A DNA stretch of 64,000 nucleotides from Terriglobia bacterium (GTDB lineage: Bacteria > Acidobacteriota > Terriglobia > Terriglobales > Acidobacteriaceae), in the NCBI GenBank assembly GCA_020073565.1, contig JAIQEY010000001.1, positions 62,001-126,000 on the forward strand. The letters run 5' to 3'. Numbering within the stretch: position 1 is the first letter of the stretch; every line of letters starts with the position of its first letter. The notes beneath the pieces are model-generated. The model did not search any database. It worked only from the letters and a program-made list of their open reading frames with translations, and had not been told where the DNA came from. Below are positions 1-64,000 of the stretch, one piece after another. Position numbers and translations under genes: made by a program.

Positions 1-265
1 TGTTCCGGAAGAAGGCGATCAGAATACCTAGCCCGACTGCGGCTTCCGCCGCCGCATCGACCACAATAAAGATCGAGAACACTTGCCCATGCAAGTTTCC
101 CCACATGCGCGAGAACGCCACCAGGTTCAGGTTCACCGCATTCAGAATCAGCTCAATCGACATGAGCACGATCACCACGTTGCGGCGCGTGAGCACACCG
201 ATCACGCCCAGCACAAACAGTGCCGCCGCAACAACGAGATAGTGCAATGTCGAGATGGGAGCCAT
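1..265 (-). CDS. nuoK: NADH-quinone oxidoreductase subunit K (partial, runs off left edge)
   Basis: Minus-strand translation [53 protein letters not shown] is NuoK-like; ATG at 265. Confidence 0.93.
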
Positions 266-268
266 TGT

Positions 269-351
269 TCGTCCTTGGTTTCCGGTTGCTAGTTTCCGGT
301 TTCTCGTAAAACCCAGGACGACTAGAAACCAGGAACCAGAAACAAGAAACC
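269..351. repeat. Imperfect inverted array of GGTTTC-type short repeats between nuoK and nuoJ
   Basis: TGGTTTCCGGTTGCTAGT (276-293) vs reverse complement of ACTAGAAACCAGGAACCA (321-338), 15/18 matches. Confidence 0.5.
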
Positions 352-356
352 GTCTT

Positions 357-908
357 TCAAATTCTCTTCTTCGCCATAATCACCGCCCCCAGGATCGCGA
401 CCAGCAACAGCAACGACGCGATCTCGAAGGCGAGCATGTAATTGCCGTACAGCATCGCACCAATCTGTTGCGTGTTCGACGAGTCGGGCAGCGATATCGT
501 GGGATCCGGCCACAGGGGCTTGCCCGTCCTGGGATCGTCAAGCAGCGTCTTCCCCTTCACGTATACCGAAACGAACAACCCCAGCAGCGCGACCGCAGCC
601 ACCACTCCGACGGGCCAAATGCGATTGAACTGGCGCTCTTTCACCGTGCGTTCAATGTTCACCAGCATAATCACAAAGAGAAACAACACCATGATCCCGC
701 CGGCGTACACGATGATCTGCACGCCAGCGACAAACGGCGCGTACAGCATCAGGTAAAGTCCCGACACAGCCAGCAGCGTCACAATCAGCGCGAGTGCCGA
801 ATGCACCGCGTTGCGGCGCGTGATCACGAGCACGCCGCCAATGACGGCCAGGCCCGAGAGCAGATAAAAGAAGAACGGAGTCGCGACCGGAGCCATGCCT
901 GGGGTCAT
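357..908 (-). CDS. nuoJ: NADH-quinone oxidoreductase subunit J
   Basis: NuoJ-type membrane protein ([49 protein letters not shown]); start moved to the M overlapping the nuoH stop. Confidence 0.93.
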
Positions 909-2197
909 TTGACGATCACCCCCACGATCGCAGTCACGATCAGCACTCCCAGCGAGATCGGCAGCATGACTTTCCATCCTACTTTCATCAGCTGGTCGAA
1001 ACGGTAGCGCGGCCACGTGGCGCGATACCAGATGAACAGGTACATAAAGACGGCTACCTTAAGCACGAACCAGTACACGTAGTCGATACCTTCGCGGAAG
1101 CGGGCGGCGAAGCTCGTGTCGGCGTGGCGTCCGGCAATCGCGATGATGAGCAGAAGGAGCGCAAGCAGCCCCAGCAAGGCCGCGAATACGGCGAGTCCGG
1201 CGCGCTGAATCTTGAAGAACGAATCTCTGGACATGCGCGCCACGCCTAAAAACGCAATGGCCGCCAGGCCTCCGAATGTGAGTGCCGGGAACAGCGAGAA
1301 GATGAATTCCCATGCCGGCCCGTTCAGCAAATTCGGAAATGGGTGCAGCCATCCGCCCAGCCAGAGCGTCACGGCGATCGACGAGACGGCAATCATCGCC
1401 GCGTATTCGGCCAGCATGAACAGGGACCAGCGCAGGCCGCTGTACTCGGTGTGAAATCCGGCGGTCAGTTCCGACTCGGCTTCTGCCAGGTCGAAGGGCG
1501 CTCGGTTTGTTTCCGCCACCATCGCGATGGCAAAAATTACGAATGCGATCAGGCCGAGTGGGAAGAACTTGAAGATGAACCAGACACCCTGCTGTTGCTG
1601 GGCTCGCACGATGCCGATCATGCTCAGCGTACCGGTGCCGCTTTCGTTCAGGCTCGTCATCAGGATTGCCGAGACCACCGCCAGGCCCATCGCGACTTCG
1701 TAAGAGACCATCTGAGCGCTCGAACGCAGCGCGCCGATCAGCGGATAGTGCGAGTTCGAGGCCCATCCTGCGGTCACGATGCCGAGCACGCCGAGCGATG
1801 AAACGCCCAGCATGAACAGGATGCCGATGTTCATGTCGCTCACGGCTTGCGAAGGGCCGAAGGGCACGACGGTGTAGACGGTGAAGGCGGCGAGCAGGCC
1901 GATGAGCGGCGCGATCCAGAAGACGACCTGGTCTGCTTCGGCAGGAATGATGTCTTCTTTGAGCAGCAGCTTCAGTGCGTCGGCGATAGGCTGCAGCAAT
2001 CCGTGCGGGCCCACGCGCATTGGCCCCAACCGCACCTGGAAATGCGCCAACGCTTTGCGCTCGAGCCAGTTCATCGCAATCACGGCGACCGACACACCCG
2101 TAAAAATAATGAGGATGTAGATCAACGCCCAGAGCTGGTTGCCCGCCACTCCGGGGCTGAACTGGCTGCCCAGATACGACATGAAGGAAGTCAGCAT
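905..2197 (-). CDS. nuoH: NADH-quinone oxidoreductase subunit H
   Basis: NuoH motifs (ERKALAHFQVRLGPMRVGPHGLLQPIADALKLLLKEDI; ETNRAPFDLAEAESELTAGFHTEYSG). Confidence 0.96.
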   Translation of the reverse strand: MLTSFMSYLGSQFSPGVAGNQLWALIYILIIFTGVSVAVIAMNWLERKALAHFQVRLGPMRVGPHGLLQPIADALKLLLKEDIIPAEADQVVFWIAPLIGLLAAFTVYTVVPFGPSQAVSDMNIGILFMLGVSSLGVLGIVTAGWASNSHYPLIGALRSSAQMVSYEVAMGLAVVSAILMTSLNESGTGTLSMIGIVRAQQQQGVWFIFKFFPLGLIAFVIFAIAMVAETNRAPFDLAEAESELTAGFHTEYSGLRWSLFMLAEYAAMIAVSSIAVTLWLGGWLHPFPNLLNGPAWEFIFSLFPALTFGGLAAIAFLGVARMSRDSFFKIQRAGLAVFAALLGLLALLLLIIAIAGRHADTSFAARFREGIDYVYWFVLKVAVFMYLFIWYRATWPRYRFDQLMKVGWKVMLPISLGVLIVTAIVGVIVK

Positions 2198-3378
2198 CAG
2201 CGGTCCACCTCGCCGAGCACGATGTCGAGCGTGCCGATAACGGCGACCACGTCGGCGACCAGCATGCCCCGGACCATGATGTCGAGCGCCTGGAGATTGA
2301 CGAACGAAGGCGGACGCACCCGTAAGCGGTAAGGTTGTGTCGAGCCGTCGCTGACGATGAAGTATCCCAGCTCACCCTTGGGTGCTTCGATCGAGTGGTA
2401 GATCTCGCCGACCGCCGGCTTGATCACCTTGGGCACCTTGGCCATGATCGGGCCTTCGGGAATGCCGTTGACGGCCTGCTCGATGATACGCAGCGATTGG
2501 CGCATCTCGATCATGCGGACCATGTATCGGTCGAACGTGTCGCCGTTTTCACCGGTAGGAATTTCGAAGTCGAAGTCGGCATAGTTCGCATAGGGCTGAG
2601 CCTTGCGAATGTCCCACTTCACACCGCTGGCGCGCAGCACTGGGCCGGTCACGCCGAGGGCAATGGCGTCAGCTGCGGAAATCACGCCGACCTTCTTGGT
2701 GCGCTCGAGCCAGATGCGGTTGCCGGTCAGCAGCGCTTCGTACTCGTCAATCTTCGGCGGCAAGAAAGCCAGATAGTTCTTGACGTCTTTTTCGAAGCCC
2801 GCGTAAGTCTCGTACTGGCAGCCGCCGATGCGGAAGGCGTGCGTGGTGAGGCGAGCGCCGCAATACTTCTCGAAGATCTTGAGAATCTCTTCCCGGTCGC
2901 GAAAGGTATAGAAGAGCGGCGTCATCGCGCCGATATCCAGAGCGTGCGTGCCCAGCCAGAGCTGGTGGCTGGCTATGCGGTTCAGTTCGGTCAGGATGAC
3001 GCGGATGTGGTTCGCGCGTGGCGGCGCTTCCACGTTCAGCAGTTTCTCGACGGCCTGGCAGTAGCCGAGGCCGTTGGAGACCGCGGCAACGTAATCCATG
3101 CGGTCAACGTACGGATTGAACATTGTGTAAGTGCGGTTTTCGGCAATCTTCTCGACTCCACGATGCAGGTAGCCGATCACGCACTCGGTGCCCAGAACTT
3201 TTTCGCCGTCTAGCTTGAGGATCACGCGCAGCACGCCATGCGTCGCCGGGTGCTGCGGCCCCATATTGATGATGAGCTCGTTCGAATCGAGATACGGCTT
3301 CTCGGGAGTTTCAAGTTCGAGGTTGGATACGGCGTTCGGAAGAGCGTTCGCGTGCTCGGGCTTCGTTGGAACGCTCAT
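2197..3378 (-). CDS. nuoD: NADH-quinone oxidoreductase subunit D
   Basis: NuoD 49-kDa family ([38 protein letters not shown]). Confidence 0.96.
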
Positions 3379-4049
3379 TGTCCGCTCTCAATTCCGAGGT
3401 TGATCTGCACCCACTCCTGATCTTGTTGCAGGATGCCGTAATCCTTGCGCAGCGGGTGGCCTTTCCATCCGTCCGGAAGCAAGATGCGCTTCAGGTCCGG
3501 ATGGCCGTCGAACCTGATGCCGAACATGTCGAAAACTTCGCGCTCCAGCCAGTTGGCGGTCGCCCAGATGGGAACGGCTGAAGGCAAAGACTCGCCGTCC
3601 CCAATTTGCGTTTTCACGCGGATGCGTTCGTTGCGTGGAAACGAGTACAGGATCCAGACGACGTCGAATTGCTTCTCGCGCTTCGGATAGTGAACGGCGG
3701 TGATGTCGACGCAGTAGTCGAACTGTTCCTCGTCGCGCAGCAGTTTCAAAATGTCCGGAATCAGCGAGCGATCGACGCTGAAGTAATTCTGTCCCAGGTA
3801 GGTTTGCGCATCGAGGCCCGATCCGTACTGACGCTTGTATCTCTCAACCATCGGCGAAGACCACGGTACGGGCACTGGTCCGGCAGGCTTCGCGGGAGCA
3901 GGCTTGGCGGGCGCAGCAGCGGCCGGAGGAGCAGGCGTCTTCGGAACAGCAGGAGTGGCGGCCTGTGCGGGGGGGACTGCCTTCTCCGTCGACGGCTTCG
4001 GTTCGCCTTCGGGCAGCGGTGGTGCAGGCGTTTTGGTTTCCTCGGCCAT
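3375..4049 (-). CDS. nuoC: NADH-quinone oxidoreductase subunit C with Pro/Ala-rich N-terminal extension
   Basis: C-terminal NuoC motif ([41 protein letters not shown]). Confidence 0.93.
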
Positions 4050-4222
4050 TCTTCCTTCGGCCTGCTTTTCTCGCAGTGTCGCCGGCGTCTTCCCGATCGG
4101 GTTTTTTGTACGGCATTACCTGCGGCGCGAAAGCATCCCTTCTAACAGTTGCTTGCCTCACCGTCAATGACTGCCGTCACAGCAATCTTCGGCGCCTCGT
4201 GCCGTCCGCAAAGGCGAACAGG

Positions 4223-4555
4223 CTAGCGCCGGGCTGCCTGGAAGCTTTCGACCAGGTCGCGGATGCGCAACGCGTCGGCCTTACGATGGCCGTGACTAGT
4301 GATCGGATCGGTGCCTCCCGTGGACTCAATCATGATGTCCGACCAGAAAATTCCCGTCGAAATCTTTACCGAGGCTACCTGAGAAATCGAAATGCTTTCC
4401 TCGCTGCTGCCGAACAGACGCCTCTTCACGCGGCTCACGCGCAGCGGGCTGACCACGATGCGCGTCGGGAACCACAGGTTCCCCTTCGTCCAGCGGCTCG
4501 CGCTGAAGGTCTCATCGGGAACAGCCGGATTCGGGCCCGCCGGATTTACACCCAC
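4223..4555 (-). CDS. Hypothetical protein, bacterial PH-domain-like
   Basis: 110-aa ORF overlapping the nuoA 3' end by 10 nt, same strand; GNLWFPTRIVVSPLRVSRVKRR... resembles PH-like beta folds. Confidence 0.55.
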   Translation of the reverse strand: MGVNPAGPNPAVPDETFSASRWTKGNLWFPTRIVVSPLRVSRVKRRLFGSSEESISISQVASVKISTGIFWSDIMIESTGGTDPITSHGHRKADALRIRDLVESFQAARR

Positions 4556-4902
4556 TCCAGCGCGCCTTTCTTCCAGACCCAGATGTAGCCCACCACCAGG
4601 ATGCCCAGAAAAACCAGCATTTCGGCCAGTCCGAACATGCCCAGCGCCTTGAACTTCACCGCCCAGGGAAACAGGAAAATCGTTTCCACATCAAACACCA
4701 CGAACAGAATGGCGATTATGTAATAACGCACGGTGTAGCGGCCGCGAGCGCTGTCGTAGGGGTCGATGCCGCACTCGTAGGGCATGAGCTTGGTGCGGTT
4801 GGGATTTTGTGTGCGGACGATTCTGGCCACCACCAGCGTGACCGGAATCAGGACGCCGACGACCGCGAGGAAAATGAAAATAGGAACGTAGTTCTGCGGC
4901 AT
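4546..4902 (-). CDS. nuoA: NADH-quinone oxidoreductase subunit A
   Basis: MPQNYVPIFIFLAVVGVLIPVTLVVARIVR...YECGIDPYDSARGRYTVRYYIIAILFVVFDVETIFLFPWAV; start corrected from ORF track. Confidence 0.96.
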   Translation of the reverse strand: MPQNYVPIFIFLAVVGVLIPVTLVVARIVRTQNPNRTKLMPYECGIDPYDSARGRYTVRYYIIAILFVVFDVETIFLFPWAVKFKALGMFGLAEMLVFLGILVVGYIWVWKKGALEWV

Positions 4903-5003
4903 GAGTCCTCGAAAAATCGCTGAGCAACGCGAAACACGAAGTCTACCGCCGAAGTGGCCTGGCTTCAAGGACGAGGTCCCAGGCGCCAAGTCGCAGGAGG
5001 TCC

Positions 5004-5399
5004 CTAACCGGTGGTCCGATCAGGTAGAACGAACGTATGGCGAGCCAGGTCGGAGTCGAGCGTCTCCTGGCGGTAGAGGGTTGCCAGCGCGCCGCCCTTC
5101 CAGACCAGCAGGTCGGAATTACGGACGGCGAATTCTTCCCAAGTCAGGGCCCCGCCCGCGCGGGCGATGCGCTCGCGTATCAGAAGCAGGTAGGCCCAGG
5201 TGATGGTCTCGTGGTAGAGATTCGCTTTACCCTTGGAAACGGCAAAACGTTTCAGAGCAGCGGGAAATCTCTCCAGCGCTTCGAGCACTGGGTAATGACA
5301 CAGGTACTCAAACGCCAGCCGGACATGATCGGCGTGATGGAAAGTCCCGGCAGGGGTAGCGCCGCGATCGAATTGTTCGATCAGTTCCTCGCTTGTCAT
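5004..5399 (-). CDS. Conserved hypothetical protein (131 aa, HHADHVRLAFEYL motif)
   Basis: Internal start MTSEELIEQFDRGATPAGTFHHADHVRLAFEYL 2 nt after the upstream gene. Confidence 0.65.
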   Translation of the reverse strand: MTSEELIEQFDRGATPAGTFHHADHVRLAFEYLCHYPVLEALERFPAALKRFAVSKGKANLYHETITWAYLLLIRERIARAGGALTWEEFAVRNSDLLVWKGGALATLYRQETLDSDLARHTFVLPDRTTG

Positions 5400-5401
5400 G
5401 T

Positions 5402-5755
5402 TCACCTCTCTGCGTTCGCTGACTTCCCCGCCATCACCGCCCACGCCGCCGCCACATAAACCGCCAGCGCTCCTACATCGAACCATCCGTGCAGAAGATG
5501 GAGGGCAATCGCTGCGCCGAGCACGACGATCAGAAACCATCCGCCAACCACCGTGGCACGCGGAACGAGGAACAGAATGGCGGCAGCGATCTCCGCCCAC
5601 GCCAAGGTAAGGCGGATGAAGTCGGGCAGCCCGGTTCTGGCGAACGCATGTGCGGCCCCTGGGGAGAACGCGAAACGCGCCGACTCCGCCAGGATCACCA
5701 GACCCAGCACCCACTGCAGGATGCACAACGCCACCGGCAATCGGTCGTGTGTCAT
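5402..5755 (-). CDS. DoxX-like small integral membrane protein
   Basis: Four predicted TM segments (ILQWVLGLVILAESARFAFSP...LTLAWAEIAAAILFLVPR...GWFLIVVLGAAIALHLLHG); 4-nt overlap with the upstream gene. Confidence 0.65.
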   Translation of the reverse strand: MTHDRLPVALCILQWVLGLVILAESARFAFSPGAAHAFARTGLPDFIRLTLAWAEIAAAILFLVPRATVVGGWFLIVVLGAAIALHLLHGWFDVGALAVYVAAAWAVMAGKSANAER

Positions 5756-6051
5756 TTTTTCTTCTCCGAGGCAGTCTTTTTGCTTGAGCGCCGCTTGATT
5801 TCGGTCAGGTGGTGGCTGGCGCTCGAATCGAGATCAAGTCCATAGAACTTTTTCAACTCTTGAATACGCGCCAGGGAGGTGGGGCTGAAGGGAGTCTTGC
5901 CGTCGAAGGCGTGGAGCACGATGCCTTCAAGCAGGTCGCCGAGCGACATGTCGTGGTATTCGGCGAATCCTTTCAGGACTTTCAGGATGCGCTTTTCCAT
6001 GCGGACACCGGTCTGGACGCGTTCAATGAGCAGCTTGGATGGATCCATCAT
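5752..6051 (-). CDS. Ribbon-helix-helix-type DNA-binding protein (putative repressor)
   Basis: VQTGVRMEKRILKVLKGFAEYHDMSLGDLLEGIVLHAF fits a beta-helix-helix RHH pattern; palindromic sites at the start codon. Confidence 0.6.
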   Translation of the reverse strand: MMDPSKLLIERVQTGVRMEKRILKVLKGFAEYHDMSLGDLLEGIVLHAFDGKTPFSPTSLARIQELKKFYGLDLDSSASHHLTEIKRRSSKKTASEKKK

Positions 6052-6074
6052 GGTACCAATGTACCATGGTACAC
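6051..6074 (-). promoter_or_regulatory. Operator-like array of three 8-bp units, containing a 14-bp perfect palindrome (6060-6073)
   Basis: TGGTACCA|ATGTACCA|TGGTACAC with 8-bp period; TGTACCATGGTACA equals its own reverse complement. Confidence 0.6.
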
Positions 6075-6170
6075 TAAATTTAGACCAGCCGGACAGCACA
6101 CGATCTGCCATTTCTGTTCTGGGGTTCTTCGAACTCTGGGCTTTCTCGGCCGAGATTTCGGCCAACGCTA

Positions 6171-6968
6171 TCAATGACTCTTTTCTTCGTGCGCAGCGGG
6201 AGGGATCTTACTGGACGTCACCAGACTGCTGGCCGGTTCGCCAGGGCTCGACTCCAGGTATTTCACGATGACGGTGATGCGGCGGTTGGATGGGTCGAGG
6301 GGATCGGTGCCTACGCGCAACAACTGATCGGCATAACCTCTTACCTGCGCCACCTGGTCAGCGCGAACACCGTTTTGCTGCATCAGGCGACGAGCAGCAT
6401 TCGCTCGGTCGACCGAGAGCTCCCAATTGCCATAGCCCCGAGCTCCCGAATAAGGTTTGGAATCAGTATGTCCTTCGATCGAAAGCTTGTTAGGAATCGC
6501 TCCTAGTTCCTTGGCAATCAGAATGAGCAGTTCCTGGCCCTGCTGGGTGGGTGCAGAACTGCCCGTCTCAAAAAATGTCCCCTTCGCCGTTTCCAGCAGT
6601 TCGATCCGCAGACCCTCGGGAGTCACTGTGATTTGGATCTGATTCTTGAGCTTCTCAAAATCGTTCAGGTGGCGAACAGCCTTTTGGAGCTGTTCCTTCA
6701 ACTGCTCCATATTTTGCTTGGTAACCGTGAAGGCGTCGCCGGAGCCACGCTGGTCGGTGCCCACCTTCTTTGAATTCCCCGATGGATCTTTGAAGTAGCC
6801 TCCGACCGCTTCCTGGACCTGTTTGCTGCTGTTCATTAACCAGAGCACGATGAAGAGCGCCATCATGGCAGTCACGAAATCCGCGTACGCCACCTTCCAG
6901 GCGCCGCCGTGGTGCCCGCCATGGGCAACCTTCTTCTTGACGATGATGATGGGGCGGGTTGAGGCCAT
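6171..6968 (-). CDS. motB: Flagellar motor protein MotB
   Basis: HGGAWKVAYADFVTAMMALFIVLWLMNSS plug/TM region plus OmpA-like C-terminus (LSIEGHTDSKPY). Confidence 0.93.
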   Translation of the reverse strand: MASTRPIIIVKKKVAHGGHHGGAWKVAYADFVTAMMALFIVLWLMNSSKQVQEAVGGYFKDPSGNSKKVGTDQRGSGDAFTVTKQNMEQLKEQLQKAVRHLNDFEKLKNQIQITVTPEGLRIELLETAKGTFFETGSSAPTQQGQELLILIAKELGAIPNKLSIEGHTDSKPYSGARGYGNWELSVDRANAARRLMQQNGVRADQVAQVRGYADQLLRVGTDPLDPSNRRITVIVKYLESSPGEPASSLVTSSKIPPAAHEEKSH

Positions 6969-6976
6969 GGTGGACG

Positions 6977-7864
6977 TTACCCCTGACTTGAGCCCGCTTC
7001 GGCGGCGGCTGCTTGTCCACCTCGACGGCAGAGATTTTCAACTTCCTGGAACGACGGGCGGAGGTGACCCGGTATAGCGCGCCGGGCGGCTTCGGTGGCC
7101 AAAATCGGAGCAGCGCCCTTCAAGAACGAAATCATCACAACGCGCAGGACTTGAAGATAGGCATGTTCCTCTTCCGCTGTCTTGGTCATGTTGGCGGCGA
7201 GAGGTCCGACGAGTCCATAGCAGAGCAGGATTCCGAGGAAGGTGCCCACCAGCGCCGCGGCCACCTTGTGACCGATCTCCTCGGGCGGGCCGCCAAGGGC
7301 GCCCATCGTGATCACTACCCCCAGCACGGCGGCCACGATGCCGAGTCCTGGCAAAGAGTCGGCCATCGAGTTCAACGCCGCCACCGGCTGGGCGGCACAG
7401 TGATGATGCACTTCGAGGTCGAGGTCCAGAATCTGGTCCAGTTCGAACGGATCCGATCCGGTGACCGCCATGCGCAAGGAGTCGCATAGGAAGTCCTTGA
7501 CGTGATGGTCGCCGAGAAAGGCGGGGTATTTGGAGAAGATGGGGCTCTTAGCTGGATCCTCCACATCAGTTTCGAGCGACATCAGACCCTCCTTGCGCGC
7601 TTTGGCGAGCAAGTCAAACATCATCTTGAGGGAATCCAGGTAGCGCTGCCTGGTGACTTTCGGACCTTTAAAGATGGCGACAACTCCACTCGCGATCTGC
7701 TTCAAGATGTGAATCGGATTAGCCACCAGCACCGTACCAATGGCGGCCCCACCGATGATGATGAGTTCGGCCGGCTGCAGGAGCACCATCATGTTGCCGT
7801 GCTCCATCTTGTAGCCTGCGACAATCGCGCCGAAAACAACGACGATTCCAATAATTGCGAACAT
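6977..7864 (-). CDS. motA: Flagellar motor protein MotA
   Basis: MFAIIGIVVVFGAIVAGYKMEHGNMMVLLQPAELIIIGGAAIGT...; MotA/TolQ/ExbB family. Confidence 0.94.
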   Translation of the reverse strand: MFAIIGIVVVFGAIVAGYKMEHGNMMVLLQPAELIIIGGAAIGTVLVANPIHILKQIASGVVAIFKGPKVTRQRYLDSLKMMFDLLAKARKEGLMSLETDVEDPAKSPIFSKYPAFLGDHHVKDFLCDSLRMAVTGSDPFELDQILDLDLEVHHHCAAQPVAALNSMADSLPGLGIVAAVLGVVITMGALGGPPEEIGHKVAAALVGTFLGILLCYGLVGPLAANMTKTAEEEHAYLQVLRVVMISFLKGAAPILATEAARRAIPGHLRPSFQEVENLCRRGGQAAAAEAGSSQG

Positions 7865-7899
7865 AGCTCCTCAAGCATCGGCCAACGCCGGGTGATCTC

Positions 7900-7927
7900 T
7901 TATCGGCAGTCTCGTGGTGAGAGTTTA
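7900..7927 (-). promoter_or_regulatory. Sigma28 (FliA)-type promoter for motAB
   Basis: Minus strand TAAACTCT-N12-GCCGATAA upstream of motA. Confidence 0.85.
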
Positions 7928-8017
7928 GGTAAGGTGAGGCAGCCGCGGGGTCTGTTCCCGGCACTTCCCTGCGCTTTGCCAGGTCAGCAAAATTCACCAG
8001 GCACGCTGGGATTGTTC

Positions 8018-8830
8018 TTATTGGCCAAAAGATCGTCCCGCGGCTTCAGATTCGCGTTGCGTTCGGGCTACGATCACCAGATCCACGCGGCGGTTGGTCT
8101 TTCGGCCTTCTTCTGTTTTGTTGCTGGCGATGGGGTGGTATTCGGAAAAGCCCGCGGCCGAGACTTGCTTCGGATCGAATCCGTGCTGTTCAATCAGCAG
8201 CGAAACTACTTCGGTGGCGCGCGCCACCGACAACTCCCAATTCGACCGAAAACGGCCGGTGTGGATCGGCACATTATCCGTGTGGCCTTCAACCCGGATC
8301 TGAAAGCCCTTAGCGTTGAGGATGGTGGCAATTCGGGTCAGCGTGCCTTCGCCATCCGACAGGAGGGTGGCGTCTCCGCTGTTGAAGAAGCCGACTTCGC
8401 GCAGGCTGACCACCAGGCCTTCGGGCGTAACCCGCATGTCAATTTCGTGTTTCTTGATCTGTTCTCCGAGGGCCTGTTCCAAGTCGTGTTTGAGGCGATT
8501 GATGTCGGGGCCGTATCCACCGCCAATTCCCTCCAGACGCTTGGCGTTGGTCAGACGCTCCATCGCAGGCGCGTCGAGGCTAGCCGCCCCGCTTCCGGGT
8601 GGGGCTGCTTCGGCGCGCAGAACCGGTCCTGGAGCATTGCCGGAAAAGACTCCGAGGTCCTGAAAAGCGCCTTCAATGGCCGCGGAGACTTGAGCGATCT
8701 TCTTGTTGTCGACCTGAGAAGATGCGTAGAGCACCACGAAAAAGGCAAAGAGCAGGGTGATGAAATCTGCATACGAGACCAGCCAGCGCTCGTGGTTGGC
8801 ATGAGCGTGTTTTCTGTGCCGGCGGCTCAT
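8018..8830 (-). CDS. Second MotB-type stator protein (MotD/MotS-like)
   Basis: HERWLVSYADFITLLFAFFVVLYASSQVD plus OmpA-like FQIRVEGHTDNVPI. Confidence 0.9.
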   Translation of the reverse strand: MSRRHRKHAHANHERWLVSYADFITLLFAFFVVLYASSQVDNKKIAQVSAAIEGAFQDLGVFSGNAPGPVLRAEAAPPGSGAASLDAPAMERLTNAKRLEGIGGGYGPDINRLKHDLEQALGEQIKKHEIDMRVTPEGLVVSLREVGFFNSGDATLLSDGEGTLTRIATILNAKGFQIRVEGHTDNVPIHTGRFRSNWELSVARATEVVSLLIEQHGFDPKQVSAAGFSEYHPIASNKTEEGRKTNRRVDLVIVARTQRESEAAGRSFGQ

Positions 8831-9597
8831 GCTTTGACCGGCTCTTCGAGTTGCTGATCGTGCAAATATCCCAGAAGTTTCGTCTCCAGCATGCGAGGAT
8901 TCATGCCCTCCAAAATCGAGATCACGCCCTCCAGCGTCATCTCCTGCAGAACCTGTTCGTCTCTGCTCTTGATCTTCAGCTTGCCGGAGGCGGGCAGGAA
9001 CAAAAGGTTAGCAGAGCCAACCCCGTAGATCGTCGCCACAAAGGCGACGGCGATTCCTCGTCCTACTTCGTCGATGTTCTGCAGATGTTGCATGACCTGG
9101 ATGAGGCCGAGAACCGCGCCGATAATTCCGATCGTCGGAGCAAATCCTCCCGCTGACTCGAAGACCTGCGCCACCTTCTCGGAATGTTCTGCCTGGTTGT
9201 CGAGTTCGAGTTCCATCATCTTTCGGAGTTCCTGGGGCTCGGTTCCATCCACCGCCAACATCAAACTCTTTTTCAGGAAAGGATCGGTGATCTTCTCCAG
9301 TTCCGAGTCCAGCGAGACAATTCCATCTTTGCGAGCCCGGACCGCGTAGCCAACCATATCCCGGATGATTGCCTTGGGATCCTGCGAACGGTCGAGGAAC
9401 ACGTGGGCCAGATGCTTCACCGCCTGCTTCACGACCGGAAGAGGAAACTGCACCATGACCGCGCCGAGCGTGCCTCCAAAGACGATCATGGCAGCGGTCG
9501 GCTGCACCACTTGGGCTAACTTTCCGCCCTCGATCAGCAGGCCCGCGAGAATGCCGCCCCCGGCGAGAACAATGCCGCCAATCGTACTTTTATCCAC
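8827..9597 (-). CDS. Second MotA-type stator protein (MotC/MotP-like)
   Basis: VDKSTIGGIVLAGGGILAGLLIEGGKLAQVVQPTAAMIVFGGTLGAVMV...; GAGGAG Shine-Dalgarno supports GTG at 9597 over 9621. Confidence 0.88.
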   Translation of the reverse strand: MDKSTIGGIVLAGGGILAGLLIEGGKLAQVVQPTAAMIVFGGTLGAVMVQFPLPVVKQAVKHLAHVFLDRSQDPKAIIRDMVGYAVRARKDGIVSLDSELEKITDPFLKKSLMLAVDGTEPQELRKMMELELDNQAEHSEKVAQVFESAGGFAPTIGIIGAVLGLIQVMQHLQNIDEVGRGIAVAFVATIYGVGSANLLFLPASGKLKIKSRDEQVLQEMTLEGVISILEGMNPRMLETKLLGYLHDQQLEEPVKA

Positions 9598-9886
9598 GAG
9601 AATCGTCTCCTCTGGGTTCACGCATGTGGCTGGGTTTGGTCGGGATCGTCACTGCGTTGAACTGGGAGACGGGATCTGTCCCTGTCAAACCCAGGCCGGA
9701 AAGCACCTCACGGCGAAAGGCAACGATACGAGTAGTAATTTCTTCCAAACTCTCACGGACGACGATTTTCTCGCCATTGAGCAGGGTGACTAGCGTGTCG
9801 GGCGCATTCTCAACGAACTTGATCAGATCACAATTGACGGCAAGCGGTTGATTGTTTAAGCGGGTGAGACGTATCAAGGCAGCCAT
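9590..9886 (-). CDS. flbD: FlbD-family flagellar protein
   Basis: MAALIRLTRLNNQPLAVNCDLIKFVENAPDTLVTLLNGEKIVVRESLEEI is typical FlbD, next to stator genes. Confidence 0.88.
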   Translation of the reverse strand: MAALIRLTRLNNQPLAVNCDLIKFVENAPDTLVTLLNGEKIVVRESLEEITTRIVAFRREVLSGLGLTGTDPVSQFNAVTIPTKPSHMREPRGDDSRG

Positions 9887-9938
9887 CCTCCCCCTTGTGC
9901 GCTTTGCCGCAAGCCCATGCGCCTCAGGATGGACAGCA

Positions 9939-9966
9939 TAATCGGCAGTATGAGGTGCGATTACGA
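9939..9966 (-). promoter_or_regulatory. Weak sigma28-like -10 (GCCGATTA) upstream of flbD/stator operon
   Basis: TAATCGGC at 9939-9946 with a poor -35 (TCGTAATC) at the cluster spacing. Confidence 0.35.
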
Positions 9967-10207
9967 GTAGAGCTGACCGCGAAGTGCAGTACCGTGGTAA
10001 TACGAACGCAGATTACTCACGCACGGTCACCCGAGTGCCTACAGCAACCTGGGGACGCGAGTTCACAACTAATCTGTCACAGAGGTCGGCCAGCCTGATA
10101 AAAACGCATTGGTCCTGCTAAAGCCTCGCTTCTAACGAACCGTTAACTCCACGCGCCTGATATCCGGGACTCACGAAGACACGCGCTCGGGCCGATAGTT
10201 TTACATC

Positions 10208-10534
10208 ATGCAGACCGCAATGCATCTCGGAGGCGAGTACCCGGTTAAGCTATGCGACTTCTGCAGCCACGGCTTGTTTGTGAAGTGCTACACGTGCTAC
10301 TCCTTTGTGTATCTGAAAGGGACCTCGGCTGAGCATGATAGCGGGCAGGAGTGGAATGCCTGTGCAGAATGCGCCCGGCTGATTGACACAGATAAGTGGA
10401 AGGCGCTCACCGAGCGTGCGGTTCAAGCGTTCGCCCGGCAGAACCGGCTTGCCGGCTATGAAGTCCCGCTCATTCGAGAAGAGATGGATTACCTGCATCG
10501 GGCACTTCGTCAAAACCTGATTCCTGAGTCTTGA
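10208..10534 (+). CDS. Hypothetical Cys-rich (putative zinc-ribbon) protein
   Basis: CDFCSHGLFVKCYTCYSF...CAECARLID cysteine pairs; isolated ORF with coding-like composition. Confidence 0.6.
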   Translation: MQTAMHLGGEYPVKLCDFCSHGLFVKCYTCYSFVYLKGTSAEHDSGQEWNACAECARLIDTDKWKALTERAVQAFARQNRLAGYEVPLIREEMDYLHRALRQNLIPES

Positions 10535-10820
10535 GCGAAGTGGATGGCGTGCGCCGCGCGAACGCCCAAACTCGGACCGGAGAGTTGCGCTGGAGGCAAA
10601 CATTGGCGTTGCGGGCTTGAGAGCAAGCAAGTGCCCTGCATCCGGTGGCCTTATCTGTTTCTAATCCGACAAAAGCAAGGGTTCAGCTGATTTGAGAGGT
10701 GTTCCCGGTGTGCGCCAGCGAGATCTGGTCCGCACAACGGATGCGATAGCTGATCTTGGTATTGCACGTGCACACATTCTGCCGGGGAGTCGACTCAAAC
10801 ACAGTTCCAACCAAATACCA

Positions 10821-12275
10821 ATGTCCGCAGGAAACCGGATGCCTACAGTAGGTCTTTCAATGATCGTTAAGAACGGCGGGGAGACCCTTCGCCCCTGCTT
10901 GGAGAGCGCACGGGAGATCGTCTCGCAGATCGTCATTGCCGATACCGGCTGCACGGACAATACCTGTGACATTGCGCACGAATTTGGCGCAACCATCGTT
11001 TCTGTGCCCTGGGAGAACCACTTCGCGAACGCACGGAATGCCGCGTTGGCGCCCGTGACCACCGACTGGGTACTGGTACTCGATGCGGACGAGGAACTCG
11101 ACCGCGGCACGCAGCGAAGAATTCCAGAACTGCTCACAGAGTCGGGTGTCGGCGGGTACCTGACTCCGATTCGCAACTACATGCCTACCCGATTCAGCCG
11201 GGGATGGGACCGCGTCAGCGTGCCGAATGACTTTCAGCATGAGCGTGCTAAAAGTGCGCCATCCTTTTTTGTGCACGAAAACTGCCGTCTTTTTCGGCGG
11301 CATCCGGAGATTTATTTCGCCGGACGTGTACATGAATTGGTTGAGGATCAAATCCGAGGCTGCGGTCTCAAGCTGGAGATCGCGAGTTTCTTCATTCACC
11401 ATTTTGGACAGTTAGTGGAACAGGAAGCCAGGACACGGAAAGCAGGGTTCTACCACGACCTGCTGCGCCGTAAGGTCGAAGACCATCCGGATGACACGGG
11501 AGCATGGATCCAGCTCGGGCTTCACGAATTCGAATTTTTCAATCAGACGGATGAGGCCTTGCGGTGTTTTGAACGGGCCCTGGCGTTGAAGCCAGATGCG
11601 CCCGAAGCCTGGCTTTTCACAGCGATGGTTTACGCGCGTCTACAGCGCTACCAGGAAGCTTTGGAGGCGCTGGAGCGGGATCAACGGACCGGCGGCAGCT
11701 ACGCTTTGCGGGAGGATTTGAAAGGGGATGCACTCACCGGCCTGGGGCGATTTAGGGAGGCTCGCCTGAGCTACCGGCGAGCATTGAAGCCCTGCAAGGA
11801 CAATCCTCTAGTGGAAAGCAAGTTGGGATACGTGGAAGTTCACCTCGGCCAAAAGAACACTGGGCTTACATTATTGCGACGCGCTGCGAAGGGTGCGCCA
11901 AACATCTATGTTGTCCAGGACCGCCTGATGAAAGCTTGCATCGTTGCTGGTAGGTTGTCCGAGGCGGCCGAGGTGGCAGAACGCTGTGCCGAGGAGCTTT
12001 CGCACCCCAGATTATTCCTGCGCGCCGCCAGCATCCGGGCCCGATTACAGCAATGGGATCGAACCCTGGAGATCCTGCAGCACGGTCTGGAGCGGTTTCC
12101 GGAAGTCGCAGAGCTGCAGGCAGCATACGCAGAAACGCGGGCCAAACACCCCAATTTCAGTGGCTCGGGGGGAACTGCCGAGCGCACGATTCTTCCAACC
12201 CCATCAGGTTTTTCAGTACAGGGTAACCCACCGCAGGTTACCGACGTGCTACAGGAGGCCAAGTTTAAATCGTGA
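10821..12275 (+). CDS. Family 2 glycosyltransferase with C-terminal TPR repeats; candidate flagellin glycosyltransferase
   Basis: TVGLSMIVKNGGETLRPCLESAREIVSQIVIADTGCTDNT...WVLVLDADEELD plus TPR (ALRCFERALALKPDAPEAW); directly upstream of fliC. Confidence 0.85.
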   Translation: MSAGNRMPTVGLSMIVKNGGETLRPCLESAREIVSQIVIADTGCTDNTCDIAHEFGATIVSVPWENHFANARNAALAPVTTDWVLVLDADEELDRGTQRRIPELLTESGVGGYLTPIRNYMPTRFSRGWDRVSVPNDFQHERAKSAPSFFVHENCRLFRRHPEIYFAGRVHELVEDQIRGCGLKLEIASFFIHHFGQLVEQEARTRKAGFYHDLLRRKVEDHPDDTGAWIQLGLHEFEFFNQTDEALRCFERALALKPDAPEAWLFTAMVYARLQRYQEALEALERDQRTGGSYALREDLKGDALTGLGRFREARLSYRRALKPCKDNPLVESKLGYVEVHLGQKNTGLTLLRRAAKGAPNIYVVQDRLMKACIVAGRLSEAAEVAERCAEELSHPRLFLRAASIRARLQQWDRTLEILQHGLERFPEVAELQAAYAETRAKHPNFSGSGGTAERTILPTPSGFSVQGNPPQVTDVLQEAKFKS

Positions 12276-12286
12276 AGTGCCGATAG
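12259..12286 (+). promoter_or_regulatory. Sigma28-type promoter for fliC
   Basis: CCAAGTTT-N12-GCCGATAG; same -35 to -10 geometry as the other six. Confidence 0.7.
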
Positions 12287-12288
12287 GT

Positions 12289-12379
12289 AATCCCGCCAAA
12301 AGCAACCTCCTGCTCGATAAGGCGGCTGGCAAACCTGAGAGGTAAGCAGAGAGCCGCGACCCTCGGTGCAGGCGGGATT
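12289..12379 (+). ncRNA. Structured fliC 5' leader (candidate cis-regulatory RNA)
   Basis: 9-bp closing stem AATCCCGCC/GGCGGGATT (12289-12297/12371-12379), inner stem GCGGCT/AGCCGC (12322-12327/12352-12357), inner hairpin ACCTGAGAGGT. Confidence 0.4.
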
Positions 12380-12400
12380 CGAAAAAAGGAGATTCACACA

Positions 12401-13243
12401 ATGCTTAGCATCCTGAATAACGTTTCCTCACTGGGGGCGCAGAATCAGCTGAACGTCACGCAAGCGTCTCTGAACAAGACTCTCGCGCAGTTGTCCTCAG
12501 GCCAACGGATCAACTCCGGCGCAGACGACGCAGCCGGCCTCGCGATCGCCAACGGTCTCAGCGCCAACATCACCGCCCTGACCCAGTCCGTACGGAACGC
12601 GTCGGACGGCGTGGGCATGTTGCAGGTCGCCGACGGCGCCCTGTCCCAGATCACAACCCTGTTGAACCGCGCGGTTACACTGGCGACCGAATCCGCCACC
12701 GGCACTGTCAGCGACAGCCAGCGCACCGCTCTGGACGCCGAATTCTCTTCGATCAAGGCGGAAATCGACACGATCGGACAGAAGACCACCTACAACGGCC
12801 AGGCTGTCTTCGGTGCAGCAGCAAACTTGACGGTCTTCATGAGCGATTCGAGCGGCGCGGGCACGACCTCCGTCTCCGTGACAATCGGGCAAGTCGACTC
12901 GTCGCACCTGAGCTCGGGCGCCACGCCGTCCAGCATCGGTAGCGATGTTCTGACCAGCGTTGCCAGTGCAACGGCCGCTCTGGCGGACATCAACGCCGCG
13001 ATTGCCGGCGTCGCTTCTCTGCGTGGCACGCTTGGAGCTAGCTCGAACCAGCTCACAGCGGCCACCAACGTCATGAACAACCAGATCCAGAACTTGACGA
13101 ATGCCGAGAACGGGATCATGGCTGCCGACATTGGAAAGTCGACCGCAGATCTGTCGAAGTACAGCATCCTGCAGCAGACTGGTATCGCTGCCCTGCAGCA
13201 GTCGAACCAGATGCAGCAGTCCGTGCTGAAGCTCCTCCAATAA
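12401..13243 (+). CDS. fliC: Flagellin
   Basis: MLSILNNVSSLGAQNQLNVTQASLNKTLAQLSSGQRINSGADDAAGLAIANGL...ALQQSNQMQQSVLKLLQ. Confidence 0.97.
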   Translation: MLSILNNVSSLGAQNQLNVTQASLNKTLAQLSSGQRINSGADDAAGLAIANGLSANITALTQSVRNASDGVGMLQVADGALSQITTLLNRAVTLATESATGTVSDSQRTALDAEFSSIKAEIDTIGQKTTYNGQAVFGAAANLTVFMSDSSGAGTTSVSVTIGQVDSSHLSSGATPSSIGSDVLTSVASATAALADINAAIAGVASLRGTLGASSNQLTAATNVMNNQIQNLTNAENGIMAADIGKSTADLSKYSILQQTGIAALQQSNQMQQSVLKLLQ

Positions 13244-13257
13244 CCTCTTAACCTGGA

Positions 13258-13283
13258 TGGTGGGATTCTCACGGATCCCACCA
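13258..13283 (+). terminator. Rho-independent-like hairpin after fliC
   Basis: TGGTGGGAT-(8 nt)-ATCCCACCA perfect 9-bp stem followed by ACCATTCTTT. Confidence 0.65.
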
Positions 13284-13327
13284 ACCATTCTTTAACGGCA
13301 ACAAAAGTAGCTGAGGTTCAAATATTC

Positions 13328-14695
13328 ATGGGTTCGCTCTCCTCGATCAACCTCAACTCGTTACTCTCGGCCTTTGGTTCGTCTTCTACCGGCATTAACG
13401 TCCCCGCTGCGGTAGCTCAGGCCATGGCTGCTTTGTCGGGACCCGAACAACAGTGGCAGGCGGAGCAGGTCACGCTGCAGAGCCAAACCAACGACATCAA
13501 TTCGCTTCTGAAGGACATTTCGAGCCTGACGGACGCCTTGAGCGCTCTCGGGGACCCGGCTGGCGCGATAGCGTCGATGGCGACCACGTCCTCGAACTCC
13601 GGTCTTGTGACTGCCTCGGCAGCTGCCGGAACGATCGCCGGCAATCACGTGGTGGTGGTGAATAATCTTGCGACCACGGCCTCCTGGTACTCGAACTCGG
13701 TTGCCAGCAGCAGCACGACGCTTGCGGCGGGGAGTTTCGATTTCCAGATCGGATCCGGGGCGCCAACTCACGTCACGATCGGCAGCGGCGTGGATACGCT
13801 TGACCAGCTCGCCACTTACATCAATGGACTTGGGCAGGGTGTCACCGCCAGCGTCGTGAACGACTCGACCGGCTCCCGCCTCGCCATCGTCAGCAAAGCC
13901 TCGGGATCGGCTGCCAACTTCACGATCAGTAACCCCTCTGGCCTTACTTTCACGCAGGGTGTGGTTGGCAACGATGCTTCGCTTACGGTCGATGGCATTC
14001 CGATCCAGAGCGCAACCAACACTGTGACTGGCGCCGTGAACGGACTGACTCTTAATCTGCAAGGCGCGGCCCCGGGCACCCAGGTGAACATCTCGGTAAC
14101 TCCGGATTCAACCGAAATCTCCAAGGCGGTCAGCAGTTTCGTCGACGCTTACAACACACTCATCAAAGACGTAAACAGCGTCTATGCTGTGGATGGAAAT
14201 AACAAACAGGGCGCACTGGCAACTGACAGCACATTGCGCATGCTGCAGGACGACCTGTTGTCGGCAGGAAACTACACCGCTGCCAGCGGCACGATCAGCA
14301 GCCTGGCCGGCCTCGGGGTCACCATGAATAATGACGGGACTCTGAGCGTGGACAGCTCGAAGCTCGACAGTGCTGTTCAGAACAATTTTGCGGACGTGCA
14401 GGCCTTCATGCAGGGAGTAGCGTCGAATGGATTCGCCGCGTCGCTGAAGACACAACTCAGTACCCTCTCCGACCCGACCACCGGGGCGTTCACCGTGGAT
14501 CTCCAGAGCATCAAGAGCCAGAATGACGATCTGCAAAACAACATCGACAACTTTGAGGTCTATCTGCAGACTCAGCGAACCCTGCTTACGGCCCAGTACA
14601 ACCAGGCGGACATCCTGCTGCAGCAGTTGCCGAATCAACTGGCACAGCTTAACGCTATGCTGGGACTCACTAACAACAAGCAGAACGGCCAATGA
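13328..14695 (+). CDS. fliD: Flagellar hook-associated protein 2 (filament cap)
   Basis: FliD-like N and C termini; located between fliC and fliS. Confidence 0.93.
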   Translation: MGSLSSINLNSLLSAFGSSSTGINVPAAVAQAMAALSGPEQQWQAEQVTLQSQTNDINSLLKDISSLTDALSALGDPAGAIASMATTSSNSGLVTASAAAGTIAGNHVVVVNNLATTASWYSNSVASSSTTLAAGSFDFQIGSGAPTHVTIGSGVDTLDQLATYINGLGQGVTASVVNDSTGSRLAIVSKASGSAANFTISNPSGLTFTQGVVGNDASLTVDGIPIQSATNTVTGAVNGLTLNLQGAAPGTQVNISVTPDSTEISKAVSSFVDAYNTLIKDVNSVYAVDGNNKQGALATDSTLRMLQDDLLSAGNYTAASGTISSLAGLGVTMNNDGTLSVDSSKLDSAVQNNFADVQAFMQGVASNGFAASLKTQLSTLSDPTTGAFTVDLQSIKSQNDDLQNNIDNFEVYLQTQRTLLTAQYNQADILLQQLPNQLAQLNAMLGLTNNKQNGQ

Positions 14696-15162
14696 CCAGG
14701 ACTCAGACAGAACGGACATACCTGGCGACGGCCGTGCAGAACGCTACCTCGGCGGGTCTGGTCGTGATCCTTTTCGACTTGCTTATCTCCGACCTGAACG
14801 GCGCCATTGCTGCCATCGAGCGCAACCAGGCCGAGGAACTGGCGGCCAAGATCAAGCACGCTTTCCTGGTTCTACAGCAACTGGACGGTTCGCTCGACAT
14901 GGAACGCGGCGGACAGGCAGCCAAGCACTTTTCGAGCTTCTACGCGGCCATTCGATGCAAGGTGCTGGAGGGGCAGATCAAGCAGAGCTCCGAGATTCTG
15001 CGGCGCCAGATCGAACTGCTCTTCGAGGTGCGCCAAGCCTGGCAGCAGGTGGATCAGCCCAACCTGGGAATGAAAACCGAGCCGCAGTCAGCGGCCGCTG
15101 CTCCAGCCGCTCGATTCACAACATCCGATCAGGAAGTGACCACTACGAACTGGACAGCCTGA
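14692..15162 (+). CDS. fliS: Flagellar export chaperone FliS
   Basis: YLATAVQNATSAGLVVILFDLLISDLNGAIAAIERN; 4-nt overlap with fliD. Confidence 0.9.
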   Translation: MTRTQTERTYLATAVQNATSAGLVVILFDLLISDLNGAIAAIERNQAEELAAKIKHAFLVLQQLDGSLDMERGGQAAKHFSSFYAAIRCKVLEGQIKQSSEILRRQIELLFEVRQAWQQVDQPNLGMKTEPQSAAAAPAARFTTSDQEVTTTNWTA

Positions 15163-15487
15163 ACGCAGGCTCGTCTGCGCTCGCTCCGGTAGAGTTACCT
15201 CGACAAGCTGAGCCTCTCTCACGCGAGGCCATCTCACGTAAACCACCAGGGTCCTCAGGGGCTAAAGGTGCTGGGAAGTGTCAGCACATGTTGTTCCGGC
15301 CCGGTTCTGCATCACAGCCCTGTCTGCCAACCCAACGCTGGCGCTACGAATCGAGCGGAAGACGTAGCTGTTGTCACGGTCAATTGTGTAACGAATTCCG
15401 GAAGTTTTATTTGCAATCTTTTGACATCCCAACAATCTACGAGATTGTCTCAGCCCCTTAAGATGGGACTATGAACGAAACATCGAC

Positions 15488-16759
15488 ATGTTCCTGGAAG
15501 TGTGGGGCATGGTAACCGCGGCCAGTTCCCCGTCAGTTACCGCCGTCAGCACGAAAGCTTCTCTCCTTCCCGCGCAAGGTTCGCGGTTGGTTTCCGTGGA
15601 TGTCTTGCGTGGACTCGTCATGGTCATCATGGCGTTGGACCACACTCGGGACTTCATGACTTATCAGAGGTCTGCTCCTGAGGACCTGGCACACACGTCC
15701 GGGGCACTTTTCTTTACGCGCTTTCTCACTCACTTCTGCGCGCCCGTATTCGCTTTCCTGGCTGGCACCGGCGCATTCCTCGCCACTAGCCGCGGAAAGT
15801 CATTGCAACAGGTCTCCCGCTTCTTCTTCACTCGTGGTTTATGGCTTGTACTCCTCGAGTTCACGGTCATCGACTTCGCGTGGGGTTTTGTCCCTTGGGC
15901 GCATGCGGGAGTGATCTGGGGTTTAGGTTGGAGCATGGTTGCGATGGCGCTGATCGTGCGCCTTCCGGTCCGCTGGATCGGTGCGCTGGGATTGGGCATG
16001 ATCGCCACCCACAATCTGCTCGATCGTATCAATCCTGCCTCGTTCGGACAGCTCTCCTGGTTGTGGATCTTTCTACACACGCCCGGCCGCATTCCGGTCA
16101 GCACTCATTTTCAGTTCTCTACAAGGTACGTCCTGATTCCGTGGGTCGGTGTCATGGCTGCGGGTTTTGCTTTTGGAAGTCTGCTGCTCCGGCCCGACCG
16201 CCGCAAATGGATTCTGGCGCTCGGGATCTCCGCGACGACGCTGTTCTTCGTGCTCCGCGTGTTCAATTTTTACGGAAACGGTATCGCCGGACTGCTGTTC
16301 GGATACCCACGTTCTGCTGGCCCATGGAGTGTTCAGCCGACGCTTTCGTTGACGGTGATCTCATTCTTCAACACGCTCAAGTACCCGCCTTCTCTCGACT
16401 ACCTGCTCATGACCCTCGGGCCGTCTCTCATCCTGCTGGGGCTATTTGACAAGGCCAAAGCAGAACGCGGGCTGAGTCGTATTCTTCTGGTCTTTGGGCG
16501 AGTGCCGATGTTCTACTATGTCCTCCATCTCTATCTCATTCACATCCTGGCGATCTTGGTCGCGTTCGCTTTTCATCAGCCTATCTTGCACGGCTCCGTG
16601 ATCGCAGACCTTGCCACCAAACCCGCCGGGTATGGTCACGGTCTGCCCTTTATTTACGCCATGTGGATTCTGGCTGTCGCAATTCTCTACCTGCCTTGTC
16701 TGTGGTTTATGGAACTCCGGAGTCGGCATCGGGATTGGACTTGGCTCAGCTATCTGTGA
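15488..16759 (+). CDS. Multi-TM protein, DUF1624/acyltransferase-like
   Basis: RLVSVDVLRGLVMVIMALDHTRDFMTY... resembles DUF1624/heparan-glucosaminide acetyltransferase-like family. Confidence 0.75.
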   Translation: MFLEVWGMVTAASSPSVTAVSTKASLLPAQGSRLVSVDVLRGLVMVIMALDHTRDFMTYQRSAPEDLAHTSGALFFTRFLTHFCAPVFAFLAGTGAFLATSRGKSLQQVSRFFFTRGLWLVLLEFTVIDFAWGFVPWAHAGVIWGLGWSMVAMALIVRLPVRWIGALGLGMIATHNLLDRINPASFGQLSWLWIFLHTPGRIPVSTHFQFSTRYVLIPWVGVMAAGFAFGSLLLRPDRRKWILALGISATTLFFVLRVFNFYGNGIAGLLFGYPRSAGPWSVQPTLSLTVISFFNTLKYPPSLDYLLMTLGPSLILLGLFDKAKAERGLSRILLVFGRVPMFYYVLHLYLIHILAILVAFAFHQPILHGSVIADLATKPAGYGHGLPFIYAMWILAVAILYLPCLWFMELRSRHRDWTWLSYL

Positions 16760-16995
16760 CGGGCAGCTGAGTTTGTCCGGGATTGCTCGTGTACCATCTC
16801 CTGGCTTACGTAAACTGTCCAGATTTTTCTGACAGCCTGGCTTCTCCGTTGTGCACTATTTCCGCCTGCTCTATGCGATCCGAATCGCGGCAAAAACTGA
16901 ATGAACCTGGAACTCCACCCATTTGGGTAACGACAAACACTCTGATATGTTGGCGGTCTCTGGGAGGTGTTGATCTGAGAGATCAAGTTCTGGTC

Positions 16996-18387
16996 ATGCT
17001 CCGCGGCCAAGTCGCTGAGATCATTATTGGATCGGTCTTCGTGTTCATCGGATTAACGGCCTGCTGCATTGCAGCGATTCGCCGACGAAGCGGCATGCGC
17101 ATCTTTTTCTGGCTGGGAATCTGGAGCGCGATGTACGGCGCCGAGCACCTGGGTGAATCGCCGGCTGTCGTAGCGGTGTCGCCGCGCTGGCTTCAGATCA
17201 GCGCTCCATACGCGAACACTGCAATGACGTACCTAGCCGTAGTTGTTGGTTCGCTCTCCTTTCTGGAACTCAGCCTCGGCAAAATGCGGTTCCTCAATCA
17301 GGCGGGTGCATTCGTGGGGTTGGCGATTGCTGTCGCCGGCATTGGCTTCTTTGTGCTTACGGGCTCAAACGACAAGTTGATGCTCTACAACAATCTGCTT
17401 GAGGTCTGCCTACTCCTTGTCCTGATGACTGTCGTTGCAGTGCCGAGATTATCCAGGAAGTACCTCGTTTTGCCCGACCGCGGCGTTCTGGCCACGGGCA
17501 TGCTCGTTTTCACCATTGAAGCCCTTTACGCCAACCTATCGCGCAACCTTGGTTTCGCGACCCCGCGCCTTCTAGACCACCTCGGTTTTGCAATTCTTCT
17601 GTTCTCGTTTGGATATGTCGCCCTGCAGTTGGTCTTTCGCAACGAGCGCCGCTTGCTCTCCGTCGAAAACGAACTCGCCATCGCCCGCGAGATACAGACC
17701 TCAATTCTTCCGGGTTGCGTTCCCGAAATCAACAACCTTTCTATCAGCGCCGCTTACCGCCCTATGACTGCGGTCGCTGGAGATTTCTACGAGTTCATTC
17801 CTATCGACCAGAAGCGGGTTGGCATCCTGGTGGCCGACGTATCCGGTCACGGCGTCCCCGCGGCGCTCATTTCTTCCATGATTAAAGTGGCTATGCAGTC
17901 CGTCGTCACCTTCGCTGATGATCCAGCCCAAGTGCTGCGAGGCTTGAATCGTATTCTCTCGACGGAGTTGCGAGGCCACCTCACTTCCGCAGCGTATCTG
18001 TGGATAGATACAGAGAGCCAAAGTGCGCGCTACTCGGCCGCGGGGCACCCGCCGTTGCTGTTCTGGAGGAACACGCGCAGCGAACTGCAGCGCATTGAGA
18101 GCAACGGCCTGCTGTTCGGAGTCACAAACGACTCGGAATTTCCTGTGCGCAATCTGGCAATTGAGTCTCGCGACCGGTTCCTGATGTATACCGACGGGAT
18201 GGTGGAACCCGAGGGTGCCCGGGGCGAATCATTCGGGGATCGACAGCTTGAACAAGTGGTCCGTAATAACCGATCGCAGCCAGCGTCCGAGTTGTCGCGG
18301 CAACTGCTCTCCGAACTCCAGAACTGGCAGCGGGCATCAATGACCCAGCAGGACGACATTACTCTCATTGTCATTGATGTTCTTTAG
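16996..18387 (+). CDS. Membrane-anchored SpoIIE/PP2C-type serine phosphatase
   Basis: LAIAREIQTSILPGCVPEINNLSISAAYRPMTAVAGDFYEFIPIDQKRVGILVADVSGHGVPAALISSM; N-terminal TM segments. Confidence 0.85.
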   Translation: MLRGQVAEIIIGSVFVFIGLTACCIAAIRRRSGMRIFFWLGIWSAMYGAEHLGESPAVVAVSPRWLQISAPYANTAMTYLAVVVGSLSFLELSLGKMRFLNQAGAFVGLAIAVAGIGFFVLTGSNDKLMLYNNLLEVCLLLVLMTVVAVPRLSRKYLVLPDRGVLATGMLVFTIEALYANLSRNLGFATPRLLDHLGFAILLFSFGYVALQLVFRNERRLLSVENELAIAREIQTSILPGCVPEINNLSISAAYRPMTAVAGDFYEFIPIDQKRVGILVADVSGHGVPAALISSMIKVAMQSVVTFADDPAQVLRGLNRILSTELRGHLTSAAYLWIDTESQSARYSAAGHPPLLFWRNTRSELQRIESNGLLFGVTNDSEFPVRNLAIESRDRFLMYTDGMVEPEGARGESFGDRQLEQVVRNNRSQPASELSRQLLSELQNWQRASMTQQDDITLIVIDVL

Positions 18388-18613
18388 TTGCCCCCGGCGG
18401 CAAATCAACAATCGACTTGGTTTCTGACACCGGCGCACCGAGGCGAAAACCGCTTATGCGGTAGATTGATAGGTTCTTGCTACTGGCCTGGCCAAGCAAG
18501 GGAAAGACGTGGGTGGTACGAGTGTGGCTCGCCGCTCTGCGCAAGGCCATTCGGACGGGCAGCGACTGTCTCTATTGGCCGATTCGGAAGCTCGCTACAC
18601 GCAGCTGAACACC

Positions 18614-19507
18614 TTACTTCAGATAATCGAGCAAGCTCTGCGGAATGACCTTGGCCACCGCGGCCAGCGCCGCGTTGTGAGTGGTCTGGGCTTTCGACAG
18701 ATCGGTCGCCGCCTTGGCCAGGTCGACTCCCACCAGACTATTCTCCTGAGACTGGAGGTTCACCTTCTCCTGTTGCAGAAAAGACTGGTTTGAAGTCAGC
18801 TGATTCACACCGTTTCCGTAGAATACCCGCTGCTGCGACAGGTAATCGAGCGCGCCGCGGATTTGCGTGGTCGCGGTTCCGATAGCCGTGGTATTTCCGC
18901 TCTGCAGGGCAGTGAGAAGTTGTTGCAGCGAGGCCATTACATCGCCTCCGGACCCCTGAAACACCTGCGCGCCAGGCAGGTTCACCTGCAGGCTTCGGCC
19001 CTGCGCAATCTCGACGCTGTTGGTCCCGGCGTTTCCGTTATAGCGGACGCCAGAAGGCTGTGTGGAATCCAGCGTGAACGGCGGTGTCGTGGTCGCTGTG
19101 CCTGCAAAGATGAACGATCCCTTGTAGGAAACATTCGCGAGTTGGACGACCTGGTCGCGGATTCCCTGCACTTGCTGCGCGATCGCTTGCTGATCAGCGG
19201 CTGACAGCGTACCATTCGCGCCCTGAACTCCGAGAGCGATTGCGTGATTCAGCGCGGTCACCACCGAACTCAGAGTCGAATCTGCCGTTTGCAACAGTCC
19301 TTCCAGGCTGCTCGAGCTCTGAATGTACTGATCAGTCTGCTGCTGTGCCGCCTGGTTCTGCACGTCGGCAGCCGCGGCAGCCGGGTCATCGGAAGGCATG
19401 TTGACGCGCCGGCCAGTAGAAATCTGCTGAAGCGCGGTATCCACCTGGCTTTGGCTTTGCCAAAGATTGGTGAGAATATCAGCCGTGAAATCCGGATTCA
19501 CTCGCAT
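18614..19507 (-). CDS. flgL: Flagellar hook-associated protein 3
   Basis: RVNPDFTADILTNLWQSQSQVDTALQQISTGRRVNMPSDDPAAAA; next to flgK. Confidence 0.93.
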   Translation of the reverse strand: MRVNPDFTADILTNLWQSQSQVDTALQQISTGRRVNMPSDDPAAAAADVQNQAAQQQTDQYIQSSSSLEGLLQTADSTLSSVVTALNHAIALGVQGANGTLSAADQQAIAQQVQGIRDQVVQLANVSYKGSFIFAGTATTTPPFTLDSTQPSGVRYNGNAGTNSVEIAQGRSLQVNLPGAQVFQGSGGDVMASLQQLLTALQSGNTTAIGTATTQIRGALDYLSQQRVFYGNGVNQLTSNQSFLQQEKVNLQSQENSLVGVDLAKAATDLSKAQTTHNAALAAVAKVIPQSLLDYLK

Positions 19508-19529
19508 AGGTTTCGAGCGCTTGCGGCGC

Positions 19530-20891
19530 TTATGCTCCCATCTGCAAAACGGTCTGCATCAGTTGATCCACTGTGGTCACAACCCTGGCAGCGGCCTGGT
19601 AAGCGCGCTGATAAGTGATGAGGTTCGTGGTCTCTTCGTCAATCGAGACGCCCGAGATCGCTCCGCGCTGGTCATTCAGCTGGTTCAAGCTTACGGTGCT
19701 GGCATTAACCTCAGCCTTCGCCTGCAAAGTAGAATCACCCGCTTGCGCAACCAGATTGGCATAGGTATCGACTGGATTCGATCCGGACGGGAGCGCCTGG
19801 GTTCCGACCGCCGTGAGGTTGGCAAGGTTCCCGTTGCTACCCGGTGATCCGTCGGAACTCGCGGCGATTAAATTGGGATCACTGATTGCCACGGTCAAGG
19901 TTGAGGCTGCGCCGGCGCCAGACGTGAACGAGAAGAGTGCTTGCCCTTGCGCTCCGTTCAAGTCGTAGCCGTTTTGTTGGGCGCCATTGACGGCACTCGC
20001 GAATTGACTGGCCAGATCATCAATCTGACTGAGGAGTCCGGGGATGGCCTGGTCGCGAACCTGCAGAGTCCCCGCCAGTTGCCCGCCCTTGAAGGTTCCA
20101 GTAATGTCCTGTCCCTGTGAGTAGATATGTTGTATGCCCGCGGAATTGGGCGAGGCCTGCAGCGCGAAACTCTGGCCGCCCACGACCAGCGCAGTTCCGT
20201 TGCCGGTAGTAATCGACAGGCCTTGTTCCGTTTGAATCAGGGAAACATCGGTCAATTGCGAAAGCTGATGGATAAGGCTGTTTTCCTGATCCATCAGCAC
20301 ACCAGGATCCTGGCCCAGTCTTTGCATCTCGCCGACTTGCTCATTCAGCTTCGCGATCTGCTGGGTGAGGCTATTCACTTGGGATACCGTCTGCGCAACC
20401 GACTGGTCCAGCCCGGAACGGATTGTGTTCAGGTTCGCTTCGGTCTGCTGGAATGAACTCGCCAGGTTCCGGGCAGCGGTGAGTACTGCCTGCCGCTGAG
20501 GAATGTTCGTCGGATCGGTGGAAAGCTGGTTCAGGCTATTGAAGAAGGCGGTGAAATTTGCGGCAATGCCTTGGGTAGAATTAGAAAACAGGGCCTGCAC
20601 CTGCTGCAACGCGTTGTACTGAGCTTGAGCGCTTCCCTGCTGTTGCATCTCCTGCGCGATGCGAAACTCGAGTACTTGGTCGCGAATGCTACGGACCTGC
20701 TGCAGAACGACGCCGCTCCCGTAGTTGATATTGCCGTCCTGAACCGGGACGCCCTCGGTGAGTACCGCCTGCTCGCGGCTGTAACCCGGCGTGCTGGCAT
20801 TCGCGATGTTATTACTGGTGACGTCCAGTGCTGCCTGGTTGGCCAGGAGGGACTGGGCCGCCATCCACATTGTTGCCGTCAAGCCGGGCAT
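19530..20891 (-). CDS. flgK: Flagellar hook-associated protein 1
   Basis: LTATMWMAAQSLLANQAALDVTSNNIANASTPGYSREQAVL; C-terminal INEETTNLITYQRAYQAAARVV-like motif. Confidence 0.96.
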   Translation of the reverse strand: MPGLTATMWMAAQSLLANQAALDVTSNNIANASTPGYSREQAVLTEGVPVQDGNINYGSGVVLQQVRSIRDQVLEFRIAQEMQQQGSAQAQYNALQQVQALFSNSTQGIAANFTAFFNSLNQLSTDPTNIPQRQAVLTAARNLASSFQQTEANLNTIRSGLDQSVAQTVSQVNSLTQQIAKLNEQVGEMQRLGQDPGVLMDQENSLIHQLSQLTDVSLIQTEQGLSITTGNGTALVVGGQSFALQASPNSAGIQHIYSQGQDITGTFKGGQLAGTLQVRDQAIPGLLSQIDDLASQFASAVNGAQQNGYDLNGAQGQALFSFTSGAGAASTLTVAISDPNLIAASSDGSPGSNGNLANLTAVGTQALPSGSNPVDTYANLVAQAGDSTLQAKAEVNASTVSLNQLNDQRGAISGVSIDEETTNLITYQRAYQAAARVVTTVDQLMQTVLQMGA

Positions 20892-20895
20892 ATCG

Positions 20896-21348
20896 TCATC
20901 CCTCGCACGACCACGTGTGATGTTGCGTTACGGCGGGTGCATCCTTCGCATAACCTTGCCCATAGTTGCGATACAAACCGAAGATAAGGCTGGCCGACAC
21001 TTGTGCACGCTTCAACACGGCGGCGTAGACCCGGTTCAGATGGGCCAATGCGGCGGACTCGGTCCGGATCTGCTCGGCGATTGGCGACACTGGCCGCTTC
21101 GCCTTGTGCGACTTTCCGCCATGCGGATGTGGCAGTCCGCGCGTCGCTTCATTCAGAGCCGCGCAAAGGAGTTCCTGCGCAGCGATACTGTCCTGCAATG
21201 CTTGCAGGTTGTTGTGCTCGATGGCCGAGAGGGCGGAAGTGATTTCCCGCGACAGAGCACGCAGCCGCGTAAGATGTTCTTGTTCCGTCACCATCCTGGT
21301 CGATGCAGATTCTGGCATGAGCTTTTTACCGTGGACCGTTTCGTGCAT
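20896..21348 (-). CDS. flgN: FlgN-like flagellar chaperone
   Basis: 150-aa helical protein between flgM and flgK; assignment rests largely on synteny. Confidence 0.7.
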   Translation of the reverse strand: MHETVHGKKLMPESASTRMVTEQEHLTRLRALSREITSALSAIEHNNLQALQDSIAAQELLCAALNEATRGLPHPHGGKSHKAKRPVSPIAEQIRTESAALAHLNRVYAAVLKRAQVSASLIFGLYRNYGQGYAKDAPAVTQHHTWSCEG

Positions 21349-21359
21349 CTACCGGTCGT

Positions 21360-21629
21360 TTACTCGGTCAGCATGGCCGCGGCCGTCGCGTGCGCGTCGA
21401 GCTTATATTCTCCGCTCTTGATCTGCTGCCGAATGCTGTCGATCTTGTCCTGGCGAATCTCGGGTAGCTGCAACGCGCGGCTGGCCAGCGAACTCAGGTG
21501 AACGGTATCGCGCACGACCGTGGCGCGATCGCCAGCCTGGGCCACCGAATTCGGTGAAGCGGTCGAGCCGGCTTTCGCCTTCTCGGTTGAGATCCCCTGT
21601 GGATCGGGCGTATTTAATCCAATTCTCAT
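21360..21629 (-). CDS. flgM: Anti-sigma28 factor FlgM (copy 1)
   Basis: DTVHLSSLASRALQLPEIRQDKIDSIRQQIKSGEYKLDAHATAAAMLTE. Confidence 0.9.
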   Translation of the reverse strand: MRIGLNTPDPQGISTEKAKAGSTASPNSVAQAGDRATVVRDTVHLSSLASRALQLPEIRQDKIDSIRQQIKSGEYKLDAHATAAAMLTE

Positions 21630-21662
21630 GGAACTACCTCTTCGTAAATTTCCGTCGACTGC

Positions 21663-21690
21663 TAATCGGCACTTGCCCCGGAAAACTTTA
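21663..21690 (-). promoter_or_regulatory. Sigma28-type promoter for flgMNKL
   Basis: Minus strand TAAAGTTT-N12-GCCGATTA upstream of flgM. Confidence 0.9.
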
Positions 21691-21723
21691 GTAGCAATAC
21701 CGTGGATCGACAGTCTGACGTAA

Positions 21724-22146
21724 CTACTTTGTATTCTCTAATTTAGCGGCGTCCGGAACTGCCGAAGCGTCGCTCGAAGTGCCTTCCCGGCTCGGCCGAG
21801 CAGCCTCCACGGCCTCCAACTGCCGGCGGATCAACGAGGCAATCCCAAATGCGCCTGTCTTGCTTATATCCGCCGCCAGAAACTGGCACGCGATACCCTG
21901 AAACTGGTCGCGCGTGGAATCGCTCTCCTGGTCAGGATTTGTGCCGGGCACGGTGGCGAACGATTTCTCCGCCTTATCAAGCCACTGGCTGATGAGGATG
22001 CTTTCAAAATCCCGGGCTGCTTTGTCGATCTTCGCCGAGCTGTTCTTAGTCTGCGGGTTACGCAGACCGTCGATAGCCCGGTCTACATTTGCCTGCGCGA
22101 GGCTTTGATTGCCAGCAGCCGGTGTCGTAATGCGGAAGTCACCCAT
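21724..22146 (-). CDS. flgJ: FlgJ rod-binding domain protein (no muramidase domain)
   Basis: KIDKAARDFESILISQWLDKAEKSF...; 140 aa; adjacent to flgI. Confidence 0.85.
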   Translation of the reverse strand: MGDFRITTPAAGNQSLAQANVDRAIDGLRNPQTKNSSAKIDKAARDFESILISQWLDKAEKSFATVPGTNPDQESDSTRDQFQGIACQFLAADISKTGAFGIASLIRRQLEAVEAARPSREGTSSDASAVPDAAKLENTK

Positions 22147-22149
22147 TGG

Positions 22150-23322
22150 CTAGAGCACCTCCAGCTCAGCTTGCAATCCGCCTGCGGCTTTGATCGCCTG
22201 CAGAATCGCTACGATGTCCCGCGCCGTGGCGCCCATGGTGTGCAGACCGTTGATGAGTTCTTCCACGCTGGCGCCGGCCTTCAGCTGCAGCGAACGAGCG
22301 GGAGCTTCGTTCGCTCTCACTTCTGTCTGGGGAACCACTTCGGTGTTTCCGTTTTTCGAGAAGGGCGCGGGTTGTGAAACCGAAAATGTGGTCGAGACTT
22401 CGACGGTAAGGTCACCATGCAGAACAGAAACTGCAGAGAGCTTCACGTCGCCTCCCATCACGATCGTGCCCGTGCGCTCGTTCATGACCACCTTAGCTGC
22501 AGGATGGATCGAGATGGTGAGGTTCTGCACCTCTGAGATCAACTCCGGCATCGAGGAGGCGCCCGCTTGCGCGACGTCAATCTGCACACGACGACTGTCC
22601 ATCGGGGAAGCTACCTGTTTCCCGAACTTCGTGTTGATGGCGCCCGCCACATCGCGCGCGGCGGTGAAGTCAGGCTCGCGCAGAGCAAACGAGAGCACTT
22701 TCAACTGAGCCAGGTCGATCGATGCATCCCGTTCAACCACGCCGCCACCAGGCACTCTGCCGACCGTGACGTGGTTCACTTCCTTGGCATTCCCACCGCC
22801 GCCGAAGGTGTAGCCGCCCAGAGTCAACGGCCCTTGCGCCTCGGCATAAACCTGTCCGTCAGCCGCATGGAGCGCGGTCAGCAGCAGGATTCCTCCTTCG
22901 AGGCTCTTCGCATCTCCGATGGACGACACGGTTACATCCATAGTCGTTCCCGGCCGGGAAAAAGGTGCGAGCGACGCCGTCACCATCACCGCCGCGATGT
23001 TGCGTACCTGGATAGAGGTTGCTGGGATCTGAACTCCCAGTCGCTGCATCTCGTTCGCCAGGGTTTGGTTAGTGAACTTCGTCTGCTGACTGTCCCCCGT
23101 TCGCTTGAGCCCGACCACTACTCCGTACCCGATGAGAGCATTTTCGCGGACGCCCTCGATGGTTGCGATATCGCGAATCAATACACGCCGGCTTTCGTCG
23201 GATTCCGCGGCCGCGGCAGTCAGAGAAAACAAAACGGGAAACAGAACGGCAACAAGCCGGGCAAGTCCCAGGCTAGCCCGCGCGATTCTCCGAGCATGTG
23301 TGCTTAGAACCCGATCAGCCAA
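22150..23322 (-). CDS. flgI: Flagellar P-ring protein
   Basis: RIRDIATIEGVRENALIGYGVVVGLKRTGDSQQTKFTNQTLANEMQRLGV-type FlgI sequence. Confidence 0.96.
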   Translation of the reverse strand: MADRVLSTHARRIARASLGLARLVAVLFPVLFSLTAAAAESDESRRVLIRDIATIEGVRENALIGYGVVVGLKRTGDSQQTKFTNQTLANEMQRLGVQIPATSIQVRNIAAVMVTASLAPFSRPGTTMDVTVSSIGDAKSLEGGILLLTALHAADGQVYAEAQGPLTLGGYTFGGGGNAKEVNHVTVGRVPGGGVVERDASIDLAQLKVLSFALREPDFTAARDVAGAINTKFGKQVASPMDSRRVQIDVAQAGASSMPELISEVQNLTISIHPAAKVVMNERTGTIVMGGDVKLSAVSVLHGDLTVEVSTTFSVSQPAPFSKNGNTEVVPQTEVRANEAPARSLQLKAGASVEELINGLHTMGATARDIVAILQAIKAAGGLQAELEVL

Positions 23323-24038
23323 AGCAGCCCCCGGATGGCGGGATTGGTGCGCCGGATTCCATCCGACACTGTACCCTTCCCCTTCATTTCAAGCTCGAGA
23401 TTCGACAACGCTGTGGACAGAGCCGTGTTGTTGGGTCCCACGTCACCGGGCCGGAGCACTCCCCGGACAATAATCGTGTCGTGCTGGCTGTTAATAAGGA
23501 TGTGACGCTCTGCCTCCACGACCATGTTCCCGTTAGGCAACACCGCAATGACGCGAGCAGCAAGCTTCGTGGTGACGTCAGACCCAGCCGATGTCTCGCC
23601 CTGGCCCTTCAGGGTCGTGGCAGAGTTCGAGGCGAAGAGAGGATTCACGTTCCCAGTCGCCAACGCCCCTGGCAGGCCCGTAATTGCGGAGCTAGTCTGG
23701 AACGCTCGCTGGGAGTTGACGTCGCCGGTTGATTTCGCTGCGGTCTGGTCAAAGACCACGAGTGTGACGAGGTCACCAACGGTTCTAGCTTTGTAGTCCG
23801 TGGCCATGTCGGACAGGCCCGCGCTGGGGACATACAGGCTGCCCAGAGTGGTGGAGACTGGAGCTGGAGACTGTTGTTGCACCCGGCTGATGTAGTCGGC
23901 TCGTATCTGCTCAGAAGTCTGTGTCGACTTGCTTCGGGCAAGTGCCCAGGGCGTTGTGATGGCCCATAGAATCGCCACACCCAGAGCGACCATCAGGCGG
24001 GTTCGAGCAACCACGCGCATCTCGTAGTCCCCTTTCAC
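23304..24038 (-). CDS. flgH: Flagellar L-ring protein
   Basis: ARTVGDLVTLVVFDQTAAKSTGDVNSQR...VLRPGDVGPNNTALSTALSNLELEMKGKGTVSD. Confidence 0.92.
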   Translation of the reverse strand: MKGDYEMRVVARTRLMVALGVAILWAITTPWALARSKSTQTSEQIRADYISRVQQQSPAPVSTTLGSLYVPSAGLSDMATDYKARTVGDLVTLVVFDQTAAKSTGDVNSQRAFQTSSAITGLPGALATGNVNPLFASNSATTLKGQGETSAGSDVTTKLAARVIAVLPNGNMVVEAERHILINSQHDTIIVRGVLRPGDVGPNNTALSTALSNLELEMKGKGTVSDGIRRTNPAIRGLLWLIGF

Positions 24039-24604
24039 AAACTGCCCCTCAAAGTTCCCGGTGCAATAACCTCTGCCCGGTAAAACTGCTTGCGATCAGT
24101 ACTCGCCACCCGAATTCTCTGGCCGCGTACGCCGCTCTGAAGACAGATCACGGGCATGCTGATGCGTAAGTCCGCCTTCTCCAAAATGAGCGTCGCATGA
24201 TCGCCACCCCGAACCAGCGCCCGTATCGATTCCAATCTCGGTCGATCATTGCCAGCGACCAATGGCTTTGCCAGGCTGCCCGATCCTTTCATGTCGTGCA
24301 CGAGCACATAGAATGGAATGCACTCCTGATTGTCCGTGCAACGCACCTTCACCCTCGCCGTCTCGGCGCTCATATTATGAATGCTAACCACTTGCAGATT
24401 CGGATTCTCGCCTGTTGCATTGACGTGCGAGAGGAATTCCAGCTGAGAAGCACCTACCTCCAGGCCAGCCGACGCAAGAGCCGCGACGACAGGTTCCGGC
24501 GACATCGTCATTCGCGTGCTGCGCGTCTGACCAACGGCCACCTGCAACAGGGCCCCACATAGCAGCGCAAACAACGCGACTTTTCCATCCTTACGAGTCA
24601 GCAT
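24035..24604 (-). CDS. flgA: Flagella basal body P-ring formation protein FlgA-like
   Basis: LVRGGDHATLILEKADLRISMPVICLQSGVRGQRIRVASTDRKQFYRAEVIAPGTLRG (SAF-like C-terminus). Confidence 0.85.
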   Translation of the reverse strand: MLTRKDGKVALFALLCGALLQVAVGQTRSTRMTMSPEPVVAALASAGLEVGASQLEFLSHVNATGENPNLQVVSIHNMSAETARVKVRCTDNQECIPFYVLVHDMKGSGSLAKPLVAGNDRPRLESIRALVRGGDHATLILEKADLRISMPVICLQSGVRGQRIRVASTDRKQFYRAEVIAPGTLRGSL

Positions 24605-24615
24605 GAGGTAACCGG

Positions 24616-25407
24616 CTAACGGCCCAAATTGGCTAACTGCTGCAGCATCTGGTCTGCCGAGGTGACGACGCGCGAATTGGCCTCGTAAGAACGCTGCGCA
24701 ACAATGAGATTCACAAACTCCTGAACCACGTCGACGTTGGACTGCTCCAGCATTCCCTGCTGCAACGTGCCTAATCCTTCCGCCGCTCCCGGAGCGCCCA
24801 CGATCGGGTCGCCCGAGGCAGTCGTCGCAAGGTAGAGATTGTTGCCGACACTATTCAAACCGCCCGGATTCGGAAACATCGCCAACTGAATGCTGCCCAC
24901 CTGTTGCGCCGCGGTTTGCCCTGCCTGCGTTACCGACACCGTTCCATCGGCGCCGATCGTGATCGAAGTGGCGTTGGCAGGGACCGTAACACTGGGTTGG
25001 AGCGCGTTCCCATTCGCGGTGACAATGTTTCCCTGCGCATCGAGATGAAACGAACCGGATCTCGTATAAGCGATCTGGCCGTCCGGCAACGTCACCTGGA
25101 AAAAGCCAAGCCCTTGAATGGCCAGGTCCAGGGGATTGTTGGTCGCGCTGAAGTTCCCCTGGGTTTCGACGAGTTCCGACGCCGCCGGCATGGTTCCCAG
25201 GCCGACCTGGAGCCCAGCCGCGATCGTGGTCTGCTGCGTGGCCGCGGCTCCCGGCATGATGATGTTCTGATAAACCAGATCTGAAAATTGCACCCGGCGC
25301 GCGTAGAAGCCAGCGGTGCTGGAGTTCGACAGATTGTTGGCGATCGTGTCGAGATTGAGTTGCTGGGCAGACATTCCACTCGCTGCGGTATAAAGTGCGC
25401 GAAGCAT
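24616..25407 (-). CDS. flgG: Flagellar distal rod protein
   Basis: MLRALYTAASGMSAQQLNLDTIANNLSNSSTAGFYARRVQFSDLVYQ. Confidence 0.95.
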   Translation of the reverse strand: MLRALYTAASGMSAQQLNLDTIANNLSNSSTAGFYARRVQFSDLVYQNIIMPGAAATQQTTIAAGLQVGLGTMPAASELVETQGNFSATNNPLDLAIQGLGFFQVTLPDGQIAYTRSGSFHLDAQGNIVTANGNALQPSVTVPANATSITIGADGTVSVTQAGQTAAQQVGSIQLAMFPNPGGLNSVGNNLYLATTASGDPIVGAPGAAEGLGTLQQGMLEQSNVDVVQEFVNLIVAQRSYEANSRVVTSADQMLQQLANLGR

Positions 25408-25418
25408 TTCAGGCTCCT

Positions 25419-26165
25419 TTAGCCATTGCTAGAAACTTTTGGCAACTCCTGCGTTGCCACCTGGTTCATGTCGGTGTGAAAGAGCGATAACGCGCGCTGC
25501 ATCAGTTCCGCATAGCGCTGAACCGTAATCAACTCGACTGCGCTGGTGATCGGATTCACGTTCGAGGCTTCCAACACTCCCTGCTGAACGGTAGCCTGGC
25601 TCGCGGACGTCATACTGGCGGCTGGGGCGGAGTAATACGTTTTCCCCAAACTCTCCACGGGCGTTCCCGGCGGGAAATCAACCATCTTGAGTTTGCCCGC
25701 CACCGCTCCGTTGACCGAAATCGTGCCATCGGGACTGACGGTGGCTGGCGAGCCGACGATCTGAATTGGGCCCCGATCGCCGATCACCGCATCTCCGGCG
25801 GAGGTGACCAGCTTCCCATCCGCTGAAACGTGGAAGTTTCCATTGCGGGTGAACACTTGTCCGCCGGCAGTCTGGACCACGAAGAACCCGGAGCCTCGAA
25901 TACCGAGGTCCAGCTCATTCCCTGTGTGCTCCAGCGTGCCTTGCGACAGATCGACCTGACTGCTTCCGAGAACAGAGTAGTTATTGACCGCTTGATTGAG
26001 GTTCGAAAGGGGAAGAGCGGAGAAGTTCGCCAGCATCGACCGAAAGACGCTGTGCTCGGCGCGGTATCCCGGAGTGCTCGTGTTGGCCAGGTTATTCGCA
26101 ACCAGGTCCAAGCCCTGGCTTCGGGCCAACAATGCCGTACATGCCGCATAGAAGCCGCTGTCCAT
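25419..26165 (-). CDS. flgF: Flagellar proximal rod protein FlgF
   Basis: MDSGFYAACTALLARSQGLDLVANNLANTSTPGYRAEHSVF; upstream of flgG. Confidence 0.9.
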   Translation of the reverse strand: MDSGFYAACTALLARSQGLDLVANNLANTSTPGYRAEHSVFRSMLANFSALPLSNLNQAVNNYSVLGSSQVDLSQGTLEHTGNELDLGIRGSGFFVVQTAGGQVFTRNGNFHVSADGKLVTSAGDAVIGDRGPIQIVGSPATVSPDGTISVNGAVAGKLKMVDFPPGTPVESLGKTYYSAPAASMTSASQATVQQGVLEASNVNPITSAVELITVQRYAELMQRALSLFHTDMNQVATQELPKVSSNG

Positions 26166-26188
26166 GGATTCTCCTCCATGAAACCCGA

Positions 26189-26204
26189 AGCACGATCAAG
26201 GCCA
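26189..26204 (-). promoter_or_regulatory. Candidate sigma54 promoter for flgF operon
   Basis: Minus strand TGGCCTTGATCGTGCT: GG-N10-GC spacing, 25 nt upstream of the start. Confidence 0.6.
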
Positions 26205-26338
26205 CAGCTTGCTTCGGTGACGCGGCTCGCAAGTAGTTGAAAATTGCGGTGTGGCGGAAAGCAAAATGAGATGACGATTAGCGCTTGTTACGCGGCCATC
26301 CGCCTCCACTTACGACAGATGATGTTTTCTAACCCGAG

Positions 26339-27094
26339 TTACTCTTGGATCGCCGGGTAATCGCAGCCGACCTCGAGCCGAAAGGCGTGGTTGTCTGCCG
26401 TATTCACGACGTCAAACAATGCAAGTGAGGAAGAGCCACAATCTTCCCGGTCGCCGCGGATGATGTCTACTAACACATCCGGCAAGCGCCAGTTTCGTGC
26501 AAGGTAATCGCCAACCTCGCCGGTGTCCACACTTTCCAGTTCGGGGATTTTCCATCCCAACACGAAGGGAATCGCGCCCACGTGTCTCAACAGGCCTGCT
26601 ATGTAGGCGTCTTCCTGCCTGACGGTAGCCGTTTCAGATGCCAGTTCTTCTGCGATCAATGCGGTCAGGCGCGCGTGCATGCAGAACCGGTCATAGGTGC
26701 TCACTCCCGCTTCCCCTCGCGGGTGTCCAGACAGAACCGTCGCCTGTTCGAGCAAACCTTTAAGCCGATTGATCCCGAGTAGTACGACGATATCCTCAAT
26801 ATCGACAAGACCTTTCGCGCGTCCCGTTCTTTCCTTAGCGGCCAGTCTCAGCAAGTGGACGGTGAGGCCAACATCTGTGCGAATAACTTCAGTGATGGCG
26901 TGGAGGTCAATAACCCGGCTCGACAGAAGCATTTCGAAGAACAGCAGGACCCCGGGTTTGACGGCCGGACATGGGATCTCGAACCCTTGCGCACCGGTTG
27001 GGAGGACCGGTTGCGTGGCGTGCAACAACTGGCCCTGATGGCCAAACTTCAGGGCAGATTTGTCGTCCGGTCTGTTCGCCAGCATTGGAAACAC
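26339..27094 (-). CDS. HDOD domain signalling protein
   Basis: VIRTDVGLTVHLLRLAA...VDIEDIVVLLGINRLKGLLEQAT...YIAGLLRHVGAIPFVL; the ATG at 27085 may be the true start. Confidence 0.8.
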   Translation of the reverse strand: MFPMLANRPDDKSALKFGHQGQLLHATQPVLPTGAQGFEIPCPAVKPGVLLFFEMLLSSRVIDLHAITEVIRTDVGLTVHLLRLAAKERTGRAKGLVDIEDIVVLLGINRLKGLLEQATVLSGHPRGEAGVSTYDRFCMHARLTALIAEELASETATVRQEDAYIAGLLRHVGAIPFVLGWKIPELESVDTGEVGDYLARNWRLPDVLVDIIRGDREDCGSSSLALFDVVNTADNHAFRLEVGCDYPAIQE

Positions 27095-27104
27095 CCGAGG
27101 GTAC

Positions 27105-27132
27105 TAATCGGCAGCAAACCGATTGAGCTTTA
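27105..27132 (-). promoter_or_regulatory. Sigma28-type promoter for HDOD gene
   Basis: Minus strand TAAAGCTC-N12-GCCGATTA. Confidence 0.85.
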
Positions 27133-27160
27133 GTCCTCAGGGCGCTTTTGGCGACCATTC

Positions 27161-28003
27161 TTACACACGAAACAGCAGATCTAACTCCATCTGGCGGCCC
27201 CGGATTCTTGACCATAGGTACTCACGGCACATGCCAAAGCGCACTTCTTCCGCGGCCGACTGGTCGACGTAGTTCCGGAGAACCCGGGCTATTTCGGCCA
27301 TAGCGTTGACTCGATCGAAGACGATTTCGTCATTTCTTGTCTTCAGAGTGGCTGCGTTCAAATACTGGTGGTATTGACGCGCGGTGATAAAGGATGGCGT
27401 GGTCACGCACGACGTCATTTCTTCAACGGTGCGGAGCATGTGGTGCTGGACGCGACTTACGAAGCCCACCAGCAACTTACGACCGGTCTCTACGAAATGG
27501 ACAGGCAGCATTTCATGGATTTCGAGCAACCGTCTGGGGATATGAATCTGGGTTGGCAAAGCTCGACCTTCCAGCGAAAAGACGGGACACGCCCATTGGG
27601 CGGCCACGGCTGCTGTGACCTGTTCGAGCGTTGCAAAGCCAAGTTCCTGGACAACATCCCCGAAGTTCGATCCCGTTGTACGCTGCCGATCAAGCGCCAG
27701 CTTGAGTTGGTCGGGCGAAAGGACCTCGCGAGAAAGCAGGAGCAAACCGAGCGGCATGCGTAACGACGGAGCCTGGTCCGCCTTGCGGCGAGATGCAAGC
27801 AGGTCGCGCACCCTCATCAACGCAGCTTCCTCAAAACAGTCGGAACTGCACAGCCATCGGCCTGAAATGGCAACACCCACCATGCGCCGCGAGAATGCGC
27901 GCCGCCATGGCTGCCTGGCGCAGGTTGGATTGGCGCATTCGGGCACCCACTTCCTGAGTTTTGCCGGAAGAGTCGTTAGCTCCTGAATAGCAAGTAAGTT
28001 CAT
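27161..28003 (-). CDS. Hypothetical protein with MshEN/GspE N-terminal-like tandem motif
   Basis: PLGLLLLSREVLSPDQLKLALDRQ-RTTGS-NFGDVVQELGFATLEQVTAAVAAQ has a 24-5-24 residue architecture. Confidence 0.7.
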   Translation of the reverse strand: MNLLAIQELTTLPAKLRKWVPECANPTCARQPWRRAFSRRMVGVAISGRWLCSSDCFEEAALMRVRDLLASRRKADQAPSLRMPLGLLLLSREVLSPDQLKLALDRQRTTGSNFGDVVQELGFATLEQVTAAVAAQWACPVFSLEGRALPTQIHIPRRLLEIHEMLPVHFVETGRKLLVGFVSRVQHHMLRTVEEMTSCVTTPSFITARQYHQYLNAATLKTRNDEIVFDRVNAMAEIARVLRNYVDQSAAEEVRFGMCREYLWSRIRGRQMELDLLFRV

Positions 28004-28012
28004 CTTTCCTTT

Positions 28013-28774
28013 CTACGCGTTTGCTTCATCGAACGACATTTCCTGTAGAGCCGCGCGGATCTTTGGAAGAGCCAACGCGTGAATCTGCGAGACACGCGAT
28101 TCGCCCAAGTTCAGTACGGCTGCAATCTCCTTCATCGTAAGCTCATCCTTGTAATAAAGGGAGATCACCATCTGCTCCTTTTGGGAGAGTGTCTCGATTG
28201 CCTTGGCCAGTTTGTCCTTGATCTCCGTGCGCAGGCAGAGATCGAACGGGTTCTCGTCGCGACTGGGAGCGCTCTCGATCAGATCCTGCGTTTCTGACCG
28301 ATCGTAGGCCGGTCTGACCTCCTGGCCGATGAGAATCAAGCCATCCAACTTGAGGGCGGTCTCGTAAAGCTTTTCAACGGAAATGCCAATCTCTGCGGCA
28401 ATTTCCTCTGCCTCAGGTTGACGCCCAAGCTTCGCGGAAAGCGTCGTGATCGCGTCCTCGATCCGCCGTCCCTTGCGGCGCAGCGGCCGTGATCCCCAGT
28501 CCAATTCCCTGAGGCTGTCGACAATCGCCCCGCGAATCCGAAACTTCGCGTAGGCGCGCAAGGGCACTGATTTCTTTGCGTCGTAGCTTCGGATAGCCTC
28601 GATCAAACCGATTACTCCGGCATGAACCAGGTCTTCGAAAGGCACATGCTGGGGAAGACGCTCGTAGACACGCCTGGCGATGTAATGCACCTGCGGCAAC
28701 TCGTTCAATATCAACTGGTCGCGCTCTTGCGAGCCTTCCAGATTTTCTTTGTATGCCATTTCTGCCTGTGTCAT
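28013..28774 (-). CDS. fliA: RNA polymerase sigma factor sigma28
   Basis: VPFEDLVHAGVIGLIEAIRSYDAKKSVPLRAYAKFRIRGAIVDSLRELDWGSRPLRRKGR. Confidence 0.95.
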   Translation of the reverse strand: MTQAEMAYKENLEGSQERDQLILNELPQVHYIARRVYERLPQHVPFEDLVHAGVIGLIEAIRSYDAKKSVPLRAYAKFRIRGAIVDSLRELDWGSRPLRRKGRRIEDAITTLSAKLGRQPEAEEIAAEIGISVEKLYETALKLDGLILIGQEVRPAYDRSETQDLIESAPSRDENPFDLCLRTEIKDKLAKAIETLSQKEQMVISLYYKDELTMKEIAAVLNLGESRVSQIHALALPKIRAALQEMSFDEANA

Positions 28775-28811
28775 AAGTTCCTCAACTCGATATGTAATCT
28801 ATTCATCCTCG

Positions 28812-30896
28812 TCACCGCACAGCCCCGATCGATTGCACAGGTACTGCTGGTGGAATTTCTGTTGGTGCGAGCACCACGATCTTGGGGAAGAACGGCTCCA
28901 GCAGCCGGCGAAGCTGGAAGCGCCCAGGCGAGGAGCACAGTAGAACGGGCGGCGCCGTCACTACTTGCTCTCCAAACAGGCCGCGCAAGCCGTCCAACAC
29001 ACGGCGAGCAATGTTTGGTTGCAGCCCAGTTGCTGGGGCCGGTGCTGCTTGTGGATTCAGCGCTCGCGCACATTCCTCCTCAATCGTGCGGTCCAATGTC
29101 ACGACTTTCAGTTCTCCGCGTTCGTCCAGCAAGGGACGAACCAGAGCCCGCCCGAGGGCATGTCGGGCCGCCTCGACCAGCAGAACGGGATTCTTGTTTA
29201 CAGGTGCGACCTCGACCAGCGTTTCCAAAATCGTGCCTAGATCCCGAATCGAGACCTGTTCCCGAAGCAGTTGCTGCAACACTTTCTGTACTTCACCAAG
29301 AGTCATCAATTTGGGAACGAGCTCTTCCACCAGCTTCGGATGCGAGTCTCCCATGCGGTCGATCAAGCGCTTCGTCTCCTGGCGTGTTAGCAGGTGCTGG
29401 GCATTCTGCTTGACAACCTCGCTCAAGTGAGTCGCCAGTGCCGACGTATGATCGACGACGACGTAACCCGCAGCGAGCGCCTGCGCCTGCATATCTGGAG
29501 AGATCCACCTTGCAGCCACGTTGAATGCGGGTTCGCGTGTTTCCTGACCGGGAAGAGTGGGCGGCGATGGCTGTGAACTGATGGCCAGCAGGCAGTCGCG
29601 GCGCATCTCCCAGCGGGCAATCTCCACACCACGCAGATAGATCACGTACTCCCGCTCTTTCAGCGTGATGTTGTCGGTGATGTGAATTGGCGGAACCAGG
29701 AATCCAAGCTGCGTTGCCAGTTGCTTGCGCAGTGAACGAACTTTCCCGAGCAGCTGACCACCTTGCTTGGCGTCTACTAGTGGCACCAGGCCGAGCCCCA
29801 CTTCGAGCATCAGTTCATCCAGTTTGAGCGCCGCGTCCCAGGAATCTGTGGGTGTGGTGGCGCCGGGCTGCGCTTTGGCTGCCGCAGTACCCGGAACCAC
29901 TTGGCCGTCGACCGCAGTCTCGGGCTTGGCTCGCCGCGCCAACAGGACCAAGAAAGCGGACATCAGAATGAACGACAGTTTGGGCAAGCCTGGAATGATT
30001 GCCAGACCCATCATCACGGCGGCCGCGATCCACAACGGACGGCGCTTGCCGAAGAGTTGCCGTCCGACATCCACGCCCAACGTGCTGTCGGTGGATGCTC
30101 GCGTCAGCACCATCGCACCCGCCACCGACACGAGCAGCGAAGGGATCATGGTGACCAGACCATCGCCGACGGTCAGCACGGTGTACGTTTTCAGTGCTTC
30201 CATCAATGGGACGCCGTGCTGAAAAACTCCGATCAGGAAACCGGCAATGATGTTGATCGCGGTGATGAGAATGGTCGCCAGTGAATCGCGCTGGCTGAAG
30301 CGGGCTGCGCCGTCCATGGCGCCGTAGAATTCGGCTTCGTGCGCAATCTGTTCGCGGCGGCTGCGCGCCTGTTTGTCGTCAATCAGGCCGGCGTTCAGAT
30401 CGGCGTCGATTGCCATCTGCTTGCCCGGCATCGCGTCCAAAGTAAAACGCGCCGTCACTTCGGCCGTGCGCACCGCGCCGTGGCTGACCACCATATACTG
30501 AATTGCAATCAACGCGAGGAAGAGTACGAATCCAACTACGTAATTGCCGCCTACCACAAACTGGCCAAAGCTCTCGATGACCCGTCCGGCCGCCGCGGGT
30601 CCCTCGCTTCCATGCAGCAAGATTCTGCGGCTGCTGGCCAGGTTGAGTGAAAGCCGGAAGAGGGTAAGCAAGAGCAACAGGCTAGGAAATGCGGAGAACT
30701 GCACCGGCTTCAGGATCTGGATGGCCACCAGCAGAACCAGCACGGCTCCCGTGATGCTGAACGCCAGCAAGAGGTCGACCAGCAACGCAGGCAGAGGAAT
30801 GAGCATGACGAACACCATGCTCACGGCCAGCACCGGAACAATCCAGTCGGCATTGCCGCCCACGATCGAGGATAGTAGGTTGGGTTTCGTCGGCAT
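28812..30896 (-). CDS. flhA: Flagellar biosynthesis protein FlhA
   Basis: 694-aa FlhA-type protein (MPGKQMAIDADLNAGLIDDKQARSRREQIAHEAEFYGAMDGAARF). Confidence 0.97.
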   Translation of the reverse strand: MPTKPNLLSSIVGGNADWIVPVLAVSMVFVMLIPLPALLVDLLLAFSITGAVLVLLVAIQILKPVQFSAFPSLLLLLTLFRLSLNLASSRRILLHGSEGPAAAGRVIESFGQFVVGGNYVVGFVLFLALIAIQYMVVSHGAVRTAEVTARFTLDAMPGKQMAIDADLNAGLIDDKQARSRREQIAHEAEFYGAMDGAARFSQRDSLATILITAINIIAGFLIGVFQHGVPLMEALKTYTVLTVGDGLVTMIPSLLVSVAGAMVLTRASTDSTLGVDVGRQLFGKRRPLWIAAAVMMGLAIIPGLPKLSFILMSAFLVLLARRAKPETAVDGQVVPGTAAAKAQPGATTPTDSWDAALKLDELMLEVGLGLVPLVDAKQGGQLLGKVRSLRKQLATQLGFLVPPIHITDNITLKEREYVIYLRGVEIARWEMRRDCLLAISSQPSPPTLPGQETREPAFNVAARWISPDMQAQALAAGYVVVDHTSALATHLSEVVKQNAQHLLTRQETKRLIDRMGDSHPKLVEELVPKLMTLGEVQKVLQQLLREQVSIRDLGTILETLVEVAPVNKNPVLLVEAARHALGRALVRPLLDERGELKVVTLDRTIEEECARALNPQAAPAPATGLQPNIARRVLDGLRGLFGEQVVTAPPVLLCSSPGRFQLRRLLEPFFPKIVVLAPTEIPPAVPVQSIGAVR

Positions 30897-30919
30897 CGTT
30901 TAACTCAGTCGTCCGTTCT

Positions 30920-31996
30920 TCACTGTTTCGGTCTTCCTGCGGCCTGTTGCCGGGCCTGCGCTTGCGCTCGGAACACGAACGCGAGAATTTCAGCCACCGC
31001 TGTGTAAAGCGCGGCAGGGATCGGATGGCCCACTTCCACGGTTTTGTAGAGCGCCTGGGCCAGTGGCGGGTTCTCGAGTACCGGGATCCCATGCCAGCGG
31101 GCGACTTCCTTGATCTCTTGTGCCAAAAAGTTCTGGCCCTTGGCAACTACCACCGGCGCTTCCATGTTCGTTTCGTATCTCAGCGCAACGGCGAAGTGAG
31201 TCGGGTTGGTGACGACCACGCTGGCAGTCTCGGTGTCTTTCAACATCTGGCGGCGTCGCAGTTGGCGCTGCAGGCGGCGAATGCGACCCTTCACCGCCGG
31301 GTTGCCTTCGGTCTGCTTCCCTTCTTCGCGGACCTCCTCGCGGCTCATCTTCAAGTCGCCTTCCAGCTTTCGCCAGACCAGCATGTAGTCCACACCCGCC
31401 CACACCAGCAACACGAGCCCTGACTTCCAGCACAGTTGCCACATCAGTCCCAGTAGAAAGCCCGCAAACACGCGCACGCTCAGATCTGAGGCTTGCACAA
31501 GGGTCTGCCAGTGGCTCGTAACCGTAGATACCCCGAGCCATAGAATCACGCCGAAGGGCAGCAAGGATTTGAGAATGCCGCTGAGGCCAGTCAGCGAAAA
31601 TATCTGCTTCAGCTTTCCAACCGGATTTAATCTTTCCGGCTTCGGCAACAGGGCTTCGGTCGCGAACACCAGTCCGCCCTGCGCCACGCCTCCCGCTACC
31701 GAAAGCATCCATGCCAATGCCAGCACCGGTGCGATCCAGCGCAAGATCCCGAGAGCAGTCCAGAGCAAGATGGGACTGCTGGTGGTGAGCGGTTCACTCA
31801 CGGAGAGGTCCAGGGAACTCTGCAACAGTCCGCGCCAGTGCCGAGGGACGTCGGATATCTGCCACGCCACCAATGCGAGCGCGCCGCTCCACGCCAGGGC
31901 GTTGGAAAGCTCGCGCGTGCGCGCAACCTGCCCTTGCTCGCGCGCCTTTTTCCGCTTTTGCGGTGTCGGCTTCTCGGTTTTGGACGAACCCGTCAT
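30920..31996 (-). CDS. flhB: Flagellar biosynthesis protein FlhB
   Basis: EKPTPQKRKKAREQGQVARTRELSNAL; autocleavage NPTH motif (VVVTNPTHFAVALRY). Confidence 0.97.
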   Translation of the reverse strand: MTGSSKTEKPTPQKRKKAREQGQVARTRELSNALAWSGALALVAWQISDVPRHWRGLLQSSLDLSVSEPLTTSSPILLWTALGILRWIAPVLALAWMLSVAGGVAQGGLVFATEALLPKPERLNPVGKLKQIFSLTGLSGILKSLLPFGVILWLGVSTVTSHWQTLVQASDLSVRVFAGFLLGLMWQLCWKSGLVLLVWAGVDYMLVWRKLEGDLKMSREEVREEGKQTEGNPAVKGRIRRLQRQLRRRQMLKDTETASVVVTNPTHFAVALRYETNMEAPVVVAKGQNFLAQEIKEVARWHGIPVLENPPLAQALYKTVEVGHPIPAALYTAVAEILAFVFRAQAQARQQAAGRPKQ

Positions 31997-32002
31997 ATCT
32001 CC

Positions 32003-32770
32003 TTAACGAGCCAGGTGCAGTACCTGCTCCGTGTATGCGATCGACTGCGAAAAATACTTTGCAAACAACCTGGGCCAGAACCCGATCGTTGCGCTCAACA
32101 CTAAGACGCCGAGCATGCTCTTCACCGCCGGCCCTAAAAGCATCAGCGGCATTTGGGGTGATGCCTTCCCTAACAGTCCAAGTACGAGATCCATCAGCAA
32201 AGTGGCGGCCAGGACGGGGGCGGCGATCTGTATTCCAATCTCGAGGACGATTGCCCCTTCGTGAAGCAACGCTTTCGCGAACAACGGATTCATGCTCGCG
32301 GTTCCCGGCGGCAGATAGTCGAAACTGTGCGCAATGGCGCGCAGGATCCAGTGATGCACATCGAGCGCGAGAAAGATCAGCATGGCTATGCTTTGGTGAA
32401 AGAAAGCGACCGCCGTACTTTCGACCTGGGTGGTCGGGTCGAGAATGTTCACCAGCGAATACCCCATCTGCACACTTAGGAGCTGTCCGGCGACCTGGGC
32501 GGCCTCGAACAGCGCATTCGTTGTCAACCCGATCGCAATTCCGACCATCACTTCACTGCCTACCATGAGAGGCCACTGCGAAAGCGCCACCGTACCAATG
32601 CGAGGGCCGAACACCGGGTACAGGACCGCCGTGATTGCCAACACAAAAACAATCTTGACGCGCGGCGGGATCACTGCCGCGCTGAAAAACGGCGCGAACA
32701 GCATCAGACCCGAAACTCTGAGTCCGATTGCCATCACGGCACCGAGAATGTTTGGCAGCGCGAGTTCCAT
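32003..32770 (-). CDS. fliR: Flagellar biosynthesis protein FliR
   Basis: Export-gate family TM pattern in flhB-fliR-fliQ-fliP order. Confidence 0.94.
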   Translation of the reverse strand: MELALPNILGAVMAIGLRVSGLMLFAPFFSAAVIPPRVKIVFVLAITAVLYPVFGPRIGTVALSQWPLMVGSEVMVGIAIGLTTNALFEAAQVAGQLLSVQMGYSLVNILDPTTQVESTAVAFFHQSIAMLIFLALDVHHWILRAIAHSFDYLPPGTASMNPLFAKALLHEGAIVLEIGIQIAAPVLAATLLMDLVLGLLGKASPQMPLMLLGPAVKSMLGVLVLSATIGFWPRLFAKYFSQSIAYTEQVLHLAR

Positions 32771-32773
32771 ATC

Positions 32774-33043
32774 TCAACGTATGTACGGATGAAAGTCGGA
32801 CAACAGCTGCAGCGTGAAATGGCACATCTGCTTCCACATCCACGGCATCAAGAAGAACAACCCACCGCCCACCGCCAGCAGCCTGGGCACGGCGGAGATG
32901 GTTGTTTCCTGTAAAGACGTCAACACTTGCACAATGTTGATCAGCAAGCTCACCAGCACCGCCAGCGCAAGGATCGGCGCAGCCATCAAGAACACCTGCT
33001 TCATGGTCATACGCCCGAGATCGATTGCTACTTCAACAGGCAT
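32774..33043 (-). CDS. fliQ: Flagellar biosynthesis protein FliQ
   Basis: 89 aa; LLINIVQVLTSLQETTISAVPRLLAVGGGLFFLMPWM. Confidence 0.95.
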   Translation of the reverse strand: MPVEVAIDLGRMTMKQVFLMAAPILALAVLVSLLINIVQVLTSLQETTISAVPRLLAVGGGLFFLMPWMWKQMCHFTLQLLSDFHPYIR

Positions 33044-33049
33044 CGCGCT

Positions 33050-33886
33050 TTAGCTGAAACTCCTCATCAGCGATCCGATTAGAAGATTCCACCCATCCAC
33101 CATCACAAACAAAAGCAACTTGAGAGGGGTGGAGATCACAACCGGGGGCAACTGCAACATGCCCACGGAAGTTGAAATCGACGCCACGATCATGTCGATC
33201 GCCAGGAACGGCAGAAACAGCACAGTCCCGATCTGGAATCCAGTTCTCAGTTCCGAGAGAATGTAGGCCGGAACTAGCACACGCATGGATAAGTCTTTCG
33301 GACTTCGCGGCCGCGGCTCTTTTGCCAGCTCGACAAAGAGCGCCACGTCTTTCTCGCGCACGTAGTGCTGCATGAATTGGCGTACCGGGCCGGCCCCTCG
33401 CTCCACGGCTTCTATCGCGGTAATGTGGCCGCTCTGCAGCGGCACGACTGACGTTTGGTAAATGGTGGCACCCACCGGTTGCATCAGGAAAAACGTGAGT
33501 ACCAGCGCCAGGCCAATCAGGGTTTGATTGGTCGGGGTGGTCTGCAGTCCAAGCGCCTGCCGCAAGAAATGGAAGACAATGAGAAGCCGTGCGAAAGGCG
33601 TCATGCACAGCAACAGGGACGGGATCAAAGTCAGGAGCGTTAGAAGAACGACGATCGTCCACGACAGTGACCCGCCCCCGGCGCCGGTGATCCGGATTTC
33701 GTTCGGGTCAACGGCAGCAACCGGCATTTGCACTGGAGTCACAGGGGCCGTTGCGCTGGTTGCAGCCGGAGCTGTGTTTGGGGTCGGAGCTGGTGCAGTC
33801 GGGTCCGCAGCGAGCGCGTGGGTGCCAGCGAACGCAAGTAGCGCCACCACCACAGTTCTCGCGCTGCTCAAGAGAAAAGTCTTCAT
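33050..33886 (-). CDS. fliP: Flagellar biosynthesis protein FliP
   Basis: LTLIPSLLLCMTPFARLLIVFHFLRQALGLQTTPTNQTLIGLALVLTFFLMQPV. Confidence 0.97.
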   Translation of the reverse strand: MKTFLLSSARTVVVALLAFAGTHALAADPTAPAPTPNTAPAATSATAPVTPVQMPVAAVDPNEIRITGAGGGSLSWTIVVLLTLLTLIPSLLLCMTPFARLLIVFHFLRQALGLQTTPTNQTLIGLALVLTFFLMQPVGATIYQTSVVPLQSGHITAIEAVERGAGPVRQFMQHYVREKDVALFVELAKEPRPRSPKDLSMRVLVPAYILSELRTGFQIGTVLFLPFLAIDMIVASISTSVGMLQLPPVVISTPLKLLLFVMVDGWNLLIGSLMRSFS

Positions 33887-34611
33887 GCCTGACTAAAGTC
33901 CTTCTGCGCCTGCTGCCGGAGCACATCAGCAAACTGCGGTGAGCGATCGAGATGTGCCAAGGTAGAAACCGAACTGGAGGACCCGCCAACCAGAAATCGT
34001 TCGCCGTCAACCTGTATGACTGCGACGAACCTCTTTTCCCCTAACGAGACGGTTTCGCAAACCCGCAGTCGTTTCTTGGCCTGCTGAGACTTCAACCGAT
34101 CTTGCGTCCAGGTTCGCGCCTTCGTTATGGCACTCGCGAATGCCCGCCAAGAGGCAATCAATGAATGGGAACGGCCAGTCGTTTGTACATCGCAAGAAAG
34201 AGGGCCTTGCTGCTCGACCTCGGCTGCTGGTTCCTGGACCAGGAGTGCGTCCGTCGTGGAGCAGTCTTGTACTGTTACCGAAGAAATCGTGACCTCTGAC
34301 TGTGAAGTTCCTTGCTCCACGGAACCACCATGAGTTTGGTCACTCGGGACGATCGGGAGAATCTGGTCCGACGTGAGAGCCTGGATCACAACAGGATTGT
34401 TCGCGACCAGGTCGGCGATCTGCTTAGAAACTGGTCCCGTCGGCTTGCGCGTTGTCTTAGTCCGGTTTCGAGTATCCAGCTTCTTGTTCTCCTTGCTCGC
34501 CGCGGCTGTCTGACGTGCTTTCGTAGTTCTTGGTTGTTTCGCGACGCGCACTCGCTTCTTTTCACGCGGCGACGAATGGATGGCTGAGGTCGAGCTGTTC
34601 TCGATAGTCAT
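33883..34611 (-). CDS. fliO: FliO-like flagellar biosynthesis protein, divergent
   Basis: C-terminal KRLRVCETVSLGEKRFVAVIQVDGERFLVGGSSSSVSTLAHL is FliO-like; between fliN-like gene and fliP. Confidence 0.65.
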   Translation of the reverse strand: MTIENSSTSAIHSSPREKKRVRVAKQPRTTKARQTAAASKENKKLDTRNRTKTTRKPTGPVSKQIADLVANNPVVIQALTSDQILPIVPSDQTHGGSVEQGTSQSEVTISSVTVQDCSTTDALLVQEPAAEVEQQGPLSCDVQTTGRSHSLIASWRAFASAITKARTWTQDRLKSQQAKKRLRVCETVSLGEKRFVAVIQVDGERFLVGGSSSSVSTLAHLDRSPQFADVLRQQAQKDFSQA

Positions 34612-34901
34612 CCGGCCAGCTCCGTGATACGAACTGCGAGGCGATTTCCAATGACTTCAAATTCCGTCCAGCCGAGCAGGACGCCATTTACTCGCAGCGG
34701 AATGTCACTCGCGTTGTGGTGTGCCGTCTCAACAATGGAACCCTTAGTCAAGCGCAACAGATCGGCGACCGTGAAGCGTGTCACCGCAATTTCTAAAGAA
34801 AGGCGGCAGGGGAGCCACCCGTACGACGCAACCGGGTCACGATGGATCTTTTCCGGCTCGGTCTGTGGTGTCTCTTTCGCGGGTTGAACGGCAGCATCCA
34901 T
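34608..34901 (-). CDS. fliN: FliN/SpoA-domain protein (short)
   Basis: RLSLEIAVTRFTVADLLRLTKGSIVETAHHNASDIPLRVNGVLLGWTEFEVIGNRLAVRITEL. Confidence 0.8.
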   Translation of the reverse strand: MDAAVQPAKETPQTEPEKIHRDPVASYGWLPCRLSLEIAVTRFTVADLLRLTKGSIVETAHHNASDIPLRVNGVLLGWTEFEVIGNRLAVRITELAG

Positions 34902-34918
34902 GCGTACTTTCTCCGGCC

Positions 34919-35359
34919 TTACCGTTGCATCAGGAATTCGGTGAAGTAGACTTCCTGCACACCCAGATCCGGCGCTCGCTGGCGGAGGGCCTCGAGAATG
35001 TGGTCTTTCAACTTTTGTTTGCCTTCGCCCGAAACCAGATCATCCGGCTTGGCCGCCATCAAGACGCCCAGAATTGTGTCGCGGACCAGCGCTGTGGGTG
35101 TGCCATCGCCGGCCTTCAAGTCGTGCGTGAGACCAAGGTCGATTCCGACCCTGAGGTAGACCTTCTGATCGACACTACTCATGTCGATCGTGAAAGTCTC
35201 AAGATGCAGCACCGCACGCACCTTGTTTTCGTTCTCCCGGCTCTGGCTTCTGGGAGCAGAGCGATACCACGCCATGCCCGCGGCTCCACCACCCAGTCCC
35301 ACCGCAAGGCAGAGGACGATCGTTAACATCTGCGAGCTCGTTTTCTGACCTGACGCCAT
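34919..35359 (-). CDS. fliL: Flagellar basal body-associated protein FliL
   Basis: LTIVLCLAVGLGGGAAGMAWY...YLRVGIDLGLTHDL...VREVYFTEFLMQR-type C-terminus. Confidence 0.85.
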   Translation of the reverse strand: MASGQKTSSQMLTIVLCLAVGLGGGAAGMAWYRSAPRSQSRENENKVRAVLHLETFTIDMSSVDQKVYLRVGIDLGLTHDLKAGDGTPTALVRDTILGVLMAAKPDDLVSGEGKQKLKDHILEALRQRAPDLGVQEVYFTEFLMQR

Positions 35360-35639
35360 GTACCGAACGCACTCCTCGATCGGTTTCCACAACTTCGCAT
35401 GCACCAGTGCAATTCGGAGACCGATAGGGGGTGGAGCGATCGATGGCAGGCGAAGAAGTCTAGAGGGGTTAAGGGTTTGCGAACACAGCAAGTTGCGTTC
35501 TGCAGTTACCAACGTCCATGGACACGCGATAAATGAGATGCGATTAGAACACGAGTAGAACATGGCGATTGCGGACGTGGCGTTCGACCACGCCCGCCAT
35601 CGCTTTAATCGTGCGCCAATGTCATGCCGCCCCCGACAA

Positions 35640-36884
35640 CTAGCGGGACTGCAGGTTGATAGTTTCGTTACTAATGCTGTCGAACGTCGTTACTACGCGA
35701 GCGTTCGCCTGGAAGCCGCGCTGGGTCACGATGAGTTGCGTGAATTCCGTAGAAATATCGACATTCGACAATTCGACGGCTCCTCCGGTCATGCTCCCCC
35801 GTCCTCCAGAGGCTGGCGCGCCGATTACCGGAGATCCGGAGGCAAGGGTAGGCGCGTAGTCGTTCCCCCCGATGAGTTGCAATCCCTGGTTGTTGGCGAA
35901 ATTGGCAAGCGCAATCTGACCGATATCCTGGGACTGACCGTTGCTGAACGATCCCTGGATGATGCCGTCCGCTCCAATGGTGAATTTCTGCAACGTCCCG
36001 CTAGCGTAGCCGTTCTGATTGGTCGTCGAGGTTGTGCTCTGCGATGCCACCTGCGTCAGGTTCGACCCGCCATTGGGATCGTAGAGGTTCCAGGTGAGAT
36101 TCAAGGGCGCGGCGCCGTCTACCAAGCCGTTGACCGTGATACCGCTCACAGCGCTCGCAGGAGAGGTTAATGCGCCGCTGCTATTGAATGCCAGCGAACC
36201 GCTCGCAACCACGGTTGGACTGCCGGTTCCACCGGTGTCGGCCGCCGGCAGAGTGACCTGATAATCCCAGGCATTCGTTCCCGTCTTGGTGTACGTGAAG
36301 GTCAGTACGTGGGAGCTACCCAAGGAGTCATACACCGTCAGCGGTGTGGAATAAGTATCCCCCACCGCGGCGCTCGCATCGAGGTTGGTGGTTTGCGACA
36401 TCGTCGTCGTCGCCGCCGGCTGGTTAATCTGGCCTTGGCCTAACTGGATCGGAGTCAACCCCTGCCCGGCGTTGATGACCCCGTTTACTGCCGGGTAGCC
36501 CATGACATTTTGACCACCCGTGGTCACCAACTCTCCCTGGGCATTGATGCTGAAATTTCCAGCCCGAGTAAACTCCATCGCGCCACTGGCGTCGCGAACC
36601 ACAAAAAAGCCGTTCCCGGTGATCGCCACATTCGTCGGGACGCCCGTATTCTGCAGGTTCCCGTTGTTGAAGTTCGACGATATGGAACCAATCTGCGAGC
36701 CGGCACCCATCTGGATCGGATTGCCCGCACCGGTGGTACCGAGCGTCTGGTAGAACAAGTCCTGAAAGTTAGCCGACTCGTCCTTGAACCCGATCGTGTT
36801 CAAGTTGGCAAGGTTGTTTGAAATCACGTTGAGTGCGTTCGAGCTGGCCAAAAGGCCGGAAAGTGGAATCGAAAAAAGTGGCAT
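35640..36884 (-). CDS. flgE: Flagellar hook protein FlgE
   Basis: MPLFSIPLSGLLASSNALNVISNNLANLNTIGFKDESANFQDLFYQTLG. Confidence 0.95.
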   Translation of the reverse strand: MPLFSIPLSGLLASSNALNVISNNLANLNTIGFKDESANFQDLFYQTLGTTGAGNPIQMGAGSQIGSISSNFNNGNLQNTGVPTNVAITGNGFFVVRDASGAMEFTRAGNFSINAQGELVTTGGQNVMGYPAVNGVINAGQGLTPIQLGQGQINQPAATTTMSQTTNLDASAAVGDTYSTPLTVYDSLGSSHVLTFTYTKTGTNAWDYQVTLPAADTGGTGSPTVVASGSLAFNSSGALTSPASAVSGITVNGLVDGAAPLNLTWNLYDPNGGSNLTQVASQSTTSTTNQNGYASGTLQKFTIGADGIIQGSFSNGQSQDIGQIALANFANNQGLQLIGGNDYAPTLASGSPVIGAPASGGRGSMTGGAVELSNVDISTEFTQLIVTQRGFQANARVVTTFDSISNETINLQSR

Positions 36885-37195
36885 TAGTGTGCTCCTGTGA
36901 TGGATTGTGCGGCGTTCGAATTCGCGGAACTGTAAGACGGCATTGTTCCGGAAGGCGCGCCAAACGTGTTCTGCAAAATCTGGTTAATGGAAATTAATTG
37001 GTTGAGCTGATTCATGGACAACATCTGGGCCACCATCTGCGTGGCGTCCATGGGCGCGGTCGGATCCTGCGACTTCAATTCCGTGACCAGCAGGGTCAAG
37101 AACGTGTTGTTCGTCCCGTTCGCGGCCTGCGTGGCGGCTTGAGTGCCGGGCGCGGTGCTGGCCGCTAGGTTGCTCGTTATGCCGCTTACGTTCAT
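36884..37195 (-). CDS. flgD: Short hook-capping protein FlgD
   Basis: NTFLTLLVTELKSQDPTAPMDATQMVAQMLSMNQLNQLISINQ; only 103 aa. Confidence 0.88.
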   Translation of the reverse strand: MNVSGITSNLAASTAPGTQAATQAANGTNNTFLTLLVTELKSQDPTAPMDATQMVAQMLSMNQLNQLISINQILQNTFGAPSGTMPSYSSANSNAAQSITGAH

Positions 37196-37243
37196 TCTGT
37201 GCCTCTCCTTCTTTCCTTCTTTACCGGAATCACGAAGCTCGAA

Positions 37244-39106
37244 CTACATGTGAATATCAAGTCGTGCACTGACTGCGTTCACTTCGGGATATGCGCTCTG
37301 CAGGGGCATCGATACCGCCTCTGCCGCTTGCGGGATCACAACCCGCGACGAGCTCTGGCCCTGTCGCGAACCCTGTTGGAAACCACTAGAACCGCTATCG
37401 GCGGACTGGTTCTGCAAAATAATGTTGGCGGATGAAAGCCGCTGCTCCGATAACCTGTTCTGCAAGTTTGGCAGTTCCGCCGCCAGAACCCTGCCGAGTT
37501 CATTGCGTTCTACGGAAATTTGCGCCGTGAATTGGTTGTGAGCCATGGAGGTTCGGATATCCACGTTGCCGAACTCACCTGAATGAATTCCGACCCGCAG
37601 TTCGGCCTCACCCATGCGCTGGACAAGCTTTGCGGACTGCAACAATGATGAGTAAGCAGGCGGCGCCTCGAGGTGCTTGTCCATCTCAGCCGCAACCTGT
37701 GCCGATGGAACCCCACTGTCCGCGGCATGTCGATTGTTCTTGAGAAATCCGGCGGAACTATCGTGCTTCCCACTGCCACTCGAATCGGCTACTGGTGCCG
37801 TAATCAGGTCAGCGCTGTTCGTCGCTTGGGAAGCGCTCCTAACGTCGTCTGTCTCATTCGTGGCCTCGGCCATAGATGTCTGAAAACCGCTCTTGCCGGA
37901 TTGCATCTTGGTGCTGGCCGACCCGGACGGGTTGCTGCTGGGTACCGAGAGCAGGGGCCTGTCCGGAGCCAAAGTCGAGTTTGCTCCCTGCGCGGCTGCG
38001 GGAACTCCCATGTCCTTCGTCGCAACCTGCGTGGGCATGCTAAAGACGGCGGAAAGGGTATCGACTTCAGACACTTGCGCAGGTGCGATCGGTGCCACGT
38101 CGGTCGATTGTTCGGAACGCTGTTCCGCCGGTTCGGTAATTTGCCGGTGGCTGCCGCCCTTGGGTGCGGTGCTCATCAGAGTGTTGTTGTCAGTTGCGGG
38201 TCGAATGCTACTGACAACCTGCTTGTCGGTCGGCGAAGAAGCACTCTCATCAATGGTGGCCGCCTTGAAGTCAACCTTGGGGGCAGCCTTGGAATCAGCT
38301 TTGGCTTCAGCCTTTGATTCCAGCTTGCTTACCTTCGCATCTTGAACCAGCCCGAGCTTCGACGAGGTCGGCGCCACCACTCCCTTCGGCAGCGGCGGGA
38401 CAGTGAGAGTCTCCGACGCTTGGATGGCTTGCATGGGTAGAGACTGGGGTTGAATGGTCGACTCAGGCAGCGCGCTCCCGGTTTGCCGCCTCGGAGCCGC
38501 GTCTTTTGCATCCATTGCACCAGAAACCTGCTGATTGTCTACGCGTTCTGTTGCCGGAGCAGCCGCGGTCGACTCCGCCGAGACCGCGGCTCCAAGTGGT
38601 AGGGGGGGCGCGCATGAAACTGGAGTGAGCGCGGACGTAAGTGTCGTTGCGGCTGAGGCCGTCAAGGGGATCGAGTGGACTCCGTTATCGCACACGACTG
38701 CAACAGCAGGAGCAGATCCGTTCGCCTCGGCAGTTGGTGCGGGTACAACGATCGTCGCTGGCTGAAAGGCTTGCATCGCACAAGGCATTTGAACAGTTGG
38801 AGGAACGCATTGTTGCAGAACGTCGAGGGGCGCCAGGTTTGCTGGTTGGGCAGAGTCCTTGCTCGGCGTCTTGTCACGTCCGGATGGCACGCCTTCATTG
38901 CCAGCGGCGGGGATGAGGCTCTTGCCCTGCTTGAGACTGGCGATCGGAATCGTAGTCGTCGCCGATGGAATCTGGTTTTGTTCAGCCGCCGCCGCAAGGG
39001 CCATGAGGAAATCTCCCGGAACGGCGGGAGCGGCGGCCGCGGCCTTCTCCGGGATTTCTTTTGCGGGTGTTGGTTGCACCGCAATTGGCAACAAGCTGGC
39101 GACCAC
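37244..39106 (-). CDS. fliK: Flagellar hook-length control protein FliK
   Basis: Long low-complexity N-terminus with FliK C-domain (ELRVGIHSGEFGNVDIRTSMAHNQFTAQISVERNELGRVLAAELPNLQNRLSEQ). Confidence 0.88.
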   Translation of the reverse strand: MVASLLPIAVQPTPAKEIPEKAAAAAPAVPGDFLMALAAAAEQNQIPSATTTIPIASLKQGKSLIPAAGNEGVPSGRDKTPSKDSAQPANLAPLDVLQQCVPPTVQMPCAMQAFQPATIVVPAPTAEANGSAPAVAVVCDNGVHSIPLTASAATTLTSALTPVSCAPPLPLGAAVSAESTAAAPATERVDNQQVSGAMDAKDAAPRRQTGSALPESTIQPQSLPMQAIQASETLTVPPLPKGVVAPTSSKLGLVQDAKVSKLESKAEAKADSKAAPKVDFKAATIDESASSPTDKQVVSSIRPATDNNTLMSTAPKGGSHRQITEPAEQRSEQSTDVAPIAPAQVSEVDTLSAVFSMPTQVATKDMGVPAAAQGANSTLAPDRPLLSVPSSNPSGSASTKMQSGKSGFQTSMAEATNETDDVRSASQATNSADLITAPVADSSGSGKHDSSAGFLKNNRHAADSGVPSAQVAAEMDKHLEAPPAYSSLLQSAKLVQRMGEAELRVGIHSGEFGNVDIRTSMAHNQFTAQISVERNELGRVLAAELPNLQNRLSEQRLSSANIILQNQSADSGSSGFQQGSRQGQSSSRVVIPQAAEAVSMPLQSAYPEVNAVSARLDIHM

Positions 39107-39130
39107 AGTCTCTCCTCGACAGCCTGAAAT

Positions 39131-39146
39131 TGCACGTGCCTGGCCA
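39131..39146 (-). promoter_or_regulatory. Candidate sigma54 promoter for fliK
   Basis: Minus strand TGGCCAGGCACGTGCA: GG-N10-GC, 25 nt upstream of the GTG start. Confidence 0.6.
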
Positions 39147-39198
39147 CAATTTCGCCGATTAGAAAACTTTCCCGATCAAAGGCGAGCTCCTAGGAAAG

Positions 39199-39226
39199 TA
39201 AAGTCTTGTTGGGGAAATGCCGATTA
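39199..39226 (+). promoter_or_regulatory. Orphan sigma28-type promoter antisense to fliJ/fliI
   Basis: TAAAGTCT-N12-GCCGATTA on plus strand; no plus-strand gene downstream. Confidence 0.7.
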
Positions 39227-39259
39227 GAAGCGGACTGAACTTGTACTTCATTTCGTGTA

Positions 39260-39278
39260 CTGGGCAAAGTCTGCCCAG
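39260..39278. promoter_or_regulatory. 19-bp inverted repeat, variant of CTAGGCA-N5-TGCCTAG
   Basis: CTGGGCA-AAGTC-TGCCCAG, perfect 7-bp arms. Confidence 0.6.
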
Positions 39279-39285
39279 CGATGCA

Positions 39286-39304
39286 GTGGGCAACCTCTGC
39301 CTAG
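39286..39304. promoter_or_regulatory. 19-bp inverted repeat, imperfect variant, overlapping fliJ stop codon
   Basis: GTGGGCA-ACCTC-TGCCTAG; centre 26 bp from the previous copy. Confidence 0.5.
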
Positions 39305-39741
39305 TCGCTGCGTTTGCGACGTGACAGGAAGAGATCATCGATCGCGCTCTGCTCGCGCTTGGCGCGGTTTCGCAGATACGCATCGAGTTGTCGGGCCCGC
39401 AGATCGTCCAACATCTCGCGCTTTTGCCGGGCCAGCTCGTAGGCCTTAACATGCTCCTGCCGCTGGGCAACAAGCTCCTCCAGCTTGAGCTTCATTGCAT
39501 CTCGGCGATGTTCGAGCGCCAGTTCCTGCTCGAACGCTCCTTGCAGCTGAATTGCGGGAATGCCTGCCGCAAGCTCTGTTTGACGACGCTCTACGAGCAG
39601 GGACCGCAATTCGTCAACCTCGCGAAGCTGTGCCTCGGCATACGCGATCTCCATGTGTACTCTTTCCAATGCCAGATACTCGCGGCGCTCAATGCTTTCG
39701 CGCAGCTTCAACACGCCTGCCAGGGAGAATCGGAATGCCAT
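39301..39741 (-). CDS. fliJ: Flagellar protein FliJ
   Basis: Coiled-coil 146 aa, FRFSLAGVLKLRESIERREYLALERVH; downstream of fliI. Confidence 0.82.
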   Translation of the reverse strand: MAFRFSLAGVLKLRESIERREYLALERVHMEIAYAEAQLREVDELRSLLVERRQTELAAGIPAIQLQGAFEQELALEHRRDAMKLKLEELVAQRQEHVKAYELARQKREMLDDLRARQLDAYLRNRAKREQSAIDDLFLSRRKRSD

Positions 39742-39743
39742 AG

Positions 39744-41051
39744 TCAGGCAGGAAGCGCGAGCAAGCGCTGAACGGTGTCAGCCAGGGGAGCGGCTTCATC
39801 CGGCCCTTGCTGCAGGAAGGCGTTGATCGCAGGCAGGGTCGCAATGGCCTTGTCGAGAACAGGATCGGAACCCTGTGGGTAGGCTCCGATGCGGATGAGA
39901 TCTTCCGCGCGCACATAAGCCGCCAGCAGCATCCGAAGTTTGCCGGCTTTCTCCAGATGCTCGCGTGAACAGACACTTGGCATCAGACGGCTCAGGCTGT
40001 CGAGCACCGAAATGGGAGGATAGTGATTGCGCAAGGCGAGATTTCGGTCAAGGACAATGTGCCCGTCGAGCAAGGAACGAACTGTATCTACAATCGGGTC
40101 TTGCTGATCGTCTCCCTCCATGAGGACCGTGTAGAACGCCGTAATACTGCCTTCTGAGAAGCGTCCAACTCGCTCCACCAATCGTGCCAGCATCGAAAGC
40201 ACTGATGGCGTGTAGCCTTTGGCCGTCGGCGGCTCGCCTGCCGCCAGGCCAATCTCCCGCTGCGCCATCGCGAAGCGAGTGAGGGAGTCCACGACCAGCA
40301 GAATGTTCATTCCACGCGCGCAGAAGTATTCAGCGACCGCCGTCGCCGCAAGTGCCGCACGGATTCGGAGCAGTGGAGACTGGTCGGAAGTGGAAACCAC
40401 CACAATGGATCGGCGCCGGCCTTCTTCTCCCAACGTGGCGAGAAATTCCCCTACCTCGCGACCGCGTTCGCCGACCAGCGCCAGCACCGTCAGGTCAGCG
40501 GCGGTTCCTCGCGCCATCATGCCGATCGCCGTGCTCTTGCCCACACCGCTGCCGCCGAAAATTCCGACTCGCTGTCCGCGGCCGCAAGTCAGAAACCCAT
40601 CCACAGCGCGGATGCCGCAACCCAGGGGCTCATCGATCAAAGAACGGTCTAGAGGTAGAGGAGCCAGACCATCCACCGGCACAGCTTTTGTGGCTCGGTA
40701 TTCCCCGAGAGAATCGAGCGGCTCGCCAACCGCGTTGATCACGCGCCCAACCAACTCTGGCCCCACTCGCAGCGAGGGCCGTGCCCCCCAAGTCACGATC
40801 TGATCGCCTAGCCGGATCCCCTGCGGCTTGTCCAGACTCATTGAGAGCACGCTCGGGCCGCGGAATCCGACAATCTCACCCGGGAAGCGATCTCCGCTGG
40901 AATTCAGGATCTCGCACGATTCACCGACAGAACAGAAAGGCCCGGCTGACTCCACCAGGTTCCCGACAATTTGTTTCACTCGGCCGGTCCAGCGCACCGT
41001 CGAAGCGGTCGGGAGCCAGTGAAGGCAAGACTCCAGGGGACTGGTATTCAT
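39744..41051 (-). CDS. fliI: Flagellum-specific ATP synthase
   Basis: Walker A GIFGGSGVGKSTAIGMMARG; FliI/F1-like ATPase. Confidence 0.97.
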   Translation of the reverse strand: MNTSPLESCLHWLPTASTVRWTGRVKQIVGNLVESAGPFCSVGESCEILNSSGDRFPGEIVGFRGPSVLSMSLDKPQGIRLGDQIVTWGARPSLRVGPELVGRVINAVGEPLDSLGEYRATKAVPVDGLAPLPLDRSLIDEPLGCGIRAVDGFLTCGRGQRVGIFGGSGVGKSTAIGMMARGTAADLTVLALVGERGREVGEFLATLGEEGRRRSIVVVSTSDQSPLLRIRAALAATAVAEYFCARGMNILLVVDSLTRFAMAQREIGLAAGEPPTAKGYTPSVLSMLARLVERVGRFSEGSITAFYTVLMEGDDQQDPIVDTVRSLLDGHIVLDRNLALRNHYPPISVLDSLSRLMPSVCSREHLEKAGKLRMLLAAYVRAEDLIRIGAYPQGSDPVLDKAIATLPAINAFLQQGPDEAAPLADTVQRLLALPA

Positions 41052-41728
41052 TTTGATTCAGGCCTTTGTGCGAGCAAATCGAAAAAGCCTTTCTCGATTT
41101 CCTGGAGCTGCGCGTCCAGACCCATGTCTGCGGTTCCGAGTTCGGTCTCAAGCAAGCAGCCGCCAGCCGCCAAGGTGGCATCTTCCAACACCTGAAGGTT
41201 GGAGTTGGCCTCGAAGTAATGTGTCCAACGAGCGCGGTCTTCTGGTCGCACCCGGACGATTACGCTGGTGCCCTGCTGCATCTGCTCGAGCATGATCTTC
41301 ACCAGGCCGGCTACCACCATTCGGTCAACTTGTGCTTCACGATGCAGAATCTTTGCCGCAATCGCCAAGGCGAATTGAACCAGCTTGACCTCTACCTTGG
41401 AGAAGTATTTGCTTCGTTCCTTCTGGAATGCCGATACCAAGTCGGCCGTTTGTTTGTGCAAGCGGGTGAGTTCTTGCTCAAAATATTCGCGCGTGCGACG
41501 GTCCCCTTCGCGCAGGCCCTCCGCATGAGCCTCCCCCACTAGCCGCGTCAATTCCTGTTCGCTGACATGAGACCCGTTGTCCGGTTTTGGCGGATTGTCT
41601 TCTGGGCGCTCTTCCCCTGGAATCTTCAGACCATCCGGACGAGACAAGGAGACGGGATTGTCCCGGTAGACGAACGTTGCCACGTCCTTGACAGCAGAAC
41701 TGCCCGCATTATCAGACAATGTACTCAT
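41048..41728 (-). CDS. fliH: Flagellar assembly protein FliH
   Basis: KVEVKLVQFALAIAAKILHREAQVDRMVVAGLVKIMLEQM...GCLLETELGTADMGLDAQLQEIEKGF. Confidence 0.88.
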   Translation of the reverse strand: MSTLSDNAGSSAVKDVATFVYRDNPVSLSRPDGLKIPGEERPEDNPPKPDNGSHVSEQELTRLVGEAHAEGLREGDRRTREYFEQELTRLHKQTADLVSAFQKERSKYFSKVEVKLVQFALAIAAKILHREAQVDRMVVAGLVKIMLEQMQQGTSVIVRVRPEDRARWTHYFEANSNLQVLEDATLAAGGCLLETELGTADMGLDAQLQEIEKGFFDLLAQRPESK

Positions 41729-42734
41729 CGTCTCCCTCGGCCTTCAGGACGACCTTGCCGTCGGCTTCTAACTTCCGAATCACATTGACCGCCTCTTGCT
41801 GCGCTTGCGCCACATCCCGGTTGCGGACCGCCCCCAGCGCCTCGATGTCTTCCTTAAGCATCTCCACTGCGCGCGACGACATCGCTCGGAAAATGTGTTC
41901 CTTCAGATCGTTGCTCGCCCCCTTCAGGGCTGTGGCGAGGACCTTCTTGTCCATCGACCCCAGCCATTCCCGAATGCCGACGTCGGCAACGCTGAGCAGA
42001 TCCTCGAAGGTGAACATCAGGTTGCGAATGTTGATCGCCAGCTTCGGGTCATCATGCTCAATGACTTCGAGGATCGTCTTCGCGCTGCTCTGTTCGAGGC
42101 GATTCATCACGTCGGCAACGCTCTTGAATCCTGCATAAGTCTTGCGGCTCTGTTCTCCCAGCGACTGAAGCCGCCGGTGCAGGACGACGGAGACTTTCTC
42201 GGCCATCTCGGGAGAAAACTGCCGCAGCTGAGCCAGCCGTTTGACCGCTTCCGCGCGAACTTGCTCGGGCAGCTTCATCAACAACGACGAAGCCTGCTTC
42301 CCATCCACGTGCGCCAGAACCAGGGCAATCGTTTGTGGATGCTCCGCTTCCAGAAATTTTGCCAGTTGCTGGGGATCCGCATTCTGCAGCGAGTCGAGTT
42401 GGCCAGCGCCCAGTTCCTGGAGCCGCACAACCTTCTGCAGGAGACTTTTTGCGTTTTCCTCGCCGAACGCCTTTACCAGGAGACGGGTTGCAAAATCGAC
42501 TCCCCCTTGCGCCAGGCAATCTTGGGTCAGCGACAGCTGGCTGTACTCCTCCAGAATATCGTGCGCCATTTCTGGTGGAACCCTCCCCATCTCCGCCAGT
42601 TCCTTTGTGACCAACTCTACATCCGCGCCCGGCAGGTGCCGGTAAACCGCGCTGGCAACTTCCTCTCCCATCACGGCAAGAAGGATGGCGGCCTTGCGGA
42701 TGCCCGTCATTCGTGAAACTGCGCGCCCAACCAT
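41712..42734 (-). CDS. fliG: Flagellar motor switch protein FliG
   Basis: EHPQTIALVLAHVDGKQASSLLMKLPEQVRAEAVKRLAQL; MFTFEDLLSVADVGIREWL. Confidence 0.97.
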   Translation of the reverse strand: MVGRAVSRMTGIRKAAILLAVMGEEVASAVYRHLPGADVELVTKELAEMGRVPPEMAHDILEEYSQLSLTQDCLAQGGVDFATRLLVKAFGEENAKSLLQKVVRLQELGAGQLDSLQNADPQQLAKFLEAEHPQTIALVLAHVDGKQASSLLMKLPEQVRAEAVKRLAQLRQFSPEMAEKVSVVLHRRLQSLGEQSRKTYAGFKSVADVMNRLEQSSAKTILEVIEHDDPKLAINIRNLMFTFEDLLSVADVGIREWLGSMDKKVLATALKGASNDLKEHIFRAMSSRAVEMLKEDIEALGAVRNRDVAQAQQEAVNVIRKLEADGKVVLKAEGDDEYIV

Positions 42735-44333
42735 TTATTTACCCTCGCGTAGCCAAGCCTGGATCAACTGGCTGGCTGCCACCGGCTCGCCCTTGACCTT
42801 CTCGGCAAGCTGTTTCTTGAGCGCGATGGCCCGCTGCTGCTCCGGCGAAAGGCTCGCAAGATCCTGCCCTGGATTGAGTTCTCCGGCGGCGGACGCTTGG
42901 GAGTTCTTCGCCGCGATGCGGGCGGGCAGTTCGCGGAACGTCGTCAACAACTGTTTCTTAACCGGCCGCAGCAGCAGCATGTATGCCAGCAGGAACAGCA
43001 GAATCAGCGCGGCGTAGCGCACCAGGCTCGACCAGTCGTTCAGGGTCACGCGCACGCGCTCAGACATGGGCCGCTTAGTGGGCACTTCGACTTTTTCTTC
43101 TTTGAAGGAGAGGTTTTCGACTGTCAGGCTGTCTCCGCGAGTGGTGTCAACGCCAATTGCGGCCTTGGCAAGGTCTTCAATCTGCTTCATCTCGTCCGCC
43201 GTGCGTTTGCGGCGGGTCTCGGTAGACTTCCCGTTCTCCAGCTTGGGCTCAAGCACATCGTCCACGAGCAAGGCGGCACTCACTCGGCGAATGCGCCCGG
43301 CCGGCCGCATCGTGTGTCGAACCAGCTTACTGACTGCATATGTGTTGCTTTCGCTTTTGGAGATCTGGGTGCCGTCGCTCGATTGCGTCACGGGCTTCGC
43401 CGCACCGGCACCACCCGGCACATTGCTGCTCGTCCCCGGAACGCCGCCGTTCAACAGGCCGCCGATCTGCTCCTCCGAATGTTGCGTTGATACTGCCACC
43501 GCGCTTTTCGGATCGTAACTCTCTTCGCTTTCTTCGCTCGTGCTCGGGTCCGCTTCCACGTTCACGCTCGCGCGCACGTGATCGGCGCCGACTACAGGCT
43601 CCAGGGTCTGGAGCAGTTGTGCCTTGAGTTCCTGTGATAACTCACCATTCGAGGCCAGCAAGCCTTCTCTCGGTTTTCCTAAGGGCCGATCGGTATCGGC
43701 GTCGATTACGGTGACATTCTCCGGGCTGAGATTATCGACTGCTCCGGAGACAAGCCGTGCAATACCCTGCTGCGTCTCCTCGGAGAGCCGTCCAGACTTC
43801 AGCTTGAGAACTACCGACGCTTTCGCTGCACGCTCGCGATCCAGAAAGACGGAGTCATTGGCCATGACCAGATGCACCCGGACGCTATCGACATCCTTCA
43901 ACGTTTGGATTGAACGTTCCAACTCACCTTCCAGCGCGCGCTGGTAGTTCACTTTCTCGTCGAATTCGGTCTGGCCCCAACTCATTTTGTCGAACAGCTC
44001 AAACCCCATTCGCCCGCTGCGGGGCATTCCCTGTGTCGCCACCTCCATGCGGCTGGCGTCCACCTTGTCCGCGGGAACGCTGACCGTCTTGCCGTCGGAA
44101 CTGATCTGGTAAGGAATAGTCTTCGCCGCGAGTTTCGCGCCCAGCGCTTCCGCGTCCGCCGGCTCCATTCCCGTAACCAAAGGCTTGTAGTCTGGAGTGG
44201 CAATGAAATTGGTGAACGCCGCCATGATCGCCACCGTGAGCACAACTGCGCCAACCAGCAGCCAGCGCTGCTTGGCGTTGAGCCCCGTCGCGAAATCCTT
44301 CACTTGCTTCTGAACTTGGTCGAATGAAGCCAT
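42735..44333 (-). CDS. fliF: Flagellar M-ring protein FliF
   Basis: 532 aa; MGFELFDKMSWGQTEFDEKVNYQRALEGELERSIQTLKDVDSVRVHLVMA. Confidence 0.97.
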   Translation of the reverse strand: MASFDQVQKQVKDFATGLNAKQRWLLVGAVVLTVAIMAAFTNFIATPDYKPLVTGMEPADAEALGAKLAAKTIPYQISSDGKTVSVPADKVDASRMEVATQGMPRSGRMGFELFDKMSWGQTEFDEKVNYQRALEGELERSIQTLKDVDSVRVHLVMANDSVFLDRERAAKASVVLKLKSGRLSEETQQGIARLVSGAVDNLSPENVTVIDADTDRPLGKPREGLLASNGELSQELKAQLLQTLEPVVGADHVRASVNVEADPSTSEESEESYDPKSAVAVSTQHSEEQIGGLLNGGVPGTSSNVPGGAGAAKPVTQSSDGTQISKSESNTYAVSKLVRHTMRPAGRIRRVSAALLVDDVLEPKLENGKSTETRRKRTADEMKQIEDLAKAAIGVDTTRGDSLTVENLSFKEEKVEVPTKRPMSERVRVTLNDWSSLVRYAALILLFLLAYMLLLRPVKKQLLTTFRELPARIAAKNSQASAAGELNPGQDLASLSPEQQRAIALKKQLAEKVKGEPVAASQLIQAWLREGK

Positions 44334-44355
44334 GTTGTTGGCGCTGCCCAGCTAA

Positions 44356-44664
44356 CTAGAACTGCAGTTTCGATACTTCCTGGTACGCATTCACAATCTT
44401 GTTGCGAACCTGCATCATCATTTCAAAAGCGATATCCGCCTTTTCGACTGCGATCATGACGTTGTGCAAGTCCTGGCGGTCGCCATGAAGAAGTTCGGAC
44501 ACCTGGGTGCCCGACTCCTGGTCCAACTGGTCCACTTGATTGATCGCGTTCTTCAACGTGGACCCAAAACCACCCTCTTGGCCCGCTGCCCCCGCGGGTG
44601 CAGTGGGTTTGGTTGGCAGGGTTGCGGGCAGTATTGGCAGCCCGGAAGAAATTGTGTTGTTCAT
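44356..44664 (-). CDS. fliE: Flagellar hook-basal body complex protein FliE
   Basis: QDLHNVMIAVEKADIAFEMMMQVRNKIVNAYQEVSKLQF. Confidence 0.94.
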   Translation of the reverse strand: MNNTISSGLPILPATLPTKPTAPAGAAGQEGGFGSTLKNAINQVDQLDQESGTQVSELLHGDRQDLHNVMIAVEKADIAFEMMMQVRNKIVNAYQEVSKLQF

Positions 44665-44682
44665 CGCTCAGTCCTTAGCTCG

Positions 44683-45126
44683 CTACTTCAAGAGATCTAC
44701 TGCTTGCTGGATCATTTGTTTTGAAGCGGTAACGGCGGAAGCATTCAGCTGGTAGGAGCGCACTGCTCCCATCAGATCCACCATTTCCTGGATTGGGTTA
44801 ATCGCAGGGTAGGCCACGTAGCCATCCTTGTTCGCATCCGGGTGCCCTGGCTGATAACGCATGACCGCCGGAGTGGGATCGTCCACTACCTGTTCCACGC
44901 GCACCGCAGGCAGCAGACCCGCCGGCGGCGTATGGAAACCCGCAAGCATAAGCCGAAACGGCAACGTCCCCGAACTTCTAAAAACGACTTCCTTCCGGTG
45001 ATAGGGACCTCCTTCCGGCGTCCGCGTGGTTTCGGCATTAGCCATGTTCGTCGCCACTACTTCCGCCCTCTGTCTTTCCGCGCCCAGCGCAGCTCCGCTC
45101 ACTTCCAGCATGCTGAAGATGCCCAT
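44683..45126 (-). CDS. flgC: Flagellar basal-body rod protein FlgC
   Basis: MGIFSMLEVSGAALGAERQRAEVVATNMANAETTRTPEGGPYHRKEVVF. Confidence 0.95.
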   Translation of the reverse strand: MGIFSMLEVSGAALGAERQRAEVVATNMANAETTRTPEGGPYHRKEVVFRSSGTLPFRLMLAGFHTPPAGLLPAVRVEQVVDDPTPAVMRYQPGHPDANKDGYVAYPAINPIQEMVDLMGAVRSYQLNASAVTASKQMIQQAVDLLK

Positions 45127-45129
45127 ACG

Positions 45130-45489
45130 TTATTTGCCCCCTTCATGAATTGCCGAGAGTAGGTTCTGAAATTCGTGACGCAATAACTGGACCCCGAGCC
45201 CGAATTGCATCTGAGTTTCCGCCAGCACCAGGCCTTCGCGATCCAGGTTGACATTGTTTCCATCCGGCCTTTCCAGCAGACCGGGCACCGCCCGAACTGC
45301 AGGCATCAGATTGCCGTCGCCGCCATCTGCCATCGCACGGTTGAGCTCTCCACGAAAATCGACGTCTTTCGCCCGATATCCGGGTGTGTCGATGTTCGCC
45401 ATGTTAGAAACAACGAGCTTGTGCCGTTCCGAAGTGACATCGAGGAACTTCTCCAGCAAGTGTAAAGTCGGTGTTGAAATATCGCTCAT
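45130..45489 (-). CDS. flgB: Flagellar basal-body rod protein FlgB
   Basis: KLVVSNMANIDTPGYRAKDVDFRGELNRAM. Confidence 0.94.
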   Translation of the reverse strand: MSDISTPTLHLLEKFLDVTSERHKLVVSNMANIDTPGYRAKDVDFRGELNRAMADGGDGNLMPAVRAVPGLLERPDGNNVNLDREGLVLAETQMQFGLGVQLLRHEFQNLLSAIHEGGK

Positions 45490-46853
45490 GCATACCTCCG
45501 CGGCGGCAGGCCGTATTCCCGAATTTTGTTGCGAATCGTTCGAAGGCTGACACCGAGCATTTCCGCAGCTCGAGTTCGATTGCCTCCGGTCTGCAGTAAC
45601 GTGCTCTCAAGCAGGTGTCGCTCAAGTTCCCGCATTGAGATTCCCGGACGCGCAGCCACCGGGGAAGTTGGAATCATCGTGTGCGAGCGACCTGGATGAA
45701 TCAGTTCGTTGGCCAGGTGTTCCGCACCGATTTCGTTCGAATCGCAGAGCGTTACGACGCGCTGCATGAAATTGCCCAGTTCTCGTATGTTTCCCGGCCA
45801 CCGATGCCGCTGCAATCCGGCAACGAAATCGGGATGCAGAGTCGGCATCCTGCGCCCTGCTTCCGTAGCAAACTGCCGGGCGAACGATTCTGCCAACGCC
45901 GGAATGTCTTCTCGACGGTCCCGCAACGGTGGCAGGGTCAGCGGAATAACATTGAGCCGATAAAACAGGTCAGCCCGGAATCTACCCTCTTCCACTCGCG
46001 CCTGAAGTGACACATTGCTGGTCGCAACTACGCGGATATTCACTGCCGTCGTGCGGGTGTCGCCCAGCCTCTCGAACTCCCTTTCCTGCAAGACCCGTAG
46101 CAGCTTCGGTTGCAACGTAGCCGGCATCTCCGCAATTTCGTCCAGCAGCAGGGTCCCGCCGTCGGCCAACTCAAACCTCCCAGCTTTCGCGGCGGTGGCG
46201 CCGGTAAAAGCCCCGCGAACATGCCCAAAGAGTTCGCTTTCGAGCAACTGCTCAGGCACAGCCGCGCAGTTGACCGCCACAAACGGTTTGTTCCGCCGGG
46301 AACTATGGTCGTGGATGTAGCGTGCAAGCAGCTCTTTGCCAGTACCGCTCTCAGCCTCGATCAGTACATCCGCATTCGTGCGGGCAGCGTGCAGCGCCCG
46401 ATCCAGCGCCTTAAGCAGCGCCGGCGCACTTCCGACGATCTCGCTCTCGCGAAGTGAATCTGGCGCAGGGCTGTCTTCCACCTTGCCCATGACGCGCTCC
46501 ACCGCCGATTGCAGTTGCTCGAAGGAAATCGGCTTGGTCAGATAATCGCAAGCACCATCCTGCATGGCGCGCACTGCCTCCGGCACGGTGCCAAAAGCGG
46601 TGAGTACGATTACGGCTGTAGAGGGGCTTGAACGCCGCACGGTCCGCATCAGGTGCAAGCCATCCCCATCGGGCATGCGGACGTCGGTGACCACCAGCGG
46701 AAAACGCTGGCGGTCAAGCTTCTGAAGCGCCTCGGTAGTACCCGATGCAGTCTCCACGTGCCAGCCTTCGCGCTGAAAATTCGCTTTTAGCGCCAAACGC
46801 ATGCCCGGCTCGTCGTCCACCAGCAACACCGATTGGCAGCCCGGAGTGCTCAT
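45486..46853 (-). CDS. Sigma54-dependent NtrC-family response regulator (flagellar)
   Basis: REC (LLVDDEPGMRLALKANF), AAA+ ESGTGKELLARYIH and GAFTGATAAKAGRFELADGGTLLLDEI, Fis-type HTH; overlaps flgB and kinase genes. Confidence 0.93.
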   Translation of the reverse strand: MSTPGCQSVLLVDDEPGMRLALKANFQREGWHVETASGTTEALQKLDRQRFPLVVTDVRMPDGDGLHLMRTVRRSSPSTAVIVLTAFGTVPEAVRAMQDGACDYLTKPISFEQLQSAVERVMGKVEDSPAPDSLRESEIVGSAPALLKALDRALHAARTNADVLIEAESGTGKELLARYIHDHSSRRNKPFVAVNCAAVPEQLLESELFGHVRGAFTGATAAKAGRFELADGGTLLLDEIAEMPATLQPKLLRVLQEREFERLGDTRTTAVNIRVVATSNVSLQARVEEGRFRADLFYRLNVIPLTLPPLRDRREDIPALAESFARQFATEAGRRMPTLHPDFVAGLQRHRWPGNIRELGNFMQRVVTLCDSNEIGAEHLANELIHPGRSHTMIPTSPVAARPGISMRELERHLLESTLLQTGGNRTRAAEMLGVSLRTIRNKIREYGLPPRRYA

Positions 46854-48088
46854 AGGATTGGGAACTCCAAGCGAAATGTCGCGCCCTCGCCCTGAACGCT
46901 GCGTGCGCTGATCGTCCCTCCATGTTGCTCGACGATCCGCTGACACACCGCGAGGCCCAGGCCCGGGCTCTGGTTTATCGTGCTGAAGCCCGGTTCGAAT
47001 ATTCGGATCAAGTCGCCAGGAGCGATACCGCACCCAGTATCAGTGAACTCGATCACCGCCACCTTTCCGTTCGCGAACGATTCGACTATCGCAAGCACCG
47101 TAATTGCTCCGCCGGCCGGAGTATGTCGAAGAGCATTGCACGTCAAATTCAAGATCACTTGCTGGATGCCGGCAGCATCTGCGGCAATTTCCGCTTCTCC
47201 CAGCGACTCATGAAGATCGAGTCGCACTCCACTCTGCGTTGCCAGCGGACTGACAAAGGCGAGGCAGTTCCGAAGGACCACAGCCAGTGCTGTGGGCACC
47301 AGATAGGGGTCATCGAGATTTTGAAAGCGCAAAACGTTATTCACGGTTGCTGAAAGTGACCTAACCCCTGCCTGCAGGTGCTGAATGTATTCCTTCGAGC
47401 CAACGCTCAAGCCCGAATCCCCCGCCAGGAGACCAGTAAGCAGTTCAAGGCTGCCCAGTGGATTGCGGATTTCGTGAGCCAATACGGTCGCCATTTCTGC
47501 CAGCGCAACCACGCGACGAGATGCTTCTCTTTCTTGTTCCGCCTCTTTTCTTGTGGTCGTGTCACCCAGGATCAGAATCTTGCTGCTAGAAACGCCAAGG
47601 CCGACTGCTTCGTTTCGGGGCTTCCGCATGACGCTGCAACGCACGTTGAGCCAGCGTTTGCCGCCGTTCTGGCTGAAACAGAATTCCTGTTCGTCTATCC
47701 CGCCTGTGATCCCGCTACACGAACCGTCCACAATGGAACGCATACGCTCCGGAAAATCGGACCATTCAATTGCTTTGTCTGTGGACAAAGCGAGAAGCCT
47801 GCGTGCTTCCGGATTCACGAACAGGACTTCCCGGCCTTCGCTGTCCACGACTGCCACGCCGCACGGCAAGGCATCGAGGATCTGGCGCAACAGGACGCGC
47901 ATGCGCTCGTTCTCGGCAGCACTCGAAGCCAGTGCACGGTTCTGCTCTTCAAGTTGCGCACGCAGGCGGGCCACTTCCTCATGCAGATTGCGATGAGAGT
48001 GCTCCAGTCGATTAGCCGCTCCAATGAAATCCTGGAACGCATCGGCCAGTCCACCCCGTGTTGTGACACTCTCGGCGATCGCATTCAT
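46850..48088 (-). CDS. PAS-containing sensor histidine kinase (FleS/FlrB-like)
   Basis: ALAEMATVLAHEIRNPLGSLELLTGLL; HATPase domain; 4-nt overlap with regulator gene. Confidence 0.9.
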   Translation of the reverse strand: MNAIAESVTTRGGLADAFQDFIGAANRLEHSHRNLHEEVARLRAQLEEQNRALASSAAENERMRVLLRQILDALPCGVAVVDSEGREVLFVNPEARRLLALSTDKAIEWSDFPERMRSIVDGSCSGITGGIDEQEFCFSQNGGKRWLNVRCSVMRKPRNEAVGLGVSSSKILILGDTTTRKEAEQEREASRRVVALAEMATVLAHEIRNPLGSLELLTGLLAGDSGLSVGSKEYIQHLQAGVRSLSATVNNVLRFQNLDDPYLVPTALAVVLRNCLAFVSPLATQSGVRLDLHESLGEAEIAADAAGIQQVILNLTCNALRHTPAGGAITVLAIVESFANGKVAVIEFTDTGCGIAPGDLIRIFEPGFSTINQSPGLGLAVCQRIVEQHGGTISARSVQGEGATFRLEFPIL

Positions 48089-48104
48089 TGGAAGCAAATG
48101 AGAA

Positions 48105-48123
48105 CTAGGCAACATCTGCCTAG
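48105..48123 (-). promoter_or_regulatory. 19-bp inverted repeat, 7 bp downstream of sigma54 promoter (kinase/regulator operon)
   Basis: Minus strand CTAGGCAGATGTTGCCTAG. Confidence 0.75.
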
Positions 48124-48129
48124 CTGGAG

Positions 48130-48145
48130 TGCAACGCACCTGCCA
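48130..48145 (-). promoter_or_regulatory. Sigma54 promoter for kinase-regulator-flgBC-fliEFGHIJ operon
   Basis: Minus strand TGGCAGGTGCGTTGCA; close to TGGCACG-N4-TTGCA. Confidence 0.78.
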
Positions 48146-48226
48146 AAGCGCACATGTCGGTGGAAGCGTGCCGTAATCGGCGGTCGTATCACTTCCTCCT
48201 GAAAAGTGCAGAAGCGAGGGCTATCT

Positions 48227-48234
48227 GCCGATAA
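48227..48234 (+). promoter_or_regulatory. Isolated sigma28-like -10 (GCCGATAA) upstream of PilZ gene
   Basis: Perfect -10 octamer but no TAAA at the cluster spacing. Confidence 0.3.
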
Positions 48235-48363
48235 GAAGATCTAATCGGTCGGTCTGTCGCCCGTCCAGTCTGCGATGTGGCAGTCACCTTGCTTGCTGAA
48301 ACGATAGAAGACGTGGCCCGTGAACATGCGGCGTAGCGACTCCGCCGAGACAAGGGTTGTGAA

Positions 48364-48729
48364 ATGAAGGACAATCCACCGCGAGTCCAGGAGTTTGGCT
48401 ATCGCAAGCCGCGCTTTCGCGCGGATTTTCACCTTCTTCTCCAAACCGAAGCTCCGAATTCGCGTGTCGTTGACGCCCGTTGCACCGATATAAGCGAAGA
48501 CGGATTGGCCGCCCGCGTCACCGAACCACTCAGCCTCGGCAGCCACGTAGCTTTCATCCTGACACTCCCCGGAAGTTCAACTCCCGTCCGCATTGCGGCC
48601 ACCGTCAACAACCAGCAACAAGAAACCTACGGCTTCACCTTTGTCTTTTCCACCCAGGAAGAACGCAACCTCATTCATGCCTACCTCGCGCGTCTACAAC
48701 GCCAAGCAAGCGGGTCTCCACGGACCTGA
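48364..48729 (+). CDS. PilZ domain protein
   Basis: RKPRFRADFHLLLQTEAPNSRVVDARCTDISEDGLAARVTEPLSLGSHVAFILTLPGSSTPVRIAATV. Confidence 0.82.
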   Translation: MKDNPPRVQEFGYRKPRFRADFHLLLQTEAPNSRVVDARCTDISEDGLAARVTEPLSLGSHVAFILTLPGSSTPVRIAATVNNQQQETYGFTFVFSTQEERNLIHAYLARLQRQASGSPRT

Positions 48730-48761
48730 GGTAATTTCGGCCCGGTTCCATCACCGACTTA

Positions 48762-48777
48762 TGGCCCGTTGCGTGCG
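48762..48777 (+). promoter_or_regulatory. Sigma54 promoter for fliM operon
   Basis: TGGCCCGTTGCGTGCG; GG-N10-GC. Confidence 0.68.
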
Positions 48778-48783
48778 GAATGA

Positions 48784-48802
48784 CTAGGCAGATGTTGCCT
48801 AG
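48784..48802 (+). promoter_or_regulatory. 19-bp inverted repeat, 7 bp downstream of sigma54 promoter (fliM)
   Basis: CTAGGCAGATGTTGCCTAG, identical and co-oriented with the kinase-operon copy. Confidence 0.75.
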
Positions 48803-48843
48803 CGCTCATCGCTGTCTAATCTCGTTGCCGCCAGGACCAGAGG

Positions 48844-49818
48844 ATGGAGAGGGTACTTAACCAAGAAGAGATTGACGCGATGGTTCGCGCGGCCCGAGGG
48901 CGGGCTGACGGCGGCAAGGCCGATCAGCGCTCGATCAAGCCGTGCAGTTTCCGGCAATCAGGACAGCTGACCGGTCAGCAAATGCGATCGATCAATGGCC
49001 TACACGAAACATTTGCGCGGAGCCTCACCCAATCCCTGGGCGCCTACCTGCGGGTTCTGTTCGAAGTGAAGCTCGTCTCCGTCGAACAGCTTGCTTATGG
49101 AGAGTTTCTGGAGCGGGTGCCCGAAGTTACATACATGGTTACGTTTGTGGTACCGCAGATGTCTGCTGCCGCTGCCCTGCAGATCGACCACTCGGTGGTG
49201 TTTCCCCTGATCGATGTCTTGCTGGGTGGAAATGGGCATTGCGAAGCGCTGACCCGAGAGGTCAGCGAGATCGAAGAACAGATCATGCAAGGAGTGGGGA
49301 GCATTATCTGCCGTGAACTGGCTTATGCCTGGGCGCCTCTCGGGGTTGACATTGATCTCGAGGGACGTCAACAGGCCGCCCAGATGCAACGGTTTCTTGC
49401 TCCCACCGAGAAAACTCTCTGCCTCAGCTTCGAGGTCAAGCTGGCGGAAGCGCAGGGAACCTTGAACCTGATATTTCCGGTATCCATCTCGAATACTCTG
49501 CTACGGAAACTGTCGGCGGACTGGTCGTACGGCAAGCCTCGGGCAGTGAATCACGCCGGGCCCCGATTGCTGGAAAAGATGATGGATTGCACATTCCCAA
49601 TCACGCTGGGGATACCCACAATCCACCTTCCGATTCAAACGATTTTGACACTGGCCCCGCAAGACATCTGCGATCTCGGCCTTTCGGTCCGAAACCCGGC
49701 GTCGCTGATCGTCGCGGGCCGGCGCACGTTTGACGCCGCTCCAGTACGGCAAGGACGGATGCGCGCCGCGCAAGTGGGTGAACGCTTACCGATCCCCAAA
49801 GAGGAACGGAGACAATAA
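48844..49818 (+). CDS. fliM: Flagellar motor switch protein FliM
   Basis: VLNQEEIDAMVRAARG; LTGQQMRSINGLHETFARSLTQSLGAYLRVLFEVKLVSVEQLAYGEFLE. Confidence 0.95.
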   Translation: MERVLNQEEIDAMVRAARGRADGGKADQRSIKPCSFRQSGQLTGQQMRSINGLHETFARSLTQSLGAYLRVLFEVKLVSVEQLAYGEFLERVPEVTYMVTFVVPQMSAAAALQIDHSVVFPLIDVLLGGNGHCEALTREVSEIEEQIMQGVGSIICRELAYAWAPLGVDIDLEGRQQAAQMQRFLAPTEKTLCLSFEVKLAEAQGTLNLIFPVSISNTLLRKLSADWSYGKPRAVNHAGPRLLEKMMDCTFPITLGIPTIHLPIQTILTLAPQDICDLGLSVRNPASLIVAGRRTFDAAPVRQGRMRAAQVGERLPIPKEERRQ

Positions 49819-49820
49819 CG

Positions 49821-50639
49821 ATGCCAGCAATCACACCCGGAACACCTCTGCACTCCCTGGTGGATGCTCTATGTCAGTCGATGAGTGAGGTCTTTTCGCA
49901 GGCCTTCTCCTCGCCATGGAGCGTCGGGGTGAAGACCGAGGACTCGTCGCAAGCAACCGAGAGTCCGATTTCGTGTTTCGGACTGTCACTGTCCGGAGCA
50001 CTCCAGGGCAACTCGGCATTCCTAATACCGCATCCAGACGCCTTGTTGCTGGCCCAGAAGTTTCTACAAGAAACCGTCGAACCCGGCGCGGAACTGAATG
50101 GCGCTCGTAATGAAGCGCTTCAGGAACTTCTCCGCCAGGTTGCGGGACTCGCGGCCACCGTTCTCAAGAGCGAATTTGGTGAAGTAACTCTCCAGGTCTG
50201 CAGCATGGATGTGCCCTCATGGGACGGGGTAAATGTTTCGCTCCATGCCGCTGAGGCAGCATGTGCTGCGACCCTGGACTTTCGCGCGGATGCAATGCTG
50301 TTGGCCAGCCTCTCGTCGTCTGTGGCGGCTCATCCCCCGACCGAAGCTCCACCAAAGGAACAGCGCCCATCCGCGGGCGCGGATAGCAATCTCGATCTCC
50401 TTCTGGACGTTAATCTCGCTCTCACTCTGCGATTTGGACAGCGGGTGCTGACGTTGCGCGAGATCGTCGACCTGAGTTCAGGCTCGGTCATCGAACTCGA
50501 CCAGCAGGTGCAGGAACCAGCCGATCTCCTCCTCGGCGACAAGTTGATCGCCCGTGGCGAGGTCGTAATTGTCGACGGGAATTATGGTATTCGCATCACT
50601 GAGGTGGCGGATGCGAGACACCGGCTTGAGAGCGTGTGA
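49821..50639 (+). CDS. fliN: Flagellar motor switch protein FliN/FliY-like with N-terminal extension
   Basis: C-terminal LDVNLALTLRFGQRVLTLREIVDLSSGSVIELDQQVQEPADLLLGDKLIARGEVVIVDGNYGIRITEV; CheC/CheX-like helical N-domain. Confidence 0.88.
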   Translation: MPAITPGTPLHSLVDALCQSMSEVFSQAFSSPWSVGVKTEDSSQATESPISCFGLSLSGALQGNSAFLIPHPDALLLAQKFLQETVEPGAELNGARNEALQELLRQVAGLAATVLKSEFGEVTLQVCSMDVPSWDGVNVSLHAAEAACAATLDFRADAMLLASLSSSVAAHPPTEAPPKEQRPSAGADSNLDLLLDVNLALTLRFGQRVLTLREIVDLSSGSVIELDQQVQEPADLLLGDKLIARGEVVIVDGNYGIRITEVADARHRLESV

Positions 50640-50787
50640 GCTTTCCACAGCCCGCTCTTGCTGCTGGTCATGAATGCAGAATGACCGGATCCCGCTTTTC
50701 TGTCGCGAGTCAGCTGACAACAGAACTTAAGGATGTCGTGATCAGGCTTCGAGTCCAGTTCTTGAAGCACGGCGCGAAGGGCGGTTT

Positions 50788-50815
50788 TAAAGTCGGGACC
50801 GACATGTGCCGATTA
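50788..50815 (+). promoter_or_regulatory. Sigma28-type promoter for cheY operon
   Basis: TAAAGTCG-N12-GCCGATTA. Confidence 0.85.
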
Positions 50816-50922
50816 GAGTGCGCGGCGCGGACCTTGGTCTCGCCGGGTCGAGTGGTCCGCCCGCCAGGTTTGGCGGAGTTCATCCCGTTCTCAGAGCGGC
50901 ATGACCATCGAGGAGAAAACGC

Positions 50923-51303
50923 ATGTCGAGTATTCGAGCGCTGATCGTGGATGATTCTTCGGTCATGCGCAAAATTGTTGAGCGCTGCCTGCGGCAAGCG
51001 GGCCTGGATCTCACCCAGGTCCACGAGGCTTCCAACGGCGTCGAGGCCCTTGCCCTGATGAGCGAGCACCAGTTTGATCTCATTCTCACCGATATCAATA
51101 TGCCCGTGATGGATGGTCTGGAATTCGTGAAGCAAGTTCAACAAATGGAGAGCGCCAAGAACACTCCCATCGTAATGATCACCACCGAAGGGGGAGAGAA
51201 GCACGTGGTCGAGGCACTTTCCCATGGCGCCAAGGGATATATTCGCAAACCTTTCACGCCCGATCAGGTCAAGGAACACGTGGTCCCCGTATTGCGGAGC
51301 TAA
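50923..51303 (+). CDS. cheY: Chemotaxis response regulator CheY
   Basis: IRALIVDDSSVMRKIVERCLRQAG...[22 protein letters not shown]...GAKGYIRKPFTPDQV. Confidence 0.92.
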   Translation: MSSIRALIVDDSSVMRKIVERCLRQAGLDLTQVHEASNGVEALALMSEHQFDLILTDINMPVMDGLEFVKQVQQMESAKNTPIVMITTEGGEKHVVEALSHGAKGYIRKPFTPDQVKEHVVPVLRS

Positions 51304-51307
51304 GGTT

Positions 51308-51802
51308 ATGAGTTCACCCATCGACTCGACGGCCAATCAGGAACTGACCGAGCAGGAACGCTGGCGTACGGTTTTGTGTGACGCCGCCAAAGAGGTATTC
51401 GCGCTCATGGTGGGCGTGGAGCTCAGCCCTCCCAACCAGAGTGATCTGCCCATGGTTACCAACTTCACCGGCATGGTCGGCCTGGCTGGAGACCTTTGCG
51501 GCATTCTAACTGTTCGCTGCAGTGCGGCGTCAGCCACCACCATCGCTTCCCACATGCTGGGAGGGAGCCATGCCGAGGTTGCCGCCCATCAGAGTGACGC
51601 CGTGGGGGAAATCAGCAACATGGTAGCCGGCAGTTTCAAGGCCAAGATCGAAGGACTTGAGGACAAGTGCATGCTCTCGGTCCCTACTGTCGTTACGGGC
51701 GGAGACTACGAAGTTCATTCCTTGGCTGTGGGACAGCGCATCGAAGTGCCCCTCATGCTGAAAGATGAGCCGATCTGGTTCACGCTCGAGGTTCGCAACT
51801 AA
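51308..51802 (+). CDS. cheX: CheX-like chemotaxis phosphatase
   Basis: CheC/CheX motif-like DAVGEISNMVAGSFKAKIEG; directly downstream of cheY. Confidence 0.8.
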   Translation: MSSPIDSTANQELTEQERWRTVLCDAAKEVFALMVGVELSPPNQSDLPMVTNFTGMVGLAGDLCGILTVRCSAASATTIASHMLGGSHAEVAAHQSDAVGEISNMVAGSFKAKIEGLEDKCMLSVPTVVTGGDYEVHSLAVGQRIEVPLMLKDEPIWFTLEVRN

Positions 51803-51863
51803 CTGCGTCAACGACGCATGAGCGATAATGGATGTTTGATGACTTGCACGGCGAGGTTATGCG

Positions 51864-52142
51864 ATGAAAGTTGAACCAAACGGAGTATCACTGAACGGCC
51901 TCAATTCTCCTGAATTGGCCAAACCCGCGCCCTCCCAGGCGGACAAACCTGCCGCACCCGAGCAGGACAAGGCGACCTTGTCTTTGAACGCGTCTGGCGT
52001 CGGCGCATTGGCACAAAAAGCTCTAAGTGTGCCTGAAGTGCGCCAGGACAAAGTTGATGCATTGCGCCAGGCCATCCAGCGCGGCGAATACACACTCGAC
52101 CCTGGCAAGATCGCCCAGGCTCTGATCGACGAGTCCCAGTAG
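51864..52142 (+). CDS. Second FlgM-like anti-sigma28 factor
   Basis: LSLNASGVGALAQKALSVPEVRQDKVDALRQAIQRGEYTLDPGKIAQALIDES parallels FlgM copy 1. Confidence 0.82.
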   Translation: MKVEPNGVSLNGLNSPELAKPAPSQADKPAAPEQDKATLSLNASGVGALAQKALSVPEVRQDKVDALRQAIQRGEYTLDPGKIAQALIDESQ

Positions 52143-52228
52143 ACCTGCCAGCTGTCCCTCTGACGTCATGTACGAAATCCGGACACTCCCCTTCTCGCCC
52201 ACCTGCTCACTTTTTCTGGCCAAGGAAC

Positions 52229-52256
52229 TAAAGTTCAGTACCGGTTTGGCCGATTA
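52229..52256 (+). promoter_or_regulatory. Sigma28-type promoter for EAL-HDOD gene
   Basis: TAAAGTTC-N12-GCCGATTA, 6 nt before the start codon. Confidence 0.85.
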
Positions 52257-52262
52257 AGAAGC

Positions 52263-53516
52263 GTGCCCCCGTCCAACGCAAACGCGACCGCCCGACGTAC
52301 CGACCCCCGATTTCATCGCTACGTTGCCCGTCAGCCCATCTTAACGGCCGACGAAAAGGTCTTTGGATACGAGCTGCTGTTCCGCGATGGCGTGGACGAT
52401 TACTTCACCGCGGTCGACGCGGACGCCGCCTCGCGGAGCACTCTGGATAGTTCGATCCTCATCGGTCTCGACGTCCTTTGCGACAGCCGTCAAGCGTTTG
52501 TCAACTGCACCCGCGAAGTACTGCTGAAGGATTACATCACGCTGCTGCCGCCCGATCAGATTGCTGTTGAGGTCCTGGAGACTGTGCCCCCCGATGACCT
52601 CGTGATTGCCGCATGCGAGCGCCTGGCCAAGGGCGGCTATACCATTGCCCTGGACGACTTCGGCGTTAACGACCCCCGAGCGCCGCTGGTTGGCCTCGCC
52701 AAGATCATCAAGGTGGACATGAGGAGCACTCCACTCTCTCAGGCGGCTGGCCTGGTGAGACGCTACGGTGCGCGCTCCCAGATGTTGGCGGAAAAGGTTG
52801 AAACCCGCGAGGAATTTCTGGCAGCACAAAAAGCGGGTTTTAAGCTTTTCCAAGGGTACTTCTTTCGCCGGCCCGAGGTCGTGCACGCCCGGCAGATCCC
52901 TGCCAACCAGTTGAACTACTTGCGCCTGCTGAAAATGGTCTCGATGCCGGAGATCAACCCGCGCGAGATCGAAAATATGATCAAGGGCGAGGCGTCGCTT
53001 TGTTACCGCTTGCTTCGCTATTTAAATTCCCCGATTTTTGGCTTCCCTGGAAAGATTCAATCGGTTCGGCATGCCCTTGCGATTCTGGGCGAACGCGAAG
53101 TCAGACGCTGGATCCGCCTGGTCGTAACCCTCGGAGCGGCGGACAATAAACCGTCGGATCTCGTGCTCTCGGCGCTCGTCCGCGCACGGTTCTGCGAACT
53201 GCTTGGACCTCGAACCCAGCATGGGCAGGCGGATGTGTTCCTAGTGGGATTGTTATCGCTGATGGACTCAATCCTCGAGCTTCCGATGGGCGTGGTGTTG
53301 GAAGGAATCTGCGTGGACCCGGAGATGAAGGCGGTTTTGCTCGGCGAGAAGAGCCAACTGACCCCACTGTACGAACTCATGGTCGCACAAGAGGCCGCCG
53401 AATGGGCTAAAGTCGGTTCCCTTTGCGCTCAGATGAATCTGGACGGAGCCCTGGTAGCCGAATCCCACTGGCAGGCCATGCGGTGGGCGCGGGAGATGAC
53501 TGCAGGCGCCTCATAA
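52263..53516 (+). CDS. EAL-HDOD (YuxH-type) signalling protein
   Basis: YVARQPILTADEKVFGYELLFRDGVDDYF; IALDDFGVND; HDOD C-terminal half (IENMIKGEASLCYRLLRYLNSPIFG); GTG start. Confidence 0.87.
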   Translation: MPPSNANATARRTDPRFHRYVARQPILTADEKVFGYELLFRDGVDDYFTAVDADAASRSTLDSSILIGLDVLCDSRQAFVNCTREVLLKDYITLLPPDQIAVEVLETVPPDDLVIAACERLAKGGYTIALDDFGVNDPRAPLVGLAKIIKVDMRSTPLSQAAGLVRRYGARSQMLAEKVETREEFLAAQKAGFKLFQGYFFRRPEVVHARQIPANQLNYLRLLKMVSMPEINPREIENMIKGEASLCYRLLRYLNSPIFGFPGKIQSVRHALAILGEREVRRWIRLVVTLGAADNKPSDLVLSALVRARFCELLGPRTQHGQADVFLVGLLSLMDSILELPMGVVLEGICVDPEMKAVLLGEKSQLTPLYELMVAQEAAEWAKVGSLCAQMNLDGALVAESHWQAMRWAREMTAGAS

Positions 53517-53789
53517 ACTATCGCGTACACGGTTTACTTTGAACAGTGCACGACCTGGAAATATATGGACCGCGTTTCCATGACAGACCGCCTGCAGTCG
53601 AGCACGCCAACCGGACGGGTCGGTCCGCAAAACTCTTCGACTGATGATCCTCAGCGGAAACGGCCCCGCCGGAGTATTCGAACAAACGATCCCGATGACG
53701 TACCCGATGCTCACGAGGAGGGCAAAACTCACCAAATTGATGAGTTGGCTTGAACTCGCCAGCGCTGGACTCTGGACATTTTCTCTGGT

Positions 53790-54686
53790 TTAGCGCTTCA
53801 CGCTGAACACGGAATCCACCAATTCAGCGATCTCGTCGATCGCTCCTTCGATATCCAGGGTGAAGCGTGCCAAGTCCACGCTCGCGAGCGTCGGATAGTG
53901 TTGGACCAGGCTGCTCCACGCCACGTCTCCCGCCAGATCCAGGCCCATCACCTCGTAGTATCCGTAGCCCAACTCGCGAACGCGGCACAACAGGTCGCTC
54001 AGATGCACCATCGCCACCAGTGGCCGGGCATTCTTGGTCAACTCCACGTCGTGATGAAACTCAATCACCTCGATCAAGTCTGTGGAAAGGTTCCAGCGCT
54101 CGGCAAGGACCTTCCCACTCTGACAGTGAGTAAAACCCAGCCACTCTTGCTCCGCTCGATCGATTGAAATCCGCCGGGCCGCGGCGTCCTCCACGCACTT
54201 GCGATACTCTTCGGTGCACACCAGCGAGTTCACCAGGATTCCCAGGTCATGCAGCAATCCCGCGAGGTAGGCTTTTTCTGCGTCGGGATATCCAATCATC
54301 TGGGCCATTTTGCGAGTCACAAGCGCACAACCGAGAGAATGCCGCCAGAAAGTCAGCGGATCGAATGCCCACTTGTCGGCCGGCACAACCTGATTGAGAG
54401 AGCAGCACAACAAGATGGACTGCACTCGTTTCATGCCCAGTATCATCACCGCATTGCGCACCGTTTCCACCTGCCGGCGCCCAAACAACGGCGAGTTCGC
54501 CATCCGCAGGCATTGCACGGCGATAGTCTTGTCGTAGGAAACTAATTCCGCCACCTTCTCCAGGTCGACCTGCTCCGGCGGCAATTGCAGCATCGTAAGC
54601 AGCGGCTGAATGATCACCGGGATGGTTGGAATTGAGTCCAGAGCATTAATGCGTGGACGGAATTTCTCCAGTTGTTCGCTAATCAT
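53790..54686 (-). CDS. HDOD domain protein
   Basis: LVSYDKTIAVQCLRMANSPLFGRRQVETVRNAVMILGMKRVQSI...YLAGLLHDLGILV. Confidence 0.88.
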   Translation of the reverse strand: MISEQLEKFRPRINALDSIPTIPVIIQPLLTMLQLPPEQVDLEKVAELVSYDKTIAVQCLRMANSPLFGRRQVETVRNAVMILGMKRVQSILLCCSLNQVVPADKWAFDPLTFWRHSLGCALVTRKMAQMIGYPDAEKAYLAGLLHDLGILVNSLVCTEEYRKCVEDAAARRISIDRAEQEWLGFTHCQSGKVLAERWNLSTDLIEVIEFHHDVELTKNARPLVAMVHLSDLLCRVRELGYGYYEVMGLDLAGDVAWSSLVQHYPTLASVDLARFTLDIEGAIDEIAELVDSVFSVKR

Positions 54687-55606
54687 GGCTTGCCTCCGCC
54701 GATGTAGCCCGCGGGCGGCTTCCAGTACGCCGTAGTTCCCGCAAAATGCACCAGCCGGAAGGTGTCTTCAACTTGATAGAGGGACTCGGCATGTCCCAAA
54801 AAGAGATATCCGTTCGGCAACAGGTTTGAGTAAAAATGCTGAACCACCCGCCGCTTCGAGGCCAGATCGAAGTAGATCAGCACGTTGCAGCAAAAGATAA
54901 TGTCGATTCCCTTGAGAAATACCATCTTGCTGTCGTCGCTGAGGTTCACGCGGTCGAAACGGATCAGCGATTTCAACTGCTGCGTGACCTGGAGCCTTTT
55001 GTCGTCGATCGGCTTGAAGTATTTGTTCCTCAGCTGTTCGGTAGTATTGCGCAAAGCATAGGCGCCATAGATTCCTGCCTTGGCGGTTTCGAGCGACCGG
55101 TCATTCAAGTCCGTGGCGAAAATGTCGAAGCTCCAGCCTTTGAGCAGCTTTTCGCTTTCCTCAACCAGCAACATTGCCAGCGTATACGGTTCCTCACCAG
55201 TGGAGCAGCCCGCACTCCAGAACCGGATTCGTTTGAACCCCAGCTTGCTCTTCGCCTCGATCATCTGGGGAAGGATTACATTCCGCAGCGCCTCCAGTTG
55301 GAATGGGCTGCGGAACATGTAGGTCTCTCCGATGGTGATTTCGTTCAGAAGCAGCCGCAGTTCCGTATCGCGGTTGCCGCGCACTGTGAGGTGCTCCAGA
55401 TATTCCGAAGCGGTCTTTGCGTTCACCGCGCTCATGCGGCGCTCGCAGCGCGATATGAGGAGATACAGCTTCTCCTGAGACTGGTAAATGCCCGAGATCT
55501 GGTAGATCAGATCCCGAATTTTCAGATAAGCCGGGTCGCTGGTGTCGTACGCCGCCGTTGCCTTATCGGCGGGGGCCGCACCCGGAGTGGTCATGTTGAT
55601 CGCCAA
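54683..55606 (-). CDS. cheR: Chemotaxis protein methyltransferase CheR
   Basis: RIRFWSAGCSTGEEPYTLAMLL; IIFCCNVLIYFD; 4-nt overlap with HDOD gene. Confidence 0.95.
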   Translation of the reverse strand: MAINMTTPGAAPADKATAAYDTSDPAYLKIRDLIYQISGIYQSQEKLYLLISRCERRMSAVNAKTASEYLEHLTVRGNRDTELRLLLNEITIGETYMFRSPFQLEALRNVILPQMIEAKSKLGFKRIRFWSAGCSTGEEPYTLAMLLVEESEKLLKGWSFDIFATDLNDRSLETAKAGIYGAYALRNTTEQLRNKYFKPIDDKRLQVTQQLKSLIRFDRVNLSDDSKMVFLKGIDIIFCCNVLIYFDLASKRRVVQHFYSNLLPNGYLFLGHAESLYQVEDTFRLVHFAGTTAYWKPPAGYIGGGKP

Positions 55607-55618
55607 TGTGCTCTGCCC

Positions 55619-56719
55619 TCACGCGCCCGTCGAAGTTTGCCTTTCCTGCAACACGGGTTGCCCCGTTCCGGTCAGCGACTGGCTTTGCCGTACGTGCCGC
55701 ACCAGTTCCTCACCAATTTTGTCCAGCGGATAGATCTGATCTGCCTGCCCCGCCGCGGCAACCGCGCCCGGCATTCCCCACACGACCGAACTTTCTTCGT
55801 CCTGCACGAAAACCTCGCCTCCCGCCTCACGGATCGCCTTTGCGCCACGCAAGCCGTCCGATCCCATTCCTGTCATGACCACGGCGAGCACATTGGGCCC
55901 AAAGGTTTGCGCGACCGATCGGAACAATACGTCGACCGCCGGCCGGCAGGAGTTTTCCGGGGGATCCTGATTCAGATCAAGCAGGACGTTCGTGCCTCTG
56001 CGGACCAGGGTCAGGTGGTAATCGCCTGGCGCAATCCACACGTGGCCGGGTTCCAGCACCTTACCCGCCTTTCCCTCATGCACGGTGAGCGGCGAGAGGT
56101 GATTCAGACGACTCGCTAGAAAGTGGGTGAACAGCGGCGGCATGTGCTGCACAATCACGATGGGCACAGGAAAGTCCGCGGGAATTTCCGGAAGCACCTT
56201 GCCTAGTGCATTCGGGCCTCCCGTCGACGTCCCGATCGCGACCAGTTCAATTTTTCGCCGAGAAGGGCGTCGAACAGTCGCGGGTTTCTCGACCCGCACT
56301 ACTCCGGTTCGCCTGCGCCCCAGCGACTTTATTTTAGGTAAAAGGTTCAGCCGAACATGCTCTTTCGCGCCCGCCGAACTGTCGCTATTGCTGGGCTTCG
56401 TAACATAGTCGGAAGCACCCAGCGAGAGCGCTTCCAGGGTCGCCGTCGCACCGCGCTCCGTCAGTGTGCTGAACATAATCACTGGCAGTCGGGGATAAAA
56501 CTCCCGAATCTGCTTCAGCGTCTCCAGTCCATCCATCACCGGCATTTCAATATCCAGCGTCACCAGATCGGGATTAACCTGGGGAATTTTGGCCAACGCA
56601 ATGCTGCCGTTCGGAGCGGTGGCCGCAACTTCGATTTCCGGCTCTCCCGCCAACACGTCGGATAACACGCGGCGGATAACCGCTGAATCATCGACAATGA
56701 GGACGCGAATTTGTGTCAC
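55619..56719 (-). CDS. cheB: Protein-glutamate methylesterase CheB
   Basis: REC domain plus [37 protein letters not shown]. Confidence 0.95.
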
Positions 56720-56830
56720 AACTTCACTCTCCGGACAACAAACGGAATCGAACTGGCTGCTTTATGACCGAGGTCGAGCCTGGGTTCCCAGGCTCGCCGG
56801 ATATGCACCCAACTCCCCCCAGCCTCATCC

Positions 56831-59542
56831 TTACGCGTGGGTGGCCTTGGCCTTCGCAGCGGTTCCCAGCATTTTGGCCGAATGTCCGTTTCCCGCGCCG
56901 TCGCGCTCGATCTTGAACTGTTCCACCAGGCCGCGCAGTTGGGTCGCCATCTCCGCCAGTGCCTGCGAGGCCTGCAGCGAGTCATTCGCGCCGTGGGTCG
57001 TGCTCTGCGCCGCTTCCGCCACCCCCGTGATGTTCTTCGTGATCTCTTCCGACCCCGTCGCCGCTTCCGCCACGTTCCGCGACATCTCGTTGGTCGTCGC
57101 GTTCTGTTCCTCCACCGCTGTCGCAATCGTGTTCGAAATGTCGTTCACTTGCCGGATCACCTCGCTGATCTGGCTGATCGCACTCACGGCACCCTTCGTG
57201 TCGTCCTGAATCGCCTCGATCTTGCGACTGATATCCTCGGTCGCCTTCGCTGTCTGCTTGGCCAACTCTTTCACTTCATTCGCCACCACCGCGAAACCTT
57301 TCCCCGCTTCTCCCGCCCGCGCTGCTTCGATCGTCGCATTCAGCGCCAGCAGGTTGGTCTGTTGTGCGATTGAGGTGATCACCTTCACCACTTGCCCAAT
57401 CTCGATGCTCGAACTTCCCAGCTTGGCGACAATCTGGTTAGTTTCCTCGGCGACTCGGACCGCATCCGTTGCCACCTTGGCCGACTCGTGCGCATTTTTG
57501 GCGATCTCCCGGATGCTGGCACCCATCTCTTCCGAACCGGTCGCCACCATCTGCAGATTCTTGTTCACCTGCGTGGCGGCCGAGGAAACCACGTTCGCCT
57601 GGGCCGATGTTTCCTCGGCATTCGCACTCATCTGCTGGCTGGTCGAGGACAGTTTTTCCGAAGCGCTAGCCAGCGATTGCGCGTTCTGCACGATCGCGCC
57701 CATGCTTTGCCGCAGATTCTTGAAAAACATTTCCAGCCCTTCTCCCATCTGGCCGATGGCGTCGCTGCCGGACACGGTGATTTCTTGCGTCAGATCTCCG
57801 CCGGCCGCGGCCGTGACGACTTCCAGCATGCTGTCGACTTTGTGCTTGAGTTCTTCGACGGCTTGCTTCTGGCCGGTCACATCGGAAGCGTACTTGACCA
57901 CCTTGAACGGCTTGCCATTCAGGTCGCTGATCGGATTGTAGGAAGCGTGAATCCAGACTTCCTTGCCACCCTTGCCAATCCGCTTGTACTCCCCTCCCTC
58001 GTACTCGCCCCGGTTCAACTTCGCCCAGAACTCCTTGTACTCGACGCTGTGTTTGACGGCCTCCTCCACAAACAGGCTGTGGTGTTTGCTTTTGATCTCG
58101 TCGAGCGAGTAGCCCATGGTCTTCAGGAAGTTTTCGTTGGCGTTGATGACCGTCCCATCCAGGTTGAACTCGATGACTGCCTGCGACTTGCCAATCGCGG
58201 CAATCTGGCCCGCGTAGTCGGCGTTGGTGGCCTCGAGGCGCAGTTTCTCGCTCACCACCTCCCACGAGGTCATCGGTCCCAGATACTGTTGGTTGCGGTC
58301 GAAGAGTGGGGTGACAAGAAGGCTTACCTTTTCCGGTCCCACCTGAATATTGGCCCGGTAGGGCAGATTGGCTGGGTCCGCAAGGAGTTGACGCTGGCGC
58401 TCCGGAGTTTTGTGGAAGACGTCGATCGAATGACCGATCATCTCCGAGACCTTAATGGGCAGATATTGCTCCAAGCCCTTCAGCGTCCGGATTGCGGCAG
58501 GATTTAGATAGGTGAGCTTCAGGTCGAGATCGGCAACCATGATGTTGATGGGCAAGTTGTCCATCATGCACGCGCTCCGCGCCATGGAGTTGGCTTTGGT
58601 GGAGAAGTCCTCGGCCATCGCCTTCATCACAGATACGAGTTGTCCGGTTTCGTCATTGCGTTCGGATACAAGTTCGACATCGGCGTCGCCCTGAAGAATC
58701 CGATGCGCCGTGTCCACAACTTTCTTAATCGGCCGGGAAATGCCGCGCGTCATTCCAACACTGACAGCAGCGCTGACCAGGAAGCCCGTCCCAAACAGCG
58801 CCAGGAGCAACCACAGCGTATCCTTGCGGGTGGCTTCGGTTGTCCCTACCCGGTCCGACATGCGCGAGGAATGTTCAGCATCCGCGACGTGCATCGTGTC
58901 CGCCATGACATCGGCCGCATTGCGAAAGCTTTCCCGAGCGCTGTTGACATCACTGGCTTTCTTCAGCCGACCTGCCTTGAGTTGCTGCGCAAGGTCGCGA
59001 AACCCGGTTTCATAGTCATTCAGGCTGCCCCCAATCCTCTCCAGCGCGTCTTTATCGTCCTCGGTTACCACCAGGCCATGGAGCGAGGTGATCTGCTCAT
59101 GAAGTCGCTCATCGAGGGATTGCCAAAGGTCGTAGGCCTCCGCGCGTTTAGACGGGTTATTGACATTCAGGACAAAGTCCTTCTCGGCCACCCGCATTTC
59201 GAGCGCGTAGCCTCGGCACGCCGAGAAGAGCTGCTCCAGTCGGGCATCGCCCTTGAGCATCGTGAGGGTATCGGCAGTAGCCGTCATGGTGCCCCAATAT
59301 CCGACCGCCGCGACGCAACCGGACAGCACGAGAATCACACCGAAACCAAGGGCCAAGCGGGTACTGATGCTTGCATTCCGAAGAAAGACCCACTTGCGCC
59401 GCGGGGCGGATCCGGCAACCGACGGACCCGCACCAAAACACTTGCTCCTAAGCCAGGTGCGCAACTCTCGCAGGCGGCGAAACACAAGACCGCAAGCCAG
59501 CAGCAGCAGCGTGAGCGCGAACAACGTCTTGAACCTCAGCAT
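56831..59542 (-). CDS. PAS-containing methyl-accepting chemotaxis protein
   Basis: TM/4HB-like N-terminus, HAMP, two PAS-like regions, MCP hairpin [38 protein letters not shown]. Confidence 0.93.
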
Positions 59543-59558
59543 TTCGAATCTCCCTTCG

Positions 59559-60008
59559 CTATTGCACCGCGCGGGCGGCCTCTCCTCCGCACACCGATCG
59601 TTCTGTGTCGAGGACCAGCAATAGCCTTTCTTGCAGCTTGTACACACCTCGTACCAGTTCCCTCACCTCACCTTTCAAGGTTGCGGGCGGAGGCTCGAAG
59701 CAACCTTCCTCGACCTCCAGAACATCCCCAATCTCATCCACCAGGAAGCTCACAGCTCCGTCGTCCGTGCGGACCACAACATTCATCGGCAGTTCAGACT
59801 CGGAACGGTCTTCCATTCCGAACCGCCGCCGCAAGTCCACCGCCATCACAATCTGGCCTCGCAGATTGATGAGCCCACGAATCACATGCGGGACGAGAGC
59901 AACCCGGGTCATCTCCTGGTACCGGATGACTTCCTGCACCTGCTGCACAGGCACCCCGAAAAACTGGTTCTTCAAGAAAAACGTGCAGAACTGCTGTGTT
60001 TTCGCCAC
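59559..60008 (-). CDS. cheW: Chemotaxis coupling protein CheW
   Basis: [57 protein letters not shown]. Confidence 0.94.
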
Positions 60009-60019
60009 CTAGGTTCTCC

Positions 60020-62398
60020 TCACACGTTCGCCGATGCCGACAAAAAATTGCCTTTGGCAGACGCGATCAGACTGGCAACATCCAGCACATCGGTGATTCG
60101 CTTCTGAATGACGGCCGAGCCGAGCACACCCTTGCGACCCGTCTGGCGCTCGATAACAAAAGTTTCCTCGACAATGTCGAGAATGCGGTCGATCACCAGC
60201 CCGATGCGGCGCTCCTGATCCGCATAGACGACCACTTGGACGGACTGCTCGGATTCACTGTCTGCCTTGCTTTTCATCTGGAGAACGTCTGAAACACGAA
60301 TCAAGGGCATGATCCCGCCGCGGTATTGCACCGCTTCGCGGTCGTCCGCTATCTCGATCGCATCCGCTTGAAATTCTTCCAGACGGTCCACCACGGACAG
60401 ATCGATGGCCATCCGGCCGTTCTTGCCGTACTGGAACAGCAGCACCGGCCTACGAATGCCGTTACTCTGGGTGGCGGCCTGCTTCGCGTCGGCCTCCGCG
60501 AGTGCATGGTCGTGCGTCACATTCACGACGCGGGCGCATTGTGCCAGGCCCAGCACGTCAAGGATCAGCGCAACCCTGCCGTCTCCCATGATGGTGGCAC
60601 CGGCATACACGTTGATGCTCTTCAATTGCTTGTTAAGCGGCTTGACAACGATCTCTTCCGTATCGTTGATCTCGTCCACCACCAGGCCAAATTGCCGATC
60701 GTCGGCCTGCAAGACAACGATGTTGACGTTGCGGCATTCATCGGGATCGCCAGCAGGAGCGGCATTCCTGGTCGGTGCACCTTGCTCTTGGAAGTTCTTC
60801 TCCACTTTCAGTTCGCGGTTCAGGTAGGCAAGGGGCAACAGCCTTCCCCGCAACCGGTACACCGGTGCACCGTGGACTAGCTCAATGCCTTTACGCGCCT
60901 GCTCACCTTCCAGCCGGACCAATTCCAGCAGGCTTACCTGTGGAATGGCATATCGGTCGCCAGCACTGGTCACGATCAGGGCGGGAATGATTGCGAGCGT
61001 CAGCGGAATCTTCATGCGTACGGTCGAGCCTTGTCCGGGCTTGGATTGCACATCGACGGTGCCACCGATCTTCTCGATGTTGGTTTTGACAACGTCCATC
61101 CCGACGCCGCGCCCGGACACATTGGTGACTTTCTCGGCTGTCGAAAAACCGGGCAAGAAGATCAAATTCGCGATCTCGCGATCGCTCATGCGCGCCGCCT
61201 GGTCGGCGGCCACCAATCCTTTCTGAATCGCTTTGTTGCGAATTCTGTCGTGATCCAAGCCCGACCCGTCATCGCTGATCTCAATGTTGACTTGCCCACC
61301 TTCATGAAACGCCCGCAGTAACAGGCATCCCTCGGGATTCTTGCCGGCCGCCTGCCTCACCTCAGGACGCTCAATGCCGTGGTCAACCGCATTTCGAACC
61401 AGATGGGTCAGTGGATCTTTGATCGCCTCGATAATGGTCTTGTCGAGCTCAGTGTCCTTGCCTTCCATGACGATGCGAACCTGCTTGCCGCATCCCAGGG
61501 CCACGTCGCGCACGGTACGCGGAAACTTGCTCCAAATGTTGCCGATGGGCTGCATGCGCGTCTTCATCACGCCTTCCTGCAGTTCGGTGGTAATGAGGTT
61601 GAGGCGTTGGCTGGTCGCGAGCAATCCACTCTCTTCGGCGGAGTTTGTGTACTGCAAGACTTGGTTGCGAGCCAGTACCAACTCACCTACCAGGTTCATG
61701 AGTTGGTCGAGCAGGCTGACATCCACCCGGATTGTGCTGTCACTGGCGCTCTGCCCGCGGCCCTGTTGCTGCTGGACGTTCAACGCCTCCAGCACTTCCT
61801 GCGGTTTCACGGATCCTTTTTCCAGCAAAATCTCGCCGAGGAGGCGTGGGTCTCCCTCGCTCTGCTGCTGTACCGCTTCGCGGATATCACTGACCTTAGC
61901 CGCACCTTGGCTGATAAGCAGGTCGCCGAGGTTCGGAACCGGCTGTGACATGTCCTTTTTGGGGGCCTCTTCCTTGGCCGGCGCTGGTACGGGAGCCGGG
62001 GCCTGTTCCGTCTTCGCCTGCAGCAAGCGTGTCAAGGTGGCAATCAATTCCTGGTCGTTACGCTCCCCTTCACTGCCCGCGGATTCAATGCTTCCCAGCA
62101 TCTGGCGGACCACGTCCACCATGGTCAGCAGGGCGGTCGTAATTTCAGGGTTCAGCGTAAGCAGGCCGTCGCGCAATCGCGACAACAAGTTTTCACCGAC
62201 ATGAGTGACGGCTTCCAGCTTGGAAAACGCCAGGAAGCCTGATGTACCTTTGATCGTATGAATCGTACGGAAAACACTGGCCAGGATCTCGCGATCCGCG
62301 GGATTGTTCTCGAGCGCAATCAGGTCCCGGTCGAGACGGTCCAGGTTCTCGTAGCTCTCCACCAGGAATTCTTTGACGATTTCCGAATCATCGCTCAT
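60020..62398 (-). CDS. cheA: Chemotaxis histidine kinase CheA, with MshEN-like insert and two CheW-like domains
   Basis: HPt FRTIHTIKGTSGFLAF; HATPase HLVRNAVDHGIERPEVR, GRGVGMDVVKTNIEKIGG; tandem 24-residue motif after HPt; second CheW-like domain at C-terminus. Confidence 0.95.
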   Translation of the reverse strand: MSDDSEIVKEFLVESYENLDRLDRDLIALENNPADREILASVFRTIHTIKGTSGFLAFSKLEAVTHVGENLLSRLRDGLLTLNPEITTALLTMVDVVRQMLGSIESAGSEGERNDQELIATLTRLLQAKTEQAPAPVPAPAKEEAPKKDMSQPVPNLGDLLISQGAAKVSDIREAVQQQSEGDPRLLGEILLEKGSVKPQEVLEALNVQQQQGRGQSASDSTIRVDVSLLDQLMNLVGELVLARNQVLQYTNSAEESGLLATSQRLNLITTELQEGVMKTRMQPIGNIWSKFPRTVRDVALGCGKQVRIVMEGKDTELDKTIIEAIKDPLTHLVRNAVDHGIERPEVRQAAGKNPEGCLLLRAFHEGGQVNIEISDDGSGLDHDRIRNKAIQKGLVAADQAARMSDREIANLIFLPGFSTAEKVTNVSGRGVGMDVVKTNIEKIGGTVDVQSKPGQGSTVRMKIPLTLAIIPALIVTSAGDRYAIPQVSLLELVRLEGEQARKGIELVHGAPVYRLRGRLLPLAYLNRELKVEKNFQEQGAPTRNAAPAGDPDECRNVNIVVLQADDRQFGLVVDEINDTEEIVVKPLNKQLKSINVYAGATIMGDGRVALILDVLGLAQCARVVNVTHDHALAEADAKQAATQSNGIRRPVLLFQYGKNGRMAIDLSVVDRLEEFQADAIEIADDREAVQYRGGIMPLIRVSDVLQMKSKADSESEQSVQVVVYADQERRIGLVIDRILDIVEETFVIERQTGRKGVLGSAVIQKRITDVLDVASLIASAKGNFLSASANV

Positions 62399-62515
62399 CG
62401 GCGAGTTCTCCCTCCGACTTCCCCAGCTTTGCCGTGTGCTATGGTCAATTTGTTTCCGGAAGCTTCAGATCGAGACCACCCGAACCCAGAGAGGTAGCGC
62501 CGGTGGCGCGCCCAT

Positions 62516-62564
62516 GAGGTCAGGTCGCCTTTCGGCGAGAAATGCAGGCCGAATTTCTGACCTC
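62516..62564. repeat. REP-like hairpin in intergenic region upstream of cheA
   Basis: GAGGTCAG (62516-62523) / CTGACCTC (62557-62564) enclosing CGCCtttcGGCG. Confidence 0.45.
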
Positions 62565-63195
62565 GGTGGACCATCACTATTCTTCAATCGAATGCTCTCG
62601 TTGTGAGCTGGTTCAACCGTTAGAAATCGGTTAGGGCGGAATCCAGCGGCATCCTATAAGGAGCACTTGCTCTACCAAAAGAAAGTTGAGTACGTGACCA
62701 GCTCATGGCGAGCTGATTACCTTCGTCAGTGCGCGCAGTACGGCCGACCCGGACCTGCTCAGACGCGTGCCGCCGAGCTCTTCAGATCGAGAATCAGTTC
62801 TGGTTGACGGGAGATGGAAGGGAAAGGCCTGGGTGAAGACCGGGCAGCTTCGCAGATTTCGCGAACAACTCGCGGGAAGGCAACAGTTCTAACTTCGGCT
62901 CAACCTCTTGATCGAACTCAGCAAGCGATGCGGCCACTCATAACCGCAGCCGCATCGCAACGGTGTGGTCGGGGTAGGGCGCTGCAACTGACTTCCACAG
63001 ACCGGACATTTTCGCATCCACATAATTGTTCCAGCGCGGGCGCACACAACCCCGCTCCAGCTTCATGTTTTGCCCAGCAGGGGAAAATTTCAATTCGTAC
63101 GAATGCTCACTCTTGGGGCGTAGAAATACGCATGTCGGGTCGGGATAACAGGCGGCCGGATCGATTAGGCACAAGCCAGAAAACGATGCCACCCT

Positions 63196-64000
63196 TCAGC
63201 CTTGAGTAGAGTGTGAACGGGCGGACATCGCGACTTCGCGCGCCAGCCCCTGCATCGGAATTTCAACCTTCAAGGTTGTTCCCCGATGCGGCTCGCTCTC
63301 CAGGGTGACAACGCCTCGCACCAGTCGAACGCGCTCTTTGATGCTCACGAGGCCAAGCCCGCCCGCGATTCGCGGCTGACCGGTGCGGAAACCCACGCCG
63401 CGATCCGACACGGTGAGACGCAGCGCATCGCCCGAGCGCTCCACCAGCACGCTCGCGTTCGTCGTTGCAGCGTGTTTGGCCACATTCTGCAGGGCTTCCT
63501 GCGTTACGCGATAGATGCATAATGCCACCGGTGGGGACACATCCTCGAATGTCCCGGAAGACCCAAAGGACACATTCACGCCCGTCGACGAAGAGAACTC
63601 CCGGCAGTGCGACTGCAGCGCGGTCGCGATGTCGCAATAATCAAGGACGGCCGGATGCAATTTGTGCGACAACTCGCGAACCTTCGAGGAGAGCAGTGAA
63701 AGCTGGTCACGCACCCCCTCCAACTGCTGGAAGGGCTCCGACTTGGGGTCCGGAAGCTTTCGCCGAATGCTGCCCAGCGACAGACTAATGCCCGTGATCT
63801 GCTGGTTGAGATCATCATGCAATTCCCGTGCAATCCGCGTCCGTTCCTGCTCCTGGGCATTGATCAAGCGTTCCGTGAGCGCCTTGATTTCTTCTTCGGC
63901 GGCAGTCCGCTCGGCGACCTGCCGAGCGAGTTCTTGGTTGCGGCGCTCCACGTTCTGCAGAAGCAGGCGATAGGCGAACCACAGCATCAACAGGACGAAC
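63196..64000 (-). CDS. NarL-class sensor histidine kinase (HisKA_3/HATPase), partial at right edge
   Basis: EQERTRIARELHDDLNQQITGISLSLGSIRRKL; GGLGLVSIKERVRLVRG. Confidence 0.88.
   Translation of the reverse strand, partial: FVLLMLWFAYRLLLQNVERRNQELARQVAERTAAEEEIKALTERLINAQEQERTRIARELHDDLNQQITGISLSLGSIRRKLPDPKSEPFQQLEGVRDQLSLLSSKVRELSHKLHPAVLDYCDIATALQSHCREFSSSTGVNVSFGSSGTFEDVSPPVALCIYRVTQEALQNVAKHAATTNASVLVERSGDALRLTVSDRGVGFRTGQPRIAGGLGLVSIKERVRLVRGVVTLESEPHRGTTLKVEIPMQGLAREVAMSARSHSTQG

Follow-up and report, generated by a model that had tools for sequence, protein, structure and literature searches.

Within the window (the whole 64-kb stretch of DNA that was analysed), two sigma54-type promoters of flagellar operons are each followed by the same 19-bp palindrome, and this raises the question of which protein recognizes this element and what it does at a position where transcription is predicted to begin.

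Identical palindromes at two early flagellar promoters

Read in the direction of transcription, the promoter of the operon that contains the kinase and regulator genes, flgBC, and fliEFGHIJ has the order TGGCAGGTGCGTTGC-ACTCCAG-CTAGGCAGATGTTGCCTAG on the minus strand and that of fliM-fliN has the order TGGCCCGTTGCGTGC-GGAATGA-CTAGGCAGATGTTGCCTAG on the plus strand (Table 1). It had been claimed in the earlier note that the two 19-mers are identical and in the same orientation and that the 7-bp gaps differ in their letters, and the sequence and the coordinates match this exactly. The placement of the 19-mer at -4 to +15 is predicted from the GC element of the promoter. There are only two perfect CTAGGCA-N5-TGCCTAG palindromes in the 6.1 Mb genome and both lie 7 bp past a GG-N10-GC element, one at the kinase promoter and the other at the fliM promoter. 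A PWM scan of the window at a threshold of at least 9 bits gave four sites: the two 19-mers plus two copies in tandem ahead of fliK. Near the kinase and fliM promoters no further copies of the motif were found by the motif scan or by comparison across relatives.

Table 1. Features of the flagellar locus, with positions in the window
Feature	Position	Strand	Basis
fliK (hook-length control); leader and GAGGAG before GTG	37244..39106	-	sequence, domains
sigma54-type promoter of fliK, TGGCCAGGCACGTGC	39132..39146	-	sequence and comparison
fliK enhancer copy 1, CTGGGCAGACTTTGCCCAG on the minus strand	39260..39278	-	motif scan; 5/5 genomes
fliK enhancer copy 2, CTAGGCAGAGGTTGCCCAC on the minus strand	39286..39304	-	motif scan; 5/5 genomes
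NtrC-type regulator with REC, AAA+ and Fis-type HTH (HTH_8); candidate binder	45486..46853	-	domains
PAS/HisKA/HATPase kinase; start assigned to spacer ATG 48115-48113 (MLPSSHLLPMNA...)	46850..48115	-	domains; in-frame ATG in relatives and paralogues
Candidate 19-mer operator of the kinase operon, CTAGGCAGATGTTGCCTAG	48105..48123	-	sequence; predicted -4 to +15
sigma54-type promoter of kinase-regulator-flgBC-fliEFGHIJ, TGGCAGGTGCGTTGC	48131..48145	-	sequence; GG-N10-GC in 5/5 genomes
sigma54-type promoter of fliM-fliN, TGGCCCGTTGCGTGC	48762..48776	+	sequence and comparison
Candidate 19-mer operator of fliM, CTAGGCAGATGTTGCCTAG; spacer ATG 48792-48794	48784..48802	+	sequence
Putative 22-codon leader ORF (MLPSAHRCLI...), overlaps fliM start	48792..48860	+	suggestive only
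fliM	48844..49818	+	TIGR01397 match, under its cut-off

Five genomes carry this flagellar system: the window's genome, G012 (apparently the record bog_256, PLBE01000098), G015, JOPF126 (G437), and CRAIB_MAG101 (G438). The compared genomes are kin, and the counts given here are not independent trials; the element-bearing genomes are seemingly all draft assemblies and several are metagenome-assembled. The promoter, the 7-bp gap, and the palindrome are kept in these related flagellar genomes. The gap is constant in all ten promoter-proximal copies from the five genomes while its letters vary. Nine of these copies, five at kinase genes and four at fliM/fliN, align without a gap from the GG and GC through the 7-bp gap to GGCAGATGTTGCCTAG, past which CTCA follows at a fixed position and then a TCYAAT-like block. 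The tenth, which precedes a fliM in G012, keeps the 7-bp gap and has GATTA as its spacer. Among about 85,000 species genomes the exact 19-mer was found at five loci when about two were expected by chance (hand calculation). Four of the five are Acidobacteriota flagellar loci whose promoters, within the upstream DNA that is present, have identical geometry, and the fifth, in Devosia, has no adjoining sigma54-type promoter. Wide occurrence of the element was rejected because, in a draw of 399 genomes of the class that did not include G012, the exact 16-mer core was present only in the window's genome and in G015.

The two 19-mers are inverted around about 660 bp and the full 19-mer folds as RNA. 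They might therefore bound an invertible segment that swaps promoters or form an RNA hairpin, but we consider either very improbable. The invertible segment was rejected because it has one orientation in 4/4 genomes and G015 has a single copy of the 19-mer. The hairpin was rejected because changes in the outer arms are uncompensated and because RNA from the predicted start folds no better than shuffled sequences.

A tandem pair of the motif upstream of fliK

The relaxed motif pair upstream of fliK, which the earlier note had missed, precedes TGGCCAGGCACGTGC by about 115-160 bp. In 5/5 genomes with this flagellar system two copies 25-26 bp apart are followed by GG-N10-GC and fliK. The standard enhancer of an NtrC-type protein consists of paired sites some way upstream of the sigma54-type promoter. 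Since the fliK pair has this enhancer layout, the NtrC-type regulator encoded in the kinase operon is the likely binder, and by extension the 19-mers are likely to be bound by this flagellar regulator. Its gene is directly preceded by the PAS kinase gene in the same flagellar operon. No master regulator with a FleQ domain (PF06490) was found in this genome. The regulator scores 360.5 bits against the curated FlbD model NF050807, which is below the cut-off of 750, and thus we call it FlbD-like in its working and not a FlbD. With about 30 sigma54 activators encoded in the genome, another protein might bind both 19-mers and share its motif with the fliK enhancers by chance. We give this little credence because an enhancer of this geometry implies a bEBP, the operon that would be controlled contains the gene of the regulator, and the HTH of the regulator is near-identical among the five genomes.

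Between the enhancer pair and the sigma54 promoter of fliK there is also a sigma28-type promoter, TAAA-N16-GCCGAT, at 39199-39224 on the plus strand. It is on the strand opposite to fliK and is directed across the enhancers, antisense into fliJ, and its spacing is the same in 5/5 genomes, with ACCGAT in one. FliA-driven antisense transcription from it could be an off-switch for the hook operon. Other sigma28-type promoters with N16 are at 7902-7927 (-), 21665-21690 (-), 27107-27132 (-), 50788-50813 (+), and 52229-52254 (+), giving six in the 64-kb window against 0.29 expected.

A second flagellar gene cluster, on contig C29 (L041, L042), includes a separate fliM, kinase, regulator, and HTH-less bEBP. 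A GCGGCA-N5-TGCCGC-like site lies ahead of its fliK, and no site of the 19-mer motif with at least 9 bits was found in the stretches of contig C29 that were scanned.

The start-site copies and the kinase start codon

The copies at the predicted start sites differ from those in the enhancers. The spacer GATGT is present in 9/10 start-site copies and in 0/10 enhancer copies, CTCA at the start-site position is likewise absent from all ten enhancer copies, and an ATG is present in all ten start-site copies, the leftmost base of which is variable. GATGT and the fixed CTCA, being confined to the start-site copies, show that these are constrained beyond regulator binding. The ATG in the GATGT spacer sits 15 nt past the GC element and in 5/5 genomes shares the reading frame of the kinase, whose N-terminus read from this ATG is MLPSSHxxPM in all five. 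It appears, then, that GATGT is fixed because of the kinase start codon. Within the genus, kinase genes of the second flagellar system have an in-frame ATG 12-15 nt past the GC in 17/17 cases, these being the ones with a scored promoter and start, and in other families of the class the kinase ATG is 12-20 nt past the GC in 10/11, many of the N-termini being of the M..LP type. With these 27 further loci and the five above there are 32 kinase genes with an ATG 12-20 nt past the GC. Transcripts from sigma54 promoters usually begin about 12 nt past the GC, and given this distance the kinase mRNAs should be nearly leaderless. In the window the kinase mRNA is thus probably nearly leaderless and the predicted operator would cover the transcription start and the start codon together.

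Leaderless genes have been predicted at about 13% in Acidobacteria (PMC3160421). The kinase genes would resemble bacterial leaderless genes if, as predicted, their mRNAs begin at the start codon or very close to it, but those predictions use Pribnow-like signals whereas the promoter here is of the sigma54 type (PMC3160421). Nearly leaderless genes driven by sigma54 would probably be overlooked by Pribnow-based predictions.

The proposal in the earlier note that the element is a site for the regulator is largely supported, in that the predicted site covers the predicted start at both sigma54-type promoters and shares its motif with the fliK enhancer in 5/5 genomes. What it did not foresee is that the GATGT spacer and the sequence past the palindrome are constrained beyond an operator role. 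Alternatively, the element might serve chiefly as a start region for transcription and translation, with a near-leaderless ATG and its first codons, that spread by duplication from the kinase to fliM; the palindrome would then be incidental to regulation there. Such a view accommodates the ATG in 10/10 copies, the conservation that runs on downstream as CTCAY-N5-TCYAAT, the variable leftmost base, and the near-leaderless kinase starts across the class. We nevertheless regard it as improbable because the palindrome arms match the fliK enhancers, the fliM copy of G012 keeps the arms and the 7-bp gap though its spacer and peptide have changed, and the kinases of the second system show the start geometry without the palindrome.

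The CTCAY-N5-TCYAAT block, which in the window lies downstream of both 19-mers, persists even in a copy with a shifted reading frame. This block falls outside what the operator model accounts for and counts against that model.

The fliM/fliN side

At fliM/fliN the spacer ATG opens a short ORF that stops at the gene start in 5/5 cases, the stops beginning at +14, -4, -7, +14, and -7 from the fliM/fliN start. For stops so near the gene start, the null values from shuffling are, in the same order, 0.79, 0.03, 0.09, 0.73, and 0.04, and a leader ORF that ends at the fliM/fliN start is therefore suggestive. In the tenth copy, that of G012, the peptide differs and its ATG is displaced by 3 nt; an ATG and an open frame to fliM are retained. 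A conserved leader peptide as such is disfavoured because this second fliM copy of G012 shifts the frame and CTCAT and TAAT stay. Between the divergent promoters there is a small PilZ-domain gene (48364-48729, plus strand), which is found there in four genomes and always in the fliM direction.

Candidate activators of the early promoters

No enhancer of this motif, nor any other palindrome common to four genomes, was found between the two early promoters. This raises the question of how these promoters are activated. One answer is positive autoregulation, in which the regulator bound at -4 to +15 would be a promoter-proximal activator of both operons that works without a remote enhancer. That there is no enhancer copy elsewhere near either promoter and that the spacing from the promoter is fixed in 10/10 copies agree with it. 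On the other hand, the open complex would cover the site, which extends over the predicted start, the copies in enhancer position at fliK are a tandem pair as against single copies at the early promoters, and there is a candidate alternative activator. We therefore think positive autoregulation unlikely, although it is the least improbable of the rival explanations.

This candidate is a bEBP that has an AAA+ domain and a weak REC-like domain but lacks an HTH. In G015 and in the second system its gene is directly upstream of the kinase gene. Orthologues that are 60-62% identical to the G015 protein are present in the other four genomes with the first system; in this genome the gene is at C98:118444-119571 (L104 1498-2679, minus strand), which is on another contig and far from the flagellar cluster. 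FlgR of Helicobacter pylori is a flagellar bEBP without a DNA-binding domain that activates from solution (PMC3930126). The HTH-less bEBP likewise has no DNA-binding domain, but unlike FlgR it stands beside an HTH-bearing regulator and its REC-like domain is weak. The HTH-less bEBP could drive the early promoters, as their want of enhancers would fit an activator that acts from solution, although the separate contig of its gene in this genome counts against this.

Relation to known systems and a proposed circuit

The precedent of Caulobacter crescentus FlbD that had been invoked for repression near the start is apt: FlbD activates hook genes and represses the early gene fliF through one motif, the ftr sites (PMC3930126). 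The likeness lies in an NtrC-type regulator with an HTH that is encoded in the flagellar cluster and in a motif that is found both at hook enhancers and at early-gene starts. FlbD is said to work without a kinase (PMC3930126), whereas here a PAS kinase gene precedes that of the regulator; also unlike the FlbD case, the early promoters are of the sigma54 type and include that of the regulator's own operon, and the predicted site covers a start codon. A PAS/HisKA/HATPase kinase adjoining an NtrC-type regulator in a flagellar operon is reminiscent of FlgSR, FlrBC, and FleSR. According to PMC7064773, these consist of a cytoplasmic-type kinase and an NtrC-type regulator that are co-expressed with MS-ring and export genes and drive hook genes through sigma54. 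Feedback on early operons from an operator at the start site is not described for them in the passages of PMC7064773 that were consulted. By analogy with these systems (PMC7064773), the activity of the kinase here may depend on assembly of the MS ring, the rotor, and the export apparatus.

We propose the following circuit. The early sigma54-type operons, kinase-regulator-flgBC-fliEFGHIJ and fliM-fliN, would be switched on by an enhancer-independent activator, most likely the HTH-less bEBP. The kinase would sense a basal-body checkpoint, by analogy with the systems in PMC7064773, and then activate the regulator. The activated regulator would turn on the hook operon (fliK, flgD, flgE) from the tandem enhancer and would also occupy the start-site 19-mers, where it would block open complex formation and thereby shut off its own operon and fliM. 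In the fliM copy the ATG at the same position would serve the short leader ORF, which may hand ribosomes to fliM.

The sequence evidence for this circuit covers the shared motif, its geometry and conservation, the in-frame ATG, and the domain content, and from these we infer binding, repression, start sites, leaderless translation, and coupling. Repression is the least certain step. Activation from downstream sites is said to occur for some flagellar bEBPs, though the papers searched do not mention it, and this counts against the repressive sign. All things considered, it is reasonably probable that the 19-mer serves as a strong operator for the FlbD-like regulator, which would activate hook genes and shut off the early operons, including its own. 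More tentatively, and with less than even confidence, we suggest that the 19-mer may be three things in one, the predicted operator of an assembly-sensing regulator, a sigma54 start, and a near-leaderless start codon, that these were copied together to fliM, with the codon there starting a coupling leader ORF, and that the promoter is driven from solution by an HTH-less activator.

A full-text literature search found no dedicated study of sigma54 control of flagellar genes in Acidobacteria. The circuit provides a testable wiring diagram for the order of flagellar gene expression in a group of soil Acidobacteria, and it illustrates how negative feedback might be set with single-base precision.
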